A program made the translations under genes and the position numbers. From NCBI GenBank assembly GCA_947457395.1, contig CANGVA010000015.1, positions 1 to 54,093 of the forward strand: DNA of 54,093 nucleotides, in the 5' to 3' direction. The notes beneath the pieces were generated by a model. That model worked only from the letters and a program-made list of their open reading frames with translations. It did no database searches and was not told the origin of the DNA. The stretch comes from Bacteroidota bacterium. Lineage in GTDB: Bacteria; Bacteroidota; Bacteroidia; UKL13-3. Below, piece after piece: positions 1-54,093 of the stretch. The number at the start of each line of letters is the position of its first letter. The first letter of the stretch is position 1.

Positions 1-993
<993 letters not shown>

Positions 994-1052
994 AATATTC
1001 TAAAGTTTGAATGTGTTTTCTTTCAATAATATGTCAAAAGAACAAATGATCT

Positions 1053-1163
1053 TTACGGTGACTATAGCGATGGAGTCCACCTCTTCCCATTCCGAACAGA
1101 GTAGTTAAGCCCATCAGCGCAGATGATACTTGGATAAAACCTGGGAAAGTATGTCGTTGCCGA
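1053..1163 (+). rRNA. rrf: 5S ribosomal RNA
   Basis: A 5S rRNA gene follows the 23S gene by about 60 bases, as usual at the end of an rRNA operon. It begins with TTACGGTGACTATAGCG, has the conserved loop CCCATTCCGAACAGAG, and ends in CGTTGCCGAA, which pairs back to the 5' end. The ends are judged from that terminal helix and may shift by one or two bases. No tRNA gene is seen between 23S and 5S or after 5S. Confidence 0.93.
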
Positions 1164-1172
1164 AATTTTAAG

Positions 1173-1197
1173 AAAGCCGCCTTGTGCGGCTTTTTTT
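1173..1197 (+). terminator. rRNA operon terminator
   Basis: A perfect 7-bp stem (AAGCCGC / GCGGCTT) with a CTTGT loop is followed directly by a run of T. It sits about 10 bases after the 5S gene and reads as an intrinsic terminator of the rRNA operon. Confidence 0.9.
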
Positions 1198-1242
1198 ATT
1201 TCTAAATTCATAAATTATTCGCCTTTTCGTTTAAATTTACTA

Positions 1243-2493
1243 ATGGATTATCTTCAAAGGACCGGGGTATTTATCTTTAGCCTTTCTATTATTTCACTTT
1301 TTTGGGTAGAGTTGACTCCTGTTGTATTAAGTATTTCAATTATATTACTTGCAGCTTTAGCCATTACTAATATTATTGTAACAAGGATTATTGTATTTTA
1401 CAATCAAATCATTTTGGCATTTATCTTCTTCTTGTTTCTTCTATTGTCCGTATTGTTTTCTTCTAATCCTTTATATGGTTTTGAAAGAATTTTGATTAAG
1501 CTCCCAATCTTGGTATTAGTCATTGCAGCAGGAAGTATTCAATTGAGCAATTATTATATCAGATTAATAAGGTGCATCTTTATCTCAATTATTTATTTCA
1601 TTTCAATAGTTATGTTGTTTAATTATTTTTTAAACTACGAAGCTATTAATAAACTTTATGAAATGGGGCAAGTGATGCCTACTCCTATTCATCATATAAG
1701 GTATAGCATTTTGGTATTATTAGCTATACATTTCTTACTTCTTGACATACCTATTTCTCTATTTCAACTTAGATTATTTAGCTTTTTGAGACTGGCAGGT
1801 TTATTATTTTTAGTTGTTTTTATTCATGTTCTTGGTGTCCGAACCAGTTTAGTTGCTTTTTATGTTTTATTGATGTTCCATTTTTTTGTTTATTTGAAGG
1901 CCATACGTTTTAAATCTTACGGATTGTTTATTGGTATGGGCATATTGTTAGTGCTTGCAGGTATTTTAATAATCACTCCATCTGTAAGAATGAAAATTAA
2001 TGATACACAAAAGGATATATTAATTTATACAACTAATTCATATTCTAATCATGCTTCTATTTCTAAAAGAATCATTTCATACGAAGCCGCGATCTCAATA
2101 TGGAAAGAAAATAAAATCCTTGGATGTGGTATTGGCGACATAAAGGATGATACGGATCTTTTTTTCAGAGGCAGGAAAAATGATGTGGATGTGCCCATCT
2201 TACCACATAATCAGTTTCTTTTTTTTCTAGCAGCCACAGGATTAATTGGATTGTTTCTATTCGTTCTATTATTTTATTATCCACTCTTATCTAAGGAGTT
2301 TATTAATAACATATCTTTCAAAGGATATACTATTATAATATCGTTGGCTTTTATGACTGAGCCAATGCTTGAAACGCAGTTAGGTGTTGCTATTGTGATG
2401 ATATTCTATTCGCTAGAGCTAATTGAAACCCGAGAAAATTCAAAGACGCTTAAGGAATTTGTATTTAAGAAAAACCTCGCGAGAATTAATTAA
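1243..2493 (+). CDS. O-antigen ligase / polymerase-like membrane protein
   Basis: A 416-residue polytopic membrane protein with about ten hydrophobic segments and a larger polar loop at roughly residues 250-325. The late motif PHNQFLFFLAATGLIGLF (about 322-340) matches the Wzy_C / O-antigen ligase family, whose members join or polymerise surface glycans at the periplasmic face of the inner membrane. Ligase versus Wzy-type polymerase cannot be decided from sequence alone. The ATG at 1243 comes 45 bases after the rRNA terminator; TAAATTTA just upstream is a weak -7-like box. The 3' end overlaps the convergent family 2 glycosyltransferase by 54 bases. That neighbour and the heptosyltransferase at the far end of the window fit a surface-polysaccharide theme. 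Confidence 0.8.
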   Translation: MDYLQRTGVFIFSLSIISLFWVELTPVVLSISIILLAALAITNIIVTRIIVFYNQIILAFIFFLFLLLSVLFSSNPLYGFERILIKLPILVLVIAAGSIQLSNYYIRLIRCIFISIIYFISIVMLFNYFLNYEAINKLYEMGQVMPTPIHHIRYSILVLLAIHFLLLDIPISLFQLRLFSFLRLAGLLFLVVFIHVLGVRTSLVAFYVLLMFHFFVYLKAIRFKSYGLFIGMGILLVLAGILIITPSVRMKINDTQKDILIYTTNSYSNHASISKRIISYEAAISIWKENKILGCGIGDIKDDTDLFFRGRKNDVDVPILPHNQFLFFLAATGLIGLFLFVLLFYYPLLSKEFINNISFKGYTIIISLAFMTEPMLETQLGVAIVMIFYSLELIETRENSKTLKEFVFKKNLARIN

Positions 2494-3183
2494 AGCTATG
2501 ATGAGCCCAAGTTTGCCATCCAGAAAGCCAAACTTAATAAGATAATCTTTTATAAACTTAATTGACGGTTTGTAAATTAATTGAAAATAACATGCCTTCA
2601 CACCTTTTTGATGATAAGCTTCTGCTCCTATTCTAGCATAGCGCTCCGATTTTTGCTTGTGTTCCTCAATAGAAAGGTATGAGTAATGCAGAATATGGCC
2701 TTTTAAGTGATTAATTATTGAATCCGAAGATAGTTGAAAACGATCATGAGGATTAAGTCCCGTCCATTCACCATTTGTTTTATTCCAAAGCCTCAATTTT
2801 TTATCTGGATACCAGGCACCATGTTTAATCCATTGACCACAATAGTTATTCAACCGATTAATTTCATAGCCATTTGCATCTGGTTTTATGAGCACTCTAA
2901 GAATATTATTTTTCAGTTCCTCATCAACGGCTTCATCCGCATCTAAAGAAAGAACCCAGTTGTTTGAGGTTTTAGTTAGTACTAAATTCTTTTGTTGTAT
3001 ATGTCCAAGAAATGGTTGGTAATATACTTTTGCCCCTAAAACCTGTGCAATATTTACTGTTTCATCAGTAGATCCAGAATCTAGCACAATGATCTCTGAT
3101 GCAAAGTCCTTAACGCTATTTATGCATCGAGCAATATTTCTTTCTTCGTTATATGTAATAATAGCTACGCTTAACTTATTCAT
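2440..3183 (-). CDS. family 2 glycosyltransferase (WaaE/KdtX-like)
   Basis: A 247-residue GT-A fold transferase of the single-domain kind often annotated as LPS core glycosyltransferase WaaE/KdtX. It shows the N-terminal SVAIITYNEERNIARCINS, the nucleotide-binding LDSGSTDETV (34-43), and the DxD metal site within LSLDADEAVDEEL (DAD at 81-83). It should move a sugar from a nucleotide donor to a lipid-linked or LPS acceptor at the cytoplasmic side of the inner membrane; donor and acceptor are not predictable. It is the last gene of a minus-strand operon, and its ATG overlaps the stop of the LysM gene by four bases (ATGA). Its 3' end runs 54 bases into the end of the convergent O-antigen-ligase gene. 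Confidence 0.88.
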   Translation of the reverse strand: MNKLSVAIITYNEERNIARCINSVKDFASEIIVLDSGSTDETVNIAQVLGAKVYYQPFLGHIQQKNLVLTKTSNNWVLSLDADEAVDEELKNNILRVLIKPDANGYEINRLNNYCGQWIKHGAWYPDKKLRLWNKTNGEWTGLNPHDRFQLSSDSIINHLKGHILHYSYLSIEEHKQKSERYARIGAEAYHQKGVKACYFQLIYKPSIKFIKDYLIKFGFLDGKLGLIIALINSREVFLKYKFLKRL

Positions 3184-4016
3184 GGACTTGCATATTTTAA
3201 TTGAATACGAGTGAGACCCTTTTCGGCACCTAGTAGCGAGCAGTGGTAGGTTCCCAGGGACAAAATGAAATTTGAGCTGTTTTTTCGAAGGTAGTTTCCT
3301 GTTATTTTTATCAGAATTTGTTTATTGTTTTCCAGATTTGTAACTAATACAAATGAACCTTCAGGTAAATCCTTATGAAGTGCTATAAGTTCTTCCTCCA
3401 TTGCCTGAAGATATCCTGACTCCTCCGTTAGGTTATCCTGATTTATTATTGCACTCTCAGAGCCATAGCTTGCTGCTTTTGTGGAGTTTGGTTTGTTCCA
3501 TGATTCATATGGTTTTATTACCGCTAATTGACTAATTATGAGATCCTGCCCAGTTTCAATTCTGTTGGTTTTTAGTCCGTTCCATTTAATCAAATCTTGG
3601 GTACTGATTTTATACTTAGCCGCGATTTTGAATATGGTTTCTCCTGCTATGACGGTATGCATGCGTGGACTTTCTTTCTTTACTTCATCCGAATTGGCAT
3701 GTGCATCATTTATCTTTTTAATTGAATCATTCTGTAATTTTTGTTGTACGATAGGGTTTTGCGGAATGAGTATTTCCTGACCCTTTTTAAGTTTATTAAA
3801 ATCAATACCCTTATTTAATGATTTAAGTGAATTAAGATCTACATTATAAATTCGCGTAAGTTCAAGAGCGGTTTGACCATTTTTAACCTGATGCTTGAAA
3901 AATGACTTGCCGTTAACGAGTATCACACCTGTTGAATCAAGACTCTGAGCATATATTCCTATACTGAATAATACTTTTAGAATAAGTACAGATATATATT
4001 TAATGCACTTCGTCAT
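3180..4016 (-). CDS. secreted LysM-repeat protein
   Basis: A 278-residue protein with an N-terminal signal peptide ending near IGIYAQ (24) and two LysM modules at about 41-85 and 120-162, joined by a polar linker. LysM modules bind the glycan backbone of peptidoglycan, so a periplasmic cell-wall role is likely. The C-terminal third (about 190-278, with NLENNKQILIKITGNYL) has no catalytic motif that I recognise; it may be a small beta domain like those of Bacteroidota LysM/RlpA-like proteins. It overlaps its neighbours on both sides by four bases, which indicates translational coupling inside the operon. Confidence 0.82.
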   Translation of the reverse strand: MTKCIKYISVLILKVLFSIGIYAQSLDSTGVILVNGKSFFKHQVKNGQTALELTRIYNVDLNSLKSLNKGIDFNKLKKGQEILIPQNPIVQQKLQNDSIKKINDAHANSDEVKKESPRMHTVIAGETIFKIAAKYKISTQDLIKWNGLKTNRIETGQDLIISQLAVIKPYESWNKPNSTKAASYGSESAIINQDNLTEESGYLQAMEEELIALHKDLPEGSFVLVTNLENNKQILIKITGNYLRKNSSNFILSLGTYHCSLLGAEKGLTRIQLKYASP

Positions 4017-4318
4017 TTAACTGTTTCAATTATAATTGTGGACCAAGCTACTGGTTTATCATTAAACAGGACTTTTATTTGATTCCATGTTTTATTGAAT
4101 AATTCAGATTCCCTATAATTTTCCAAGGCTTCTGTATTATCCCATTCACTAATCGTAAAGAGTATATCTTTCTGTGAATCATCATGGAGCAGCAACAGGC
4201 TTCTGCAACCAGGAAAAGAAGCAATCTGTGATTTTGATTCATTGAATACCTTCATAAAATCTGCTAATTTTTCCTGTTTAAATGACAAACGAACAATTCT
4301 CTTAATCATAAAATTCAA
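4013..4318 (-). CDS. ABM (antibiotic biosynthesis monooxygenase)-domain protein
   Basis: A 101-residue protein with the dimeric alpha-beta barrel ABM pattern: IVRLSFKQEKLADFMKVFNES near the start and a central ISEWDNTEALENYRES segment. The family includes quinol monooxygenases and haem-degrading enzymes as well as many proteins with no known reaction. No substrate can be assigned here, and the haem-handling residues of IsdG types are not evident. The gene overlaps the upstream SAM hydroxide adenosyltransferase-like gene by 17 bases and the downstream LysM gene by 4. MIKRIV, three residues in, is an equally good start. Confidence 0.8.
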   Translation of the reverse strand: MNFMIKRIVRLSFKQEKLADFMKVFNESKSQIASFPGCRSLLLLHDDSQKDILFTISEWDNTEALENYRESELFNKTWNQIKVLFNDKPVAWSTIIIETVK

Positions 4319-5072
4319 TTATTATGGGTGCGCCAATTTTAAAGCCTAGTAATTGTGCTGCATTACCTTCATTTATTGCAATTTCTAGCAAGTTTAGACT
4401 ATTAAATAAAGCCAATTCAGTTCCGGGTTTCACTGACTGATATGAATCCGAAATGTTGTTTATGTAAAGTTTTCTTCGCAGAACTATGCGGAATTTACTT
4501 TTATTTTGCCTCCTATCTTCGAAAAGTTCGCGTGTAATATTACTTATTACATTATCATAGCCATCTATATATACTACGCCACCTCTTAGTATGTTCTCTT
4601 CAATGACAGGCATCTGCAATTGCAGGCGGTTTGCAGGAAAATCAATTGAAATAAGTGATTCTGTCTGATTGTTGATTATTGACGATATAGCTGTAGGAAA
4701 TGAATCTAATTCCGGAAATGAATTAAGGTCTGATTCGACATTTATTTTATAGAACTTAACTTCCGAATTGTCGGGAAAAATAAGTGATATAAGTCCGTTA
4801 TCAAATGCTATATAGTACTGTTGGTTTGCAAAGGCAATTATTAATTGGTTTGAATTAGTTGGCCCTGTACTTATAAGATGAATGGTTTTTTCCGGGAAGT
4901 AGTGGGCAGCGTTTTTTACAACAAAAGCGGCTTTAATTATATTATGAGGTTCAATTGAATGATCAAAGTCAACCAAAACTGTATTTGGCAGTTCTTGAAG
5001 GATTTTTCCTTTAAGAGCAGCCAGATAAACATTGCTCTCGCCATAATCAGTTGTTAGTGTGACGATTGGCAT
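4302..5072 (-). CDS. SAM hydroxide adenosyltransferase-like protein (DUF62)
   Basis: A 256-residue member of the SAM-dependent chlorinase/fluorinase/hydroxide adenosyltransferase superfamily. The N-terminus VTLTTDYGESNVYLAALKG, the middle FDNGLISLIF, and the C-terminal GGVVYIDGYDNVISNITRELF and GTELALFNSLNLLEIAINEGNA match the two-domain fold. Classical enzymes convert SAM to adenosine and methionine with an Asp-Arg-His triad, the first two residues lying in a DPGVGTxRR loop. That loop reads ISTGPTNSNQLII here, so the usual catalytic Asp and Arg are not visible and activity is uncertain. It is the first gene of a four-gene minus operon, behind a good Bacteroidota-type promoter at 5152-5180. 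Confidence 0.82.
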   Translation of the reverse strand: MPIVTLTTDYGESNVYLAALKGKILQELPNTVLVDFDHSIEPHNIIKAAFVVKNAAHYFPEKTIHLISTGPTNSNQLIIAFANQQYYIAFDNGLISLIFPDNSEVKFYKINVESDLNSFPELDSFPTAISSIINNQTESLISIDFPANRLQLQMPVIEENILRGGVVYIDGYDNVISNITRELFEDRRQNKSKFRIVLRRKLYINNISDSYQSVKPGTELALFNSLNLLEIAINEGNAAQLLGFKIGAPIIIEFYD

Positions 5073-5151
5073 ATTAATTATTCACAGGTAATCTTGAAAT
5101 ATTTAAGTTTAAAGTAAGATAATATTATCATGCTTGCTATTATATTCGTAA

Positions 5152-5180
5152 CAAAAATATCTATAGAATATAGTAATCAA
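5152..5180 (-). promoter_or_regulatory. Bacteroidota-type promoter for the 5072-2440 operon
   Basis: Read on the minus strand, TTG (5178-5180) and TATTTTTG (5152-5159) are separated by 18 bases. This fits the Bacteroidota -33 TTG / -7 TAnnTTTG consensus. It would give a leader of roughly 70-75 bases ahead of the ATG at 5072. Confidence 0.5.
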
Positions 5181-5198
5181 TAATAATTTTTTCTACGA

Positions 5199-6155
5199 TT
5201 GGTAAATAAAGAGGTTAGTATTGAACATTCTGAGCCAACAGCTTTGCTAGGAGTGCATAATTCAAATCTGAAAATTATTCAGAAGTTTTTCCCTAAGCTT
5301 AAAATTGTTTCGCGGGGTCATCAGCTTATAGTTAGCGGGGAGCTAAAGCAATTAGAGGTTTTTGAACACAAGCTAGCTGAGCTGGAGCGTTTTTTAGTAG
5401 AATCAGGCACCCTATCGGCCATACAAGCTGAAAGTATTCTTAATAGAGGTATTAACAACACAGCTCCACCGCCTACTTTAGGTGCAGAAGATCACATTAT
5501 TTTATATGGTAATGGAGGTAAGGTTATAAGAGCTAAGACACCAAATCAGCGTAAAATGGTAGACTTGATTGGTAAGAATGACATATTGTTTGCAATAGGA
5601 CCTGCCGGTACCGGGAAAACCTATACAGCAGTTGCTTTGGCAGTAAAGGCGCTTAAAAATAAAGAGATTAAGAGAATAATTCTAGCCAGGCCTGCTGTAG
5701 AAGCTGGAGAAAATCTAGGGTTTTTACCCGGTGATTTAAAGGAAAAGATTGATCCTTACCTGAGGCCTCTCTATGATGCACTTGATGATATGATTCCACC
5801 GGAGAAATTGAAAACCTATATTGAAAGTAGGACTATTGAAATTGCACCAATGGCATTCATGCGAGGCCGCACTTTAGATCATGCTTATGTAATTTTAGAT
5901 GAGGCGCAGAACGCTACAGATCTTCAACTAAAGATGTTTTTAACCAGAATGGGGCCAAACGCAAAATTTATTATTACCGGAGACATAACGCAGATTGATT
6001 TGCCTAAAAAGCAGCAATCTGGTTTGCTCAAGGCGGTGAAAATTTTAAAAGATATTGATGGGATTGAGTTTGCATATTTGAACTTTGAAGATGTAGTTAG
6101 GCATAAGCTAGTCCGTAGCATTATTAAGGCATACGATCAACACCACGAACAATAA
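5199..6155 (+). CDS. phoH: PhoH-like ATPase
   Basis: A 318-residue cytoplasmic P-loop ATPase of the PhoH family, which is linked to RNA handling and stress; the exact reaction is not settled. An N-terminal KH-like segment (about 22-70, NLKIIQKFFPKLKIVSRG) precedes the ATPase domain. That domain has Walker A GPAGTGKT (134-141), Walker B VILDEAQNA (about 231) and ITGDITQIDLP. The start is TTG at 5199, because no in-frame ATG lies before the conserved N-terminus. The length is normal for the family. purC begins 9 bases after the stop, so the two probably share a transcript. Confidence 0.93.
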   Translation: MVNKEVSIEHSEPTALLGVHNSNLKIIQKFFPKLKIVSRGHQLIVSGELKQLEVFEHKLAELERFLVESGTLSAIQAESILNRGINNTAPPPTLGAEDHIILYGNGGKVIRAKTPNQRKMVDLIGKNDILFAIGPAGTGKTYTAVALAVKALKNKEIKRIILARPAVEAGENLGFLPGDLKEKIDPYLRPLYDALDDMIPPEKLKTYIESRTIEIAPMAFMRGRTLDHAYVILDEAQNATDLQLKMFLTRMGPNAKFIITGDITQIDLPKKQQSGLLKAVKILKDIDGIEFAYLNFEDVVRHKLVRSIIKAYDQHHEQ

Positions 6156-6164
6156 GAATATATT

Positions 6165-7118
6165 ATGGAGAATGCGCTTGTATCAACAAATTACTTTTTT
6201 AAAAATCAGACTGGATTTTACAGAGGTAAGGTTAGGGATGTGTATAACATTAACGATGAATTGCTGGTAGTGATTGCATGCGACCGCATCTCTGCTTTTG
6301 ATGTAGTGCTTAAAAGGGCCATTCCTTACAAAGGCCAGGTGCTTAATCAAATTGCATCTTTCTTTCTCGATATGGCAAGTGCAGAAGTTCCAGTTTGGAA
6401 AATTGCAAGCCCTGATCCAAATGTAACTATTGGAGCTACGTGTAAACCTTATAAAGTTGAGATGGTTATCAGAGGTTATTTAGCAGGCCATGCTTGGCGT
6501 GAATATAAATTAGGGAAAAGGAGTGTTTGTGGCGTTACTTTGCCAGAAGGCTTGAGAGAAAATGACCGATTGCATACCCCAATTATTACACCTACAATAA
6601 AAGCAGATAAAGGGCATGACGAAGATATATCAAGAGAGGAAATCCTAAAGCAGGGATTGATTGCGGAGGATGAATACACCCAGTTGGAAGCATACACACA
6701 TAAGCTATATGAAATGGGTAGTAATAAGGCAAATCAGCAAGGCCTTATTTTAGTAGATACGAAGTATGAATTTGGTAATAAAGACGGTAAAATTATGCTA
6801 ATTGATGAGATACATACACCTGATTCATCTCGTTATTTTTACGCTGATACATATGAAGCTATTCAAAATAAAGACCAGCAGCAACGTCAATTATCAAAAG
6901 AATTTGTAAGACAATGGCTGATTGAGAATGGTTTCAGAGGAAATCCAGGAGAGTTGCAACCTGATATGAGTGATGAGTTTGTGCAAAGTATAACAGACCG
7001 TTATATAGAACTATTTGAACGAATAACAGGTGAGAAATTTCTTAAAGCTGATTACTCCAACATCGAAAAACGAATAGAAAATAAAGTTAATCAATATTTA
7101 AATCAACTACATTCATGA
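6165..7118 (+). CDS. purC: phosphoribosylaminoimidazole-succinocarboxamide synthase
   Basis: A 317-residue SAICAR synthetase that joins aspartate to CAIR with ATP in de novo purine synthesis. Recognisable blocks are the GKVRDVY nucleotide loop near residue 20, [19 protein letters not shown], the conserved VRGYL-type stretch (here [14 protein letters not shown]), and [11 protein letters not shown] followed by [13 protein letters not shown]. The length is that of the longer PurC type found in Bacteroidota and eukaryotes. It lies 9 bases after phoH. Its stop overlaps the ATG of the next gene (ATGA), although that gene's product, a secreted T9SS protein, has no evident link with purines. Confidence 0.96.
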
Positions 7119-8458
7119 AAAAACTACTACTCAACTCAGTTTTAATTTATGCATTTACTTCGTTAAATGCCCAAAACGTTACTACTCTTTATGGTAACGG
7201 TACACAAGGTGCTACTGTGCCAGCTACATCATCAGTTTCAACAGCGAGTTTTAATGCACCTTATGCATTAGCTTTTGATAATAATAATCGCATATGGGTA
7301 TTGGAGAAAGATGGTAACAGGGTAAGAATGATTGATAGAAATGCGGGGCAGGTAATTGCCAGGGTTGGTTCATTAAGCTCAGGTGCAGGCAACACAAACG
7401 CCACCGGATTGCTTGCAAAGTTTAATATACCCAGATCCATTCTGATTGATACTTTGGGCAGAATATTGGTGAGTGATGAGCAAAATAACTGTATCAGGGC
7501 TATTTCTCCTTTTCAAAATATTGGTACTGTCCAGTCTGTTACTACCTATGCAGGAATAAATAATGATATTGGTGGACTTAAAGATACCTTAATGGCATTT
7601 GCAGAATTTAATATGCCTGCAGGCATGATTAAAGATGCAGCGGGAAATATCTATCTGGCAGATGCAGGCAATCATGCTATAAGAAAAATAAGTAATGCTG
7701 GCGTAGTTAGCACTATCGCAGGAGATGGCGTTGCAGGATACGTTGAAGGGAGTAAGGACAGTGCAAGATTTATAAATCCGATGGCCTTATTGTTACTGGA
7801 TGCAAATAATCTTCTTGTTGCTGATCAGGGAAATGCCCGTATCAGGAAGATTAATTTAGTTACCGGCATGGTTAGTACATTTGCAGGTGATGGGATGAAT
7901 GATTTTGATGACGGCACGCTATTAACTGCATCATTTATGTCACCAATTGGACTTACAAAAGATAATGCAGGAAATATATACGTGAGTGAGGGGATGCCAG
8001 GTCATACCATTCGTAAAATATCTGGAAATAATGTAACAACTTTTGCAGGTAAAGCAGATACTGATGGAGACATTGATGGGTTAGGTACTAATGCACGCTT
8101 CAATGATCCGGCCTATATTTATTTTTCCGATAGTACATTGTATGTATGTGATGCCGGCAATCATAAAATTAAGAGAATAACGTTACCTGCCAGTTCGCCA
8201 ACTTCATTATCTGAGTTAAATAGTCATTCAATACTTCACGCTTTCCCAAATCCATTTAATGATTATTTTAACGTTGAAGTTCATTCAGCAAATGCTAACT
8301 ATACAGTGATTGACCTTTCAGGGAAACAGGTGCTAGTCGGAACACTTAATCATGGGGTTCAAAAAATCAATGCCTCAAGCCTAGCAGAAGGGATGTATAT
8401 CTTTAATCTTGATTCAGAAGAAGGTAGGCAAATAATTAAGCTGGTTAAAAAACCTTAG
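7115..8458 (+). CDS. NHL-repeat secreted protein with T9SS sorting domain
   Basis: A 447-residue protein with a signal peptide ([20 protein letters not shown]). The body, about residues 40-360, is built of roughly five or six NHL-type blades; a typical one reads [20 protein letters not shown] with a following TIAGDG turn. This predicts a beta-propeller. The last about 75 residues ([13 protein letters not shown] to [21 protein letters not shown]) are a type A T9SS sorting domain, so the protein should be exported across the outer membrane and anchored or released there. Ligand and role are unknown. The ATG overlaps the purC stop by four bases. The first 18 coding bases are identical to those of the T9SS gene at 28423. 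Confidence 0.88.
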
Positions 8459-8464
8459 CATTTG

Positions 8465-8532
8465 AAGTGCTTGTCTGTTTAGCTGAAGCTATGCTAATTC
8501 TTTCTTCATCATAAAGCAGCAGACAAGCACTT
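8465..8532. terminator. long inverted repeat between convergent genes
   Basis: AAGTGCTTGTCTG (8465-8477) and its exact reverse complement CAGACAAGCACTT (8520-8532) form a 13-bp perfect stem around a 42-base loop. The loop itself can fold a small TAGC-TGAA-GCTA hairpin. It lies between the stops of two convergent genes and is followed by T-rich DNA on the plus side, so it may act as a two-way terminator. The large loop makes it atypical. Confidence 0.55.
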
Positions 8533-8601
8533 TTAAGTTTTGCATTTTATCACCGCTAAATGCCGTATCATAAACTGTTATTGACTTTGCAGAGTTAATG
8601 T

Positions 8602-9462
8602 TTAATGATACTCACTAAAAAGCTGATTAGCGATTAGCATGGATGCATTAAAATTTTCTTCCTCAATGTTGGTTTGCTCATTTTTTTGGCTGAAGTAAGC
8701 CAGTAGATTTTCGGTTGCCATATTGCCGGTTAGTTTATCTGTTGCCATTGGGCAGCCACCATAACCTTTCAACGCACCATCAAATCGTTTACATCCACTT
8801 GTGTATGCGGCCTCTATTTTTTCATGCCAGGTTTGAGGGGTTGTGTGTAGGTGTGCGCCAAATTCGATATTTGGAAATACGGGAATAAGATTTCTAAACA
8901 AATAGCTAATAGATTCTGGGTTTGCGATACCAACGGTATCAGATAGCGAAATAATTTTTACGCCTAGTTTGTCCATTTCAGCAACCCATTTTTCCGCTAC
9001 TTCGGTACTCCACGGATCACCATAAGGATTTCCAAATCCCATCGAAATATAGACCACCAGTTCTTTGCCGGTGCTTGCACATATCTGTTGAATTTGTTCC
9101 ACATTAGCCAGTGATTCAGCAATGCCTGTATTCGTATTCCTTCTTTGAAACGTTTCAGAGATGGAAAAGGGGAATCCTAGGTAGCTAATCTCCGGATAAG
9201 CTGATGCAGTTTCTGCGCCTCTAATATTTGCGATAATTGCCAGTAATTTACTCTTTGTCTTGCTTAATTCCAGTGAGGATAAAACTTCTGCTGTGTCTTG
9301 CATTTGAGGAATAGCTTTTGGTGAAACGAAGCTACCAAAGTCTATGGTATCGAAACCAACTTTAAGCAATTGATTGATATAATGTATCTTCTTATGAGTT
9401 GGTACAAAAGCATGCAAACCTTGCATGGCATCACGTGGACATTCAATAATTTTTATTGACAT
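8602..9462 (-). CDS. mvaB: hydroxymethylglutaryl-CoA lyase
   Basis: A 286-residue TIM-barrel lyase that splits HMG-CoA into acetyl-CoA and acetoacetate, the last step of leucine breakdown. Family residues are present: the N-terminal ECPRDAMQ with the metal and catalytic Asp/Arg pair, the metal-binding HxH in FGAHLHTT, LSDTVGIANP, and the active-site Cys in GGCPMA followed by GNMATENL. PRDAMQ replaces the more usual PRDGLQ, a mild change. It stands alone on the minus strand and diverges from the DUF349 gene. A -7-like box at 9493-9500 would give a short leader. No other leucine-pathway gene is next to it, though etfBA lies 13 kb away. Confidence 0.92.
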   Translation of the reverse strand: MSIKIIECPRDAMQGLHAFVPTHKKIHYINQLLKVGFDTIDFGSFVSPKAIPQMQDTAEVLSSLELSKTKSKLLAIIANIRGAETASAYPEISYLGFPFSISETFQRRNTNTGIAESLANVEQIQQICASTGKELVVYISMGFGNPYGDPWSTEVAEKWVAEMDKLGVKIISLSDTVGIANPESISYLFRNLIPVFPNIEFGAHLHTTPQTWHEKIEAAYTSGCKRFDGALKGYGGCPMATDKLTGNMATENLLAYFSQKNEQTNIEEENFNASMLIANQLFSEYH

Positions 9463-9492
9463 TTTAAATTAAAAATGAAGGCTTTTAGAGCA

Positions 9493-9500
9493 CAAAATTA
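9493..9500 (-). promoter_or_regulatory. -7 box for HMG-CoA lyase gene
   Basis: On the minus strand this reads TAATTTTG, a full match to TAnnTTTG, 31 bases before the ATG at 9462. No clear TTG is present at the -33 distance, so the support is partial. Confidence 0.35.
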
Positions 9501-9513
9501 GGTTTTTCTTGTT

Positions 9514-9521
9514 TACCTTTG
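9514..9521 (+). promoter_or_regulatory. -7 box for the DUF349 gene
   Basis: TACCTTTG matches TAnnTTTG exactly and lies 25 bases before the ATG at 9546. A possible TTG start at 9519 falls inside this box, which argues for the ATG as the real start. No -33 TTG is obvious. Confidence 0.35.
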
Positions 9522-9545
9522 AACTCCTTAGTGAAATTAGCTAAT

Positions 9546-11504
9546 ATGACTAACCAAATGAATCCTGAATCTCTCAACCCGCCATTTGAACATACGGAGT
9601 TGAATGCTGCCGGAGAACCTTCGGCCAACAGTACAGCAATTGATGCGCAAGCTGCTATCAACACACCCTCATTTCCTGATGAAATACCTGTTTTGTTAAC
9701 TGATGAACATGCAGAAGACCATGAGCAGGCGGAAGATGAGAAAGAACTGGAAGGATTTGAGGAAGATGTAATTGATTATTCTTCCTTTACCAAGGAACAA
9801 CTTATTAAAGTTACAATAGAAGCAGTAAAGGAAAAGGAACTAAGTGAAGCAGCTTCTATTTTGAAAGCAGTAAAGCCGGCTCTTGATCAATTATTACAGG
9901 AAGAGTTTAATCAGGCTCTTCAAAAGTTTATTGAGGATGGAGGTTTAAAAGATGATTTTGAGTTTAAGGAGAAAGATAATGCACGTGAGACATTTAACAA
10001 GGCATTTAAGGAGTTAAGGCAGAAGCGTGCAGAAGAAAAGGCAAGACAGGAAAAAGAAAAGCTTGATAACCTGAATAAGAAGGAAGCCATTCTTGATCAG
10101 ATAAGGGTTCTTTCTGAGACGGAAGAAACAAAAGATAGCTTACGAAAAATAAAGGAACTGCAGGTTGAGTGGAAACAAATAAGAAACGTGCCAAAGAATG
10201 AACTCGACAGGCTATGGGAGTCTTATAAGCTTAATCTTGATAGATTTTATGACAGGTTATCTATTTTTAATGAGTTGAAGGAACTTGATCGCAGAAAGAA
10301 TCTGGATCAGAAAATTGACTTAACCAAGAAGGTAGCTGAACTAGCTCAGGAGGCCAGCACAAAAAAAGCACTGATTCTTTTGAAAAAATATCAGGAAGAT
10401 TGGCGCAATATTGGCCCTGTACCACCTGAATCAAATGAAGAAATATGGAGCCGCTTTAAGCAGGAATGTGATAAGATATATGAGATTGTTAAGGCTGTGA
10501 TGGAAGATAATCAGCGAAAGCGTGAAGATAATCTCGCAGCAAAGAAAGCTTTACTTGTAAAGGCACTTGAATTATCTAATATTAAAAGTGCACGGATTAA
10601 AGATTGGTTAACACATACGAATGTTGCCAATAGTTTAATGGATGACTGGAAAAAGATTGGAATGGTGCCACTTAAGTATCGTGAATCGATATGGGATCAG
10701 TTTCGTCAGGCACGTAATCAGTTTTTTAACAATAAAAATACTTTTTTCAAGCAGTTACATCATGATCGCAATGAAAATCTAAAGTTTAAGACAGATTTAA
10801 TAGAGAAGGCTGAACAATTGGCTGCTAATCCTTTGGATTGGAATAAGCAAACAGCAGAGTTGAAAAAGTTGCAGGAAGAATGGAAGAAATCAGGTCCTGT
10901 TCATGATAAAATATCTGATGCAGTTTGGAAGCGATTTCGATTGGCTTGTGATCTGTTTTTTGAAAAGAAAGCACAGCATTTTGCCAGTCAGATAGAAGAA
11001 CAAAAACAAAATCTTGAAACGAAGAAAAATTTGATTAGTAAGCTCGAAGGCTTGTTGCAAAAAGAAGATGGCGCTAATGTAATTAATGAATTGAAGCAAA
11101 TCCAGGATGCTTGGAATAGTGCAGGATTTGTGCCAATGGGAGAGAAGGAAGGTATTCAGAAGAAATACAGCGATTTGAATGATCAAGTATTTAATAAATT
11201 CAGACAAGCCAACAAAGAGTTAAAGGAGTTAAAAGACAAAGCCCATCTGGAGGCATTGTTTAATTCACCTAATGGTGCGCAGAAATTAAAGCGAGAGGAG
11301 CGAATTGTCATTGAAAGAATTAAAGGACTCAAGGGCGATATTGATACCTGGGAAAATAATATCGGTTTCTTCAGTAGGTCTAAAGGCTCCAATCCAATGA
11401 TTGAACAAGCTACTGAAAAAATAGCTATTACAAGAAGGCATATTGCTAATCTGGAAGAGAAACTCAAAGCCATCAGAGGCTTTTTAAAACAAGAGCAGCG
11501 TTAG
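9546..11504 (+). CDS. DUF349-repeat coiled-coil protein
   Basis: A protein of about 652 residues, counted from the ATG at 9546. The frame opens at a TTG 27 bases earlier, but that lies within a probable -7 promoter box; ATG 9558 is an alternative. After an acidic, low-complexity N-terminus of about 100 residues it has roughly five DUF349 repeats of about 70-75 residues. Each contains a W-x-x-I/S-G-x-V/P core, for example YQEDWRNIGPVPPE and LQEEWKKSGPVHDK. A helical coiled-coil tail ends the protein. It is highly charged, lacks a signal or membrane segment, and is probably cytoplasmic. The function of DUF349 proteins is unknown to me. The methyltransferase gene begins 3 bases after the stop. 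Confidence 0.86.
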   Translation: MTNQMNPESLNPPFEHTELNAAGEPSANSTAIDAQAAINTPSFPDEIPVLLTDEHAEDHEQAEDEKELEGFEEDVIDYSSFTKEQLIKVTIEAVKEKELSEAASILKAVKPALDQLLQEEFNQALQKFIEDGGLKDDFEFKEKDNARETFNKAFKELRQKRAEEKARQEKEKLDNLNKKEAILDQIRVLSETEETKDSLRKIKELQVEWKQIRNVPKNELDRLWESYKLNLDRFYDRLSIFNELKELDRRKNLDQKIDLTKKVAELAQEASTKKALILLKKYQEDWRNIGPVPPESNEEIWSRFKQECDKIYEIVKAVMEDNQRKREDNLAAKKALLVKALELSNIKSARIKDWLTHTNVANSLMDDWKKIGMVPLKYRESIWDQFRQARNQFFNNKNTFFKQLHHDRNENLKFKTDLIEKAEQLAANPLDWNKQTAELKKLQEEWKKSGPVHDKISDAVWKRFRLACDLFFEKKAQHFASQIEEQKQNLETKKNLISKLEGLLQKEDGANVINELKQIQDAWNSAGFVPMGEKEGIQKKYSDLNDQVFNKFRQANKELKELKDKAHLEALFNSPNGAQKLKREERIVIERIKGLKGDIDTWENNIGFFSRSKGSNPMIEQATEKIAITRRHIANLEEKLKAIRGFLKQEQR

Positions 11505-11507
11505 CAG

Positions 11508-12308
11508 ATGATTCCAGGTATTAATTTTACCTACTGCAGGCATTTTATCAGACATTATTTAAGTGCAACACGGATTGATGTGTTACACTCACCTTTTGTA
11601 TTTAACTTGTACAATTCCTGTATTAAAAGGCAACCTACAAATCATGCGTTTAATGATATTGAACTGCTTAGAAAGCGATTGAAGGCAGATTGTACAGTGC
11701 TTCTGCAGAAGGATTTTGGGGCAGGATCCTCACTCTTTTCAGCGAAAAAACGCAGTGTCAGAGAGCTTGTTTATTTACATGCCAAGCAAGCCAGGTTGCA
11801 ACAAATATTCTATTACCTAATCAGGAAATTTAAATACACCCGCATAGTTGAGTTGGGCACCTCCTTGGGTTTAACCACAGCTTATCTGTCAAAAGCTACA
11901 GGTGAAGCAGGTAGTGTTTTGAGTGTAGAGGGTGCAGATGAAATAGCAACTGCTGCACAAAACAATTTGAATCGCTTGGGCTTAACTAATGCGCGTATCT
12001 TAACAGGAACATTTGACAATATGCTTCCTCAGGCTTTAGCAGAGTTAGGTAAAGTTGATTTCGCCTACGTGGATGGTAATCATCAATACCAGCCTACACT
12101 TAATTATTTTCATCAGCTCTTGCCTTATCTGCACAATAATAGCATGCTGATTTTCGATGACATATACTGGAGTAAGGGGATGTTAAAAGCGTGGACTGAA
12201 ATTAAAAATCACCCTGATGTTACAGTAACTGTAGACTTATTTTATGTTGGATTGGTCTTTTTTAGAAGAGAGCAAGTAAAAGAGCACTTTCGCTTAAGGG
12301 TGTTTTAA
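11508..12308 (+). CDS. class I SAM-dependent methyltransferase
   Basis: A 266-residue protein with a Rossmann SAM-binding core like that of O-methyltransferase family 3. Motif I VELGTSLGLTTAYLS (about 112-126) is followed by an acidic SVEGADE, then FAYVDGNHQY (about 184-193) and MLIFDDIYWSKGM (about 209-221). The D-D and D-x-N-H residues resemble the metal and catechol-binding acids of O-methyltransferases. The N-terminal 90 residues (ISLRRP-like basic start, HSPFVFNLYNSCIK) are common in Bacteroidota homologues. The substrate cannot be predicted. It is co-transcribed with the DUF349 gene (3-base gap) and ends 31 bases from the convergent msrB. Confidence 0.83.
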   Translation: MIPGINFTYCRHFIRHYLSATRIDVLHSPFVFNLYNSCIKRQPTNHAFNDIELLRKRLKADCTVLLQKDFGAGSSLFSAKKRSVRELVYLHAKQARLQQIFYYLIRKFKYTRIVELGTSLGLTTAYLSKATGEAGSVLSVEGADEIATAAQNNLNRLGLTNARILTGTFDNMLPQALAELGKVDFAYVDGNHQYQPTLNYFHQLLPYLHNNSMLIFDDIYWSKGMLKAWTEIKNHPDVTVTVDLFYVGLVFFRREQVKEHFRLRVF

Positions 12309-12339
12309 AGTGGTCATACTGTGTGCAGACTCATTTCTT

Positions 12340-12888
12340 TTATTTTGTTGCAGAGCTGTCTTGCTTTTTAAATTCAAGTGAGAGGGAGTTTACGCAATAA
12401 CGTAAGCCCGTTTTATCAGCAGGTCCGTCATTGAATACATGGCCGAGGTGCCCACCACATTTGGCGCACATTATTTCAACTCTTGTCATGTCGTGGCTGT
12501 AATCCATTTTTTCAGTTACTTTGGTTTTGTCCAAGGCTTCATAAAAACTTGGCCATCCACAACCGGCATCAAATTTTGTATTTGACAGAAAAAGCTCATT
12601 TCCGCATGCCGCGCAATTATAAACACCCGGTTCCCAGTGGTTTTCAAATTTACCTGTAAATGGTCTTTCTGTTCCTTTTTCTCTGATAACAAAATACTGG
12701 TCAGGGGTTAGTTGTTGCTTCCACTCCTCTTCGGTTTTGCTTATTTCAAAACTGGCCATTTTTTCTTTATTGTTTAATGAGTTTGATATACCGGATGTTT
12801 CCATCGGCTGTTTGGATCTGCAGGCAGTAATAGCCACCAGGCAAAGAATGCAGCTGATTAAAGTATATTTGATTATTGACTTGTTCAT
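12340..12888 (-). CDS. msrB: peptide-methionine (R)-S-oxide reductase, predicted lipoprotein
   Basis: MsrB reduces methionine-R-sulfoxide in proteins. From ATG 12888 it has 182 residues: a lipoprotein signal peptide MNKSIIKYTLISCILCLVAITAC with lipobox ITAC, a short linker, then the MsrB domain. The domain has TEEEWKQQLTPDQYFVIREKGTERPFTG, the two zinc pairs CAACGNELF and CAKCGGHLGHVF, GWPSFYEAL, and the catalytic Cys in RYCVNSLSLEF. The product should sit in the periplasm or outer membrane and repair oxidised envelope proteins. The first about 40 codons overlap the 3' end of the upstream nuclease gene in another frame. An internal ATG at 12759 (MASFEISK) would give a cytoplasmic form without overlap, and the frame also extends to ATG 12918. 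Confidence 0.9.
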   Translation of the reverse strand: MNKSIIKYTLISCILCLVAITACRSKQPMETSGISNSLNNKEKMASFEISKTEEEWKQQLTPDQYFVIREKGTERPFTGKFENHWEPGVYNCAACGNELFLSNTKFDAGCGWPSFYEALDKTKVTEKMDYSHDMTRVEIMCAKCGGHLGHVFNDGPADKTGLRYCVNSLSLEFKKQDSSATK

Positions 12889-14854
12889 ACGGTAGTTGCT
12901 TATCAATGGTTTTACCATTTACATCCTTTAAATTAAACACTGGTGCGGGGAGTTTGTTTTCAGAAGTTAGGGTGAAAGTCTGGCTAAACGGATTAGGAGA
13001 TACAACTATTTGCTCATTGGAAATGAAATTACTCAATACCATAACATCTGAGTAGCTGTAAAGTCCATCTCTGTCAGTTTGTTTAATCCTGTAATAAATA
13101 TTCGGCAGCTCAAGTACACCGTTATCCGGATCATCAATTACTGAATAGGCATTTTTCATGTTGGAATTGCCTTTGCCTGCAACGTTTGCTATCGCAATAA
13201 ATGGGCTACCATCTGTGCTGCGCTCTATGGTGAAGAAGTCATTGTTCTGCTCAGACACAGTAGACCAACTAATTTTAATTAGCTTGGGAGTTGTTTTTTC
13301 TGCATTTACATACAACCAGCTTACCGGTAAAGTGGTAAAGTTATTAGTTAATGCACCGTTAACGCGGTATTTGCTGGTTTGATACCAGCCGTTATATTCA
13401 TATACGCTTACATTATAAGATGTACCCATGGTTAAACCAGTTACGGTAACTGTGCTGCTGCTGCCATTATATACCACAAAATTGTTGCTACCTAAATTGC
13501 TTCCGTTTCCATAAACAGTGCTTGCAATATATCTTACCGAATCAGCGGGTATAGTTGTTGTTGAGGTAATGGGTCTCATTACAACAATCCGATTACTCCC
13601 ATTTCCACTTGCCCAGCTTATCCTAACAGTAGTATTTGTTTGATTACTAATGGAAAGGTTACTTGCATTTACGGTTGGCGTATTTGGCAAGGGTCCGCCC
13701 CATATTTTTCTTACAAATTGCGGACTATCAATAAATGGATTACGGTTGTCCTGAATTGCATAAATGGCATTGTTCCGTTTGATTTCTTTATCGCTAACCG
13801 GATCTGAATTATGCCAGCCGATTAGTATGTTTAAGAACCATGGTTCAAATACTGTTGCAGTATTATTAGCCAGCAAGATAGCATCGGATTCCGGGGTGTT
13901 TGCACTCCAGCTGCCTATTACATTCTCATATCGGGTTGCTAAATAAAAATATGCACGTGCTACATCACCTTTATATTCATCAACCGGTTCAAATACATCG
14001 CCTGTGTAGGTTCCACTTGTATTGATTCCACGTTTGCTACCATTTAAGGAGGTCCAGTTTGGTGAAGCCACTATTCCATAGGGTAGGTCACCTCTCTGCG
14101 CATTCACTCTTTTATCTGTTGCAAATATGTGATGTATATCTGAAACCATTGGTGAGGCATTGGCAAAGTAGCTTTGCGGAAATGAATGCTCACGGTTGTA
14201 TTTCTGGCCTTCACTCGTGCCACCTGTGCCATTGTCCTGATCAGTGCCAAGAGCAAACTCGTAAGGGGAAACGGTATCAAAGCGGGTGGAGTAAATGTCC
14301 CAAACTTTTCCATTGGGTTGCACATCGGTGGTATAAAATGCATTCCACACTCCGGGTGTATAACTTTGCACGGTATGCCCGCTTATTTTGCTGTGTAGCG
14401 CTGTTTTTAAAGCTGTAGCACTTCCTGTTGCTGTGCTGTAATAGTTGGCAGGAGCAGTGGGAATACCCCAGTTTATACCTGTTCCGGTTACTGAAATATT
14501 TTGAGTAGCAGATGCGCTGCTGGCAAATGAAACAAGTCCGTTCTGTAATCCTACTACTGATGGGCTGAATCTGATATATATTGTTGTTGGGTTAATATTT
14601 CCTCCAGTTGCTGTAAGTGTTAATGATGAGGTATAGCCTTGCCTATATTGCAATGAAATTTCAAATCCGCTAGGTACTTGTATTTGTAAATTAGCCGAAA
14701 GTGAATTTGCACTGATGCTGATTCGTTGTGAAACAGAGGAATGGAAAATATAAACATTGCCAAACGATGGTAGCGTGGTGCTCCCTATATTAATGGTACC
14801 TGCTGCGGTGATTTGTGAAATGAGCAGTAGCACGCAAAAAATGTAATTTCGCAT
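12767..14854 (-). CDS. secreted endonuclease I-family protein with T9SS sorting domain
   Basis: About 695 residues from ATG 14854, which begins a clean signal peptide (MRNYIFCVLLLISQITAA); the frame reaches ATG 14890. An N-terminal Ig-like beta domain of about 115 residues comes first. The endonuclease I (His-Me finger) domain follows, with YNREHSFPQSYF, SDIHHIFATDKRVN and RGDLPYG. Next come a fibronectin-III-like segment, a second beta domain, and a C-terminal T9SS type A domain (SPNPFSQTFTL to NIRYIKLIKQ). It is probably an extracellular nonspecific nuclease for DNA or RNA scavenging or biofilm turnover. Its last 122 bases also encode the signal peptide of msrB in another frame. It follows the COG2509 gene closely. 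Confidence 0.88.
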   Translation of the reverse strand: MRNYIFCVLLLISQITAAGTINIGSTTLPSFGNVYIFHSSVSQRISISANSLSANLQIQVPSGFEISLQYRQGYTSSLTLTATGGNINPTTIYIRFSPSVVGLQNGLVSFASSASATQNISVTGTGINWGIPTAPANYYSTATGSATALKTALHSKISGHTVQSYTPGVWNAFYTTDVQPNGKVWDIYSTRFDTVSPYEFALGTDQDNGTGGTSEGQKYNREHSFPQSYFANASPMVSDIHHIFATDKRVNAQRGDLPYGIVASPNWTSLNGSKRGINTSGTYTGDVFEPVDEYKGDVARAYFYLATRYENVIGSWSANTPESDAILLANNTATVFEPWFLNILIGWHNSDPVSDKEIKRNNAIYAIQDNRNPFIDSPQFVRKIWGGPLPNTPTVNASNLSISNQTNTTVRISWASGNGSNRIVVMRPITSTTTIPADSVRYIASTVYGNGSNLGSNNFVVYNGSSSTVTVTGLTMGTSYNVSVYEYNGWYQTSKYRVNGALTNNFTTLPVSWLYVNAEKTTPKLIKISWSTVSEQNNDFFTIERSTDGSPFIAIANVAGKGNSNMKNAYSVIDDPDNGVLELPNIYYRIKQTDRDGLYSYSDVMVLSNFISNEQIVVSPNPFSQTFTLTSENKLPAPVFNLKDVNGKTIDKQLPYEQVNNQIYFNQLHSLPGGYYCLQIQTADGNIRYIKLIKQ

Positions 14855-14890
14855 GAAACAAATGTAGGATTTCACTTTCATCAATGTCAT

Positions 14891-16441
14891 TTATTTCTTA
14901 TTTAATTGTTCGGCAACTTTTTCTGCACACCGTTCTCCATCTATGGCAGCACTAACTATCCCGCCTGCATATCCTGCACCTTCAGCACAGGGGTACAGTC
15001 CTTTGATTTGAACATGCTCTAAAGTTTCTTTATCGCGTGGTATGCGCACAGGTGATGAGGTGCGGCTTTCGGTAGCAACCATTACTGCATCATTGCTTAA
15101 ATAACCTTTTAGTTTTTTTCCAAAAGTTTGTAATGCATCCCGAAGAGAAGCACTTACAAATTCCGGTAAAATTTCATATAAATCATGGCTTTGAATACCG
15201 GGTAAATAAGAGCAATCAGGCAATGCTGCCGACTCTTTTTTATTTACAAAATCAAGTACACGTTGCGCAGGTGCCTGCAATGATTTTGTTTTTGCAAAAG
15301 CAGTTTTTTCTACATGCGATTGAAAGTATAATCCCGCCAGGTTACCATGTTTTTCAAACGGTTTAAAGTCCTTTAATTCAACAGAAACAACTAGTCCGGA
15401 GTTTGCAAATTCATTGTTTCGTTTGCTGGGACTCCAGCCGTTTACCACAATTTCCTCTGCTGCAGTGGCTGCAGGGGCAATGATACCACCCGGGCACATA
15501 CAGAATGAAAATACACCTCTACCCAATGATTGATTAACAATGGAGTATGCGGCCGGTGGTAAAAACTCGCCACGTGTATTACACTTATATTGCATTTGAT
15601 CAATCAGTTCTTGCGGATGTTCTATACGCACTCCCAATGCAAAAGGTTTTGCCTCTATTGTTATATTTTTTCTATTCAGTAATTCATACACATCTCTTGC
15701 ACTGTGTCCGGTTGCGAGAATTAATTGGGAGCAGCTGAATTTATTTTCACCATTAATCGTTACTCCTGCAATCTCATTTCCATTTAATAAAATATCAGTT
15801 AGCTTGCTATTAAAATGAATCTCCCCACCGCATTTCAAGATAGTTTCACGAATTCGAGTAATAATTCCCGGAAGCTTATTGGTGCCAATATGCGGATGTG
15901 CTTCGTACAAAATATGAGGTTCTGCACCATGAACTACCAGTAGCTTGAGTATGCGGTTTACATCTCCACGTTTGGTTGAGCGGGTATATAATTTACCGTC
16001 ACTGTATGTACCGGCACCTCCTTCGCCAAAGCAATAGTTCGATTCCGGATTAACAGTATTATGACGGGTAATAAGTGCAAGATCCCTGCGTCTTTCTCTA
16101 ACATCCTTTCCTCTTTCAAAAATGATGGGTTTAATGCCTTGTTCAATGAGTTTCAATGCTGCAAATAATCCGGCCGGACCTGCGCCAATGATTACTGCAT
16201 GCTTTGCTTTACTTACATCTATAAAATTAAAATGAAACGATTCTTCGGATGGTTTTTCATCAACATAAATCTCCAGTTGAAGGTTGTAGCGTATAGGTTT
16301 ACGCCTAGCATCAAGCGATTTTTTGAGGATGCGAACACCGGTTAAATCAGCTATGCCCAGCTGCCTGGCTGTATACAGTTTTGTTAGATCTGGTGTAGCA
16401 CACTGCTCAGGTAGCAGGCTTATTTCAATGGTTTTATGCAT
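14891..16441 (-). CDS. FAD-dependent dehydrogenase-like protein (COG2509)
   Basis: A 516-residue flavoprotein of the uncharacterised NAD(P)/FAD-dependent COG2509 family. An N-terminal basic domain of about 80 residues (LTGVRILKKSLDARRKPIRYNLQLEIYV) precedes the FAD-binding loop AVIIGAGPAGLFAALKLIEQG (about 84-104) with its acidic end IIFERG. NYCFGEGGAGTYSDGKLYTRS and ILATGHSARDVYELL follow. The C-terminal FAD contact is GLYPCAEGAGYAGGIVSAAIDGERCAE. The substrate is unknown; the protein should be cytoplasmic. It heads the minus-strand unit that also holds the nuclease and msrB, a redox association with MsrB that may be chance. Confidence 0.87.
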   Translation of the reverse strand: MHKTIEISLLPEQCATPDLTKLYTARQLGIADLTGVRILKKSLDARRKPIRYNLQLEIYVDEKPSEESFHFNFIDVSKAKHAVIIGAGPAGLFAALKLIEQGIKPIIFERGKDVRERRRDLALITRHNTVNPESNYCFGEGGAGTYSDGKLYTRSTKRGDVNRILKLLVVHGAEPHILYEAHPHIGTNKLPGIITRIRETILKCGGEIHFNSKLTDILLNGNEIAGVTINGENKFSCSQLILATGHSARDVYELLNRKNITIEAKPFALGVRIEHPQELIDQMQYKCNTRGEFLPPAAYSIVNQSLGRGVFSFCMCPGGIIAPAATAAEEIVVNGWSPSKRNNEFANSGLVVSVELKDFKPFEKHGNLAGLYFQSHVEKTAFAKTKSLQAPAQRVLDFVNKKESAALPDCSYLPGIQSHDLYEILPEFVSASLRDALQTFGKKLKGYLSNDAVMVATESRTSSPVRIPRDKETLEHVQIKGLYPCAEGAGYAGGIVSAAIDGERCAEKVAEQLNKK

Positions 16442-16503
16442 ATTGTTAGGTAGTTATCCTAAAAATGTGGGTAACAAAAGTCTTAAAAATTTGTGTCATT
16501 TTT

Positions 16504-16511
16504 TACATTTG
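16504..16511 (+). promoter_or_regulatory. -7 box for the transketolase operon
   Basis: TACATTTG matches TAnnTTTG and lies 34 bases before the ATG at 16546, in the gap between divergent genes. A TTG at the usual -33 distance is lacking. Confidence 0.3.
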
Positions 16512-16545
16512 GCCATTCTTTATCTTATATTAATACCATTTCACT

Positions 16546-17394
16546 ATGTCTGATATCAATCAATTAAATCAGCTTTCTACCCAAATCCGCAGAGATATTT
16601 TAAGAATGGTTCACGGTTGTAAGTCTGGTCATCCGGGCGGTTCCCTGGGTTGCGCAGATTTTTTTACAGCCCTGTTCTTCCATGTAATGGATCATAAGCC
16701 TGCATTCCATATGGATGCCAAAGGAGAGGATTTATTTTTCCTTTCAAACGGGCATATTTCACCTGTTTACTACAGTACGCTTGCAAGGGCAGGTTACTTT
16801 CCCGTTGAAGAATTGAGGACATTCAGGCGAATCAATTCCCGTTTGCAAGGTCATCCTGCTACACATGAGCACCTACCAGGTATACGTATTGCTTCCGGTT
16901 CCTTGGGTCAGGGCTTATCTGTTGCTGTAGGTGCTGCTTTAAGTAAAAAGCTGAATAAGGATGCCAAAATGGTTTATGCATTAATGGGTGATGGCGAGAT
17001 ACAGGAGGGACAGTGCTGGGAAGCATTTATGTTCGCAGCACATCATAAAGTAGATAACCTAATTGTAACCATTGACAGCAACGGTCAGCAAATAGATGGC
17101 TCAACTGCCGAGGTAGCAGGCATTGGTGCAGCAGATATTGAAGCCAAGGTAAAAGCATTTGGCTGGGAGATACTGCATATGAACGGGCACGATATGCAGC
17201 AAATTATTGATACCATGAACAAAGCCAAATCCCTTGCAGGGAAAGGTAAGCCCATTTTTATTTTAATGAAAACAGAAATGGGCTATCCGGTAGATTTTAT
17301 GATGGGCTCACACAAATGGCATGGTGTTGCACCTAATGATGCGGAATTAGAAAAGGCATTGGCCCAGTTACCACAAACACTTGGCGATTATTAA
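16546..17394 (+). CDS. transketolase, N-terminal (TPP-binding) subunit
   Basis: A 282-residue protein equal to the first half of transketolase. It carries the thiamine-diphosphate and metal site GDGEIQEGQCWEAFMFAAHHKVDNLIVTIDSNGQQIDG (about 146-182), the early SGHPGGSLGCADFF, and GHISPVYY. With the C-terminal subunit at 18793 it should form a complete enzyme of the non-oxidative pentose phosphate pathway. The symbol tktA is left out because split transketolases are named variably. The two halves are separated by a VWA gene, which is unusual; split halves normally adjoin. The next gene begins 2 bases after the stop. Confidence 0.92.
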   Translation: MSDINQLNQLSTQIRRDILRMVHGCKSGHPGGSLGCADFFTALFFHVMDHKPAFHMDAKGEDLFFLSNGHISPVYYSTLARAGYFPVEELRTFRRINSRLQGHPATHEHLPGIRIASGSLGQGLSVAVGAALSKKLNKDAKMVYALMGDGEIQEGQCWEAFMFAAHHKVDNLIVTIDSNGQQIDGSTAEVAGIGAADIEAKVKAFGWEILHMNGHDMQQIIDTMNKAKSLAGKGKPIFILMKTEMGYPVDFMMGSHKWHGVAPNDAELEKALAQLPQTLGDY

Positions 17395-17396
17395 TC

Positions 17397-18782
17397 TTGA
17401 ATCTTAAGTATACATATCGCATTGTTCTGATGATGATGTTGTTGCTTGTTTTAGGTAGCAACATAAGCGTGCATGCTCAGGATAAAGTAAAAACCCGTAT
17501 CCTCTTTCTGTTTGATGCATCAGGCAGTATGTATGCGGTGATGGATAAAGACAACCGAATTACTGTTGCCCGGAGGATTTTGAATAAACTGATGGATAGC
17601 CTGCAAAATGCCAAAGGGGTTGAGGTTGCACTACGTGTGTATGGCCATACCAGTCCGCCATCTAGACGCGATTGCAAAGATACCCGGCTTGAAGTGCCTT
17701 TTAAACCCAATAACCACAAAGCAATAAAAGATAAGGTTAATGGAATAAATCCCAAAGGAACCACCCTGATTGCTTATTCTTTGCAACAATGTGCCAGTGA
17801 TTTCCCTAAAGAACCCGGAGTAAGAAACGTTGTGGTTCTGATAACCGATGGTATTGAAGAATGTCAGGGTGATCCCTGTGCTGTTTCTGAAGCATTGCAA
17901 AGCAGCGGTGTTATTCTTCGTCCGTTTATTATTGGTTTGGGAGGCAATGATGATTTCAGAAAAGCATTTGAATGTGTGGGTAGATATTATAATGCGGCTA
18001 CCGAGGCTGATTTTGATCTGGTGTTGAATGTGGTCATCAGTCAGGCTGTAAATAATACCACTGCTCAGGTAAACCTTTTAGATGTATATAGCAAGCCAAC
18101 AGAGTCAAACGTGAATATGACCTTCTATGATATGCATTCCGGCCAAATGGTTTATAACTTCATACATACAATGAATGAAAAAGGAGTGCCTGATACATTG
18201 TTGTTAGACCCAATCTATAAATACCGCATGGTTGTAAATACTTTGCCACAGGTAGAAAAGACCAATATTGAGATTACACCAGGTAAACATACTATTATTG
18301 GTGTGGATGCTCCGCAAGGCTCACTTATGCTTAAAACGCAGGGGTTAACCAATTATGATAGGCTGCACTTTATTGTACGCAAACAGAATGATCCCAAGAC
18401 GCTGCATATACAAGATGCAAATACCCCCGAGAAATACCTGGTAGGTAAATATGATATTGAAATTTTATCGCTACCACGCATTCATCAAAAAGGGGTTGAA
18501 GTAAAGCAAAGCTATACCACTACCATTGAGATTCCGCAACCCGGGAGGCTTACCGTAATGGCCGTAACCCAAAATTATTATGCCGATATTTATCAAATGA
18601 ACCGCAATGAGTTGGTTTGGGTATATAAAATTCCAACCGAGTTGCGCATGCAAAATATTTTGATGCAACCGGGTAAATATAAAATCATCTATCGTGCAAA
18701 GAATGCTTATCGATCAGGTCAGACTTTTGAGCGCGAATTTGAAATCAAATCAGGTGCTACAACTAATTTTAACTTGAATTAA
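17397..18782 (+). CDS. secreted von Willebrand factor A domain protein
   Basis: A 461-residue protein with a signal peptide cut near SVHAQ (28). A VWA domain follows, starting at residue 34 with the MIDAS motif DASGSM (40-45) and continuing with VVLITDGIEECQGDPC (about 142-157). The remaining about 240 residues look like repeated beta domains (ITPGKHTIIGVDAPQGSL, MQPGKYKIIYRAKNAYRSG) without enzymatic motifs. VWA domains bind protein partners through a metal ion, so an adhesion or envelope-assembly role is possible. The TTG at 17397 is preferred, 2 bases after the transketolase N stop, because it supplies the basic n-region (NLKYTYR) of the signal peptide. ATG codons at 17430-17438 would remove it. 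Confidence 0.83.
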   Translation: MNLKYTYRIVLMMMLLLVLGSNISVHAQDKVKTRILFLFDASGSMYAVMDKDNRITVARRILNKLMDSLQNAKGVEVALRVYGHTSPPSRRDCKDTRLEVPFKPNNHKAIKDKVNGINPKGTTLIAYSLQQCASDFPKEPGVRNVVVLITDGIEECQGDPCAVSEALQSSGVILRPFIIGLGGNDDFRKAFECVGRYYNAATEADFDLVLNVVISQAVNNTTAQVNLLDVYSKPTESNVNMTFYDMHSGQMVYNFIHTMNEKGVPDTLLLDPIYKYRMVVNTLPQVEKTNIEITPGKHTIIGVDAPQGSLMLKTQGLTNYDRLHFIVRKQNDPKTLHIQDANTPEKYLVGKYDIEILSLPRIHQKGVEVKQSYTTTIEIPQPGRLTVMAVTQNYYADIYQMNRNELVWVYKIPTELRMQNILMQPGKYKIIYRAKNAYRSGQTFEREFEIKSGATTNFNLN

Positions 18783-18792
18783 TTACAGTTAC

Positions 18793-19746
18793 ATGAAACA
18801 GTTTGAAATACTGAATACAAAAGATACACGCTCCGGCTTCGGTGCCGGACTGCATGAGTTGGGAAAAACAAATCCAAATGTGGTGGCATTATGTGCCGAC
18901 CTTACCGGCTCGCTTAAAATGGATGCTTTTCAGAAAGATTTTCCCGACCGCTTTTTTCAGGTAGGTATAGCAGAAGCCAATATGATTGGTTTGGCAGCAG
19001 GATTAACTATAGGTGGTAAAATACCCTATACAGGTACATTTGCCAACTTTAGTACCGGTCGTGTGTATGATCAGATTCGGCAATCGGTTGCTTATTCAGA
19101 GAAGAATGTAAAGATATGTGCCTCACATGCGGGTTTAACATTAGGCGAGGATGGAGCCACACATCAGATTTTAGAAGATATCGGGCTGATGAAGATGCTA
19201 CCCGGTATGGTGGTTATTAATCCGTGTGATTATAACCAAACCAAGGCAGCTACTATTGCAATTGCCAATCATGTAGGTCCGGTTTACCTCCGTTTTGGCC
19301 GCCCGGCTGTTCCAAATTTTACTCCGGAAAATCAGGTTTTTCAGATAGGTAAGGCATTGATGTTAAATGAAGGAACGGATGTAAGTATTTTTGCAACAGG
19401 CCATCTTGTTTGGAAGGCGATAGAGGCAGGCCACATGCTGGAAGAGAAAGGAATCAGAGCAGAAATCATCAATATACATACCATTAAACCTTTAGATGAG
19501 GCAGCAGTGCTTACATCCGTTAGAAAAACACGCTGTGTGGTTACTGCCGAAGAGCATCAGATGAATGGTGGTTTGGGAGATAGTATTGCGCAACTGTTAT
19601 CCAGAAATTATCCGGCACCACTTGAGATGGTAGCTGTGAATGATAGTTTTGGCGAAAGTGGAACACCCGATGAGTTGATGAAAAAATATGGTTTGGATGC
19701 ACCACATATTGCAGCTGCTGCGGAGCGGGTGATGAAGCGAAGATGA
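18793..19746 (+). CDS. transketolase, C-terminal (pyrimidine-binding) subunit
   Basis: A 317-residue partner of the N-terminal subunit at 16546. It covers the pyrimidine-binding domain, with the TPP glutamate in FFQVGIAEANMIGLAAGL, the SHAGLTLGEDGATHQILEDIGLMKMLPGM stretch, PVYLRFGRPAVP, and the C-terminal transketolase domain (EIINIHTIKPLDE, VVTAEEHQMNGGLGDSIAQLL). Active sites would form at the interface of the two chains. It begins 10 bases after the VWA gene, so all three are probably on one transcript. The downstream gap carries a copy of a degenerate repeat also seen near sucC. Confidence 0.93.
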   Translation: MKQFEILNTKDTRSGFGAGLHELGKTNPNVVALCADLTGSLKMDAFQKDFPDRFFQVGIAEANMIGLAAGLTIGGKIPYTGTFANFSTGRVYDQIRQSVAYSEKNVKICASHAGLTLGEDGATHQILEDIGLMKMLPGMVVINPCDYNQTKAATIAIANHVGPVYLRFGRPAVPNFTPENQVFQIGKALMLNEGTDVSIFATGHLVWKAIEAGHMLEEKGIRAEIINIHTIKPLDEAAVLTSVRKTRCVVTAEEHQMNGGLGDSIAQLLSRNYPAPLEMVAVNDSFGESGTPDELMKKYGLDAPHIAAAAERVMKRR

Positions 19747-19850
19747 GTTAATGAAGTAATGTGGCAATACGCTGATGAATGGATGCTATAGACAACTTAT
19801 CATTCTTATCTCATTCCTGCTAACAACATTCAGCATTCAAGATTCGGTAG
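19747..19850. repeat. degenerate dispersed repeat copy
   Basis: The gap after the transketolase gene contains GATGAATGGATG, then an A+T-rich TCATTCTTATCTCATT-like stretch and CATTCAAGATTCGG. The same short phrases occur upstream of sucC (46421-46475 and 46225-46250). No open frame of note is present. Confidence 0.4.
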
Positions 19851-19862
19851 TAGCCTATAAAA

Positions 19863-22034
19863 CTATATCGTAAACCTCCAGATGAGTTTGCCAAGAATAG
19901 CTCCGCGTTTGGGATCAAAGCTGCCTGTTCGGGTATCGTATACCTGATTAAAGATAAAAAAGAAATCGGCACCCAATTTGGGTATTACCTGTAATCGGAA
20001 ATTGATGTTGAGTTCATCCTGCGCTGAGTTCCATTGTGTCAGCATAGAACCGAAGATATTTGGATTAATGGCATACTCTATGCGTGAGCCAATCAAATCA
20101 GTTTTAAATTTTCCTTCGGGTAATTCAATATCATTCAACTCATAGCGCATACTAATATTCATATATTTATTCGCCCTCCATAGTAAATCAGAAACAGAGC
20201 GCATGGCAGTGCCTTTGTAAAAATTTCCGTAAGTGAGGCTGGTATTAACCGAAAGTGTGCGGCCTCTGAAGGTTGTTGCATTTGCACCCCACTGCCGCCA
20301 CCAGTATTCACCTCTAGGAATAACAATATCATTACGCAGGCTGAAATCCCTGATTAATCCTTCTCCTATAAATTGATAATTGAATGCGATTCTTTCTCCG
20401 CTTCTTGTTTCAAATCCTGCGTATTGTATTACATACTCAAACGACTGCATTTTTTTGGTGTCGTTGTATTCGGTCCATGTAAGCATACCGGGTGAAAATT
20501 CAAATTGCCTGATCCATTTCAGGAAATGTTTAGGTCTTGGTCTAAGGTTTAAAATGGCAAAATGTTCTCTGAAGTTGCTGCGCAACTGCAATCCGCTTGC
20601 CGGATTAAATCCTGAAGGACTTTGTTGCGTACTTGCAAATAGCGTAATCCTGTCATTTGGATAGCTGATGAAAGCCCTGTATGCATAGGCATCAGGCTGA
20701 TAGCCGGAGTCGTTATCAAATGTTTTGATAAAAGCTCCGCCAATTTCAAGATTTTTATTTCCAAGGAAACGGGCTGTGCTGTATCGGCCATTAATGCCAT
20801 TGGTGGAGTTCCATTGCCTGTGATCAGCCCGGTTTACGGTCATTGCCCCGATAATACTTTGCTTACCCACATCCTGCCTCCAGCTGCCAACGGTATAATT
20901 GGTAGAAGGCTGTAAATTGGTTGCACCTGTTTGTATGCTCATTAAACCTATGGTTCGGTTTTGTTCTTTGCCTAGCAAACGACCACCGGCAATAATCGGA
21001 ACAGGTTCACGGTTATTATCCAAACCAATTTTTCGTGTATAAAAAGGAATAATACGGTTGCCACCAAAACCCATATTAAAGAAGTCATCGCCCTCCAGAA
21101 AAAACTCCCTCAGTTCAGGAAAGAATAAAGGGAAACGGGTAATATTAATTTGCTGCTGATCTGCTTCTACCTGCGCAAAATCTGTATTAAAAGTTAGGTT
21201 TAAACGATAGGTTGGTGAGAGCAGGTAGTTGATATCGCCACCTGCATTCAGTACACCTTTTTTATCAGGTGCGTTTTGGCCACCGCCAATTGCATAGGGT
21301 TTTATTTCAATAAATTGTTTGTGTGTTAAATTTTTTAAGCCTTTTAGGGTTCCGGCCTGGTTCACACGCTCTATGCGGTTATCACGACTCCAGCCTTGCC
21401 ACAAAGCCTGTTCGCGTTTTCTTCTGATATTTCTTTCAAAGTTAATACCCCATTCTTGCTCAAAAATGTGGTTTCTGTATTTAAGGGAATACCATGGGAT
21501 TTCAAACTCAGCAAACCACCCTTCATTGGTGCGTGTTGTATGCACATCCCAAACCGCATTCCAAAAAGCATTAGTTGATCCCCCGTTGTTAAAAATCTGT
21601 AAGTCGGCACGGGCTGCATTCGGGTTTGTTACAAACATAAAACCATTCCGCTGGTCTTTATAGGTATCAATCACCACCATAAAATTATCATCAAGGGCAT
21701 AGTTAAAATCTCTTCTTAGTTCCTTGGCAATAATACCCGAAGGCATGCTGTCATAACACCAAACGGCTATATATAAAAATTGCTCATTATAGGCAATGGC
21801 AACTTCGGTGCGCTCTGTTACAGGCTGGTTATAATTCAGTTCTCTTTGTGTAAAATTACTTATGCGCGGAGCATTGAGCCATACGGGTTCATTGAGTATA
21901 CCATCCAGTTTAATACGGTCTTTTATTTGCACCGCTTCCATGCGGTTTGGAAGGGAAACCTGGGCATTGGCAAGATTTCCTGCCGAAATGCAAAGGCGGT
22001 AAATCAAAAGAAATATGATATACTTTTTATTCAA
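19863..22034 (-). CDS. DUF5916 outer-membrane protein with CBM9-like domain
   Basis: About 724 residues from TTG 22034. This start gives a proper signal peptide (NKKYIIFLLIYRLCISAGNLANAQ). The longer frame to ATG 22127 would read through the etfA terminator and spoil the signal. After the signal comes a CBM9-like beta-sandwich (IKLDGILNEPVWLNAPRISNF to NPNAARADLQI, about 35-200). A long C-terminal part rich in alternating aromatic strands is typical of the DUF5916 beta-barrel family. It is probably an outer-membrane protein of unknown substrate; carbohydrate binding is only suggested by the first domain. The 3' end converges on the transketolase operon. Confidence 0.82.
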   Translation of the reverse strand: MNKKYIIFLLIYRLCISAGNLANAQVSLPNRMEAVQIKDRIKLDGILNEPVWLNAPRISNFTQRELNYNQPVTERTEVAIAYNEQFLYIAVWCYDSMPSGIIAKELRRDFNYALDDNFMVVIDTYKDQRNGFMFVTNPNAARADLQIFNNGGSTNAFWNAVWDVHTTRTNEGWFAEFEIPWYSLKYRNHIFEQEWGINFERNIRRKREQALWQGWSRDNRIERVNQAGTLKGLKNLTHKQFIEIKPYAIGGGQNAPDKKGVLNAGGDINYLLSPTYRLNLTFNTDFAQVEADQQQINITRFPLFFPELREFFLEGDDFFNMGFGGNRIIPFYTRKIGLDNNREPVPIIAGGRLLGKEQNRTIGLMSIQTGATNLQPSTNYTVGSWRQDVGKQSIIGAMTVNRADHRQWNSTNGINGRYSTARFLGNKNLEIGGAFIKTFDNDSGYQPDAYAYRAFISYPNDRITLFASTQQSPSGFNPASGLQLRSNFREHFAILNLRPRPKHFLKWIRQFEFSPGMLTWTEYNDTKKMQSFEYVIQYAGFETRSGERIAFNYQFIGEGLIRDFSLRNDIVIPRGEYWWRQWGANATTFRGRTLSVNTSLTYGNFYKGTAMRSVSDLLWRANKYMNISMRYELNDIELPEGKFKTDLIGSRIEYAINPNIFGSMLTQWNSAQDELNINFRLQVIPKLGADFFFIFNQVYDTRTGSFDPKRGAILGKLIWRFTI

Positions 22035-22085
22035 ACGGCTGCGAATATAAAGCAGATTAAGTATACAATAAGGATTAAGACAATC

Positions 22086-22112
22086 AATAAAAAAACCGGC
22101 ACTTGGCCGGTT
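22086..22112 (-). terminator. terminator of etfBA
   Basis: On the minus strand AACCGGC-CAAGT-GCCGGTT is followed by a run of seven T. It lies 25 bases after the etfA stop and upstream of the TTG start of the DUF5916 gene, which supports that start. Confidence 0.88.
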
Positions 22113-22136
22113 AATTTGTTTATGCAAAAAAAAGAA

Positions 22137-23114
22137 TTATATGGCTTGTGCCTTCATCTTTTTTGCAGCTGCAGTAATTTTTGGCAATACCTCAAATGCA
22201 TCGCCAACTATTCCATAATCTGCTGCTTTAAAGAAAGGAGCTTCAGGGTCTTTATTAATGGCAACAATTACTTTGCTAGAGCTAACACCTGCAAGATGCT
22301 GTATAGCCCCTGATATGCCAATAGCAATATACAGGTTAGGTTTAATGGTAATACCAGTTTGGCCAACATGCTCGCTATGTGGTCTCCAGTGCATATCGCT
22401 AACTGGTTTTGAGCATGCGGTTGCCGCACCCAAAGTTTCAGCTAAATCTTCTATAAGGTGCCAGTTTTCAGGGCCTTTTAATCCACGGCCACCGCTCACT
22501 ACAACTTCAGCTTCTGTTAACGGAATTTTTCCTGTTACGCGGCTAACCTCAACAGGTGTGCTGATAAAGTCTGTATCGTTGAGGCCACCCTCTGCATGCA
22601 CCACTTGCAATGCTTTGTTGTATTCGGTAATGTTAAATGTATTTGGGGTAATGGCCAGCACCTTTACAGGTGTTTTTAAATCCACATCTGCAAATGCTTT
22701 TCCGGAGTAAACGCCTCTGCGTACTTTAAAACCGGCTGTTGTATCGGGCATGGAAATAACACCGCTGGCAATAGCTGCTTTTAACTTTGCAGCTACGCGT
22801 GATGCAACAGACTTACCTGAATAGGTATTGGAAATAACTACAATGGTTGCATTTTCCTGTGTTGCAGCATTGCTTATAAGTTTGGCATATGCTTCTGCAA
22901 CAAACTGGTTAAGTTTATCGCCTTTAATTGAAATTACTTTATCAGCACCATACTTTGCAAGGTCAGCACATTTGCTATCATCGGCAATGCCAATTGATAG
23001 TGCCACACATGCAACACTGTTATTCTTTGCCAATTCTGCGGCATAACTCACCGCTTCAAAAGTTGACTTTTTAAATGTTCCTTCGGTACTTTCTGCAAAT
23101 ACTAATACGCTCAT
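22137..23114 (-). CDS. etfA: electron transfer flavoprotein, alpha subunit
   Basis: A 325-residue EtfA. The N-terminal domain (SVLVFAESTEGTFKKSTFEAVSYA) is followed by the FAD-binding C-terminal domain with VVSGGRGLKGPENW, the SKPVSDMHWRPHSEHVGQTG signature, YIAIGISGAIQHLAG and VAINKDPEAPFFKAADYGIVGD. The EtfAB dimer takes electrons from acyl-CoA and related dehydrogenases and passes them to the quinone pool through ETF-quinone oxidoreductase. It lies 41 bases downstream of etfB on the same strand and is closed by a strong terminator. The arrangement fits beta-oxidation or branched-chain amino-acid breakdown, together with the HMG-CoA lyase elsewhere in the window. Confidence 0.96.
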   Translation of the reverse strand: MSVLVFAESTEGTFKKSTFEAVSYAAELAKNNSVACVALSIGIADDSKCADLAKYGADKVISIKGDKLNQFVAEAYAKLISNAATQENATIVVISNTYSGKSVASRVAAKLKAAIASGVISMPDTTAGFKVRRGVYSGKAFADVDLKTPVKVLAITPNTFNITEYNKALQVVHAEGGLNDTDFISTPVEVSRVTGKIPLTEAEVVVSGGRGLKGPENWHLIEDLAETLGAATACSKPVSDMHWRPHSEHVGQTGITIKPNLYIAIGISGAIQHLAGVSSSKVIVAINKDPEAPFFKAADYGIVGDAFEVLPKITAAAKKMKAQAI

Positions 23115-23155
23115 CGTTTGATAAATTAAGGCCTTTGGCCAGATTATGAATGCTA

Positions 23156-23893
23156 TTAAATAACTTTAATTTCGTTGTGTAAAATTTCGATTAATTGTTC
23201 AGCCTGCTCGGCAGCAATGAGTTTCACACCTCCCTTGGCAGCAGGTAACTCAAATGCAACTGTAGCACTTGTTGCACTGCTTGCAGCAGGTTCAACCACT
23301 TTTAGAGGCTTGGTGCGTGCCGCCATAATGCCGCGCATGTTGGGTATACGCGGTTCTGTTAATTCCTTTTGAGCACTTGCAACCAATGGTAGTTTGCAGG
23401 TAAGTTTTTCCTTGCCACCATCAATATCTCTTTCCATAGTTGCTGAGCCATTTTCAACTTCTATAGAAGTAATGACATTAACGGAAGGTATTCCTAACAT
23501 TTCACCTAAAAGTCCGCATACCAATCCACCATTGTGATCGATGGATTCACGACCTGTAAGTATCAAGTCATAATTTTCAGTTTTGGCGTAGGCCGCAATT
23601 TGCTCGGCAACAAAATAGGCATCGGTTGGTTCTGCGTTGATGCGCACTGCATCCTGTGCGCCAATGGCCAGGGCTTTGCGAATGCTTGGCTCAGTATCGG
23701 TTAAACCAACCGTAATAGCAGTTACGGAGCCACCTTGTTTCTCTGTTATTTCAAGGGCTCTGGTAAGAGCCAGTTCATCATAGGGGTTGATAATAAACTG
23801 CACACCTGCCGTATTGAACTTCGTGTTATTGTCGGTAAAAGTTACCTTTGTGGTGGTGTCAGGAACATTGCTGATACAAACTAAAATCTTCAT
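23156..23893 (-). CDS. etfB: electron transfer flavoprotein, beta subunit
   Basis: A 245-residue EtfB from ATG 23893 (MKILVCISNVPDTTTKVTF). The frame extends to ATG 23920, but that codon lies within a probable -7 promoter box, so the shorter form is chosen. Typical parts are INPYDELALTRALEI, the AMP-binding GRESIDHNGGLVCGLLGEMLGIPSVNVIT (about 115-143) and ERDIDGGKEKLTCKLPLVASAQKELTEPRIPNMRGIMAARTKPLKV. It precedes etfA with a 41-base gap and pairs with it to form the ETF dimer. Confidence 0.95.
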   Translation of the reverse strand: MKILVCISNVPDTTTKVTFTDNNTKFNTAGVQFIINPYDELALTRALEITEKQGGSVTAITVGLTDTEPSIRKALAIGAQDAVRINAEPTDAYFVAEQIAAYAKTENYDLILTGRESIDHNGGLVCGLLGEMLGIPSVNVITSIEVENGSATMERDIDGGKEKLTCKLPLVASAQKELTEPRIPNMRGIMAARTKPLKVVEPAASSATSATVAFELPAAKGGVKLIAAEQAEQLIEILHNEIKVI

Positions 23894-23917
23894 AAAGTCG
23901 CGTTTCTGAATGGGTGA

Positions 23918-23925
23918 CAAAAGTA
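23918..23925 (-). promoter_or_regulatory. -7 box for etfBA
   Basis: The minus strand reads TACTTTTG, a full TAnnTTTG match, 25 bases before ATG 23893. No -33 TTG is evident at the expected distance. Confidence 0.35.
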
Positions 23926-23946
23926 GTTAAATTTTGTTTTTAAAAA

Positions 23947-24267
23947 ATGGTAAATCAGCGCTTAACCAAATTATTAGCCATGCTTGCCGAGCAACCCGGT
24001 GACTTGTTTTTGCAGTATGCATTGGGTATGGAACACTTAGGTATGCAGCAATGGCATGAAGCACAAGCAGTTTTTGAAAATGTAATGAAGCAGGATGAAA
24101 TGTATATACCTGCATATTATCAGCTTGCCCAGCTTCATATTAGAAATGGGAATGACAAAGAGGCTGTGAATATGTTGGAAAAAGGGCTGTTACTAGCCCG
24201 TGAAAAGGGTGATACAAAGACGGCCAACGAATTCAGAAGTGCTTTGGATGAGTTGTTATTCAGTTAA
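23947..24267 (+). CDS. small TPR protein
   Basis: A 106-residue protein made of about two to three tetratricopeptide helical hairpins. Repeats read GDLFLQYALGMEHLGMQQWHEAQAVFENVMKQDEMYIPAYYQLAQLHIRNGNDKEAVNMLEKGLLLA, followed by a capping helix. It lacks a signal peptide and is presumably a cytoplasmic scaffold for protein contacts. It diverges from etfB and ends 3 bases before the stop of the convergent dnaB, so it stands as a one-gene unit. The partner is unknown. Confidence 0.8.
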   Translation: MVNQRLTKLLAMLAEQPGDLFLQYALGMEHLGMQQWHEAQAVFENVMKQDEMYIPAYYQLAQLHIRNGNDKEAVNMLEKGLLLAREKGDTKTANEFRSALDELLFS

Positions 24268-24270
24268 CAA

Positions 24271-25791
24271 TTAGAACGGAGGTGGAGAATAGTCCTCCTC
24301 ATCATGCGCCATATCGTTCAGTTTTGAGCTGAAGGTAACGGTTCCCGGATTATCAGCCATCATGCCCGGATTTGAATGGAATTCAAATTCACTCAGGTCC
24401 TTAAACTTCGTTATTTCACTAACAAAACGCAGGTGCACCTTGCCTACCTCACCATTTCTGTGTTTGGCAATATGCAACTCGGCAATGCCTTTGGTTGGTG
24501 TACCATCCTCGTACGCAGAGATACCATAGTATTCCGGACGATAAATAAACATTACCATATCAGCATCCTGCTCAATTGAGCCAGATTCCCTAAGGTCTGA
24601 AAGCATTGGGATGGCAGTTGTTCCGCGTTTCTCTGAGGCACGGCTTAACTGTGCAAGTGCCAGCACCGGCACATCCAGTTCCTTTGCCAGACCTTTTAAT
24701 GAACGGGAAATATAACTTACCTCCTGTTCGCGGTTGCCATTTTTATTGTTGGTATCATCACCACGCATCAACTGCAGGTAATCAATTATAATAAGTTCCA
24801 CATTATGCTGTTCTTTAAGCCTTCGGCACTTAGAGCGCAGTTCAAAAACAGAAAGGGCAGGGGTGTCATCAATAAAGATAGGAGCTTCATTTAATCTGGC
24901 AATTTTGGTGTTCAGCTGATGCCATTCATGTTCTGCAAGTGTTCCCTTTTTAAGTTTTTCACCGGTAATTTCTGCTTCACCGGAAATCATACGTGTAACC
25001 AGTTGCTTGCTGCTCATCTCCAACGAGAATATTGCTACTGCTTTAGGTTTTTCACTATTTAAGGAAGCATTTCTTGCTATGGATAATACGAGGGCAGTTT
25101 TACCCATGGCTGGGCGCGCGGCAATAATTACCAAATCTGATTTTTGAAAACCGGAGGTAATGCGGTCCAGTTTGGTAAAACCCGAGGTTATACCTGTGAG
25201 TCCATCTTCCTTATCTTTCAGTTCTTCAATATCTCGTATGGTTTCTTTGATTACATAGTTCATTTGCTTGTAATCTTTTTTAATATTACCCTGTGATACC
25301 TCAAACAGCTTGCGCTCGGCACTATCCAATAGTTCGAAGGCATCGGTGCCTTCTTCAAAAGCCTCTCTTTGTATTTCGGTAGAAATACGAATCAACTCGC
25401 GTTGAATGAATTTTTCTGCAATAATGCGTGCATGATATTCAATATTTGCTGCAGATGCTACCCTGTTGGTTAGTGAAGTAATATAATAGGCACCTCCTAC
25501 AATTTCCAGCTGGCCTCTTTTTCTGAGCTCGGCAGTTACAGTTAGAATATCAATAGGTTGTGCAGAACTAAATAAGTCTTTTATAACCTGAAAAATGAGT
25601 ACATGTTGTTCTTTGTAAAAACTTTCAGGTTTGAGTATATCTGCAACAATAGTAATGGCATTTTTTTCAAGCATCAGGGCACCCAGCACCGCCTCTTCCA
25701 AATCAATTGCCTGCGGCTGGAGTTTACCTGTTTCCAGCATTGCTGTTTTTTCATTTCCTTTACCTACTCTTCTTCTTGTATTCTCTGCCAT
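24271..25791 (-). CDS. dnaB: replicative DNA helicase
   Basis: A 506-residue DnaB, the hexameric 5'-3' helicase of the replication fork. The N-terminal DnaB domain (LEEAVLGALMLEKNAITIVADIL, about 32-55) leads to the RecA-like domain. That domain has Walker A ARPAMGKTALVLS (about 222-234), AIFSLEMSSKQLVTRM, the Walker B-like LIIIDYLQLM (about 330-339) and MLSDLRESGSIEQDADMVMFIYRPEYY. The C-terminal tail (after HLRFVSEITKF, about 50 residues, acidic and proline-rich) is longer than in E. coli DnaB. It has no intein. The upstream gap holds a few DnaA-box-like sequences. Confidence 0.97.
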   Translation of the reverse strand: MAENTRRRVGKGNEKTAMLETGKLQPQAIDLEEAVLGALMLEKNAITIVADILKPESFYKEQHVLIFQVIKDLFSSAQPIDILTVTAELRKRGQLEIVGGAYYITSLTNRVASAANIEYHARIIAEKFIQRELIRISTEIQREAFEEGTDAFELLDSAERKLFEVSQGNIKKDYKQMNYVIKETIRDIEELKDKEDGLTGITSGFTKLDRITSGFQKSDLVIIAARPAMGKTALVLSIARNASLNSEKPKAVAIFSLEMSSKQLVTRMISGEAEITGEKLKKGTLAEHEWHQLNTKIARLNEAPIFIDDTPALSVFELRSKCRRLKEQHNVELIIIDYLQLMRGDDTNNKNGNREQEVSYISRSLKGLAKELDVPVLALAQLSRASEKRGTTAIPMLSDLRESGSIEQDADMVMFIYRPEYYGISAYEDGTPTKGIAELHIAKHRNGEVGKVHLRFVSEITKFKDLSEFEFHSNPGMMADNPGTVTFSSKLNDMAHDEEDYSPPPF

Positions 25792-26306
25792 TTTAGTTCT
25801 CTTCTTTTGTGATTATATCCTGTTTTTCGTTCATCCGAAATTATGATTCTTGTCAAATTTTCCTTTGCGTTTGCCAACGGAAATGAGTTATGCACAGGTT
25901 TCAAGAAAATGGTGGATGAGTTGTGGGTATGTTTTATTGATAATTTGTGAGCCACCGTGGTTCTAAATATAATTTTCCACATGTTAGTGATTTGTGAATT
26001 GCATTCAGTTTACCTATAATACTGAAAATCATGCTGGGCATTTTTCAGCTTTTTCAAGCCTTAATAATTTTTTAACAATTCTATTGGGAAACTTCTGAGT
26101 TGACACACCAAGAAAATACAGCTGTTATGATTACGAGGCAATTGACATTTTGGGTACTCATTTCATGTTAATTTACTAAGTAAGTGGACGCACAAATGTT
26201 GTTTGTTATTTGTATTGATTAATTGTGCGTTATGCAGTACTTCAACTAATTGTTTTTTTGGCATAAGATATCAGTATTTTTAGCATATTTGCATGCTTTA
26301 CCAAAC
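25792..26306. other. gene-free A+T-rich gap between dnaB and a divergent gene
   Basis: About 515 bases without a convincing gene; the one short frame here (72 codons on the minus strand) overlaps the dnaB start and has no family features. The gap contains DnaA-box-like sequences at 25888-25981, a T-rich stretch at 26059-26085 and no clear terminator or tRNA. CATATTTG near 26284 is one base off the TAnnTTTG box and could serve the gene at 26307. Confidence 0.5.
25888..25981. promoter_or_regulatory. cluster of DnaA-box-like sites upstream of dnaB
   Basis: TTATGCACA (25888-25896) matches TTATNCACA. TTTTCCACA (25973-25981) differs from TTATCCACA at one base. GGTGGATGA and TGTGGGTAT between them resemble the reverse box with two differences each. 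Binding is unproven; with A+T-rich DNA nearby the cluster could be regulatory for dnaB or part of an origin. Confidence 0.3.
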
Positions 26307-28406
26307 ATGCCAAAGGTTAATATTATTACAGCCCTGCTTATTTGCTTTTCCGTAACTGCTATTGCGCAAACCGGATTTCAGCAGAAAACAAATAATGCCG
26401 GTCGAATACAGCTGACAGCAAGCAATGCAGGCACCATAGGCAGGCCTCAGGTTCGCAGCAATGTCTCCGGTCCTGCGTCCATGGCTTATCCCACCAAAGG
26501 TTTAGAACACTTATTTGAATCAGGAATCTGGATAGGTGCCATTATAAATGGTCAGCCATTGGTATCAACAAGTGCGGTAGATGCATCAGCAGGCTACTCC
26601 ACCGGTGGTAATGGTTTTGAATTTTCTCCATTGGCACCTCCGCTGGAGCGTTCTAAACTCACATCCAGCCCCAATTACTCTTCTTCAGCAGTATCTCATC
26701 AGGATATTGTTTATCAGTTTAGCGATGAATCAACCGTGGTTCCAGGAACATCAATTCCTATCAGCGGACATTTAAACCCGCTGTATGCAAAAGTGCGACT
26801 TGAAACCTATGCCTGGAATTTTTCATTTGCCGATTTTTTTGTGATATGCAACTATGAAATAACCAACAACTCCAACCAAAATTGGGACTCTGTTTGGGTT
26901 GGCCAGTGGGCCGATTTGGTTGTAAGAAATGTAAATGTTACCCGTGATGCGGGCAGTGCTTTTTTTAGTAAGGGGCGCAACGCGGTTGATGCAAAGTATA
27001 AAGCAGTTTATGCGTGGTTGGCCGATAATAATGCCGATGATGCCAACTTTATTCAGTCTTATGGTGCAATGCAGTTCCTGGGGATGGATTGGCGTGGTTT
27101 ATTTTTTAATGCAGATAAGCCTGATACATTTTTGGCATTGGGTTTTCCTGCACCAAGAGTTAATTATAACTTCTGGAATTTTAACTCCATCTCACCACCA
27201 TTTATCAGTCCGCAAACAGATTTGGATCGTTATGCCAAACTTAGCAGTAATATAGACTCTACTTTGTTATTTGGTTCTGCAGGTCCGGCAAACGGATCCC
27301 CCAATAACTGGATTCAGCTTATTTCTGCCGGTCCCATCAGCCGGGTCGCACCCGGAGAAAAATTTAATTATACCATCGCATACGTGTGTTCCAGAAAACT
27401 GGTAAAACCTGTTAGTGGAAGTACCATTGGTACCTCTGTTGATAGTAGAAAAGAATTAACGGAGCATTTTGTCAGAACGCGAGCCACATATGTTGGAGAA
27501 GATGTAAACGAAACAGGTAAATACGATCCGGATCTTGACTTTAATGGTAATGGGAAGCTTGACAGGTTTATATTGCCTGAGCCCCCATCCTCACCTAAAT
27601 TAAAGGTAATTGCATCAGATAGTAAAGTGGAGTTATACTGGGATGCCTCTGCTATACAATCTGTAGATCCAATTACAAGAAAAAAAGATTTTGAAGGATT
27701 TAAGTTGTATCGATCAAATGCCGGAGACGATCTCGATCAGGTAATAACAGATAATTTGAATCTGATTGCGCAGTGGGATTCAGCGGGCAATGCAGTAGGC
27801 TATAATAATGGTTTTGATGCAGTGAGGTTAGCCAATCCTATATTTTTTGAAGATGACCCTACTCCTTATATATTTAAATACACCATGGACAATGTGAAAA
27901 ACGGATGGCAGTATTTATTTGCACTAACGGCATTTGATAAAGGCGAGCGGGAATTGGGTATAGGTTCGCTGGAGTCGTCTGTTATCGAAACAGAGAAACG
28001 AGTTTTCCCAGGTTCGGCTCCAATAGAAATATCAGAGAATGGTTCATCGCGGATAGGTGTTTATCCCAATCCTTATAAAACCACAGCAGCATGGGACGGC
28101 AATACCTCACGCACACAAAAAATTTATTTTACCAATTTACCGGAGAAGTGTGTTATATCAGTATACACTTCAAGTGGAGATTTGATTACCGCGATGCAAC
28201 ATGATGCTGCTACCTATACTGGCTCAGACGCAAAATGGTACGATGTGTATGGTGATAGGGAAAAAACCGTAACATCCGGAGGCGAGCATGCCTGGGATTT
28301 ATTGTCCTTATCAAAAACCACACTAACATCCGGTGTATATTTGTTTACGGTAGAAGATAAGAAAACCGGGAAGGTTGATTTAGGGAAATTTGTAATTATA
28401 AAATAA
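26307..28406 (+). CDS. large T9SS-exported protein of unknown function
   Basis: About 699 residues from ATG 26307, which starts a clean signal peptide (MPKVNIITALLICFSVTAIAQ). The frame opens 57 bases earlier, at a start that would put a hydrophobic, signal-less stretch in front. The body is beta-rich with many W/N/G residues and no enzyme motif that I recognise. DVNETGKYDPDLDFNGNGKLDRF (about 410-432) looks like a calcium-binding dockerin or EF-hand-like loop, and a fibronectin-III-like module follows (KLKVIASDSKVELYWDAS). The end, from VYPNPYKTTAAW to TLTSGVYLFTVEDKKTGKVDLGKFVIIK, is a T9SS sorting domain. It is followed after 16 bases by a second T9SS cargo gene and is probably co-transcribed with it. 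Confidence 0.8.
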   Translation: MPKVNIITALLICFSVTAIAQTGFQQKTNNAGRIQLTASNAGTIGRPQVRSNVSGPASMAYPTKGLEHLFESGIWIGAIINGQPLVSTSAVDASAGYSTGGNGFEFSPLAPPLERSKLTSSPNYSSSAVSHQDIVYQFSDESTVVPGTSIPISGHLNPLYAKVRLETYAWNFSFADFFVICNYEITNNSNQNWDSVWVGQWADLVVRNVNVTRDAGSAFFSKGRNAVDAKYKAVYAWLADNNADDANFIQSYGAMQFLGMDWRGLFFNADKPDTFLALGFPAPRVNYNFWNFNSISPPFISPQTDLDRYAKLSSNIDSTLLFGSAGPANGSPNNWIQLISAGPISRVAPGEKFNYTIAYVCSRKLVKPVSGSTIGTSVDSRKELTEHFVRTRATYVGEDVNETGKYDPDLDFNGNGKLDRFILPEPPSSPKLKVIASDSKVELYWDASAIQSVDPITRKKDFEGFKLYRSNAGDDLDQVITDNLNLIAQWDSAGNAVGYNNGFDAVRLANPIFFEDDPTPYIFKYTMDNVKNGWQYLFALTAFDKGERELGIGSLESSVIETEKRVFPGSAPIEISENGSSRIGVYPNPYKTTAAWDGNTSRTQKIYFTNLPEKCVISVYTSSGDLITAMQHDAATYTGSDAKWYDVYGDREKTVTSGGEHAWDLLSLSKTTLTSGVYLFTVEDKKTGKVDLGKFVIIK

Positions 28407-28422
28407 CTCAATAAAACATCAT

Positions 28423-30834
28423 ATGAAAAAACTACTACTCGCATTAACAGTCGTAACATCGACTCTCATGCTAAAGGCTCAAAATCCGTATCCTACTATT
28501 CCGCTGGATACAGTGCAATTTGTAAATGCGCAAAAGCTTGCAAATGCTATTGCCAACACTTTACCTGATTATATCAATCCTGTTTTCAGAGATACGTTAT
28601 ACCGAGATACGGTGCGTTTCACCGGTATTGTGGCAACAAATCCTAAAATTTATGGTTTGTCTGCTAACCGCAAAGCTGCATACATACAACGCAAAGGCGG
28701 AGGCCCGTGGAGTGGTGTGTTGGTGATGTGTGAGCCAAGCGGAACAGGAACCACACTTGCCAACTTATTAACAGAGACAAAATTCTATGACAACTTTGTG
28801 GTAGGCTTTCCTGTAAAGGTTACAGGTGTTTTCCGCGACTTTCAGGGTGAAACGCAAATTAACCTGATTAGAAACAACGCACTTTGGACCAACGAAGTTG
28901 AACAAGTTTCATTAGTAAAGGATACGTTGGTTTACACTAATATAACAGCTGATCAGCTAATGAAAGGCAATCCCAATACAGGATGGATTCAGCAAAAATC
29001 TACTGCAGAGCAGTGGGAGGGTGTATTGGTGCAAATTCCCAATGTTACAGTTTACAGCACACAAATTAGTGGCAACAGAACTTTCTGGAGTGTGATTGAT
29101 GATGCAGGAAATGTAATTGACATCAGAGATATGTCTGCTTATTACAGAAGAGATGATAATGAAGATACGGTTCCAAAAGTTGCCAATACATTTCAGGCGC
29201 CTCCTATTGGAACAAGGTTAGAATTTATCAGAGGCATTGTAACTGAATATGCCGCAAGCGGTGTACAGCGATATGGTATTGCACCAATTTATCCGGGCGA
29301 TGTGAAGGTTTGTACCTCGTGCCCGCCCATTGTTAAATTCATTAGAAAAACTCCAACTGTTTTAAGAGCTAACGATACGCTCGATATTGTATATGAGGTA
29401 ACAGTAGGTGATACAACGCTTAGAAGTAATAGGTTATTTTACAAACGTGGTAATGGACCCATGGATTCCGTTACTCTCACTGCTGTATCAGGATTTCCCA
29501 ATACATACCGCGGACGTATCAACCCACCACATGTAGCAGATGAAGTTATTTCTTATTGGGTAAAAGCCGAAGACAGAAAAGATAGAACCACCATTTTTCC
29601 TGATCCTTTTACCGATGGCTCAAAATTATATGTTACTGCTGATGGGATACGCTCCATCTCTACGCTTCAGTTTAGTCCATTTACCAATCTGGCTACTATC
29701 TGGAATGGTGATTCAATATTTAATGATGTGGTTACACGTATCAGTGTGCCTGCGGTTGTTACCAGTACCACGCTTGGTTTTGGCAATATAACCCTTCAGT
29801 CAGGAACCGGACCAAACTCTGCCATTTATGTGGTGCGCACCGCAAACGATAGTGCATCTAAATGGGAAGTTGGCGATTCTGTAGAAATAACTGCAGCAAC
29901 CGTTAGGGAAAGCAGCAATGTAACGAGCCTTTTTAGCGTAAGAGGTAATATACTTGCCAAAGGGGTTACACTGCCACCGTTTGCCATGAATCTACCAATT
30001 GATTCATTTGAACTAAATCGCATTGCATATGCCCGCCCATATGAAGGTGTATTATTGAAATGGGATAGTGCTACTGTAGCCAATAAGAATCCTGATGCGC
30101 CTAATAATTTTGGGGAGTTTACCATTGCCAGATCTAAATCTTCTGCATCAGTTTTAAGAATTGATGACTTAAACAGCCAACTAGCTGGTCTTAACAACAA
30201 ATTAAAGGCAGGTATGCAAATGAGTTTTATACAGGGCCCCATGTATTTTAGAAATGGTCAGTTTAAATTGGCTCCACGTGGTTTATCTGACGTAGATTTG
30301 AGTAAGCTTGATACCGTTGAGCCGGTAATTACCCTGCTTGGAGATAATCCGGATACAACCTACAAAGGTTTATCATATGTTGATGCAGGTGCAACTGCAA
30401 CAGATAACCTAGATGGTGACATTACTTCAAAAATTGTTAAAATAGGAAGCGTAGATACATCAAAAGTAGGCACATACATTATTAGCTATGTAGTTGCAGA
30501 TAATTGGGGTTTCACTGATTCAGTTAGCAGAACCGTAGTGGTATTGGATACAAGCACAGTTGGCATCAACGAAAACGAATTGAACTTTGCACGTATTTCA
30601 CTTTATCCGGTTCCTGCAAAAGAGCAATTAACCATTTCGGCCGGATTCATACAGTCGGTACCTGTTCAAATGACTATTGTTGACCTTTTAGGTAAGCAAT
30701 ATATGAGCAGAACTTTTACCCAAAAACAATTTACTGAGCAAATAGAAATTAGCCAGCTAAACAGCGGTATTTATTTCTGTGTATTGAAAAACAACGGAGG
30801 TGTGCGCACCATTAAATTTATGGTTTCCAGATAA
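28423..30834 (+). CDS. large T9SS-exported protein with Ig-like DUF5011 domain
   Basis: An 803-residue secreted protein with signal peptide MKKLLLALTVVTSTLMLKAQ. The N-terminal half contains two OB-fold-like beta segments (RFTGIVATNPKIYG, GVLVQIPNVTVYSTQISGN ... FIRGIVTEYAASG), as often found beside secreted nucleases, but no catalytic motif is seen. Residues about 625-708 (PVITLLGDNPDTTYKGLSYVDAGATATDNLDGDIT to VADNWGFTDSVSRTVVV) form a DUF5011 Ig-like domain. The last about 80 residues (LYPVPAKEQLTISAGF to GIYFCVLKNNGGVRTIKFMVSR) are a type A T9SS sorting domain. A strong terminator follows. Confidence 0.83.
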   Translation: MKKLLLALTVVTSTLMLKAQNPYPTIPLDTVQFVNAQKLANAIANTLPDYINPVFRDTLYRDTVRFTGIVATNPKIYGLSANRKAAYIQRKGGGPWSGVLVMCEPSGTGTTLANLLTETKFYDNFVVGFPVKVTGVFRDFQGETQINLIRNNALWTNEVEQVSLVKDTLVYTNITADQLMKGNPNTGWIQQKSTAEQWEGVLVQIPNVTVYSTQISGNRTFWSVIDDAGNVIDIRDMSAYYRRDDNEDTVPKVANTFQAPPIGTRLEFIRGIVTEYAASGVQRYGIAPIYPGDVKVCTSCPPIVKFIRKTPTVLRANDTLDIVYEVTVGDTTLRSNRLFYKRGNGPMDSVTLTAVSGFPNTYRGRINPPHVADEVISYWVKAEDRKDRTTIFPDPFTDGSKLYVTADGIRSISTLQFSPFTNLATIWNGDSIFNDVVTRISVPAVVTSTTLGFGNITLQSGTGPNSAIYVVRTANDSASKWEVGDSVEITAATVRESSNVTSLFSVRGNILAKGVTLPPFAMNLPIDSFELNRIAYARPYEGVLLKWDSATVANKNPDAPNNFGEFTIARSKSSASVLRIDDLNSQLAGLNNKLKAGMQMSFIQGPMYFRNGQFKLAPRGLSDVDLSKLDTVEPVITLLGDNPDTTYKGLSYVDAGATATDNLDGDITSKIVKIGSVDTSKVGTYIISYVVADNWGFTDSVSRTVVVLDTSTVGINENELNFARISLYPVPAKEQLTISAGFIQSVPVQMTIVDLLGKQYMSRTFTQKQFTEQIEISQLNSGIYFCVLKNNGGVRTIKFMVSR

Positions 30835-30860
30835 TACATTCGTTTGGTTTCATCTTAAAC

Positions 30861-30890
30861 AAAAGGGGGCTTTTGCCCCCTTTTGTTTTT
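30861..30890 (+). terminator. terminator after the T9SS gene pair
   Basis: AAAAGGGGGC-TTTT-GCCCCCTTTT is a 10-bp stem followed by GTTTTT, 26 bases after the stop at 30834. Confidence 0.92.
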
Positions 30891-30935
30891 TAGACACTTT
30901 TGGGTTTCTGCACATTTGTATCGTTTTCTGCCACA

Positions 30936-30966
30936 TTGCCTTTATGGTTATTTGGAACTATATTTG
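30936..30966 (+). promoter_or_regulatory. Bacteroidota-type promoter of clpC
   Basis: TTG (30936-30938) and TATATTTG (30959-30966) are separated by 20 bases, matching the -33/-7 consensus. The expected leader to the ATG at 31009 is about 37 bases. No CtsR- or CIRCE-like heat-shock operator is visible. Confidence 0.5.
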
Positions 30967-31008
30967 AACAGGTAGAACCAATTAAAAAGGTTTTTTGTCT
31001 AACAAATT

Positions 31009-33555
31009 ATGGAAGCTAAATTTTCTCCCCGTGTAAAAGATGTAATCAGCTATAGCCGTGAAGAAGCCATCAGGCTGGGCCATGATTATATCGGCACAGA
31101 ACACTTGCTGCTGGGCCTCATCCGAGAAGGAGATGGCAAAGCAATTAAAACGCTGAAGGCACTGGATGTAGACGTCATCAGGCTTAAGAAAACCATCGAA
31201 GACTCCATCAAGGGAACCTCAGGCGCCAATACCAATCTGGTTAATATTCCGCTCACCAAACAGGCAGAGAAGGTGCTGAAGATTACTTATTTGGAAGCAA
31301 AAATATTTAAAACCGATATTATAGGAACAGAACATTTGTTGCTATCAATTCTAAGAGATGAAGACAATTTGGCATCTCAGATTCTTTCGCAATATGGTAT
31401 ATCGTATGATATTTTTAAATCGGCAGTGGAAACCAATATTTCAGAGGTGAAAAATGAAATGACAGGAGACCCTGAGGAAGAATTTTACCGCGAGGAGCAG
31501 CGCAAACCGCAGGAGCCGGTGCGCAAGGGTGATGCTAAATCAAAAACACCTGTGCTGGATAATTTTGGAAGAGACCTCACAAAATCTGCGGAAGATGGCA
31601 AACTGGATCCTATCGTAGGTCGTGAAAAAGAAATAGAACGCGTATCACAAATATTGTCACGCAGAAAGAAAAACAATCCGGTGCTTATCGGTGAACCCGG
31701 TGTTGGTAAAACAGCAATTGCCGAAGGCCTGGCATTGCGTATCGTGCAGCGCAAGGTATCGCGTGTGTTGTTTAATAAAAGAGTAATTATGCTTGATCTG
31801 GCATCGTTGGTTGCAGGTACCAAATATCGCGGACAGTTTGAAGAGCGGATGAAAGCAGTGATGAATGAACTTGAGAAATCACCGGATGTAATTTTATTTA
31901 TTGATGAGATTCATACCATCGTTGGTGCAGGTGGAGCCTCCGGTTCGCTTGATGCATCTAATATGTTTAAGCCAGCGTTAGCCAGAGGTGAAATACAATG
32001 TATCGGTGCAACAACCCTTGATGAATACCGTCAGTATATTGAAAAAGACGGAGCCCTTGAGCGTAGATTTCAGCCAGTGATGATTAATCCAACCTCACCT
32101 GAAGAAACAGTTCAAATCTTAAATAATATCCGAGGCAAATATGAAGATCACCATTCGGTTACTTATGATGAAGCCGCTATTGAGGCTTGTGTAAAAATGA
32201 GTAATCGTTATATTAGCGATCGTCATCTGCCTGATAAGGCAATAGATGTACTAGATGAAGCTGGTGCGCGTGTGCATATCAGTAATATACATGTTCCGGA
32301 TAATATTTTGGAACTAGAGAAAGCAGTAGAGGATATTAAGGTAGAAAAAAACAAAGTGGTGAAAAGCCAAAAGTATGAAGAGGCAGCTAAGCTACGTGAT
32401 AAGGAGAAGCACTTGCTGGAGCAGTTGGAAACAGAGAAAGCTAAGTGGGAGGAGGAAACCAAAACACAACGCTATAAGGTAACCGAAGAAGATGTAGCTG
32501 AGGTTATAGCTATGATGACCGGTATACCGGTGAAACGTATTGCACAAAGTGAAGGACAAAAGTTACTTACCATGGGTACAGAGCTCATGGGTAAAGTAAT
32601 TGGACAGGATGATGCCATTAAGAAATTAGCCAAGGCAATACAGCGCACACGTGCCGGATTAAAAAATCCTAATAAACCCATAGGGTCCTTTATTTTCCTT
32701 GGGCCTACAGGGGTTGGTAAAACAGAAATGGCCAAAGTGCTTGCACGCTATTTGTTTGATAATGATGATGCATTGGTGCGCATTGATATGAGCGAGTATA
32801 TGGAGAAATTTGCCGTTTCCAGACTTGTTGGTGCCCCTCCAGGCTATATTGGTTATGAAGAAGGCGGCCAGCTTACCGAGAAAATACGCAGAAAGCCATA
32901 CGCAGTGGTTTTATTGGATGAGATTGAGAAGGCTCATCCGGATGTATTTAACATTTTGTTGCAGGTATTGGATGAAGGATTTATTACCGATAGCCTTGGT
33001 AGAAAAGTGGATTTCCGTAATACCATCATCATCATGACATCCAATATAGGTTCTCGTCAGCTCAAAGATTTTGGTCAGGGTGTTGGTTTTAGTACACCTG
33101 CAAAAGCAAATCAGGCCGATACGCACGCAAAAATTGTGATCGAAAATGCATTGAAGCGTTTCTTCTCTCCTGAATTTTTAAATCGTATTGATGACGTGAT
33201 AGTTTTTAACTCGCTAGATAGGGAATCAATATCCAAGATATTGGAACTTAACCTGGAGAAATTGGTGAAACGTGTGGAAGAGCTTGGATTTACATTTAAA
33301 TTAACTGATGCAGCCAAGGAGTTTTTAGCTGAGAAAGGTTTTGATCCGGACTTAGGTGCAAGACCGCTTGCCAGAACTATACAGAAGTATGTGGAAGACC
33401 CGGTTGCCGAAGAATTGCTGAAAGGAGAGGCCACGGAGGGAACAGTGATAGAGATAGATTATGACAAGGAAAACAATGCATCTGAACTCAGAATCTCTAC
33501 AGTTAAAAAGAAAGAGAAGAAGAAAAAGGATACAACAACAGAAAAACCAGAATAA
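31009..33555 (+). CDS. clpC: ATP-dependent Clp protease ATP-binding subunit ClpC
   Basis: An 848-residue two-ring AAA+ unfoldase that feeds proteins to ClpP. Two Clp_N repeats (about 4-145) lead to AAA-1 with Walker [10 protein letters not shown] (about 228-236) and [16 protein letters not shown]-type middle domain follows ([16 protein letters not shown], about 452-467). AAA-2 has Walker [10 protein letters not shown] (about 565-573), and GVGFST (about 690) supplies the VGF ClpP-binding loop. The C-terminal D2-small domain ends in a lysine-rich tail. The UVR motif and length support ClpC rather than ClpB or ClpA. A promoter lies upstream and an intrinsic terminator directly after. clpP is not in the window. 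Confidence 0.96.
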
Positions 33556-33563
33556 TATAAACC

Positions 33564-33594
33564 AGAGCCCTCTAACGGAGGGCTTTGTTTTTTG
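33564..33594 (+). terminator. terminator between clpC and rlmH
   Basis: AGCCCTC-TAACG-GAGGGCT forms a 7-bp stem (33566-33584) followed by TTGTTTTTT. Its T tract ends only 3 bases before the rlmH ATG at 33597. Confidence 0.85.
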
Positions 33595-33596
33595 CC

Positions 33597-34067
33597 ATGA
33601 AAATTACGCTCATACAAATAGGTAAAACACATTTTGATTTTATAGACGAGGGCTTTCAAACTTTTGCCAGGCGCATTAACCGTTATGCAAAGTTTAACAG
33701 CGAGCTTATTGAGCTCCCATCTCGTTTAAAGTCGGATGTGCCCGAAATTATTAAGAAAAATGAGGCAGAAGCCTTGCTAAAAAAAATACAGACTACTGAT
33801 TTTGTTGTATTATTAGATGAGAAAGGGAAGAGTTTCGCATCAGTATCTTATGCCGGGCATTTGCAGAAATTGTTTCAAAACTACAGCCATATTGTGTTTA
33901 TTATCGGAGGAGCCTATGGCTTTCATGCCGATGTTTATAAGAGAGCCAATGAACAACTTTCCTTATCTGCCATGACTTTCTCGCATCAACTAATCAGGCT
34001 CATTTTTGCAGAGCAGTTGTATCGGTTATTTACAATTATTAAGGGAGAGCCTTACCACCACGAGTAA
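33597..34067 (+). CDS. rlmH: 23S rRNA (pseudouridine1915-N3)-methyltransferase
   Basis: A 156-residue SPOUT methyltransferase that modifies pseudouridine 1915 in helix 69 of 23S rRNA. The knot-forming SAM site IVFIIGGAYGFHADVYKRANEQLSLSAMTFSHQLIRLIFAEQLYRLFTIIKGEPYHHE is characteristic, including the C-terminal YHHE. ATG 33597 (MKITLIQIGKTHFDF) is chosen over a TTG at 33585, which lies in the terminator T tract. The 5' context has almost no leader after the clpC terminator, so expression by read-through or from a promoter inside clpC is likely. Confidence 0.94.
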   Translation: MKITLIQIGKTHFDFIDEGFQTFARRINRYAKFNSELIELPSRLKSDVPEIIKKNEAEALLKKIQTTDFVVLLDEKGKSFASVSYAGHLQKLFQNYSHIVFIIGGAYGFHADVYKRANEQLSLSAMTFSHQLIRLIFAEQLYRLFTIIKGEPYHHE

Positions 34068-34082
34068 TGATCATTTAAAAGG

Positions 34083-35009
34083 TTATTTCAGATCAAATTC
34101 ACCACTGCCAATCAGGAAGCCGTCACAGAATAATTCTGCTTTGTATTTACCCGGAGCGTAATCAGATCCTTTAGACCAATAGATATTTAATGACTGGCCT
34201 TCCTGTTTAAACTCAAAATTAACCTTGGTGCTGTAGAGGTTGTCCTGCCCCTGAAATTTAAATGTACCTGAACCTGCGGCCTCGTTATACAAGGTAGTTC
34301 CTTCCGGGCCAACTATTTTGATGTACAGGTCTTTGGTGCCTGGCTCATTCACATAATTTTCTTCCAAATTGAAAGATATTTTTATTTTTTCAATCTGCGA
34401 AACCTTACTTGTTTCACGCTCTTTGCCATTACCCCGCATTTTGATACCCGTAATGTAGATGGAGTTGGTTTTTAATTTAGCTCCGATAGCTACTTTATTA
34501 CTCAATCGGATGTTCTCCATATTCAGGTTATCATTCTTACGTTTTTCCTGATCAATATTTTGTTTAAGTGTGCTATTTTCTCTGTTCAGATTATCTATTC
34601 GGGTAGACAGAGAGTCAATTTGGTTCAGGTATTTTCTTTTATAGTACCGCAATTGATCAATCTCCGTGAGTGCTACTTCCAGCTGGCTTTTGGAAAGCCT
34701 ATTTTGGCGGAGAAGCAACTGTATGCGATCGGCATATTCCTGGAGCGAATCATTCTTCTCTTTTAGGAATGCATCCAACTCTGCATTCTTACCTTTGTAT
34801 AAATCTAGTTCATTATCTGTTTCATTTAGCAATTTCTCAACCTGCATACGCACAGAGTCGGTAGCAAATAGTTCTTCCTCGGTATGCACCAGTTTTTTAT
34901 CGGTGGTGAAATAGTTATAAATGAATATGCCATTGCTGCCCAGCAAAATCAGAATAATGATTATATAATATATTTTTCCTGACGATCGGTTAGTGGTTCC
35001 TGATTCCAT
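34083..35009 (-). CDS. membrane-anchored coiled-coil protein, function unknown
   Basis: A 308-residue protein that I do not recognise as a named family. After a short polar N-terminus there is one transmembrane helix (IYYIIIILILLGSNGIFIYNYF, about 13-34). A long heptad-patterned coiled coil covers about 40-175 (LNETDNELDLYKGKNAELDAFLKEKNDSLQEYADRIQLL). A C-terminal beta domain follows (about 180-308), with YVNEPGTKDLYIKIVGPEGTTLYN and SDYAPGKYKAELFCDGFLIGSGEFDLK. The layout is that of a single-pass envelope protein with the coiled coil in the periplasm. It stands alone, convergent with rlmH and divergent from rfbC. Confidence 0.72.
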   Translation of the reverse strand: MESGTTNRSSGKIYYIIIILILLGSNGIFIYNYFTTDKKLVHTEEELFATDSVRMQVEKLLNETDNELDLYKGKNAELDAFLKEKNDSLQEYADRIQLLLRQNRLSKSQLEVALTEIDQLRYYKRKYLNQIDSLSTRIDNLNRENSTLKQNIDQEKRKNDNLNMENIRLSNKVAIGAKLKTNSIYITGIKMRGNGKERETSKVSQIEKIKISFNLEENYVNEPGTKDLYIKIVGPEGTTLYNEAAGSGTFKFQGQDNLYSTKVNFEFKQEGQSLNIYWSKGSDYAPGKYKAELFCDGFLIGSGEFDLK

Positions 35010-35077
35010 ATGGGCGCAAAAATACTTTTATTTTCATAAAACCATTGACCCATACTTTCCTGCTTCCGCATTTTTAT

Positions 35078-35085
35078 TAGTTTTG
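35078..35085 (+). promoter_or_regulatory. -7 box for rfbC-TDO operon
   Basis: TAGTTTTG matches TAnnTTTG 18 bases before the ATG at 35103. No -33 TTG lies at the right distance. Confidence 0.35.
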
Positions 35086-35102
35086 CTCATTATATTCACA
35101 CC

Positions 35103-35648
35103 ATGCTAATCGTTGAAAAAACAGTAATAGAAGGTCCGCTTATTCTGAAGCCCAAAGTATTTTATGATGCCAGAGGTTACTTTTTTGAGCCTTTTAACAA
35201 GCAGAGGTTTGTTGAAGCGGGTATAAATCAGGATTTTGTGCAGGATAATCAGTCGCTCTCCCAGAAGGGAGCTGTTAGGGGGTTGCATTTTCAAGCCCCA
35301 CCTTTTGATCAGGGAAAGCTGGTGCGCGTGGTAAGTGGTGCAGTTCTGGATGTGATTGTCGACATCAGAAAAGATTCTCCAACTTATGGTAAGCATGTGG
35401 CCATTGAACTAACCGCAGATAATTTTATACAGTTTTGGGTTCCTCCGGGCTTTGCACATGGGTTTTCAACTCTTGAAGACAATACTGTTTTTCAGTATAA
35501 ATGTACCAATTATTACAATAAGGATTCAGAAGGCGGTATCCGGTGGAATGATCCATTCTTGCAGATTGAATGGGGTGTAAGTGAGGCCATTGTTTCTGAA
35601 AAAGATGCTGTATTACCTATGTTTAAAGATTTTATCAGTCCGTTCTAA
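35103..35648 (+). CDS. rfbC: dTDP-4-dehydrorhamnose 3,5-epimerase
   Basis: A 181-residue RmlC-type cupin that epimerises dTDP-4-keto-6-deoxyglucose at C3 and C5 on the way to dTDP-rhamnose. It shows FYDARGYFFEPFNKQRF, the catalytic His block QDNQSLSQKGAVRGLHFQAPPFDQGKLVRVVSGAVLDVIVDIRKDSPTYGKH, and FWVPPGFAHGFSTLEDNTVFQYKCTNYYNKDSEGGIRWNDP. Length and motifs are normal. The other rhamnose genes (rfbA, B, D) are not in the window. The TAA stop overlaps the ATG of the tryptophan dioxygenase gene by one base. Confidence 0.95.
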   Translation: MLIVEKTVIEGPLILKPKVFYDARGYFFEPFNKQRFVEAGINQDFVQDNQSLSQKGAVRGLHFQAPPFDQGKLVRVVSGAVLDVIVDIRKDSPTYGKHVAIELTADNFIQFWVPPGFAHGFSTLEDNTVFQYKCTNYYNKDSEGGIRWNDPFLQIEWGVSEAIVSEKDAVLPMFKDFISPF

Positions 35649-36610
35649 TGACTAAAGTAAATGATGATATTCTTGCGCTCATTCAGCAGCTGGATGAGAA
35701 GTATAAGGCCAGTGGTCAGGATTTAAAGGCATATCTGGAAGGCCTGCTTCATGCCAACTATCTTAACTATTGGGATTATGTAGAGGTAGATACCTTGTTA
35801 TCCCTCCAAAAGCCGCGCACACCTATAAAGGATGAAATGATATTTATTATCTATCATCAAATAACGGAGTTGTATTTTAAATTAACCTTGCATGAAATGG
35901 AGCAAATTGCTGCACTGAAAAGCACTATCACGGTTTCATTCTTTACTGAGCGTCTAAAGCGTATAAATGCCTATTTCAGAAATCTGACCCGTTCATTTGA
36001 AATCATGGTAGATGGCATGGATCATAAGCAATTCTTGCAGTTTAGGATGAGTTTGCTTCCTGCCAGCGGATTTCAATCGGCCCAATACCGGATGATAGAA
36101 ATTTGCGCTACCCATTTTAACAACTTGGTTGATAAAAATCACCGGAATCAGATTAAGGCGGATGACAGCATCGCTAAAAAGTTTGAATACATTTACTGGC
36201 AGGCGGGTGCAACAGAACTTGCTACAGGTAAAAAAACATTAACGCTTACACAATTTGAAGATAAGTATGCAGGACAGTTGATAAGACTCGCTCAGGCATA
36301 TGAGAGCAAGAATATGTTGGCTGTATATGAATCTATGTCAGCATCCGATCAGCAAGATGAAGCGTTGCTTGCGCAGATGCGCCAATTTGATTTAAATGTA
36401 AATGTGAACTGGCCACTGGTTCACTATAAATCTGCTGTGCGTTATTTGCAGCGAGACCCGGAAGATATTGCAGCAACAGGAGGAACCAATTGGCAGAAAT
36501 ACTTGCCACCGCGTTTTCAAAAAAGAATATTCTATCCCACATTATGGAGTGAGCAGGAGATTGAGGAATGGGGTAAGCAGGGAATTATAGACTTACTAAA
36601 CAGCAAGTAA
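35648..36610 (+). CDS. tryptophan 2,3-dioxygenase family protein
   Basis: A 320-residue haem dioxygenase family member. Residues that bind substrate and haem in characterised enzymes can be matched: the HQITELY helix (His for the indole), QFLQFRMS (Arg for the carboxylate), SGFQSAQYR, the proximal haem His in VHYKSAVRYL, and ATGGTNWQKYL, which replaces the usual GTGGSSGYxYL but keeps the Thr. It would open L-tryptophan to N-formylkynurenine. No kynurenine-pathway gene is next to it. Its coupling to rfbC (TAATG junction) is odd, and its last 15 bases overlap the end of convergent ispD. Confidence 0.87.
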   Translation: MTKVNDDILALIQQLDEKYKASGQDLKAYLEGLLHANYLNYWDYVEVDTLLSLQKPRTPIKDEMIFIIYHQITELYFKLTLHEMEQIAALKSTITVSFFTERLKRINAYFRNLTRSFEIMVDGMDHKQFLQFRMSLLPASGFQSAQYRMIEICATHFNNLVDKNHRNQIKADDSIAKKFEYIYWQAGATELATGKKTLTLTQFEDKYAGQLIRLAQAYESKNMLAVYESMSASDQQDEALLAQMRQFDLNVNVNWPLVHYKSAVRYLQRDPEDIAATGGTNWQKYLPPRFQKRIFYPTLWSEQEIEEWGKQGIIDLLNSK

Positions 36611-37255
36611 GCAAGCCGCGATTTTCAGGTCTTCAGGCGTGGTAATTTTCAGGTTATCATAACTACCTGCAATCAGGTTAATTTGAGTTCCTGTTGCCTC
36701 CAGCACACCGGCATCATCTGTAAATTCCTGATGTGGCACCTGTGCATAGGCTAGTTTTATCTGGCTTACCTTAAAAGTTTGTGGGGTTTGTACAAGCCGG
36801 TATTCATCCCGGTTAACGTGTTTGGTGTTACCTGCATTGGTGATCTGACGAATGGAATCCTTTAGTTCCACAGCGGCAACGGCATTACCTTTTTCAGCAG
36901 CGGTTGTAAAAGATTGCAAAATAGTAGATGCATGCACGAGGGGTCTTACTCCATCATGTATGGCAACCAGCGCATCTGCTCGGGGTATACAGTCAAGGCC
37001 ATTCTGTACTGATTGAAAACGTGTTTTTCCGCCCTCGCAAAGCCTGTGTGGTAGTTGAAAGGAATAGGTAATGCATAACTCCTGCCAGTAGCTGAATTGA
37101 TCATGAGGCAATACCAAGATAATCTCGCAACCATTAAATTTTTCTAACGTATGCATAAGCAACGGCCTACCATTTAGCAGCAAGAACTGCTTAGGTACAT
37201 CAGCACCCATTCTGGTACCTGAGCCACCGGCTACAATCAGTGCATACTTTTTCAT
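36596..37255 (-). CDS. ispD: 2-C-methyl-D-erythritol 4-phosphate cytidylyltransferase
   Basis: A 219-residue IspD that makes CDP-methylerythritol in the non-mevalonate isoprenoid pathway. The N-terminal nucleotide loop ALIVAGGSGTRMGADVPKQFLLLNGRPLL, VLPHDQF, CEGGKTRFQSVQNGL, VAIHDGVRPLV, RDEYRLVQTPQTFKV and FTDDAGVLEATG are all present. It sits between queA (upstream on the same strand, with a terminator between) and the convergent TDO gene, which it overlaps by 15 bases. A -7-like box only 5 bases before the ATG suggests a leaderless or nearly leaderless mRNA. Confidence 0.95.
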   Translation of the reverse strand: MKKYALIVAGGSGTRMGADVPKQFLLLNGRPLLMHTLEKFNGCEIILVLPHDQFSYWQELCITYSFQLPHRLCEGGKTRFQSVQNGLDCIPRADALVAIHDGVRPLVHASTILQSFTTAAEKGNAVAAVELKDSIRQITNAGNTKHVNRDEYRLVQTPQTFKVSQIKLAYAQVPHQEFTDDAGVLEATGTQINLIAGSYDNLKITTPEDLKIAACLLAV

Positions 37256-37259
37256 AAGC

Positions 37260-37267
37260 CAAAAGTA
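37260..37267 (-). promoter_or_regulatory. possible -7 box just before ispD
   Basis: The minus strand reads TACTTTTG, the same octamer as before etfB. It ends 5 bases from the ispD ATG, so a transcript from it would begin at about the start codon. The match could be chance. Confidence 0.28.
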
Positions 37268-37276
37268 AGTGAATCC

Positions 37277-37314
37277 ATAAAAAAAACGTCATTCAGTTTT
37301 ACCGAATGACGTTT
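37277..37314 (-). terminator. terminator of queA
   Basis: AAACGTCATTC (37284-37294) and GAATGACGTTT (37304-37314) make an 11-bp stem with a 9-base loop. On the minus strand it continues into a T run, 25 bases after the queA stop. Confidence 0.9.
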
Positions 37315-37338
37315 AATTAACTAACAAATTAAAGTTCT

Positions 37339-38385
37339 CTATAAAATCAGCATGGCATCACCATACGCCATAAACTTGTATTTCTTTTTCATGGCTTCTT
37401 CATAGGCAGCCATTAAAAAGTCATATCCGGCAAAAGCTGCGGTCATCATAAGCAGCGTTGATTCAGGTGCGTGAAAGTTTGTTACCAGGCTATTTGCAAT
37501 ACGAAAATCGTAGTGGGGAAACATAAACCGGTCGGTCCATCCGCTAGAAGGGTTTAGCCTGTCATTGGACGAGACGGAAGATTCAATACCCCTCATAACG
37601 GATGATCCTACCGCACATACCCGTCTCTTGTTATCAAGCGCCCTGTTTACAATTTGCGAAGTATCAGCAGGGATTTCATAATATTCAGAGTCCATTTTGT
37701 GCTTGGTAAGATCTTCAACTTCAACTGGTCTGAAGGTGCCAAGACCATTGTGAAGAGTCATTTCAGAAAAGCGAATGCCTTTAATTTCTAAGCGCATCAT
37801 TAATTCTTTAGTAAAGTGGAGGCCTGCTGTTGGTGGAGATACCGCACCAATTCTGCTGGCAAAAATGGTTTGAAAACGTTCCTTGTCCTGTTTTTCTACC
37901 GGACGATTCATGTATTTCGGAACAGGCATTTCACCCAGCTTTTCTATGAGTTTCCACAATTCTTCTTCGCTGCCATCAAATAAAAATCTGATGGTACGGC
38001 CACGGGACGTGGTATTATCTACTACTTCGGCAACCAGGGTATCATCACCAAAATATAATTTATTGCCAACACGGATTTTACGCGCTGGATCAACCAGCAC
38101 ATCCCATAATTTCATTTCCTTGTTCAGTTCACGCAGGAGGAACACTTCAATTTTTGCACCTGTTTTTTCTTTGCTTCCATACAAACGTGAAGGGAAAACC
38201 TTTGTATTGTTTAATACAAATACATCACCGTCATCAAAATAATTCAGGATATCATGAAATTTTTTGTGTTCAATTTTTTGTGTATCACGGTGTAATACCA
38301 TGAGTTTTGAGTCGTGACGCACATCAGCGGGATGCTTTGCAATCAGGCTGTCGGTAAAGTTGAATTTAAACTGAGATAGTTTCAT
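37339..38385 (-). CDS. queA: S-adenosylmethionine:tRNA ribosyltransferase-isomerase
   Basis: A 348-residue QueA, which transfers and isomerises the ribosyl part of SAM onto preQ1 in tRNA to make epoxyqueuosine. Conserved stretches include [81 protein letters not shown] and the C-terminal [48 protein letters not shown]. Length is normal. It is a single-gene unit closed by a strong hairpin. No other queuosine gene is in the window. Confidence 0.96.
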
Positions 38386-38506
38386 TCTGAAGAATTAAAG
38401 TAGCTAAAAAAGAGATGGACACACTTCACAGAAGATAGGCCAACTCAAAAAATTTCGGAATGCAAAACTAATCTTTAATGTGAAATTGTCAATTTTAATA
38501 TAAAAA

Positions 38507-38540
38507 ACGTGGGGCGGCTTGGTTTTACCAAGCCGCCCCA
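38507..38540 (-). terminator. terminator of the OmpA/TPR lipoprotein gene
   Basis: TGGGGCGGCTTGGT and ACCAAGCCGCCCCA form a 14-bp perfect stem around a short T loop. On the minus strand it leads into GTTTTTTA, about 25 bases after the stop at 38562. Confidence 0.93.
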
Positions 38541-38561
38541 CAGAATTTCAGTAGTCAAATA

Positions 38562-40307
38562 TTATCTGATGGCTCCTTCAAATACCGGATTGCCCCAGTA
38601 TTTAATGAATTCTACATCAGCTTTGGCATGTTGTCTTACATTGGCATTGAGCTGTACAGCTTTGGTCAGGTTCGGACTAATTAAATCCTGGTTAGAAATT
38701 CTTGCACCTATAACAGCGCGCAGATAGTAGCATTCCCAGCTCATATCTTCAGATTTCATGTTGTCCAGAGTTTGCTTTGCACCCTCGGCATTTCCGTTTA
38801 AAAGTTGCGCCAAGGCGTAGTTAAAATCAGTTGCTCCAGATTTGCCTAAAAGGCTCAGGGCCTCGCTGTAGTTGCCACGTTTAATGGCTATTACACCATT
38901 TGCATAACTTACATTGGCACCTTTGTCAGACGCTGATTTCAATAACTCAGCCGCTTTACTGAAGTTACCTGCCGTCAGGTAGGCTTCGCCAAGGTTAGCT
39001 AAAATAGGAGCATTTTCCGGAGATTTGGTGTTTGCGGTTTCCAGATTTTTGATGCCTTCTGCGGTATTACCGCTACTTAACTGGGCTGCACCCAAATCAT
39101 TGTAACCTCTCCAGTCTTCTGGATATTTAGCGATGAAGCCGGTGTATACGGTAATTTTACCTGCATTATCAGATATTTTGCCCAAACGCAACATCTCTAC
39201 ATCTGTTAACGCATTCAGATCGTTCATTTTGGCTTTCAATTCATCGTCTGTTTTGATGGGGGTTTGGCCTGTTACAACAATTTCTGATTTGCGTAGAGTA
39301 GGTAGAATGGTTTCTTTGGTTGCATTCCAGAATTTAGTTTGATTGGTTCTTAACTGAGCCTCTCTATCAATATCAGATATTCCTTTGTTTCTTACGATAG
39401 CTAAAGCGGCATCTTTATCAGGATGCGTAGAAGCCTCAACAGCTTTTTCGTATCCGGCCCAGTCTTCAGATAGTGAGTAACCCATTTTAAAGTTTTGATC
39501 ATTCACTTCGCTGAAACCTAATTTCTTTAGTTCTTTCTTGAAATAGTTGAAAGTATTTTCAGAACGCGATTTTGACAAACCTTCGTTTCTGCTTAACTCA
39601 CCATCCGGTGAAGCATATGCATTGATGCTGATGCCTGTTACCTGCCAATCTTTGTTTGCTTTTAATAAAGCCTTTAATTGGTTTATCTGTGCTTTATTGT
39701 CAAGCGATTTTCCTTTTTTGAAGGAAGCATTGAATTTAGCCTGATCTTGTGCGAAGTAAATGGCAACTGACTTACTTGCTGATGCACTGGTGTATGGTGT
39801 TTCATCATATACTACCGGCATTCCGCTTGTTTTTACCAATAATGGTGTAGTTACAATACCTTCAGCCAGTACTTTGGATTCTTTTGCACCTTCAAGTGTT
39901 TTGTACTCTGTTCCAATTTTAACAGCAAAATCAGGATACAGGGTAGAACGCATCATATCAGGATTGTATGCAATACGATCTTGGTAAGTAATTTTACCTC
40001 CTGTTTTTGAGCTGATCTTAAAGTCAACATTTTCTGTAACAGACTCACCACCGATAGTAATAGCTTTAAGAGGAATATCTCCTTTTGCCGTTTTTAGATA
40101 TGGCTGAAATTGAATGTTAGCTTTTGCATTAATGGATTTGGCAGGAATATTAGCACTCATCGTAATGGTCACGGTGTCTCCTTTAACTTCTAAAGGATTT
40201 GGTGCAACAGTGTAATTGTTGTTAAGCATATTGTTCTTTACGCCACAACTGCTTATGAAAATCATACCTGCGGTAATAATGGAAAAAATTTGCCTGAATT
40301 GTCTCAT
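38562..40307 (-). CDS. OmpA-like / TPR lipoprotein
   Basis: A 581-residue protein with a lipoprotein signal (IITAGMIFISSC; lipidated Cys near 21). A beta-rich N-terminal domain (about 30-170) precedes an OmpA-like peptidoglycan-binding segment at about 180-290, recognised from SVAIYFAQDQAKFN, WQVTGISINAYASPDGELSRNEGLSKSRSENTFNYFKKEL. The C-terminal about 200 residues are TPR repeats (WRGYNDLGAAQLSSGNTAEGIKNLETA, APILANLGEAYLTAGNFSKAAELLKSA, VSYANGVIAIKRGNYSEALSLLGKSG). It probably links the outer membrane to peptidoglycan and binds a partner through the TPRs. It is a single gene with its own strong terminator, which suggests high expression. Confidence 0.84.
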   Translation of the reverse strand: MRQFRQIFSIITAGMIFISSCGVKNNMLNNNYTVAPNPLEVKGDTVTITMSANIPAKSINAKANIQFQPYLKTAKGDIPLKAITIGGESVTENVDFKISSKTGGKITYQDRIAYNPDMMRSTLYPDFAVKIGTEYKTLEGAKESKVLAEGIVTTPLLVKTSGMPVVYDETPYTSASASKSVAIYFAQDQAKFNASFKKGKSLDNKAQINQLKALLKANKDWQVTGISINAYASPDGELSRNEGLSKSRSENTFNYFKKELKKLGFSEVNDQNFKMGYSLSEDWAGYEKAVEASTHPDKDAALAIVRNKGISDIDREAQLRTNQTKFWNATKETILPTLRKSEIVVTGQTPIKTDDELKAKMNDLNALTDVEMLRLGKISDNAGKITVYTGFIAKYPEDWRGYNDLGAAQLSSGNTAEGIKNLETANTKSPENAPILANLGEAYLTAGNFSKAAELLKSASDKGANVSYANGVIAIKRGNYSEALSLLGKSGATDFNYALAQLLNGNAEGAKQTLDNMKSEDMSWECYYLRAVIGARISNQDLISPNLTKAVQLNANVRQHAKADVEFIKYWGNPVFEGAIR

Positions 40308-40322
40308 ATTTACTTAGTTTTG
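40289..40322 (+). promoter_or_regulatory. promoter for the small ORF and ftsE
   Basis: TTTG (40289-40292) and TAGTTTTG (40315-40322) are 22 bases apart, close to the Bacteroidota -33/-7 spacing. The -33 part lies within the start of the divergent lipoprotein gene. The leader to the TTG at 40384 would be about 56 bases. Confidence 0.4.
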
Positions 40323-40383
40323 CAGTGCAATTATAAGGTATTTTGCAATATCTATTAAGGCATTTCTTAAATTTTTTAAACAA

Positions 40384-40587
40384 TTGTATATAATTAAGAT
40401 AAAAGGCAAGGCCAAAATACCTGATTACGTGCAGCTGCGTGACGATAATTTTACCCTCATAGCCTATTTTCGCACTGACCGGCCAGAACGTGCTCTTGAT
40501 AAGTGTGGATTGGCCGATAAAACTACCCAAATATTGGAAAAAGTGAGCCAGATACCTTTCGGAAAAATGGTTAAACTCGAACTTTAA
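40384..40587 (+). CDS. small conserved-looking protein preceding ftsE
   Basis: A 67-residue basic protein from TTG 40384 (MYIIKIKGKAKIPDYVQLRDDNFTLIAYF...). I do not assign a function. The sequence has a regular strand-turn-helix look: YIIKIKG, then FTLIAYFRTD, then helix KTTQILEKVSQIPFGKMVKLEL. Coding is supported by its place: it lies behind a plausible promoter, and its stop is 2 bases before the ftsE ATG, as in a coupled operon. No ATG is available in frame near the start. It has no signal peptide or membrane segment. A small cytoplasmic partner of the FtsE/ABC system is one possibility. Confidence 0.6.
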   Translation: MYIIKIKGKAKIPDYVQLRDDNFTLIAYFRTDRPERALDKCGLADKTTQILEKVSQIPFGKMVKLEL

Positions 40588-40589
40588 AA

Positions 40590-41279
40590 ATGGAACATAA
40601 AATTGTAATTGAGCTAAATGATGCCACTGTTTTTCAGGGCCACAACCTAATCTTGTCCGATGTTGATATTAAAATTGCCAAGGGTGAGTTTTGGTATCTG
40701 ATTGGGCAAACCGGTAGTGGTAAATCCAGCTTACTTAAAACCCTATATGGCGAGATTGCTTTGGAGAAGGGGGCGGGTAAAATAGCCGATTTCGACCTGT
40801 CTACACTTAAACCTAAAGACATACCTTTCTTAAGACGCAAGTTGGGTATTGTTTTTCAGGATTTTCAATTACTTACCGACCGTTCAGTTTATGAAAACCT
40901 GCGATTTGTGCTAAAAGCCACCGGTTGGAAGAGTGAAAATGACATCAAAACGCGTATTAGTGAAGTACTTGAACAAGTTGGGCTGGCTACCAAAGATTTT
41001 AAAATGCCCCATGAACTCTCAGGCGGTGAGCAGCAACGCGTGGTTATAGCCCGAGCCCTGCTTAATCATCCGGAGATTATTCTGGCCGATGAACCCACCG
41101 GTAACCTGGATCCAAAAGTGAGTGATGATATTATGAGCCTACTCATTCAAATTAGTAAGAATGGAACAGCTATTTTAATGGCTACTCATGATTACCGCAT
41201 TATTCAGAAATTTCCCGGTAAAATACTCAAGTGCGAGGCAGGTGTGGTGCATGAGGCTGATAGTGTTAGCCATTTCTAA
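40590..41279 (+). CDS. ftsE: cell-division ABC ATPase FtsE
   Basis: A 229-residue ABC ATPase with Walker A GQTGSGKSSLLKTLYGE (about 38-54), Q-loop VFQDFQLLTDRSVYENL (about 89-105), signature [33 protein letters not shown] (about 145-177) and the His switch MATHDYRI. The lipoprotein-release and MacB families share this form; LRRKLGIVFQDFQLL and the lack of a neighbouring periplasmic partner favour FtsE. With FtsX it controls cell-wall hydrolases at the septum. FtsX is not next to it: the following gene converges on the other strand and overlaps by 4 bases. It follows a 67-residue ORF by 2 bases. Confidence 0.82.
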   Translation: MEHKIVIELNDATVFQGHNLILSDVDIKIAKGEFWYLIGQTGSGKSSLLKTLYGEIALEKGAGKIADFDLSTLKPKDIPFLRRKLGIVFQDFQLLTDRSVYENLRFVLKATGWKSENDIKTRISEVLEQVGLATKDFKMPHELSGGEQQRVVIARALLNHPEIILADEPTGNLDPKVSDDIMSLLIQISKNGTAILMATHDYRIIQKFPGKILKCEAGVVHEADSVSHF

Positions 41280-42403
41280 TAGCCTTCTGCTAATCCTATA
41301 AGCCTGCGCGCGTGCTGCGCATTGCTAAATCTTTCCATCAGAACTGTTTCACGCTTTTGCACTTCTTCTCTTGTAAAAGGTTTATTTCTTAGCGCTTCTA
41401 TTATCTCAACAAAATCAGTTGCATGCTCTGCCACATGACATAACTCCTCAAGACCTGTATTGGCTACCATGGGTTTGTTTACAACCACATGTCTTCCCTG
41501 AAACAATACATTGATTAATTTGAGTTTAATACCGGTTGCCTGAAAGGTAGGTAACACATTGATCTGTGCATCCTGTATTTTTTGACTGATTTGTTCCGAA
41601 TTTAACTGTTCAAAAAGTGAAATATTGGTGCGCATGGCACAGGCCTTTTTTAGCTCTCGCGAAGGCTTGTCTCCCGCTATCTGCAGCGGAAAATCTGTTT
41701 TGGTAAAAACAGATGCGGCAAGAAATCGCGCAGCTTCATCATTTTCTCCCACACTTAACTTACCGTGGTAGCAGGCAAAATTTCCTGTTCCGGGTTGGGC
41801 AGTAACCCAATCGTTGCTGTGAAATGCAGTGATATGGTGCACTTGTTTATACAGCTTCTCCAAATAGGTTTTATCATTTTCGGAAATGGCAAAAATCAGT
41901 TGTGCATGATGCAGCACATCCTCAAATACTTTTAATCGTGCTGCTTCACGTCTGAAAAAGATTTTTTTGAAGATGTTGTTTTCTACTTCCTGCAGGTTGG
42001 CATAATAATCATGCTCTATATTATGCATGCGTACCATTTTTAACCTGTTTTTTAAATCGGGATGATTTAAGAAAAAACAGGTATGCAAACCTTCAAATAA
42101 AATAGGGGCTTCATTTTGTTTAAGGTTATACAGCAGCGCATCACTGTTGCGTGTATTTACAATATAGGGAAGCTTGCCAATAAATGGGTTTACAAAACTC
42201 CTGCGCGGATAATAGATTACCTGTTCGCACAACCGGTTTAGTTCTGTTGCAGGCGGCCTTCCGTATTCAAAGGCATGCAGTGTTATTTTGATACCGGCCT
42301 CATGCAGTGCCTTTATTTTATAATATACATCAATAACCCCACCATAGTTGGGTGGATAAGGATTATCAAACGAAACGATATGGAGTTGGGTAAGCTTGCT
42401 CAA
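41276..42403 (-). CDS. glycosyltransferase (GT4-like)
   Basis: About 375 residues from TTG 42403 (SKLTQLHIVSFDNPYPPNYGGVIDVYYKIKALHEAG). TTG overlaps the TGA of the upstream glycosyltransferase (TTGA), a typical coupled junction. The frame runs back to ATG 42484, but that reading has no family similarity and lies wholly inside the upstream gene. The N-terminal GT-B domain has the PPNYGGVIDVYYKIKALHEAGIKITLHAF sequence of Bacteroidota GT4 enzymes. The C-terminal part (INVLPTFQATGIKLKLINVLFQGRHVVVNKPMVANTGLEELC) supplies the donor site. Donor and acceptor are unknown. It is the last gene of the lolD-recQ-GT-GT operon. Confidence 0.8.
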   Translation of the reverse strand: MSKLTQLHIVSFDNPYPPNYGGVIDVYYKIKALHEAGIKITLHAFEYGRPPATELNRLCEQVIYYPRRSFVNPFIGKLPYIVNTRNSDALLYNLKQNEAPILFEGLHTCFFLNHPDLKNRLKMVRMHNIEHDYYANLQEVENNIFKKIFFRREAARLKVFEDVLHHAQLIFAISENDKTYLEKLYKQVHHITAFHSNDWVTAQPGTGNFACYHGKLSVGENDEAARFLAASVFTKTDFPLQIAGDKPSRELKKACAMRTNISLFEQLNSEQISQKIQDAQINVLPTFQATGIKLKLINVLFQGRHVVVNKPMVANTGLEELCHVAEHATDFVEIIEALRNKPFTREEVQKRETVLMERFSNAQHARRLIGLAEGY

Positions 42404-43497
42404 TGCTGTTGCAGTTGCCGGTAAAGTTGGATAAGTTGTTTTTTTTCTGTTTGCCAAGTAAAGTATTGTGCAGCTTCCGTACAACTTTTTTTCATTTGGG
42501 CATACAATACGGGGTTTGTTTCCAGTTTTTTTACTGCGGACACAATTTCATCTGTTTCACAATGACAACATAAGCCAACCATATGCTGTTGCAATATGGT
42601 TTCATATTCCGGGAAAGAGGCACAAAGCTGTGGTGTTCCTGCCTGTATATAATTAAAAAACTTGTTGCTTAAAGAGTAGTAATAACTAAGGCTTCCCGTT
42701 TGTAGCAGGTTAACGCCAAGCCAGGCTTTGGCAGTAAGTTGAGCCAGTTCATCTTTGTTGAGGTAGCCTGTGAAGGTGATCAGGCTTGTGCAGTTATTTT
42801 TTGCAGCACGCTGCATTAATTGTTCAAGCAGCGGACCATCACCTGCAATCACCAGTTTTTTATTTAATGCCGGCAATGCATCTATCATTTCTTCCAGGCC
42901 GCGACCTTCATTAATATCTCCCTGATATAAAATAAAATCTTCTTTCACTGTATCAGTCAATGTTACCATATCCGGCACATTTCTGATAACATGAAACGGA
43001 ATTTGATATGCCTTGCTAAAAATTTCTGCGAGGCTACTGCTAACCGTATAGGCCAGTTTTGCATGCGGTACCATACTATTAGCTACCAGCTGCCAAATTT
43101 TTTTTACACCCGGTCGGTTAGCTACTTCAGGCACTTCTGTAAAATATTCATGCGCATCAAATACCAGTTTTTTACTCCTTATTTTAGCTGCAATGGTGCA
43201 GGCAGCCAGGGTGTCCAGATCAACTGCACTGATGATTTCGCAGGGAGCAAACAGCAGGTATAAAAACAAACGCAGGTTGTATTCCAGATAAAAGAGTTTG
43301 CCATTTTCAAAGAAGCAGGAGAATCTTTTTTGGTAAAATGGAGCAGGAAATAGGGGAGCAGAACTTTTTCTGTTTCGGCCTGCCAGCGTTACGTCATAAC
43401 CGGCTTCTTGCAGGGCACCACAAATCCGCTTCATGCGCTGATCATGATTGAGATCGTTAGTAACGGTGAATATTATGCGTGCTTGGGTTGGCTCCAC
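42400..43497 (-). CDS. glycosyltransferase (GT4-like)
   Basis: A 365-residue GT-B transferase. TVTNDLNHDQRMKRICGALQEAGYDVTLAGR is the N-terminal acceptor domain. VFDAHEYFTEVPEV, AYTVSSSLAEIF, and the donor-domain pieces DFILYQGDINEGRGLEEMIDALPAL, LVIAGDGPLLEQL and LSNKFFNYIQAGTPQLCASFPEYETIL follow. The last has the glutamate of the E-x7-E motif at a shifted place. It is cytoplasmic or membrane-associated and adds a sugar to a surface glycan. Its first 25 bases overlap the end of recQ, and its stop overlaps the TTG start of the next glycosyltransferase. No earlier or later start fits the family better. Confidence 0.86.
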   Translation of the reverse strand: MEPTQARIIFTVTNDLNHDQRMKRICGALQEAGYDVTLAGRNRKSSAPLFPAPFYQKRFSCFFENGKLFYLEYNLRLFLYLLFAPCEIISAVDLDTLAACTIAAKIRSKKLVFDAHEYFTEVPEVANRPGVKKIWQLVANSMVPHAKLAYTVSSSLAEIFSKAYQIPFHVIRNVPDMVTLTDTVKEDFILYQGDINEGRGLEEMIDALPALNKKLVIAGDGPLLEQLMQRAAKNNCTSLITFTGYLNKDELAQLTAKAWLGVNLLQTGSLSYYYSLSNKFFNYIQAGTPQLCASFPEYETILQQHMVGLCCHCETDEIVSAVKKLETNPVLYAQMKKSCTEAAQYFTWQTEKKQLIQLYRQLQQH

Positions 43498-45395
43498 TCC
43501 AGTTGTTTGGTAACGTTGTATCGCAATTTATTATTATCCAGCAAGAATTGTATAGCCTCCAGTGTTTGTGTGGCATCATAGCCTTTAATCTGCTCAACCA
43601 GTGCATCAATATGCAAGGCCTGCACACTTAATTTCTTTTCTATGAGGTTTACCAGTTCTTCAAACTGTGCTGAACTGAGTTCTGTTTTTTTGCGCAGCAG
43701 GCAAATATCACAGGTGCCACAATCATCGGCATCATATTCATTAAAATAGCCAACCAGCTTTCTGCTTCGGCAAATGGTAGCATTTTCTGCATAGGCAATC
43801 ATGGCTTCCAGTTTTTGCCTAATCAGTTGCTTTCTTTTTACCATAATTAGTGGTGATAACTGCACATGTTCTGTATGCATGCGCTCCTGCAAAAAGGTTA
43901 TTTGCGGTTTGTCTTTTTGCGGCTGGTAATCCAGAATCTGCAAATGTGTGAGCCTGTTTAGCAAATCTATAATGGTTTGAATTGGTATGCGGGTTTTGGC
44001 AGCAAGTGTTTTTTCATGTATAGGTACGTAACGGTCAAACAGCCCTCCGTAGCTGCGCAGCAATATTTTTATAAAATCATCATAGGCGGCATGCTCAACC
44101 TGAAATTTATACAATACTTCATGCGATACGGTTACCATTAATTTGGCCGGTTCAAAAAACACCTCGTTTAATGCCAGTATATCACATTGCTCCAGAATTT
44201 TAAGTGCAGGATAAACCAGCAAAGGTTTCATGTCAAAACGGGTGCAGAAGTCTGCGATATCAAAATCAAAGGATCGTTCAGGGCTTGCGCCTGCTGGTAC
44301 GCCAAAATAGTTGCACAGGGCCTGAAACACACGTTTAATTTCTTTCTCAGGTGGAAAACTTTGCTCAAAACGCTCACGAGCTTCATCAATATCAGCAGTT
44401 GCTGTAAGTAAAACTGCATAGGCTTTCTTCTCATCTCTGCCGGCCCTTCCTGCTTCCTGATAATAGGCTTCCAGCGTGTCGGGCAGCTCATCATGTATCA
44501 CCAGTCGCACATCCGGCTTGTCAATTCCCATTCCAAAAGCGTTGGTGCAAACCATCACGCGGGTGCGGTTTTTTATCCAGTCATCTTGTTTCTTGGTGCG
44601 TAGTTCATAGGTTAGCCCGGCATGGTAGTAATCTGCCCTAATGCCCGATAACGAAAGATAGGTGGCAATTTCTTGTGTTTTTCTGCGACTGCGCACGTAA
44701 ATCAGCGCAGTTCCCGGAACACGGTTAAGCATATGCAGCAATTTGTGCTGTTTGTCTTCGGTTTGGTTTACTACATATGCCAGGTTAGCTCTTGTAAAGC
44801 TCTTTTTAAAAACATTTTCTTTTTTAAAACCCAGTTTCTCCTGAATGTCTTTTACCACATCCGGAGTGGCCGATGCCGTTAGAGCCAATACAGGCACTTT
44901 GGGAAATAGCTCGCGTATTTTTGCAATTTGTAAATACTCCGGTCTAAAATCATAACCCCATTGTGATATGCAGTGCGCCTCATCTATGGCCAGTAGGTTT
45001 ATCTGCATTTGCTGCAGGCGTATGCGCACCAGTTCACTTTTTAATCTTTCCGGTGATAGGTATAAAAATTTAACATCGCCATAAATGCAATTATCAAGGG
45101 CAATGTTTATTTCACGGTACGACATGCCCGAATAAATAGCCACTGCTTTTATATCCCTGCCTTGCAGATTTTCTACCTGATCTTTCATTAACGCAATAAG
45201 CGGAGAAACAACGATGCAAATGCCGGGCTTTGCCAAAGCAGGTACCTGAAAGCAAATAGATTTTCCGCCACCGGTGGGCAGCAATGCCAGTGTATCATTT
45301 CCCTGCAGCACAGCGTTGATGATATCTTCCTGCAAGGGTCTGAAGCTGTTGTATCCCCAATAGGTTTTAAGTATGTGGCGTATGTCTTCCTGCAT
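43473..45395 (-). CDS. recQ: ATP-dependent DNA helicase RecQ
   Basis: A 640-residue SF2 3'-5' helicase used in recombination and fork repair. The N-terminal FRPLQEDIINAVLQGNDTLALLPTGGGKSICFQVPAL (about 17-52) and AIDEAHCISQWGYDFRPEY (about 135-153) give the helicase motifs. IGMGIDKPDVRLVIHDELPDTLEAYYQEAGRAGRD-type motif VI is present (here FGMGIDKPDV). The zinc-binding set CRSRKLVGYFNEYDADDCGTCDIC is followed by a short tail (about 70 residues) resembling a winged-helix remnant, and no complete HRDC domain is obvious. It lies 26 bases after lolD and overlaps the downstream glycosyltransferase by 25 bases. Confidence 0.94.
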   Translation of the reverse strand: MQEDIRHILKTYWGYNSFRPLQEDIINAVLQGNDTLALLPTGGGKSICFQVPALAKPGICIVVSPLIALMKDQVENLQGRDIKAVAIYSGMSYREINIALDNCIYGDVKFLYLSPERLKSELVRIRLQQMQINLLAIDEAHCISQWGYDFRPEYLQIAKIRELFPKVPVLALTASATPDVVKDIQEKLGFKKENVFKKSFTRANLAYVVNQTEDKQHKLLHMLNRVPGTALIYVRSRRKTQEIATYLSLSGIRADYYHAGLTYELRTKKQDDWIKNRTRVMVCTNAFGMGIDKPDVRLVIHDELPDTLEAYYQEAGRAGRDEKKAYAVLLTATADIDEARERFEQSFPPEKEIKRVFQALCNYFGVPAGASPERSFDFDIADFCTRFDMKPLLVYPALKILEQCDILALNEVFFEPAKLMVTVSHEVLYKFQVEHAAYDDFIKILLRSYGGLFDRYVPIHEKTLAAKTRIPIQTIIDLLNRLTHLQILDYQPQKDKPQITFLQERMHTEHVQLSPLIMVKRKQLIRQKLEAMIAYAENATICRSRKLVGYFNEYDADDCGTCDICLLRKKTELSSAQFEELVNLIEKKLSVQALHIDALVEQIKGYDATQTLEAIQFLLDNNKLRYNVTKQLEWSQPKHA

Positions 45396-45421
45396 AGCAT
45401 GTGCAAATAGCTGAGGGTTAA

Positions 45422-46075
45422 CTAAGGTGCAATTAACCCATCTTTCATCAGCAATTTTCTGTCGGCCCGGTTGGCCAGCATTTCATTGTGTGTAACTATT
45501 ACAAAAGTTTGGTTAAAGCGCTCCCTAAGTTCAAAAAACAAATCATGCAGGGCTGCTGCATTGGCAGAGTCCAGGTTGCCTGATGGCTCATCGGCTAAAA
45601 TAACGACCGGTTCATTGATGAGCGCGCGTGCCACAGCCACACGTTGTTGTTCTCCTCCGGAAAGTTCAGATGGCTTGTGCTGCAGGCGGTGGTCTACTTT
45701 TAAAAATGCCATCAACTCGCGGGCACGTGCTTCTGCAGTAGCTTTGTTTTTTTTGCCAATCCATGCAGGCATGCACACATTTTCCAGCGCAGTAAACTCA
45801 GGCAGCAACTGATGAAACTGAAAAATAAATCCGATGGATGCATTTCTGAATTGCGAAAGTGCTTTGCCTTGTAAGGCAGTTACGTTGGTATCATTAATAT
45901 AAACGTTTCCTTTATCAGGCCTATCTAGTGTGCCAATAATTTGCAGCAAGGTGGTTTTGCCCGCCCCGGATGCTCCCACAATAGAAACAATCTCTCCTCG
46001 GCTGATGGTCAGGTCGATGCCTTTTAATACCGGCAGGCTGCCGTATGATTTGTAAATTCCTTCTGTTCTAATCAT
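45422..46075 (-). CDS. lolD: ABC transporter ATP-binding protein, LolD-type
   Basis: A 217-residue ABC ATPase from ATG 46075 ([19 protein letters not shown]). The frame reaches ATG 46126, but the first 17 residues lie outside the domain. Walker A is [23 protein letters not shown] (about 37-59), the Q-loop region is [20 protein letters not shown], and the signature is [52 protein letters not shown] is the LolD/MacB form. LolCDE releases lipoproteins from the inner membrane toward the outer membrane; the membrane partner is not adjacent, so the name is by similarity only. It heads the recQ-GT operon, 26 bases before recQ. Confidence 0.83.
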
Positions 46076-46150
46076 GCTTTGTTGCCTTATTCCATGCAAT
46101 GTACAATTATAATCACTCTCCGGCATTTCTTTATAGTAAATTAAGGTTTT

Positions 46151-46226
46151 TGGGTTTGAGGTTCGAAGTTCGATGTTCGAAGTTTGGAGTTCGAAGTTCG
46201 AAGTTCGAGGTTTGAAGTTTCTTTAA
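46151..46226. repeat. GTTCGAA-type short tandem repeat
   Basis: A tandem array of 7- to 8-base units of the form GTTCGAA/GTTTGAA (about nine copies), followed by AAGTTTCTTTAACTTAACA. A shorter version with the same flank occurs at 47946-47986, downstream of sucC. Confidence 0.75.
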
Positions 46227-46260
46227 CTTAACATTTAACATTCAAGATTCAGCTGTTTGC

Positions 46261-46337
46261 TTTTAGCCGTTGGCTGTTAGCTATTGGGTGTTGGCGTTTA
46301 GCCTTTAGCCTTTAGCTTTTAGCTGTTGGCCTTTGGA
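46261..46337. repeat. TTTAGC/TGTTGG-type short repeats
   Basis: Degenerate tandem units such as TTTAGCCT, TTAGCTTT, TAGCTGTTGG and GGTGTTGGCG. The same units recur at 47897-47940 downstream of sucC, in the opposite order relative to the GTTCGAA array. Confidence 0.7.
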
Positions 46338-46368
46338 AATTGCAAGATTAAAACATAATCATATGTTC

Positions 46369-46440
46369 ATGAGGTGATGTGGTAATGAGTTGATGTGATC
46401 ATGTAGTAATCTGTTAATGTAATGATGAATGGATGTTGGT
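46369..46440. repeat. GATGTGGTAATGAG-type degenerate repeats
   Basis: Imperfect units of about 10-12 bases with ATG-rich phrases (GGTGATGTGGTAATGAGTTG, TGATCATGTAG, TTAATGTAATGATGAATGGATG). The last phrase also occurs at 19770-19784. No reading frame is maintained, so it is not coding. Confidence 0.55.
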
Positions 46441-46482
46441 TAGAACGTATTATTCTTATTTCATTTCTGTTATTTTTGTCCT

Positions 46483-46530
46483 TCAGCGTAGCGTTCTTTC
46501 GTCTTTGAGCACAGCGGTCTTTCGTCTGCA
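46483..46530. repeat. imperfect direct repeat (CTTTCGTCT)
   Basis: GCGTTCTTTCGTCT and GCGGTCTTTCGTCT lie about 22 bases apart as an imperfect duplication. The rest of the 46076-46668 gap holds no gene: only these repeats and, next to sucC, TATTTTCG (46643-46650), one base off the -7 consensus. Confidence 0.5.
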
Positions 46531-46668
46531 ATAAGTCTACCACAAGCTCAGCCCCAGGCTTAAATCAGCACTTAAAACGCAACACGCAACACCTAAAATT
46601 CATGGTGCAAAATTTAACATTTTCAAAACTCAAGTTTAATCCTATTTTCGCACTCAAATTTTTACAGA

Positions 46669-47889
46669 ATGAATATTCACGAATTTCAGGCAAAACAAAT
46701 CTTAAAATCCTTTGGCGTAGCCGTACAGGAAGGAATAGTGGCACAATCAGCCGATGAGGCGCATGCAGCTGCACTTAAATTAAAAGAGCAATTTGGCAGC
46801 GACTTTGTTGTTGTAAAAGCGCAAATACATGCCGGTGGCCGTGGCAAAGGCACCATTCAGGGCAAGGAGCAGCGTGGTGTTGCTGTTGCCAAAAATGCTG
46901 ATAAGGCCAAGGAAATTGCCGGAAATATACTGGGAGGCACATTGGTTACCATTCAAACAGGTCCCAAAGGCAAAGTAGTAAACAAGGTGCTGGTAGCACA
47001 AGATGTTTACTATCCGGGTGCTAACCAGCCTAAGGAGTATTATATGAGCGTTATGCTCGATCGTTCGCAAAGCAAAAATATCATTGTATATTCAACAGAA
47101 GGTGGAATGGATATTGAACACGTGGCAGAAACCACTCCACACCTCATACACAAAGAAACAGTTGATCCTAAAGTGGGATTGCAACCTTTTCAGGCACGTA
47201 AAATTGCCTTTAACCTGGGCTGCGAGGGTGAGGCTTTTAAGCAGATGGTAAAATTTGTTACCGCTCTTTACCGTGCTTATGAGAACAGTGATGCAGCCAT
47301 GTTTGAAATTAACCCTGTATTAAAAACGGCTGATGATAAAATCATTGCGGTAGATGGTAAGGTTAATATAGATGACAATGCCCTTTACCGCCACCCGGAT
47401 TATGAAGCCATGCGCGATTTGGCCGAAGAAGATCCAACGGAGGTTGAAGCCGGCAAACACAATCTTAATTTTGTAAAGCTTGATGGCAACGTGGGTTGCA
47501 TGGTAAATGGTGCAGGCCTTGCTATGGCCACCATGGATATCATTAAACTTTCAGGCGGTGAGCCTGCCAACTTCCTGGATGTAGGAGGTAGTGCAAATGC
47601 CAAAACCGTTGAAGCCGGTTTCCGCATCATCTTAACCGATCCAAATGTAAAAGCAATCCTCATTAATATTTTTGGTGGTATTGTGCGCTGCGATCGTGTA
47701 GCTCAGGGCGTGGTAGATGCCTACCAATCCATCGGTAATATTCCGGTGCCTATTATTGTGCGCCTGCAAGGAACCAATGCAGAGCAAGCCAAAAAACTGA
47801 TTGACGACAGTGGCCTTAAAGTTTACTCTGCCATTGTGTTAAAAGAAGCGGCAGATCTGGTGCAAAAAGCCGTAGCAGGAACGATTTAA
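46669..47889 (+). CDS. sucC: succinyl-CoA ligase, beta subunit
   Basis: A 406-residue ATP-grasp subunit that, with SucD, makes succinate and ATP or GTP from succinyl-CoA in the citric acid cycle. It has the N-terminal [19 protein letters not shown], the ATP-grasp loop [18 protein letters not shown], and FEINPVL. The C-terminal ligase domain has [35 protein letters not shown] and [23 protein letters not shown]. The length is about 15-20 residues above E. coli SucC, as in Bacteroidota. sucD is not next to it. The gene is isolated between two repeat-rich gaps. Confidence 0.96.
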
Positions 47890-48002
47890 TTGGTGGGGAT
47901 TGGGCGTTGGGTGTTGGCTTTTAGCTTTTAGCTGTTGGTGCTTCGTAGTTCGAAGTTCGATGTTTGAAGTTTCTTTATCTTAACACATAGCATTTATTTT
48001 TT
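47890..48002. repeat. repeat-rich gap after sucC
   Basis: GGTGTTGGCTTTTAGC units (47897-47940) are followed by TTCGAAGTTCGATGTTTGAAG and a TTTCTTTATCTTAACA flank (47946-47986). Both types copy the elements upstream of sucC. No gene is seen. Confidence 0.65.
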
Positions 48003-48132
48003 AGCTGCGGGCCTTTCCCTGCTTTATATACACGTGCATGGGCCAACGCAAGTAAGCGCAGGGCCGGGCTGTTTGCTGCAAGTCCTCGCCTGCGGCTGTG
48101 GGCTTTCCGCGTCCATCCCTAAGGCGGGGGGT
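48003..48132. repeat. GC-rich non-coding element before the helicase pair
   Basis: A block of about 130 bases, far richer in G+C than its surroundings, with partly self-complementary pieces (CCCTGC 48017-48022 with GCAGGG 48058-48063; CACGTG; GCCTGCGGC). It has no open frame. It resembles the palindromic, REP-like non-coding elements that I recall from Bacteroidota genomes, but copy number cannot be seen here. The rest of the gap up to 48282 holds nothing clear. Confidence 0.5.
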
Positions 48133-48282
48133 ATAGGTCTTATGGAAAATTTGCCTAACTCATGTTGCAAAATTTGGGGCAAATGCATAGTTTGGTATTC
48201 TTAACAAATTTTAACGTATTACGTATTCTTCGCTCACAGAAACTAATGGCATTCAAGTATCAAAGTCTGTTATGATAAAATT

Positions 48283-50952
48283 ATGCTTTTGATATATATA
48301 TCTTTTGTATTCGTTTTCTTATTAATTCTAATTGTATACAAGATAAAATTAGAGAAGAATAAATATCTAAATCCAGATTACATAAATAATTTAAAGTTGG
48401 TTTATGATTTTATTGACACAATTGAAAAGCATGATGATTATATTACTTGGGTAGAGCGTGACCGCATTAAATATTCATATAAAGATGTTTGGGATTTCTT
48501 CAAAAACAAGTCAAGATACTACAGGCGCGAACCATCTGTAAAGAGATTCAATGAGATTTATAAAGATTTTAATACATATATATCCAATTACAATAAAAGT
48601 TATGTATTGGCCCGAAAAAATGAGTTAGAGAATTATTTTGATAATGTTGAGGGTAAAAGATTAGATGATCAGCAAAGAACGGCAGTAATAACTGATGAAT
48701 ATTCAAACCTAATTATTGCAGGTGCAGGTTCAGGAAAGACTTTGACAATTCTTGGGAAAGTCAAGTATCTCATTGAGCAGAAAGATATAAAACCTGAGAA
48801 TATTTTACTCTTATCATTTACAAATAAGACAGTTGAGGATTTGAATGAACGTTTAATGAAAATAGGACTTGGAGCTCGTGCAACAACTTTCCATAAACTT
48901 GGCTACGATATAATAAAAAGACACTCTAGGACTATTCCTACATTAACAAATGAGAATACTTTAAGCAATGTTGTTAAGGAGTATTTGGAAAATGAAATCT
49001 TCAACAACTCTGATGCATTAGAAGCTTATATAGTATACGTTGCTTGTTATATGAACATTCCAGAAGAACATGAAAGTTATAATTCGCTTGGTGAAAAATT
49101 AGATACTGAAAAGGGAGTCGATTTTCAAACTTTAAAATCTAAATGCCAACCGGAATTAAACATAATTGCTAAAGCAACTCTAGATACTATTCAAGGCGAA
49201 AAAGTAAAAAGTGTTGAGGAACTTACTATTGCAAACTTTCTGTATCTTAATGGTATTGATTACGAATACGAAAAAGCATATCCTCACGGTAGTATTCTGT
49301 ACCGACCAGATTTTTATCTTAAAGATTACGACATTTATCTTGAGCATTTTGGAGTTGATGAATACAACAGAGCCAAATGGCTGACACCATTCAATGAGCG
49401 AAAATATGTAGAGGAAATGGAGTTGAAAAGAAACACACATAAAACATATAAAACTAAACTCTTAGAAACTTATTCCTATTACAATAGAGACAATGTATTG
49501 CTAGATAAACTGAAAGAAATGCTTAAAAATGAAAATGTGATCTTTAAGCCAAGAGATACTAAAAGTATCTTCACAAAAGTTATGGATAAAGACAAAAGTT
49601 TCGGAAAAGAAATTACAAATCTTATCATAACATTCATAAATCTTACTAAATCAAGACAACTTAGATATCATGATATCACTAACCTATTTTCAGATAGAAG
49701 CAAAACTGGAAATGAGTATATGATTGAACGGCAAGAAATCTTCTTAAAGTTTACACTGCCAATTTTAATGAAGTATGACAATTTACTTAAAGAAAAAAAT
49801 GAAATTGATTTTAATGATATGATAAATCAGGCAACTCAAATTGTAAGGGAGTATAAACCTGAATGCACTTATCAGTATATAATCATAGATGAATATCAAG
49901 ATATTTCATATTCACGTTTTAACGTAATTAAGCAAATTCGTGATTTATCTGCGGCAAGACTAATCTGTGTTGGCGATGATTGGCAATCAATTTATCGGTT
50001 TGCAGGTAGCGATATTTCTTTGTTCAGCAATTTTGAGAAATATGTTGGTAAACACGAACAGTTATTTATAGAACAAACCTATCGAAATTCGCAATCACTC
50101 ATTGATATAACTTCAAAATATATACAAAAGAATACCAAACAAATATCCAAACAGCCTAAGTCTAAAAAAGGGCCTTTGAACAACCCGATGAAGTTTGTCT
50201 GTTATTCACAAGACAATGCAGAAGATGTTTTTATCAATGAAATCCAAAGACTTGTTGACCAATATGGCAGAAAGCCTATTTTGGTTTTAGGTCGTCATAG
50301 TTTTGACATAAATGAATTTATTAAGCTCAAACCAAATAGCCAAATTAAGTATTATGAACGTAGTGATAAATTAGAAGTTAAGGGTTTTGAAGATATCGAT
50401 ATTAAATATATTACGGTTCATAAATCGAAAGGTTTAGAAGCGGAAAACGTTATAGTGCTCAATCTGAAAAATCATTTGCTTGGTTTCCCCAATAAAATGA
50501 CTGACGACCCGATGTTATCATTATTATTAAGTGATGATGAAGAATTTCGTTTTGCAGAAGAGCGAAGACTATTTTACGTAGCACTAACAAGAACGCAGAA
50601 TGAAGTTGTGTTGCTTATTCCAACTGAAGTTTCTCTCTTTGCAGAAGAATTGGCGGCAGACAATAATTTTCTGCTTTCTATAAACAACGAACAAGTTAAT
50701 AGAACAAATTGTCCGTATTGTCAAACAGGGCAACTTGTTATTCGACAGAATGTAGTAAAACAGAATCACTTTTTAGGTTGTTCACATTTCCCGGCTTGTA
50801 ATCAAACATTTAACAATATTGAGATACTAGAAAATAGCTTACTCTGCCCAAGATGTAAAAGTGGTTTCATGGTAAAAAGATCAGGGCAGTATGGCAATTT
50901 CCTGGGTTGTACTAATTATCCTAAATGTAATGAGTCAATAGACTTAAAGTAA
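48283..50952 (+). CDS. membrane-anchored UvrD/HelD-like helicase with internal nuclease-like segment and zinc fingers
   Basis: An 889-residue SF1 helicase. Residues 1-20 are a hydrophobic anchor (MLLIYISFVFVFLLILIVYK). The Q motif LDDQQRTAV (128-135), Walker A AGAGSGKT (146-153), DEYQD (536-540), QSIYRFAGSD and the late VHKSKGLEAENV (712-723) plus LFYVALTRTQ (763-772) are classical. Between helicase halves, about 305-400, lies SVEELTIANFLYLNGIDYEYE...YRPDFYLKDYDIYLEHFG, a PD-(D/E)XK-like insertion of the type found in HelD relatives. Two C4 topoisomerase-type zinc fingers end the protein (CPYC...CSHFPAC, 810-839; CPRC...CTNYPKC, 855-882). DNA is unwound 3'-5' by relatives. Third codon positions are markedly A/T. 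A DUF2075 nuclease-helicase gene follows after 100 bases. Confidence 0.87.
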   Translation: MLLIYISFVFVFLLILIVYKIKLEKNKYLNPDYINNLKLVYDFIDTIEKHDDYITWVERDRIKYSYKDVWDFFKNKSRYYRREPSVKRFNEIYKDFNTYISNYNKSYVLARKNELENYFDNVEGKRLDDQQRTAVITDEYSNLIIAGAGSGKTLTILGKVKYLIEQKDIKPENILLLSFTNKTVEDLNERLMKIGLGARATTFHKLGYDIIKRHSRTIPTLTNENTLSNVVKEYLENEIFNNSDALEAYIVYVACYMNIPEEHESYNSLGEKLDTEKGVDFQTLKSKCQPELNIIAKATLDTIQGEKVKSVEELTIANFLYLNGIDYEYEKAYPHGSILYRPDFYLKDYDIYLEHFGVDEYNRAKWLTPFNERKYVEEMELKRNTHKTYKTKLLETYSYYNRDNVLLDKLKEMLKNENVIFKPRDTKSIFTKVMDKDKSFGKEITNLIITFINLTKSRQLRYHDITNLFSDRSKTGNEYMIERQEIFLKFTLPILMKYDNLLKEKNEIDFNDMINQATQIVREYKPECTYQYIIIDEYQDISYSRFNVIKQIRDLSAARLICVGDDWQSIYRFAGSDISLFSNFEKYVGKHEQLFIEQTYRNSQSLIDITSKYIQKNTKQISKQPKSKKGPLNNPMKFVCYSQDNAEDVFINEIQRLVDQYGRKPILVLGRHSFDINEFIKLKPNSQIKYYERSDKLEVKGFEDIDIKYITVHKSKGLEAENVIVLNLKNHLLGFPNKMTDDPMLSLLLSDDEEFRFAEERRLFYVALTRTQNEVVLLIPTEVSLFAEELAADNNFLLSINNEQVNRTNCPYCQTGQLVIRQNVVKQNHFLGCSHFPACNQTFNNIEILENSLLCPRCKSGFMVKRSGQYGNFLGCTNYPKCNESIDLK

Positions 50953-51052
50953 TATAGACGGGCTTTTTTCTTCATCCGAGAAATAACTACTTATTTAGTC
51001 CTGTTTCTCTTTAATTTGTAATGAAAACTATTATTGAACGCAGATTTAACCA

Positions 51053-53026
51053 ATGCTAAACTTTTATTATTCTGATTCAATCTCATCTTTCTTAAAAAAG
51101 TTGCCTGAGACTATTATAGGTGAAATGGCGATTAATAGTCGCTTGGGCCATATAACTACTGAATTGTATGCCTGGGAATATCAAATCAGTGTTCTAAAGG
51201 AAGTTTTAACAAAGCATGACGGACATCTATTTTTCGAATTCTCCATTCCTCGAATGGGCAAAAGGATAGATTGTTTATTGCTCATAGAGAATATTGTTTT
51301 TATTCTTGAGTTTAAAGTTGGCGAGAAAGAATTTCATCGGCATAATATTGAGCAAGTTTGGGATTATGCTTTAGATTTAAAAAATTTCCATAAACCAAGT
51401 CATAATTTATTACTTGTTCCAATACTTATTGCTACACATGCTAGAGCATCTTCTTTTCAGATAATAACTACAAATCATAATGACAACCTAATCAATCCCA
51501 TACATACAAATGCGCAAGATCTAGCTAATGCTATAAATAGTATACTAGATTATTTTGATTGCGGAGAGGACATTAGTGCTACTGATTATGTCAATGGTAG
51601 TTATTCTCCTACACCAACAATCATTGAAGCCGCAATTAGTTTGTATAATAATCATAACGTTGCTGATATTACTCGAAATGATGCTGATGCTACTAACCTA
51701 AATCATACCACGGATTACATTTCAAAGACAATAGAACTAGCTAAGAAGGAAGGGAAGAAAATCATCTGTTTTGTTACTGGTGTTCCTGGTGCAGGCAAAA
51801 CCTTAGTTGGTCTTAAAGTAGCTACTGATCATCTAGACAAGCAAAAAGGTAATACGAGTGTTTTCTTATCAGGCAATAAGCCTCTAGTTGATATTCTACA
51901 AGAGGCTCTAACACGAGATCGGATTATACAAGAGAAGTTAAAGGGCAATAAATTAACCAAAAAGCAAGCAAGAGAAAGTGTAAAAGCTTTTATACAAATA
52001 ATTCATCATTATCGCGATGAATATTTGAGAGATCCCAAAGCTCCTTATGATCATGTGGCCATCTTTGATGAAGCACAAAGGGCCTGGACTAAAGCACAGA
52101 CAGTTAAATTTATGCAACAAAAGAAAGGCGTTTCAGGCTTTCTGTTCTCTGAGCCTGAATTTTTAATTTCTTGCTTAAATAGACATCCTGATTGGGCAGT
52201 AGTTGTCTGTTTAGTAGGTGGGGGACAGGAAATTAATACAGGTGAAGCAGGAATTTCTGAATGGCTTGCTGCCGTTAAAAATCAATTCCCACATTGGGAA
52301 ACACATATATCACCAAACTTATTCGATTCTGAATATTCAGCACATACCGCAATTAAAGAGCTACAAGAATCCAGTAAAGTTGTTTACAATGATAATTTAC
52401 ATTTATCAGTTTCAATGCGCTCATTTAGAGCGGAACACCTTTCTAAACTTGTTAAACAAATTTTGGATATTGATGAATCCGCTAGGTCTACTCTAGCACA
52501 ATTGCAAGATAAGTACCCAATAGTGTTGACGAGAAGTGTTGAACGTGCAAAGGAATGGTTAAAATCCAAAGCCAGAGGTAGTGAAAGGTACGGTATTGTT
52601 GTTTCATCGCAGGCGTATCGCTTAAAACCGTTAGCCATAGACGTGAAAACTCCTATCAATCATGTGAATTGGTTCTTGGATGGTAAGGATGACATTCGTT
52701 CATCTTATTTTTTAGAAGATGTTGCTACAGAATTTCAGGTACAAGGTTTAGAGTTAGATTGGGCTTGTGTAACTTGGGATGGAGACTTGAGATTCTCTGA
52801 TGATGGATGGAAAACATTTTCATTTGTAGGAAATGAATGGCAAAAAATACATAAGTTAGAGAGACAAAAGTACCTAATCAATGCATATCGTGTTCTCCTA
52901 ACTCGTGCGCGTCAAGGTATGATAATTGTTGTTCCAGAAGGTAAAGTAGATGATCATACAAGACAGCCTGATTTTTATAATCCTACATTTAACTACTTAA
53001 AGAGCTTAGGCTTTAAAGTTGTTTAA
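51053..53026 (+). CDS. PD-(D/E)XK nuclease fused to DUF2075 (Schlafen-type) helicase
   Basis: A 657-residue protein. The first about 170 residues form a PD-(D/E)XK-like nuclease: helix with TTELYAWEYQISVLKEVL (Glu37), then RIDCLLLIENIVFILEFKVG, where D73 and E86-x-K88 take the metal and catalytic places. The rest is a DUF2075 SF1-type helicase with Walker A GVPGAGKT (243-250), Walker B VAIFDEAQRAW (335-345), SVSMRSFRAEHLSKLV (about 444-459), EFQVQGLELDWACVTW (about 562) and YRVLLTRARQGMIIVV (about 618-633). Such nuclease-helicase fusions occur in DNA repair and phage-defence settings. The ATG at 51053 follows a 100-base gap after the helicase gene. The 3' end is 29 bases from the convergent heptosyltransferase. 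Confidence 0.85.
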   Translation: MLNFYYSDSISSFLKKLPETIIGEMAINSRLGHITTELYAWEYQISVLKEVLTKHDGHLFFEFSIPRMGKRIDCLLLIENIVFILEFKVGEKEFHRHNIEQVWDYALDLKNFHKPSHNLLLVPILIATHARASSFQIITTNHNDNLINPIHTNAQDLANAINSILDYFDCGEDISATDYVNGSYSPTPTIIEAAISLYNNHNVADITRNDADATNLNHTTDYISKTIELAKKEGKKIICFVTGVPGAGKTLVGLKVATDHLDKQKGNTSVFLSGNKPLVDILQEALTRDRIIQEKLKGNKLTKKQARESVKAFIQIIHHYRDEYLRDPKAPYDHVAIFDEAQRAWTKAQTVKFMQQKKGVSGFLFSEPEFLISCLNRHPDWAVVVCLVGGGQEINTGEAGISEWLAAVKNQFPHWETHISPNLFDSEYSAHTAIKELQESSKVVYNDNLHLSVSMRSFRAEHLSKLVKQILDIDESARSTLAQLQDKYPIVLTRSVERAKEWLKSKARGSERYGIVVSSQAYRLKPLAIDVKTPINHVNWFLDGKDDIRSSYFLEDVATEFQVQGLELDWACVTWDGDLRFSDDGWKTFSFVGNEWQKIHKLERQKYLINAYRVLLTRARQGMIIVVPEGKVDDHTRQPDFYNPTFNYLKSLGFKVV

Positions 53027-53055
53027 TACTAGTTCGTGTAAATACTCCTCATTCC

Positions 53056-54021
53056 TCACTCCATCACCGCTTCGCAAATAGCACTTATATTTTGCTGTTG
53101 CATGCAGTTAAAATGTGTTTTAGGGCATTGGCTATGGCCTATTTTGCTGCAGGGGCGGCAAGCCAAACCTGCTACCTGCATATTGGTTACCCTAAACGTA
53201 TGCTTGCCGCGGTAGGCGCTCATGCCAAACTCCGGTATGGTATTGCCCCAAATGGCCACCACATCTTTTTTTAATGCTGCTGCTATATGCATAAGTCCGG
53301 TATCATGTGTTAGCACTTTGTGTGCCCCTTGCAATACCGCAGCAGATTGCTTCAGGCTTAGTTTGCCGCAGCAGTTTATTACATGCCCACCGGCCTGCCT
53401 TGCAATAAGCTCCCCATTGCTTTCATCGGTTTTGCCTCCCAGCAATACCACAGGCATGGGCAGGTTGCGGCAAACGGCTGCAATTTTTTCATTGGGCATG
53501 CGTTTGGTGCCATGTTGCGCACCAATGGCAAAGGCAATATAGGTTGGTGGCAAAGGTGGCAGTTGTGGCATGGGCGTATTAAAAAAATAATCAAGTCCTT
53601 GCCCATCATTTACCACACCCAGGCTTTGCACGGTTTGCATATAACGGTCAACCACGTGCAGGTTAGGCAACTTATTCATATGCAGGTTCACCATTAGCCA
53701 CTTTTCAATATTTAGTTTATGAAAAGTAAAAGCAGGTGCCTGTATAATTGTTTTTATCATCCGGCTTCGCAGGTTGTGGTGCAGGTCAATCACTGCATCA
53801 AATCCTTCCTTGTTTAGCTCACGGGCTTTTGTTAGCAAAGGCTTGTCAAGCGTGTGTATGGCTGTTAGGTATGGGTTGTGTTGCAGCAAGCCTGCATACT
53901 CCGGCTTGGTTAAAAAATGCACCTCAGCCTGCGGCACCTGTTGTTTAAGGCAGCGTATAACAGGTGTGGTAAGCACAATATCTCCAATGGAGCTAAAACG
54001 TATAATGAGAAACTTGGGCAA
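53056..54021 (-). CDS. glycosyltransferase family 9 (heptosyltransferase-like)
   Basis: A 321-residue GT9 protein. The N-terminal FLIIRFSSIGDIVLTTPVIRCLKQQVPQAEVHFLTKPEYAGLL is the acceptor-domain hallmark. The donor domain has AFAIGAQHGTKRMP, VVLLGGKTDESNGELIARQAG, GKLSLKQSAAVLQGAHKVLTHDTGLMHIAAAL and VAIWGNTIPEFGMSAY. In Gram-negatives it adds heptose or a similar sugar to LPS core. The exact donor in this group is uncertain, since Bacteroidota cores differ. It is GC-richer than the helicase pair beside it. It may start an operon that leaves the window, as only 72 bases precede it. Confidence 0.9.
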   Translation of the reverse strand: MPKFLIIRFSSIGDIVLTTPVIRCLKQQVPQAEVHFLTKPEYAGLLQHNPYLTAIHTLDKPLLTKARELNKEGFDAVIDLHHNLRSRMIKTIIQAPAFTFHKLNIEKWLMVNLHMNKLPNLHVVDRYMQTVQSLGVVNDGQGLDYFFNTPMPQLPPLPPTYIAFAIGAQHGTKRMPNEKIAAVCRNLPMPVVLLGGKTDESNGELIARQAGGHVINCCGKLSLKQSAAVLQGAHKVLTHDTGLMHIAAALKKDVVAIWGNTIPEFGMSAYRGKHTFRVTNMQVAGLACRPCSKIGHSQCPKTHFNCMQQQNISAICEAVME

Positions 54022-54093
54022 GGTGGTGGTATGGGTTTGTTTATGCGAATTAAGGAGGTAAAACAGGTTTAACCAAACTTTTGCTTTCTGCGC

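Follow-up and report, generated by a model that had tools for sequence, protein, structure and literature searches.

Helicase-nucleases are frequent in bacterial immunity, and the means by which they avoid the host chromosome are often obscure. In the case of SNIPE, a membrane-bound anti-phage nuclease of the GIY-YIG type that cuts phage DNA during injection, anchoring prevents self-damage (PMC13190303). Other known proteins resemble single parts of the locus described here, such as E. coli DNA helicase IV (HelD) or the UvrD-type helicase GajB of the Gabija system. Nhi joins a nuclease and a helicase in a single protein (PMC12904381), while the PDC families of PADLOC-DB v2, PDC-S41 among them, are defence candidates that come from a guilt-by-embedding search (PMC10855318, PMC12988326).

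We analysed a stretch of Bacteroidota DNA of 54,093 nucleotides (the window), in which two genes, P1 and P2, are flanked by sucC and a glycosyltransferase 9 (GT9) gene. As originally predicted, both lie on the plus strand with 100 bases between them, and both reading frames are open and intact. We believe, with some confidence, that they are probably two separate, horizontally acquired genes for defence against phages or other foreign DNA, adjacent by chance, each of them a self-contained nuclease-helicase. Their features are as follows.

48283..50952, plus strand: P1, 889 aa, a helicase IV-like SF1 helicase with a predicted PD-(D/E)XK insert, a transmembrane (TM)-like N-terminus and two zinc ribbons
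48286..48345, plus strand: N-terminal hydrophobic segment of P1, LLIYISFVFVFLLILIVYKI (hydropathy, charge bias, modelled helix)
48721..48741, plus strand: Walker A motif of P1, GAGSGKT (alignment; most residues invariant in 36 homologues)
49195..49557, plus strand: predicted nuclease insert of P1, aa 305-425, with a T7 endonuclease I-like PD-(D/E)XK fold (conservation, model, profile match)
50707..50937, plus strand: two Top1-type C4 zinc ribbons at the P1 C-terminus (Pfam Zn_ribbon_Top1)
51053..53026, plus strand: P2, 657 aa, a predicted PD-(D/E)XK nuclease fused to a Schlafen-group-3 (DUF2075) SF1 helicase
51155..51433, plus strand: predicted nuclease core of P2, aa 35-127 (invariant residues, predicted core)
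51764..52936, plus strand: SLFN-g3/DUF2075 helicase domain of P2, aa 238-628 (Pfam PF09848, E=2e-79)

The Pfam matches of P1 are UvrD-helicase, UvrD_C and Zn_ribbon_Top1, the last over two stretches (E=1.8e-17). Among curated families it comes closest to DNA helicase IV (NCBIfam NF008276), with a score of 312.6 bits, under the cut-off of 543 bits; by sequence, P1 is a relative of this helicase and no equivalog. In an alignment of P1, E. coli HelD and nine relatives from plasmids or chromosomes, HelD and P1 were seen to have a common helicase core, including the motifs GDDWQ-IYRF-G and EERRL-YVALTR, whereas HelD has neither the nuclease insert nor the zinc ribbons nor the membrane segment of P1. 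The predicted structure of P1 has a mean pLDDT of 82.3, and the whole model matches UvrD, PcrA and Rep. In PADLOC, Pfam and NCBIfam we found no model spanning either the nuclease insert or the full architecture of P1, and our literature search returned no paper on this architecture.

The best PADLOC matches of P1 are to GajB and cover the helicase core only. In contrast to GajB, P1 carries its own nuclease, zinc ribbons and a membrane segment, and there is no gajA-like reading frame near it within the window. We have therefore rejected P1 as a Gabija component, since GajA is absent. We also rejected a small RNA inside P1. Positions 50527-50628 of the window match Rfam n00280, a Clostridioides difficile sRNA sited within a helicase gene, with 44.4 bits (gathering score 65.2); this match overlaps helicase motif VI of P1, and thus coding homology is its likely cause.

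The insert in P1 shows the marks of a nuclease. Residues E313, D343, E354, K382 and H386 are invariant in 36 homologues, and in the model the region from residue 311 to 416 runs through a helix, three strands, a helix and a strand, which is the alpha-beta-beta-beta-alpha-beta order of the PD-(D/E)XK core. Moreover, when a profile built from 32 P1-type inserts was compared with the PDB, the four best matches were all T7 endonuclease I (best E=0.00039). E313, D343 and E354 of P1 align with E20, D55 and E65 of that enzyme, which together with K67 we take to be its catalytic residues. The lysine expected two residues past the second acidic residue is absent from the P1 insert, where F356 stands in place of K67; the nuclease activity of P1 would therefore depend on K382, an invariant lysine downstream that, from the alignment, may act as a substitute. 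Unlike T7 endonuclease I, the domain in P1 is embedded in a helicase. Searches of the isolated nuclease regions of P1 and P2 against Pfam gave nothing significant, and no nuclease domain was recovered from the full proteins either. The prediction of a P1 nuclease is thus supported by the invariant residues, the modelled fold and the T7 endonuclease I profile match. Indeed, the original prediction had described the first gene as a UvrD/HelD-type helicase with a PD-(D/E)XK-like segment and two zinc fingers; Pfam agrees as to the helicase and the zinc fingers, and the invariant residues and modelled fold as to the nuclease.

What that prediction had overlooked is the TM-like segment of P1. The N-terminus reads MLLIYISFVFVFLLILIVYKIKLEKNK, and hydropathy averaged over 19 residues peaks there at 2.97, with values of at most 1.23 elsewhere in the protein; residues 2-29 are modelled as a single helix. 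In 49 of the 52 homologues with this segment that we examined there is more positive charge after than before it, which fits a cytoplasmic body for P1. From sequence and model, the segment is probably a signal anchor with its C-terminal side in the cytoplasm. On the P1 tree the trait is strongly clustered, with 7 changes compared with 21 in shuffles; it is seen in Bacteroidota, Chlorobiota, Spirochaetota, Actinomycetota, Bacillota, Saccharimonadota and Bathyarchaeota, while the proteobacterial relatives, and about one third of all P1 homologues in the tree, are without it.

The second gene had been read as a PD-(D/E)XK nuclease fused to a DUF2075 helicase, and this stands: besides the PF09848 match, E62, D73, E86-x-K88 and Q101 do not vary among seven homologues, and residues 35-127 are modelled as an alpha-beta-beta-beta-alpha-beta PD-(D/E)XK core. 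The predicted nuclease of P2 is supported by these catalytic residues together with the modelled core. The helicase part has fold matches to UPF1 and to the helicases of human SLFN11 and SLFN14. P2 as a whole is matched by PADLOC PDC-S41 (PDLC05014) at E=6e-282, residues 1-656 covering positions 1-652 of the 657 in the model, and over this full-length match we see no difference between the two. A literature search for PDC-S41 found no paper that names it. P2 also resembles Nhi in outline, but it has no Nhi match in PADLOC.

The two genes differ in composition from their surroundings. P1 has a GC content of 0.310 and a third-position GC (GC3) of 0.260, and P2 of 0.355 and 0.251, respectively, against 0.403 +/- 0.034 and 0.357 +/- 0.051 in the 36 other reading frames of the window. 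The A+T-rich third positions noted before are thus borne out, with both genes deviating by about 2 standard deviations. The repeats and the GC-rich element noted at the left border are likewise real. The intergenic repeat at 47942-48007 has a second copy at 46190-46255 (83%), and the GC-rich element at 48059-48129 has copies at G000:C2:204138 and C22:1440 (about 75%). They match scattered intergenic sites of the genome, so they mark no insertion, and we rejected them as ends of a mobile element. Elsewhere in the window, the first 1 kb has a GC content of 0.50, which may reflect a piece of an rRNA operon at this end of the contig, and an A+T-rich reading frame (GC 0.30) with a hydrophobic N-terminus lies at 1243-2490.

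The distribution of both genes is patchy. Among 97 relatives, a true P1 homologue is found in one (61% identity) and P2 in six, all of them different genomes from the P1 carrier. Neither was found in the single genome of the same genus (G001), whose assembly is incomplete at the locus: it has no detectable sucC, and the contig with the GT9 gene is cut off at codon 25 of that gene. Genomes of other genera do not have sucC next to the GT9 gene. Across the phylum, 14 of 394 further genomes have P1 and 22 have P2. P1 shares 80% identity with a copy from Chitinophagaceae and 77% with one from Flavobacterium, but only 61% with the copy of its own family, and on the tree it is nested among copies from several families. 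P1 is thus closer to copies from other families than to that of its own, which argues for its horizontal movement. These comparisons clearly indicate that P1 and P2 are accessory genes, and that P1 at least has moved horizontally.

We then consider the company that the homologues keep. Two reading frames on each side of each homologue were compared with PADLOC (E<=1e-15), with random reading frames taken elsewhere in the same genomes as a control. The neighbours of P2 matched 84 PADLOC families and those of P1 matched 234, compared with 3 in the controls, and a second P1 sample of named genomes gave 202, with Mokosh and restriction enzymes of types I and IV among them; these family counts exceed gene counts because related models match the same protein, and the contrast with the control is still large. 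Homologues of P1 are found among BrxL, PglZ and PglX, adjoining GajA-GajB, near a type I methyltransferase and near a C5-methyltransferase. The closest homologue of P2 (79%) sits between MzaCDE and a C5-methyltransferase, and others adjoin DarG/PDC-S68, a C3a193-like helicase, an HNH nuclease or McrC. That homologues of both genes lie beside known defence genes, one of the checks proposed at the outset, is therefore what we find. Against the reading as defence genes, the window shows neither another defence gene nor an integrase close to P1 and P2 themselves; the contig ends at 54093. A defence-type role for P1 and P2 is strongly supported by these sequence comparisons because of the patchy distribution, the transfer shown for P1 and the defence-rich neighbourhoods; for P2, the conserved catalytic residues and these neighbourhoods back an already catalogued candidate, PDC-S41.

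Some single loci deserve mention. At L133:2300-18800, a P1-like gene lies on the opposite strand between the BREX genes PglZ and PglX. In a genome of the same family (L037:6079-14711), P1 comes after an HNH-nuclease gene and a gene for a 1605-aa protein, which matches DpdF-like and UvrD-like helicase models; together they probably form a three-gene defence cluster. At L111:8006-10977, a P2 homologue begins a few bases before the end of an overlapping HNH-nuclease gene, which suggests that P2 has occasional partners.

The original prediction had left a core repair role equally open. P1 and P2 would in that case be host genes for DNA repair or recombination, with helicase IV-like and RecB-like processing and no part in defence, as could be expected from the homology of P1 to E. 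coli helicase IV across the helicase core and from a T7 endonuclease I-like nuclease, which suggests action on branched DNA. We disfavour this role, since both genes lack conservation within the family. Their atypical composition, their defence-rich neighbourhoods and the presence of homologues on many plasmids (for P1) and in viral contigs also speak against it, and we consider it quite unlikely. Plasmids and viruses bring up a further alternative, namely that P1, P2 or both serve the maintenance of a mobile element, through plasmid or prophage replication or by keeping competitors out, and have been left stranded here as cargo. Relatives of P1 covering at least 80% of the query are encoded in 72 plasmid records, and 24 viral contigs carry P1-like and 11 carry P2-like genes. 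However, no integrase, relaxase or phage gene adjoins P1-P2, and the neighbours elsewhere are typical defence cargo and do not belong to one type of element. We hold this alternative to be very unlikely.

The original prediction had also joined the two genes in one defence module. The defence part of that claim is upheld by the patchy distribution, the transfer of P1 and the neighbourhoods; the two-gene part is not supported by co-occurrence, and neither is the idea that the products act together, since the homologues are usually apart. None of the 394 other genomes of the phylum carries both genes, where 0.78 would be expected by chance (the probability of finding none is 0.44). Among P1-bearing genomes, 3 of 49 also have P2, which equals the background rate (Fisher p=0.75), and in no case are the two adjacent. 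At the examined P2 loci no P1 neighbour was found; 26 homologue loci show varied neighbours and no constant partner, which fits a single-gene PDC-S41 system. A fixed third gene beside P2 homologues was not found either, a downstream protein of 190 or 195 aa occurring in two loci only. A conserved two-gene module is thus not supported by these genome comparisons.

Could the pair still cooperate as one two-component system that processes the same foreign DNA? The shared strand, the 100-base spacing and the similar A+T-rich third positions are in line with this, and a second, independent tandem exists: in an Erysipelotrichaceae contig (L236:3-5225), a gene for a serine recombinase precedes a P2-like gene (46%), then, after a gap of 15 bases, a P1-like gene that is without the membrane segment, and a helix-turn-helix gene, the whole being a candidate for a small mobile defence unit. 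P1 and P2 may thus cooperate on occasion. However, the order of the genes is reversed there with respect to our locus. With this reversal, the co-occurrence counts and the P2 loci lacking P1 taken together, we judge a cooperating system to be unlikely. Such linkage is what one would expect of independent defence-island cargo that meets at times.

We therefore return to P1 and P2 as separate defence genes. The antiviral activity, membrane localisation, substrate and cutting step that we infer for them could be arranged as follows. Most likely, the N-terminal helix would fix P1 to the inner membrane, with the rest of the protein facing the cytoplasm. Foreign DNA, either on its way into the cell or branched, would there be engaged by the helicase IV-like motor; the zinc ribbons may help to grip single strands, while cutting would fall to the T7 endonuclease I-like insert. 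Tethering would keep the nuclease off the chromosome, for which SNIPE is a precedent (PMC13190303). P2, in turn, would most likely be a soluble effector, its PD-(D/E)XK nuclease being driven or gated by the Schlafen-type SF1 helicase.

It is possible, and we put this forward only tentatively, that P1 represents an undescribed defence family, present in at least six bacterial phyla and in Bathyarchaeota, of membrane-tethered helicase-nucleases that cut entering DNA and spare the chromosome by their tethering. If true, the chromosome would be protected by position instead of by sequence or modification. Members of the family are widespread and have defence genes as neighbours, and nowhere in the libraries and papers that we searched does a membrane anchor occur together with a helicase IV-type motor and a T7 endonuclease I-like cutter. 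SNIPE and P1 both combine a single N-terminal membrane segment, predicted in the case of P1, with a cytoplasmic nuclease body; in contrast to SNIPE, P1 has another nuclease fold and a helicase, and has no DUF4041 or GIY-YIG match in Pfam. We do not claim common descent from this likeness. Yet if P1 defends at the membrane, SNIPE would no longer be the sole solution of its kind.
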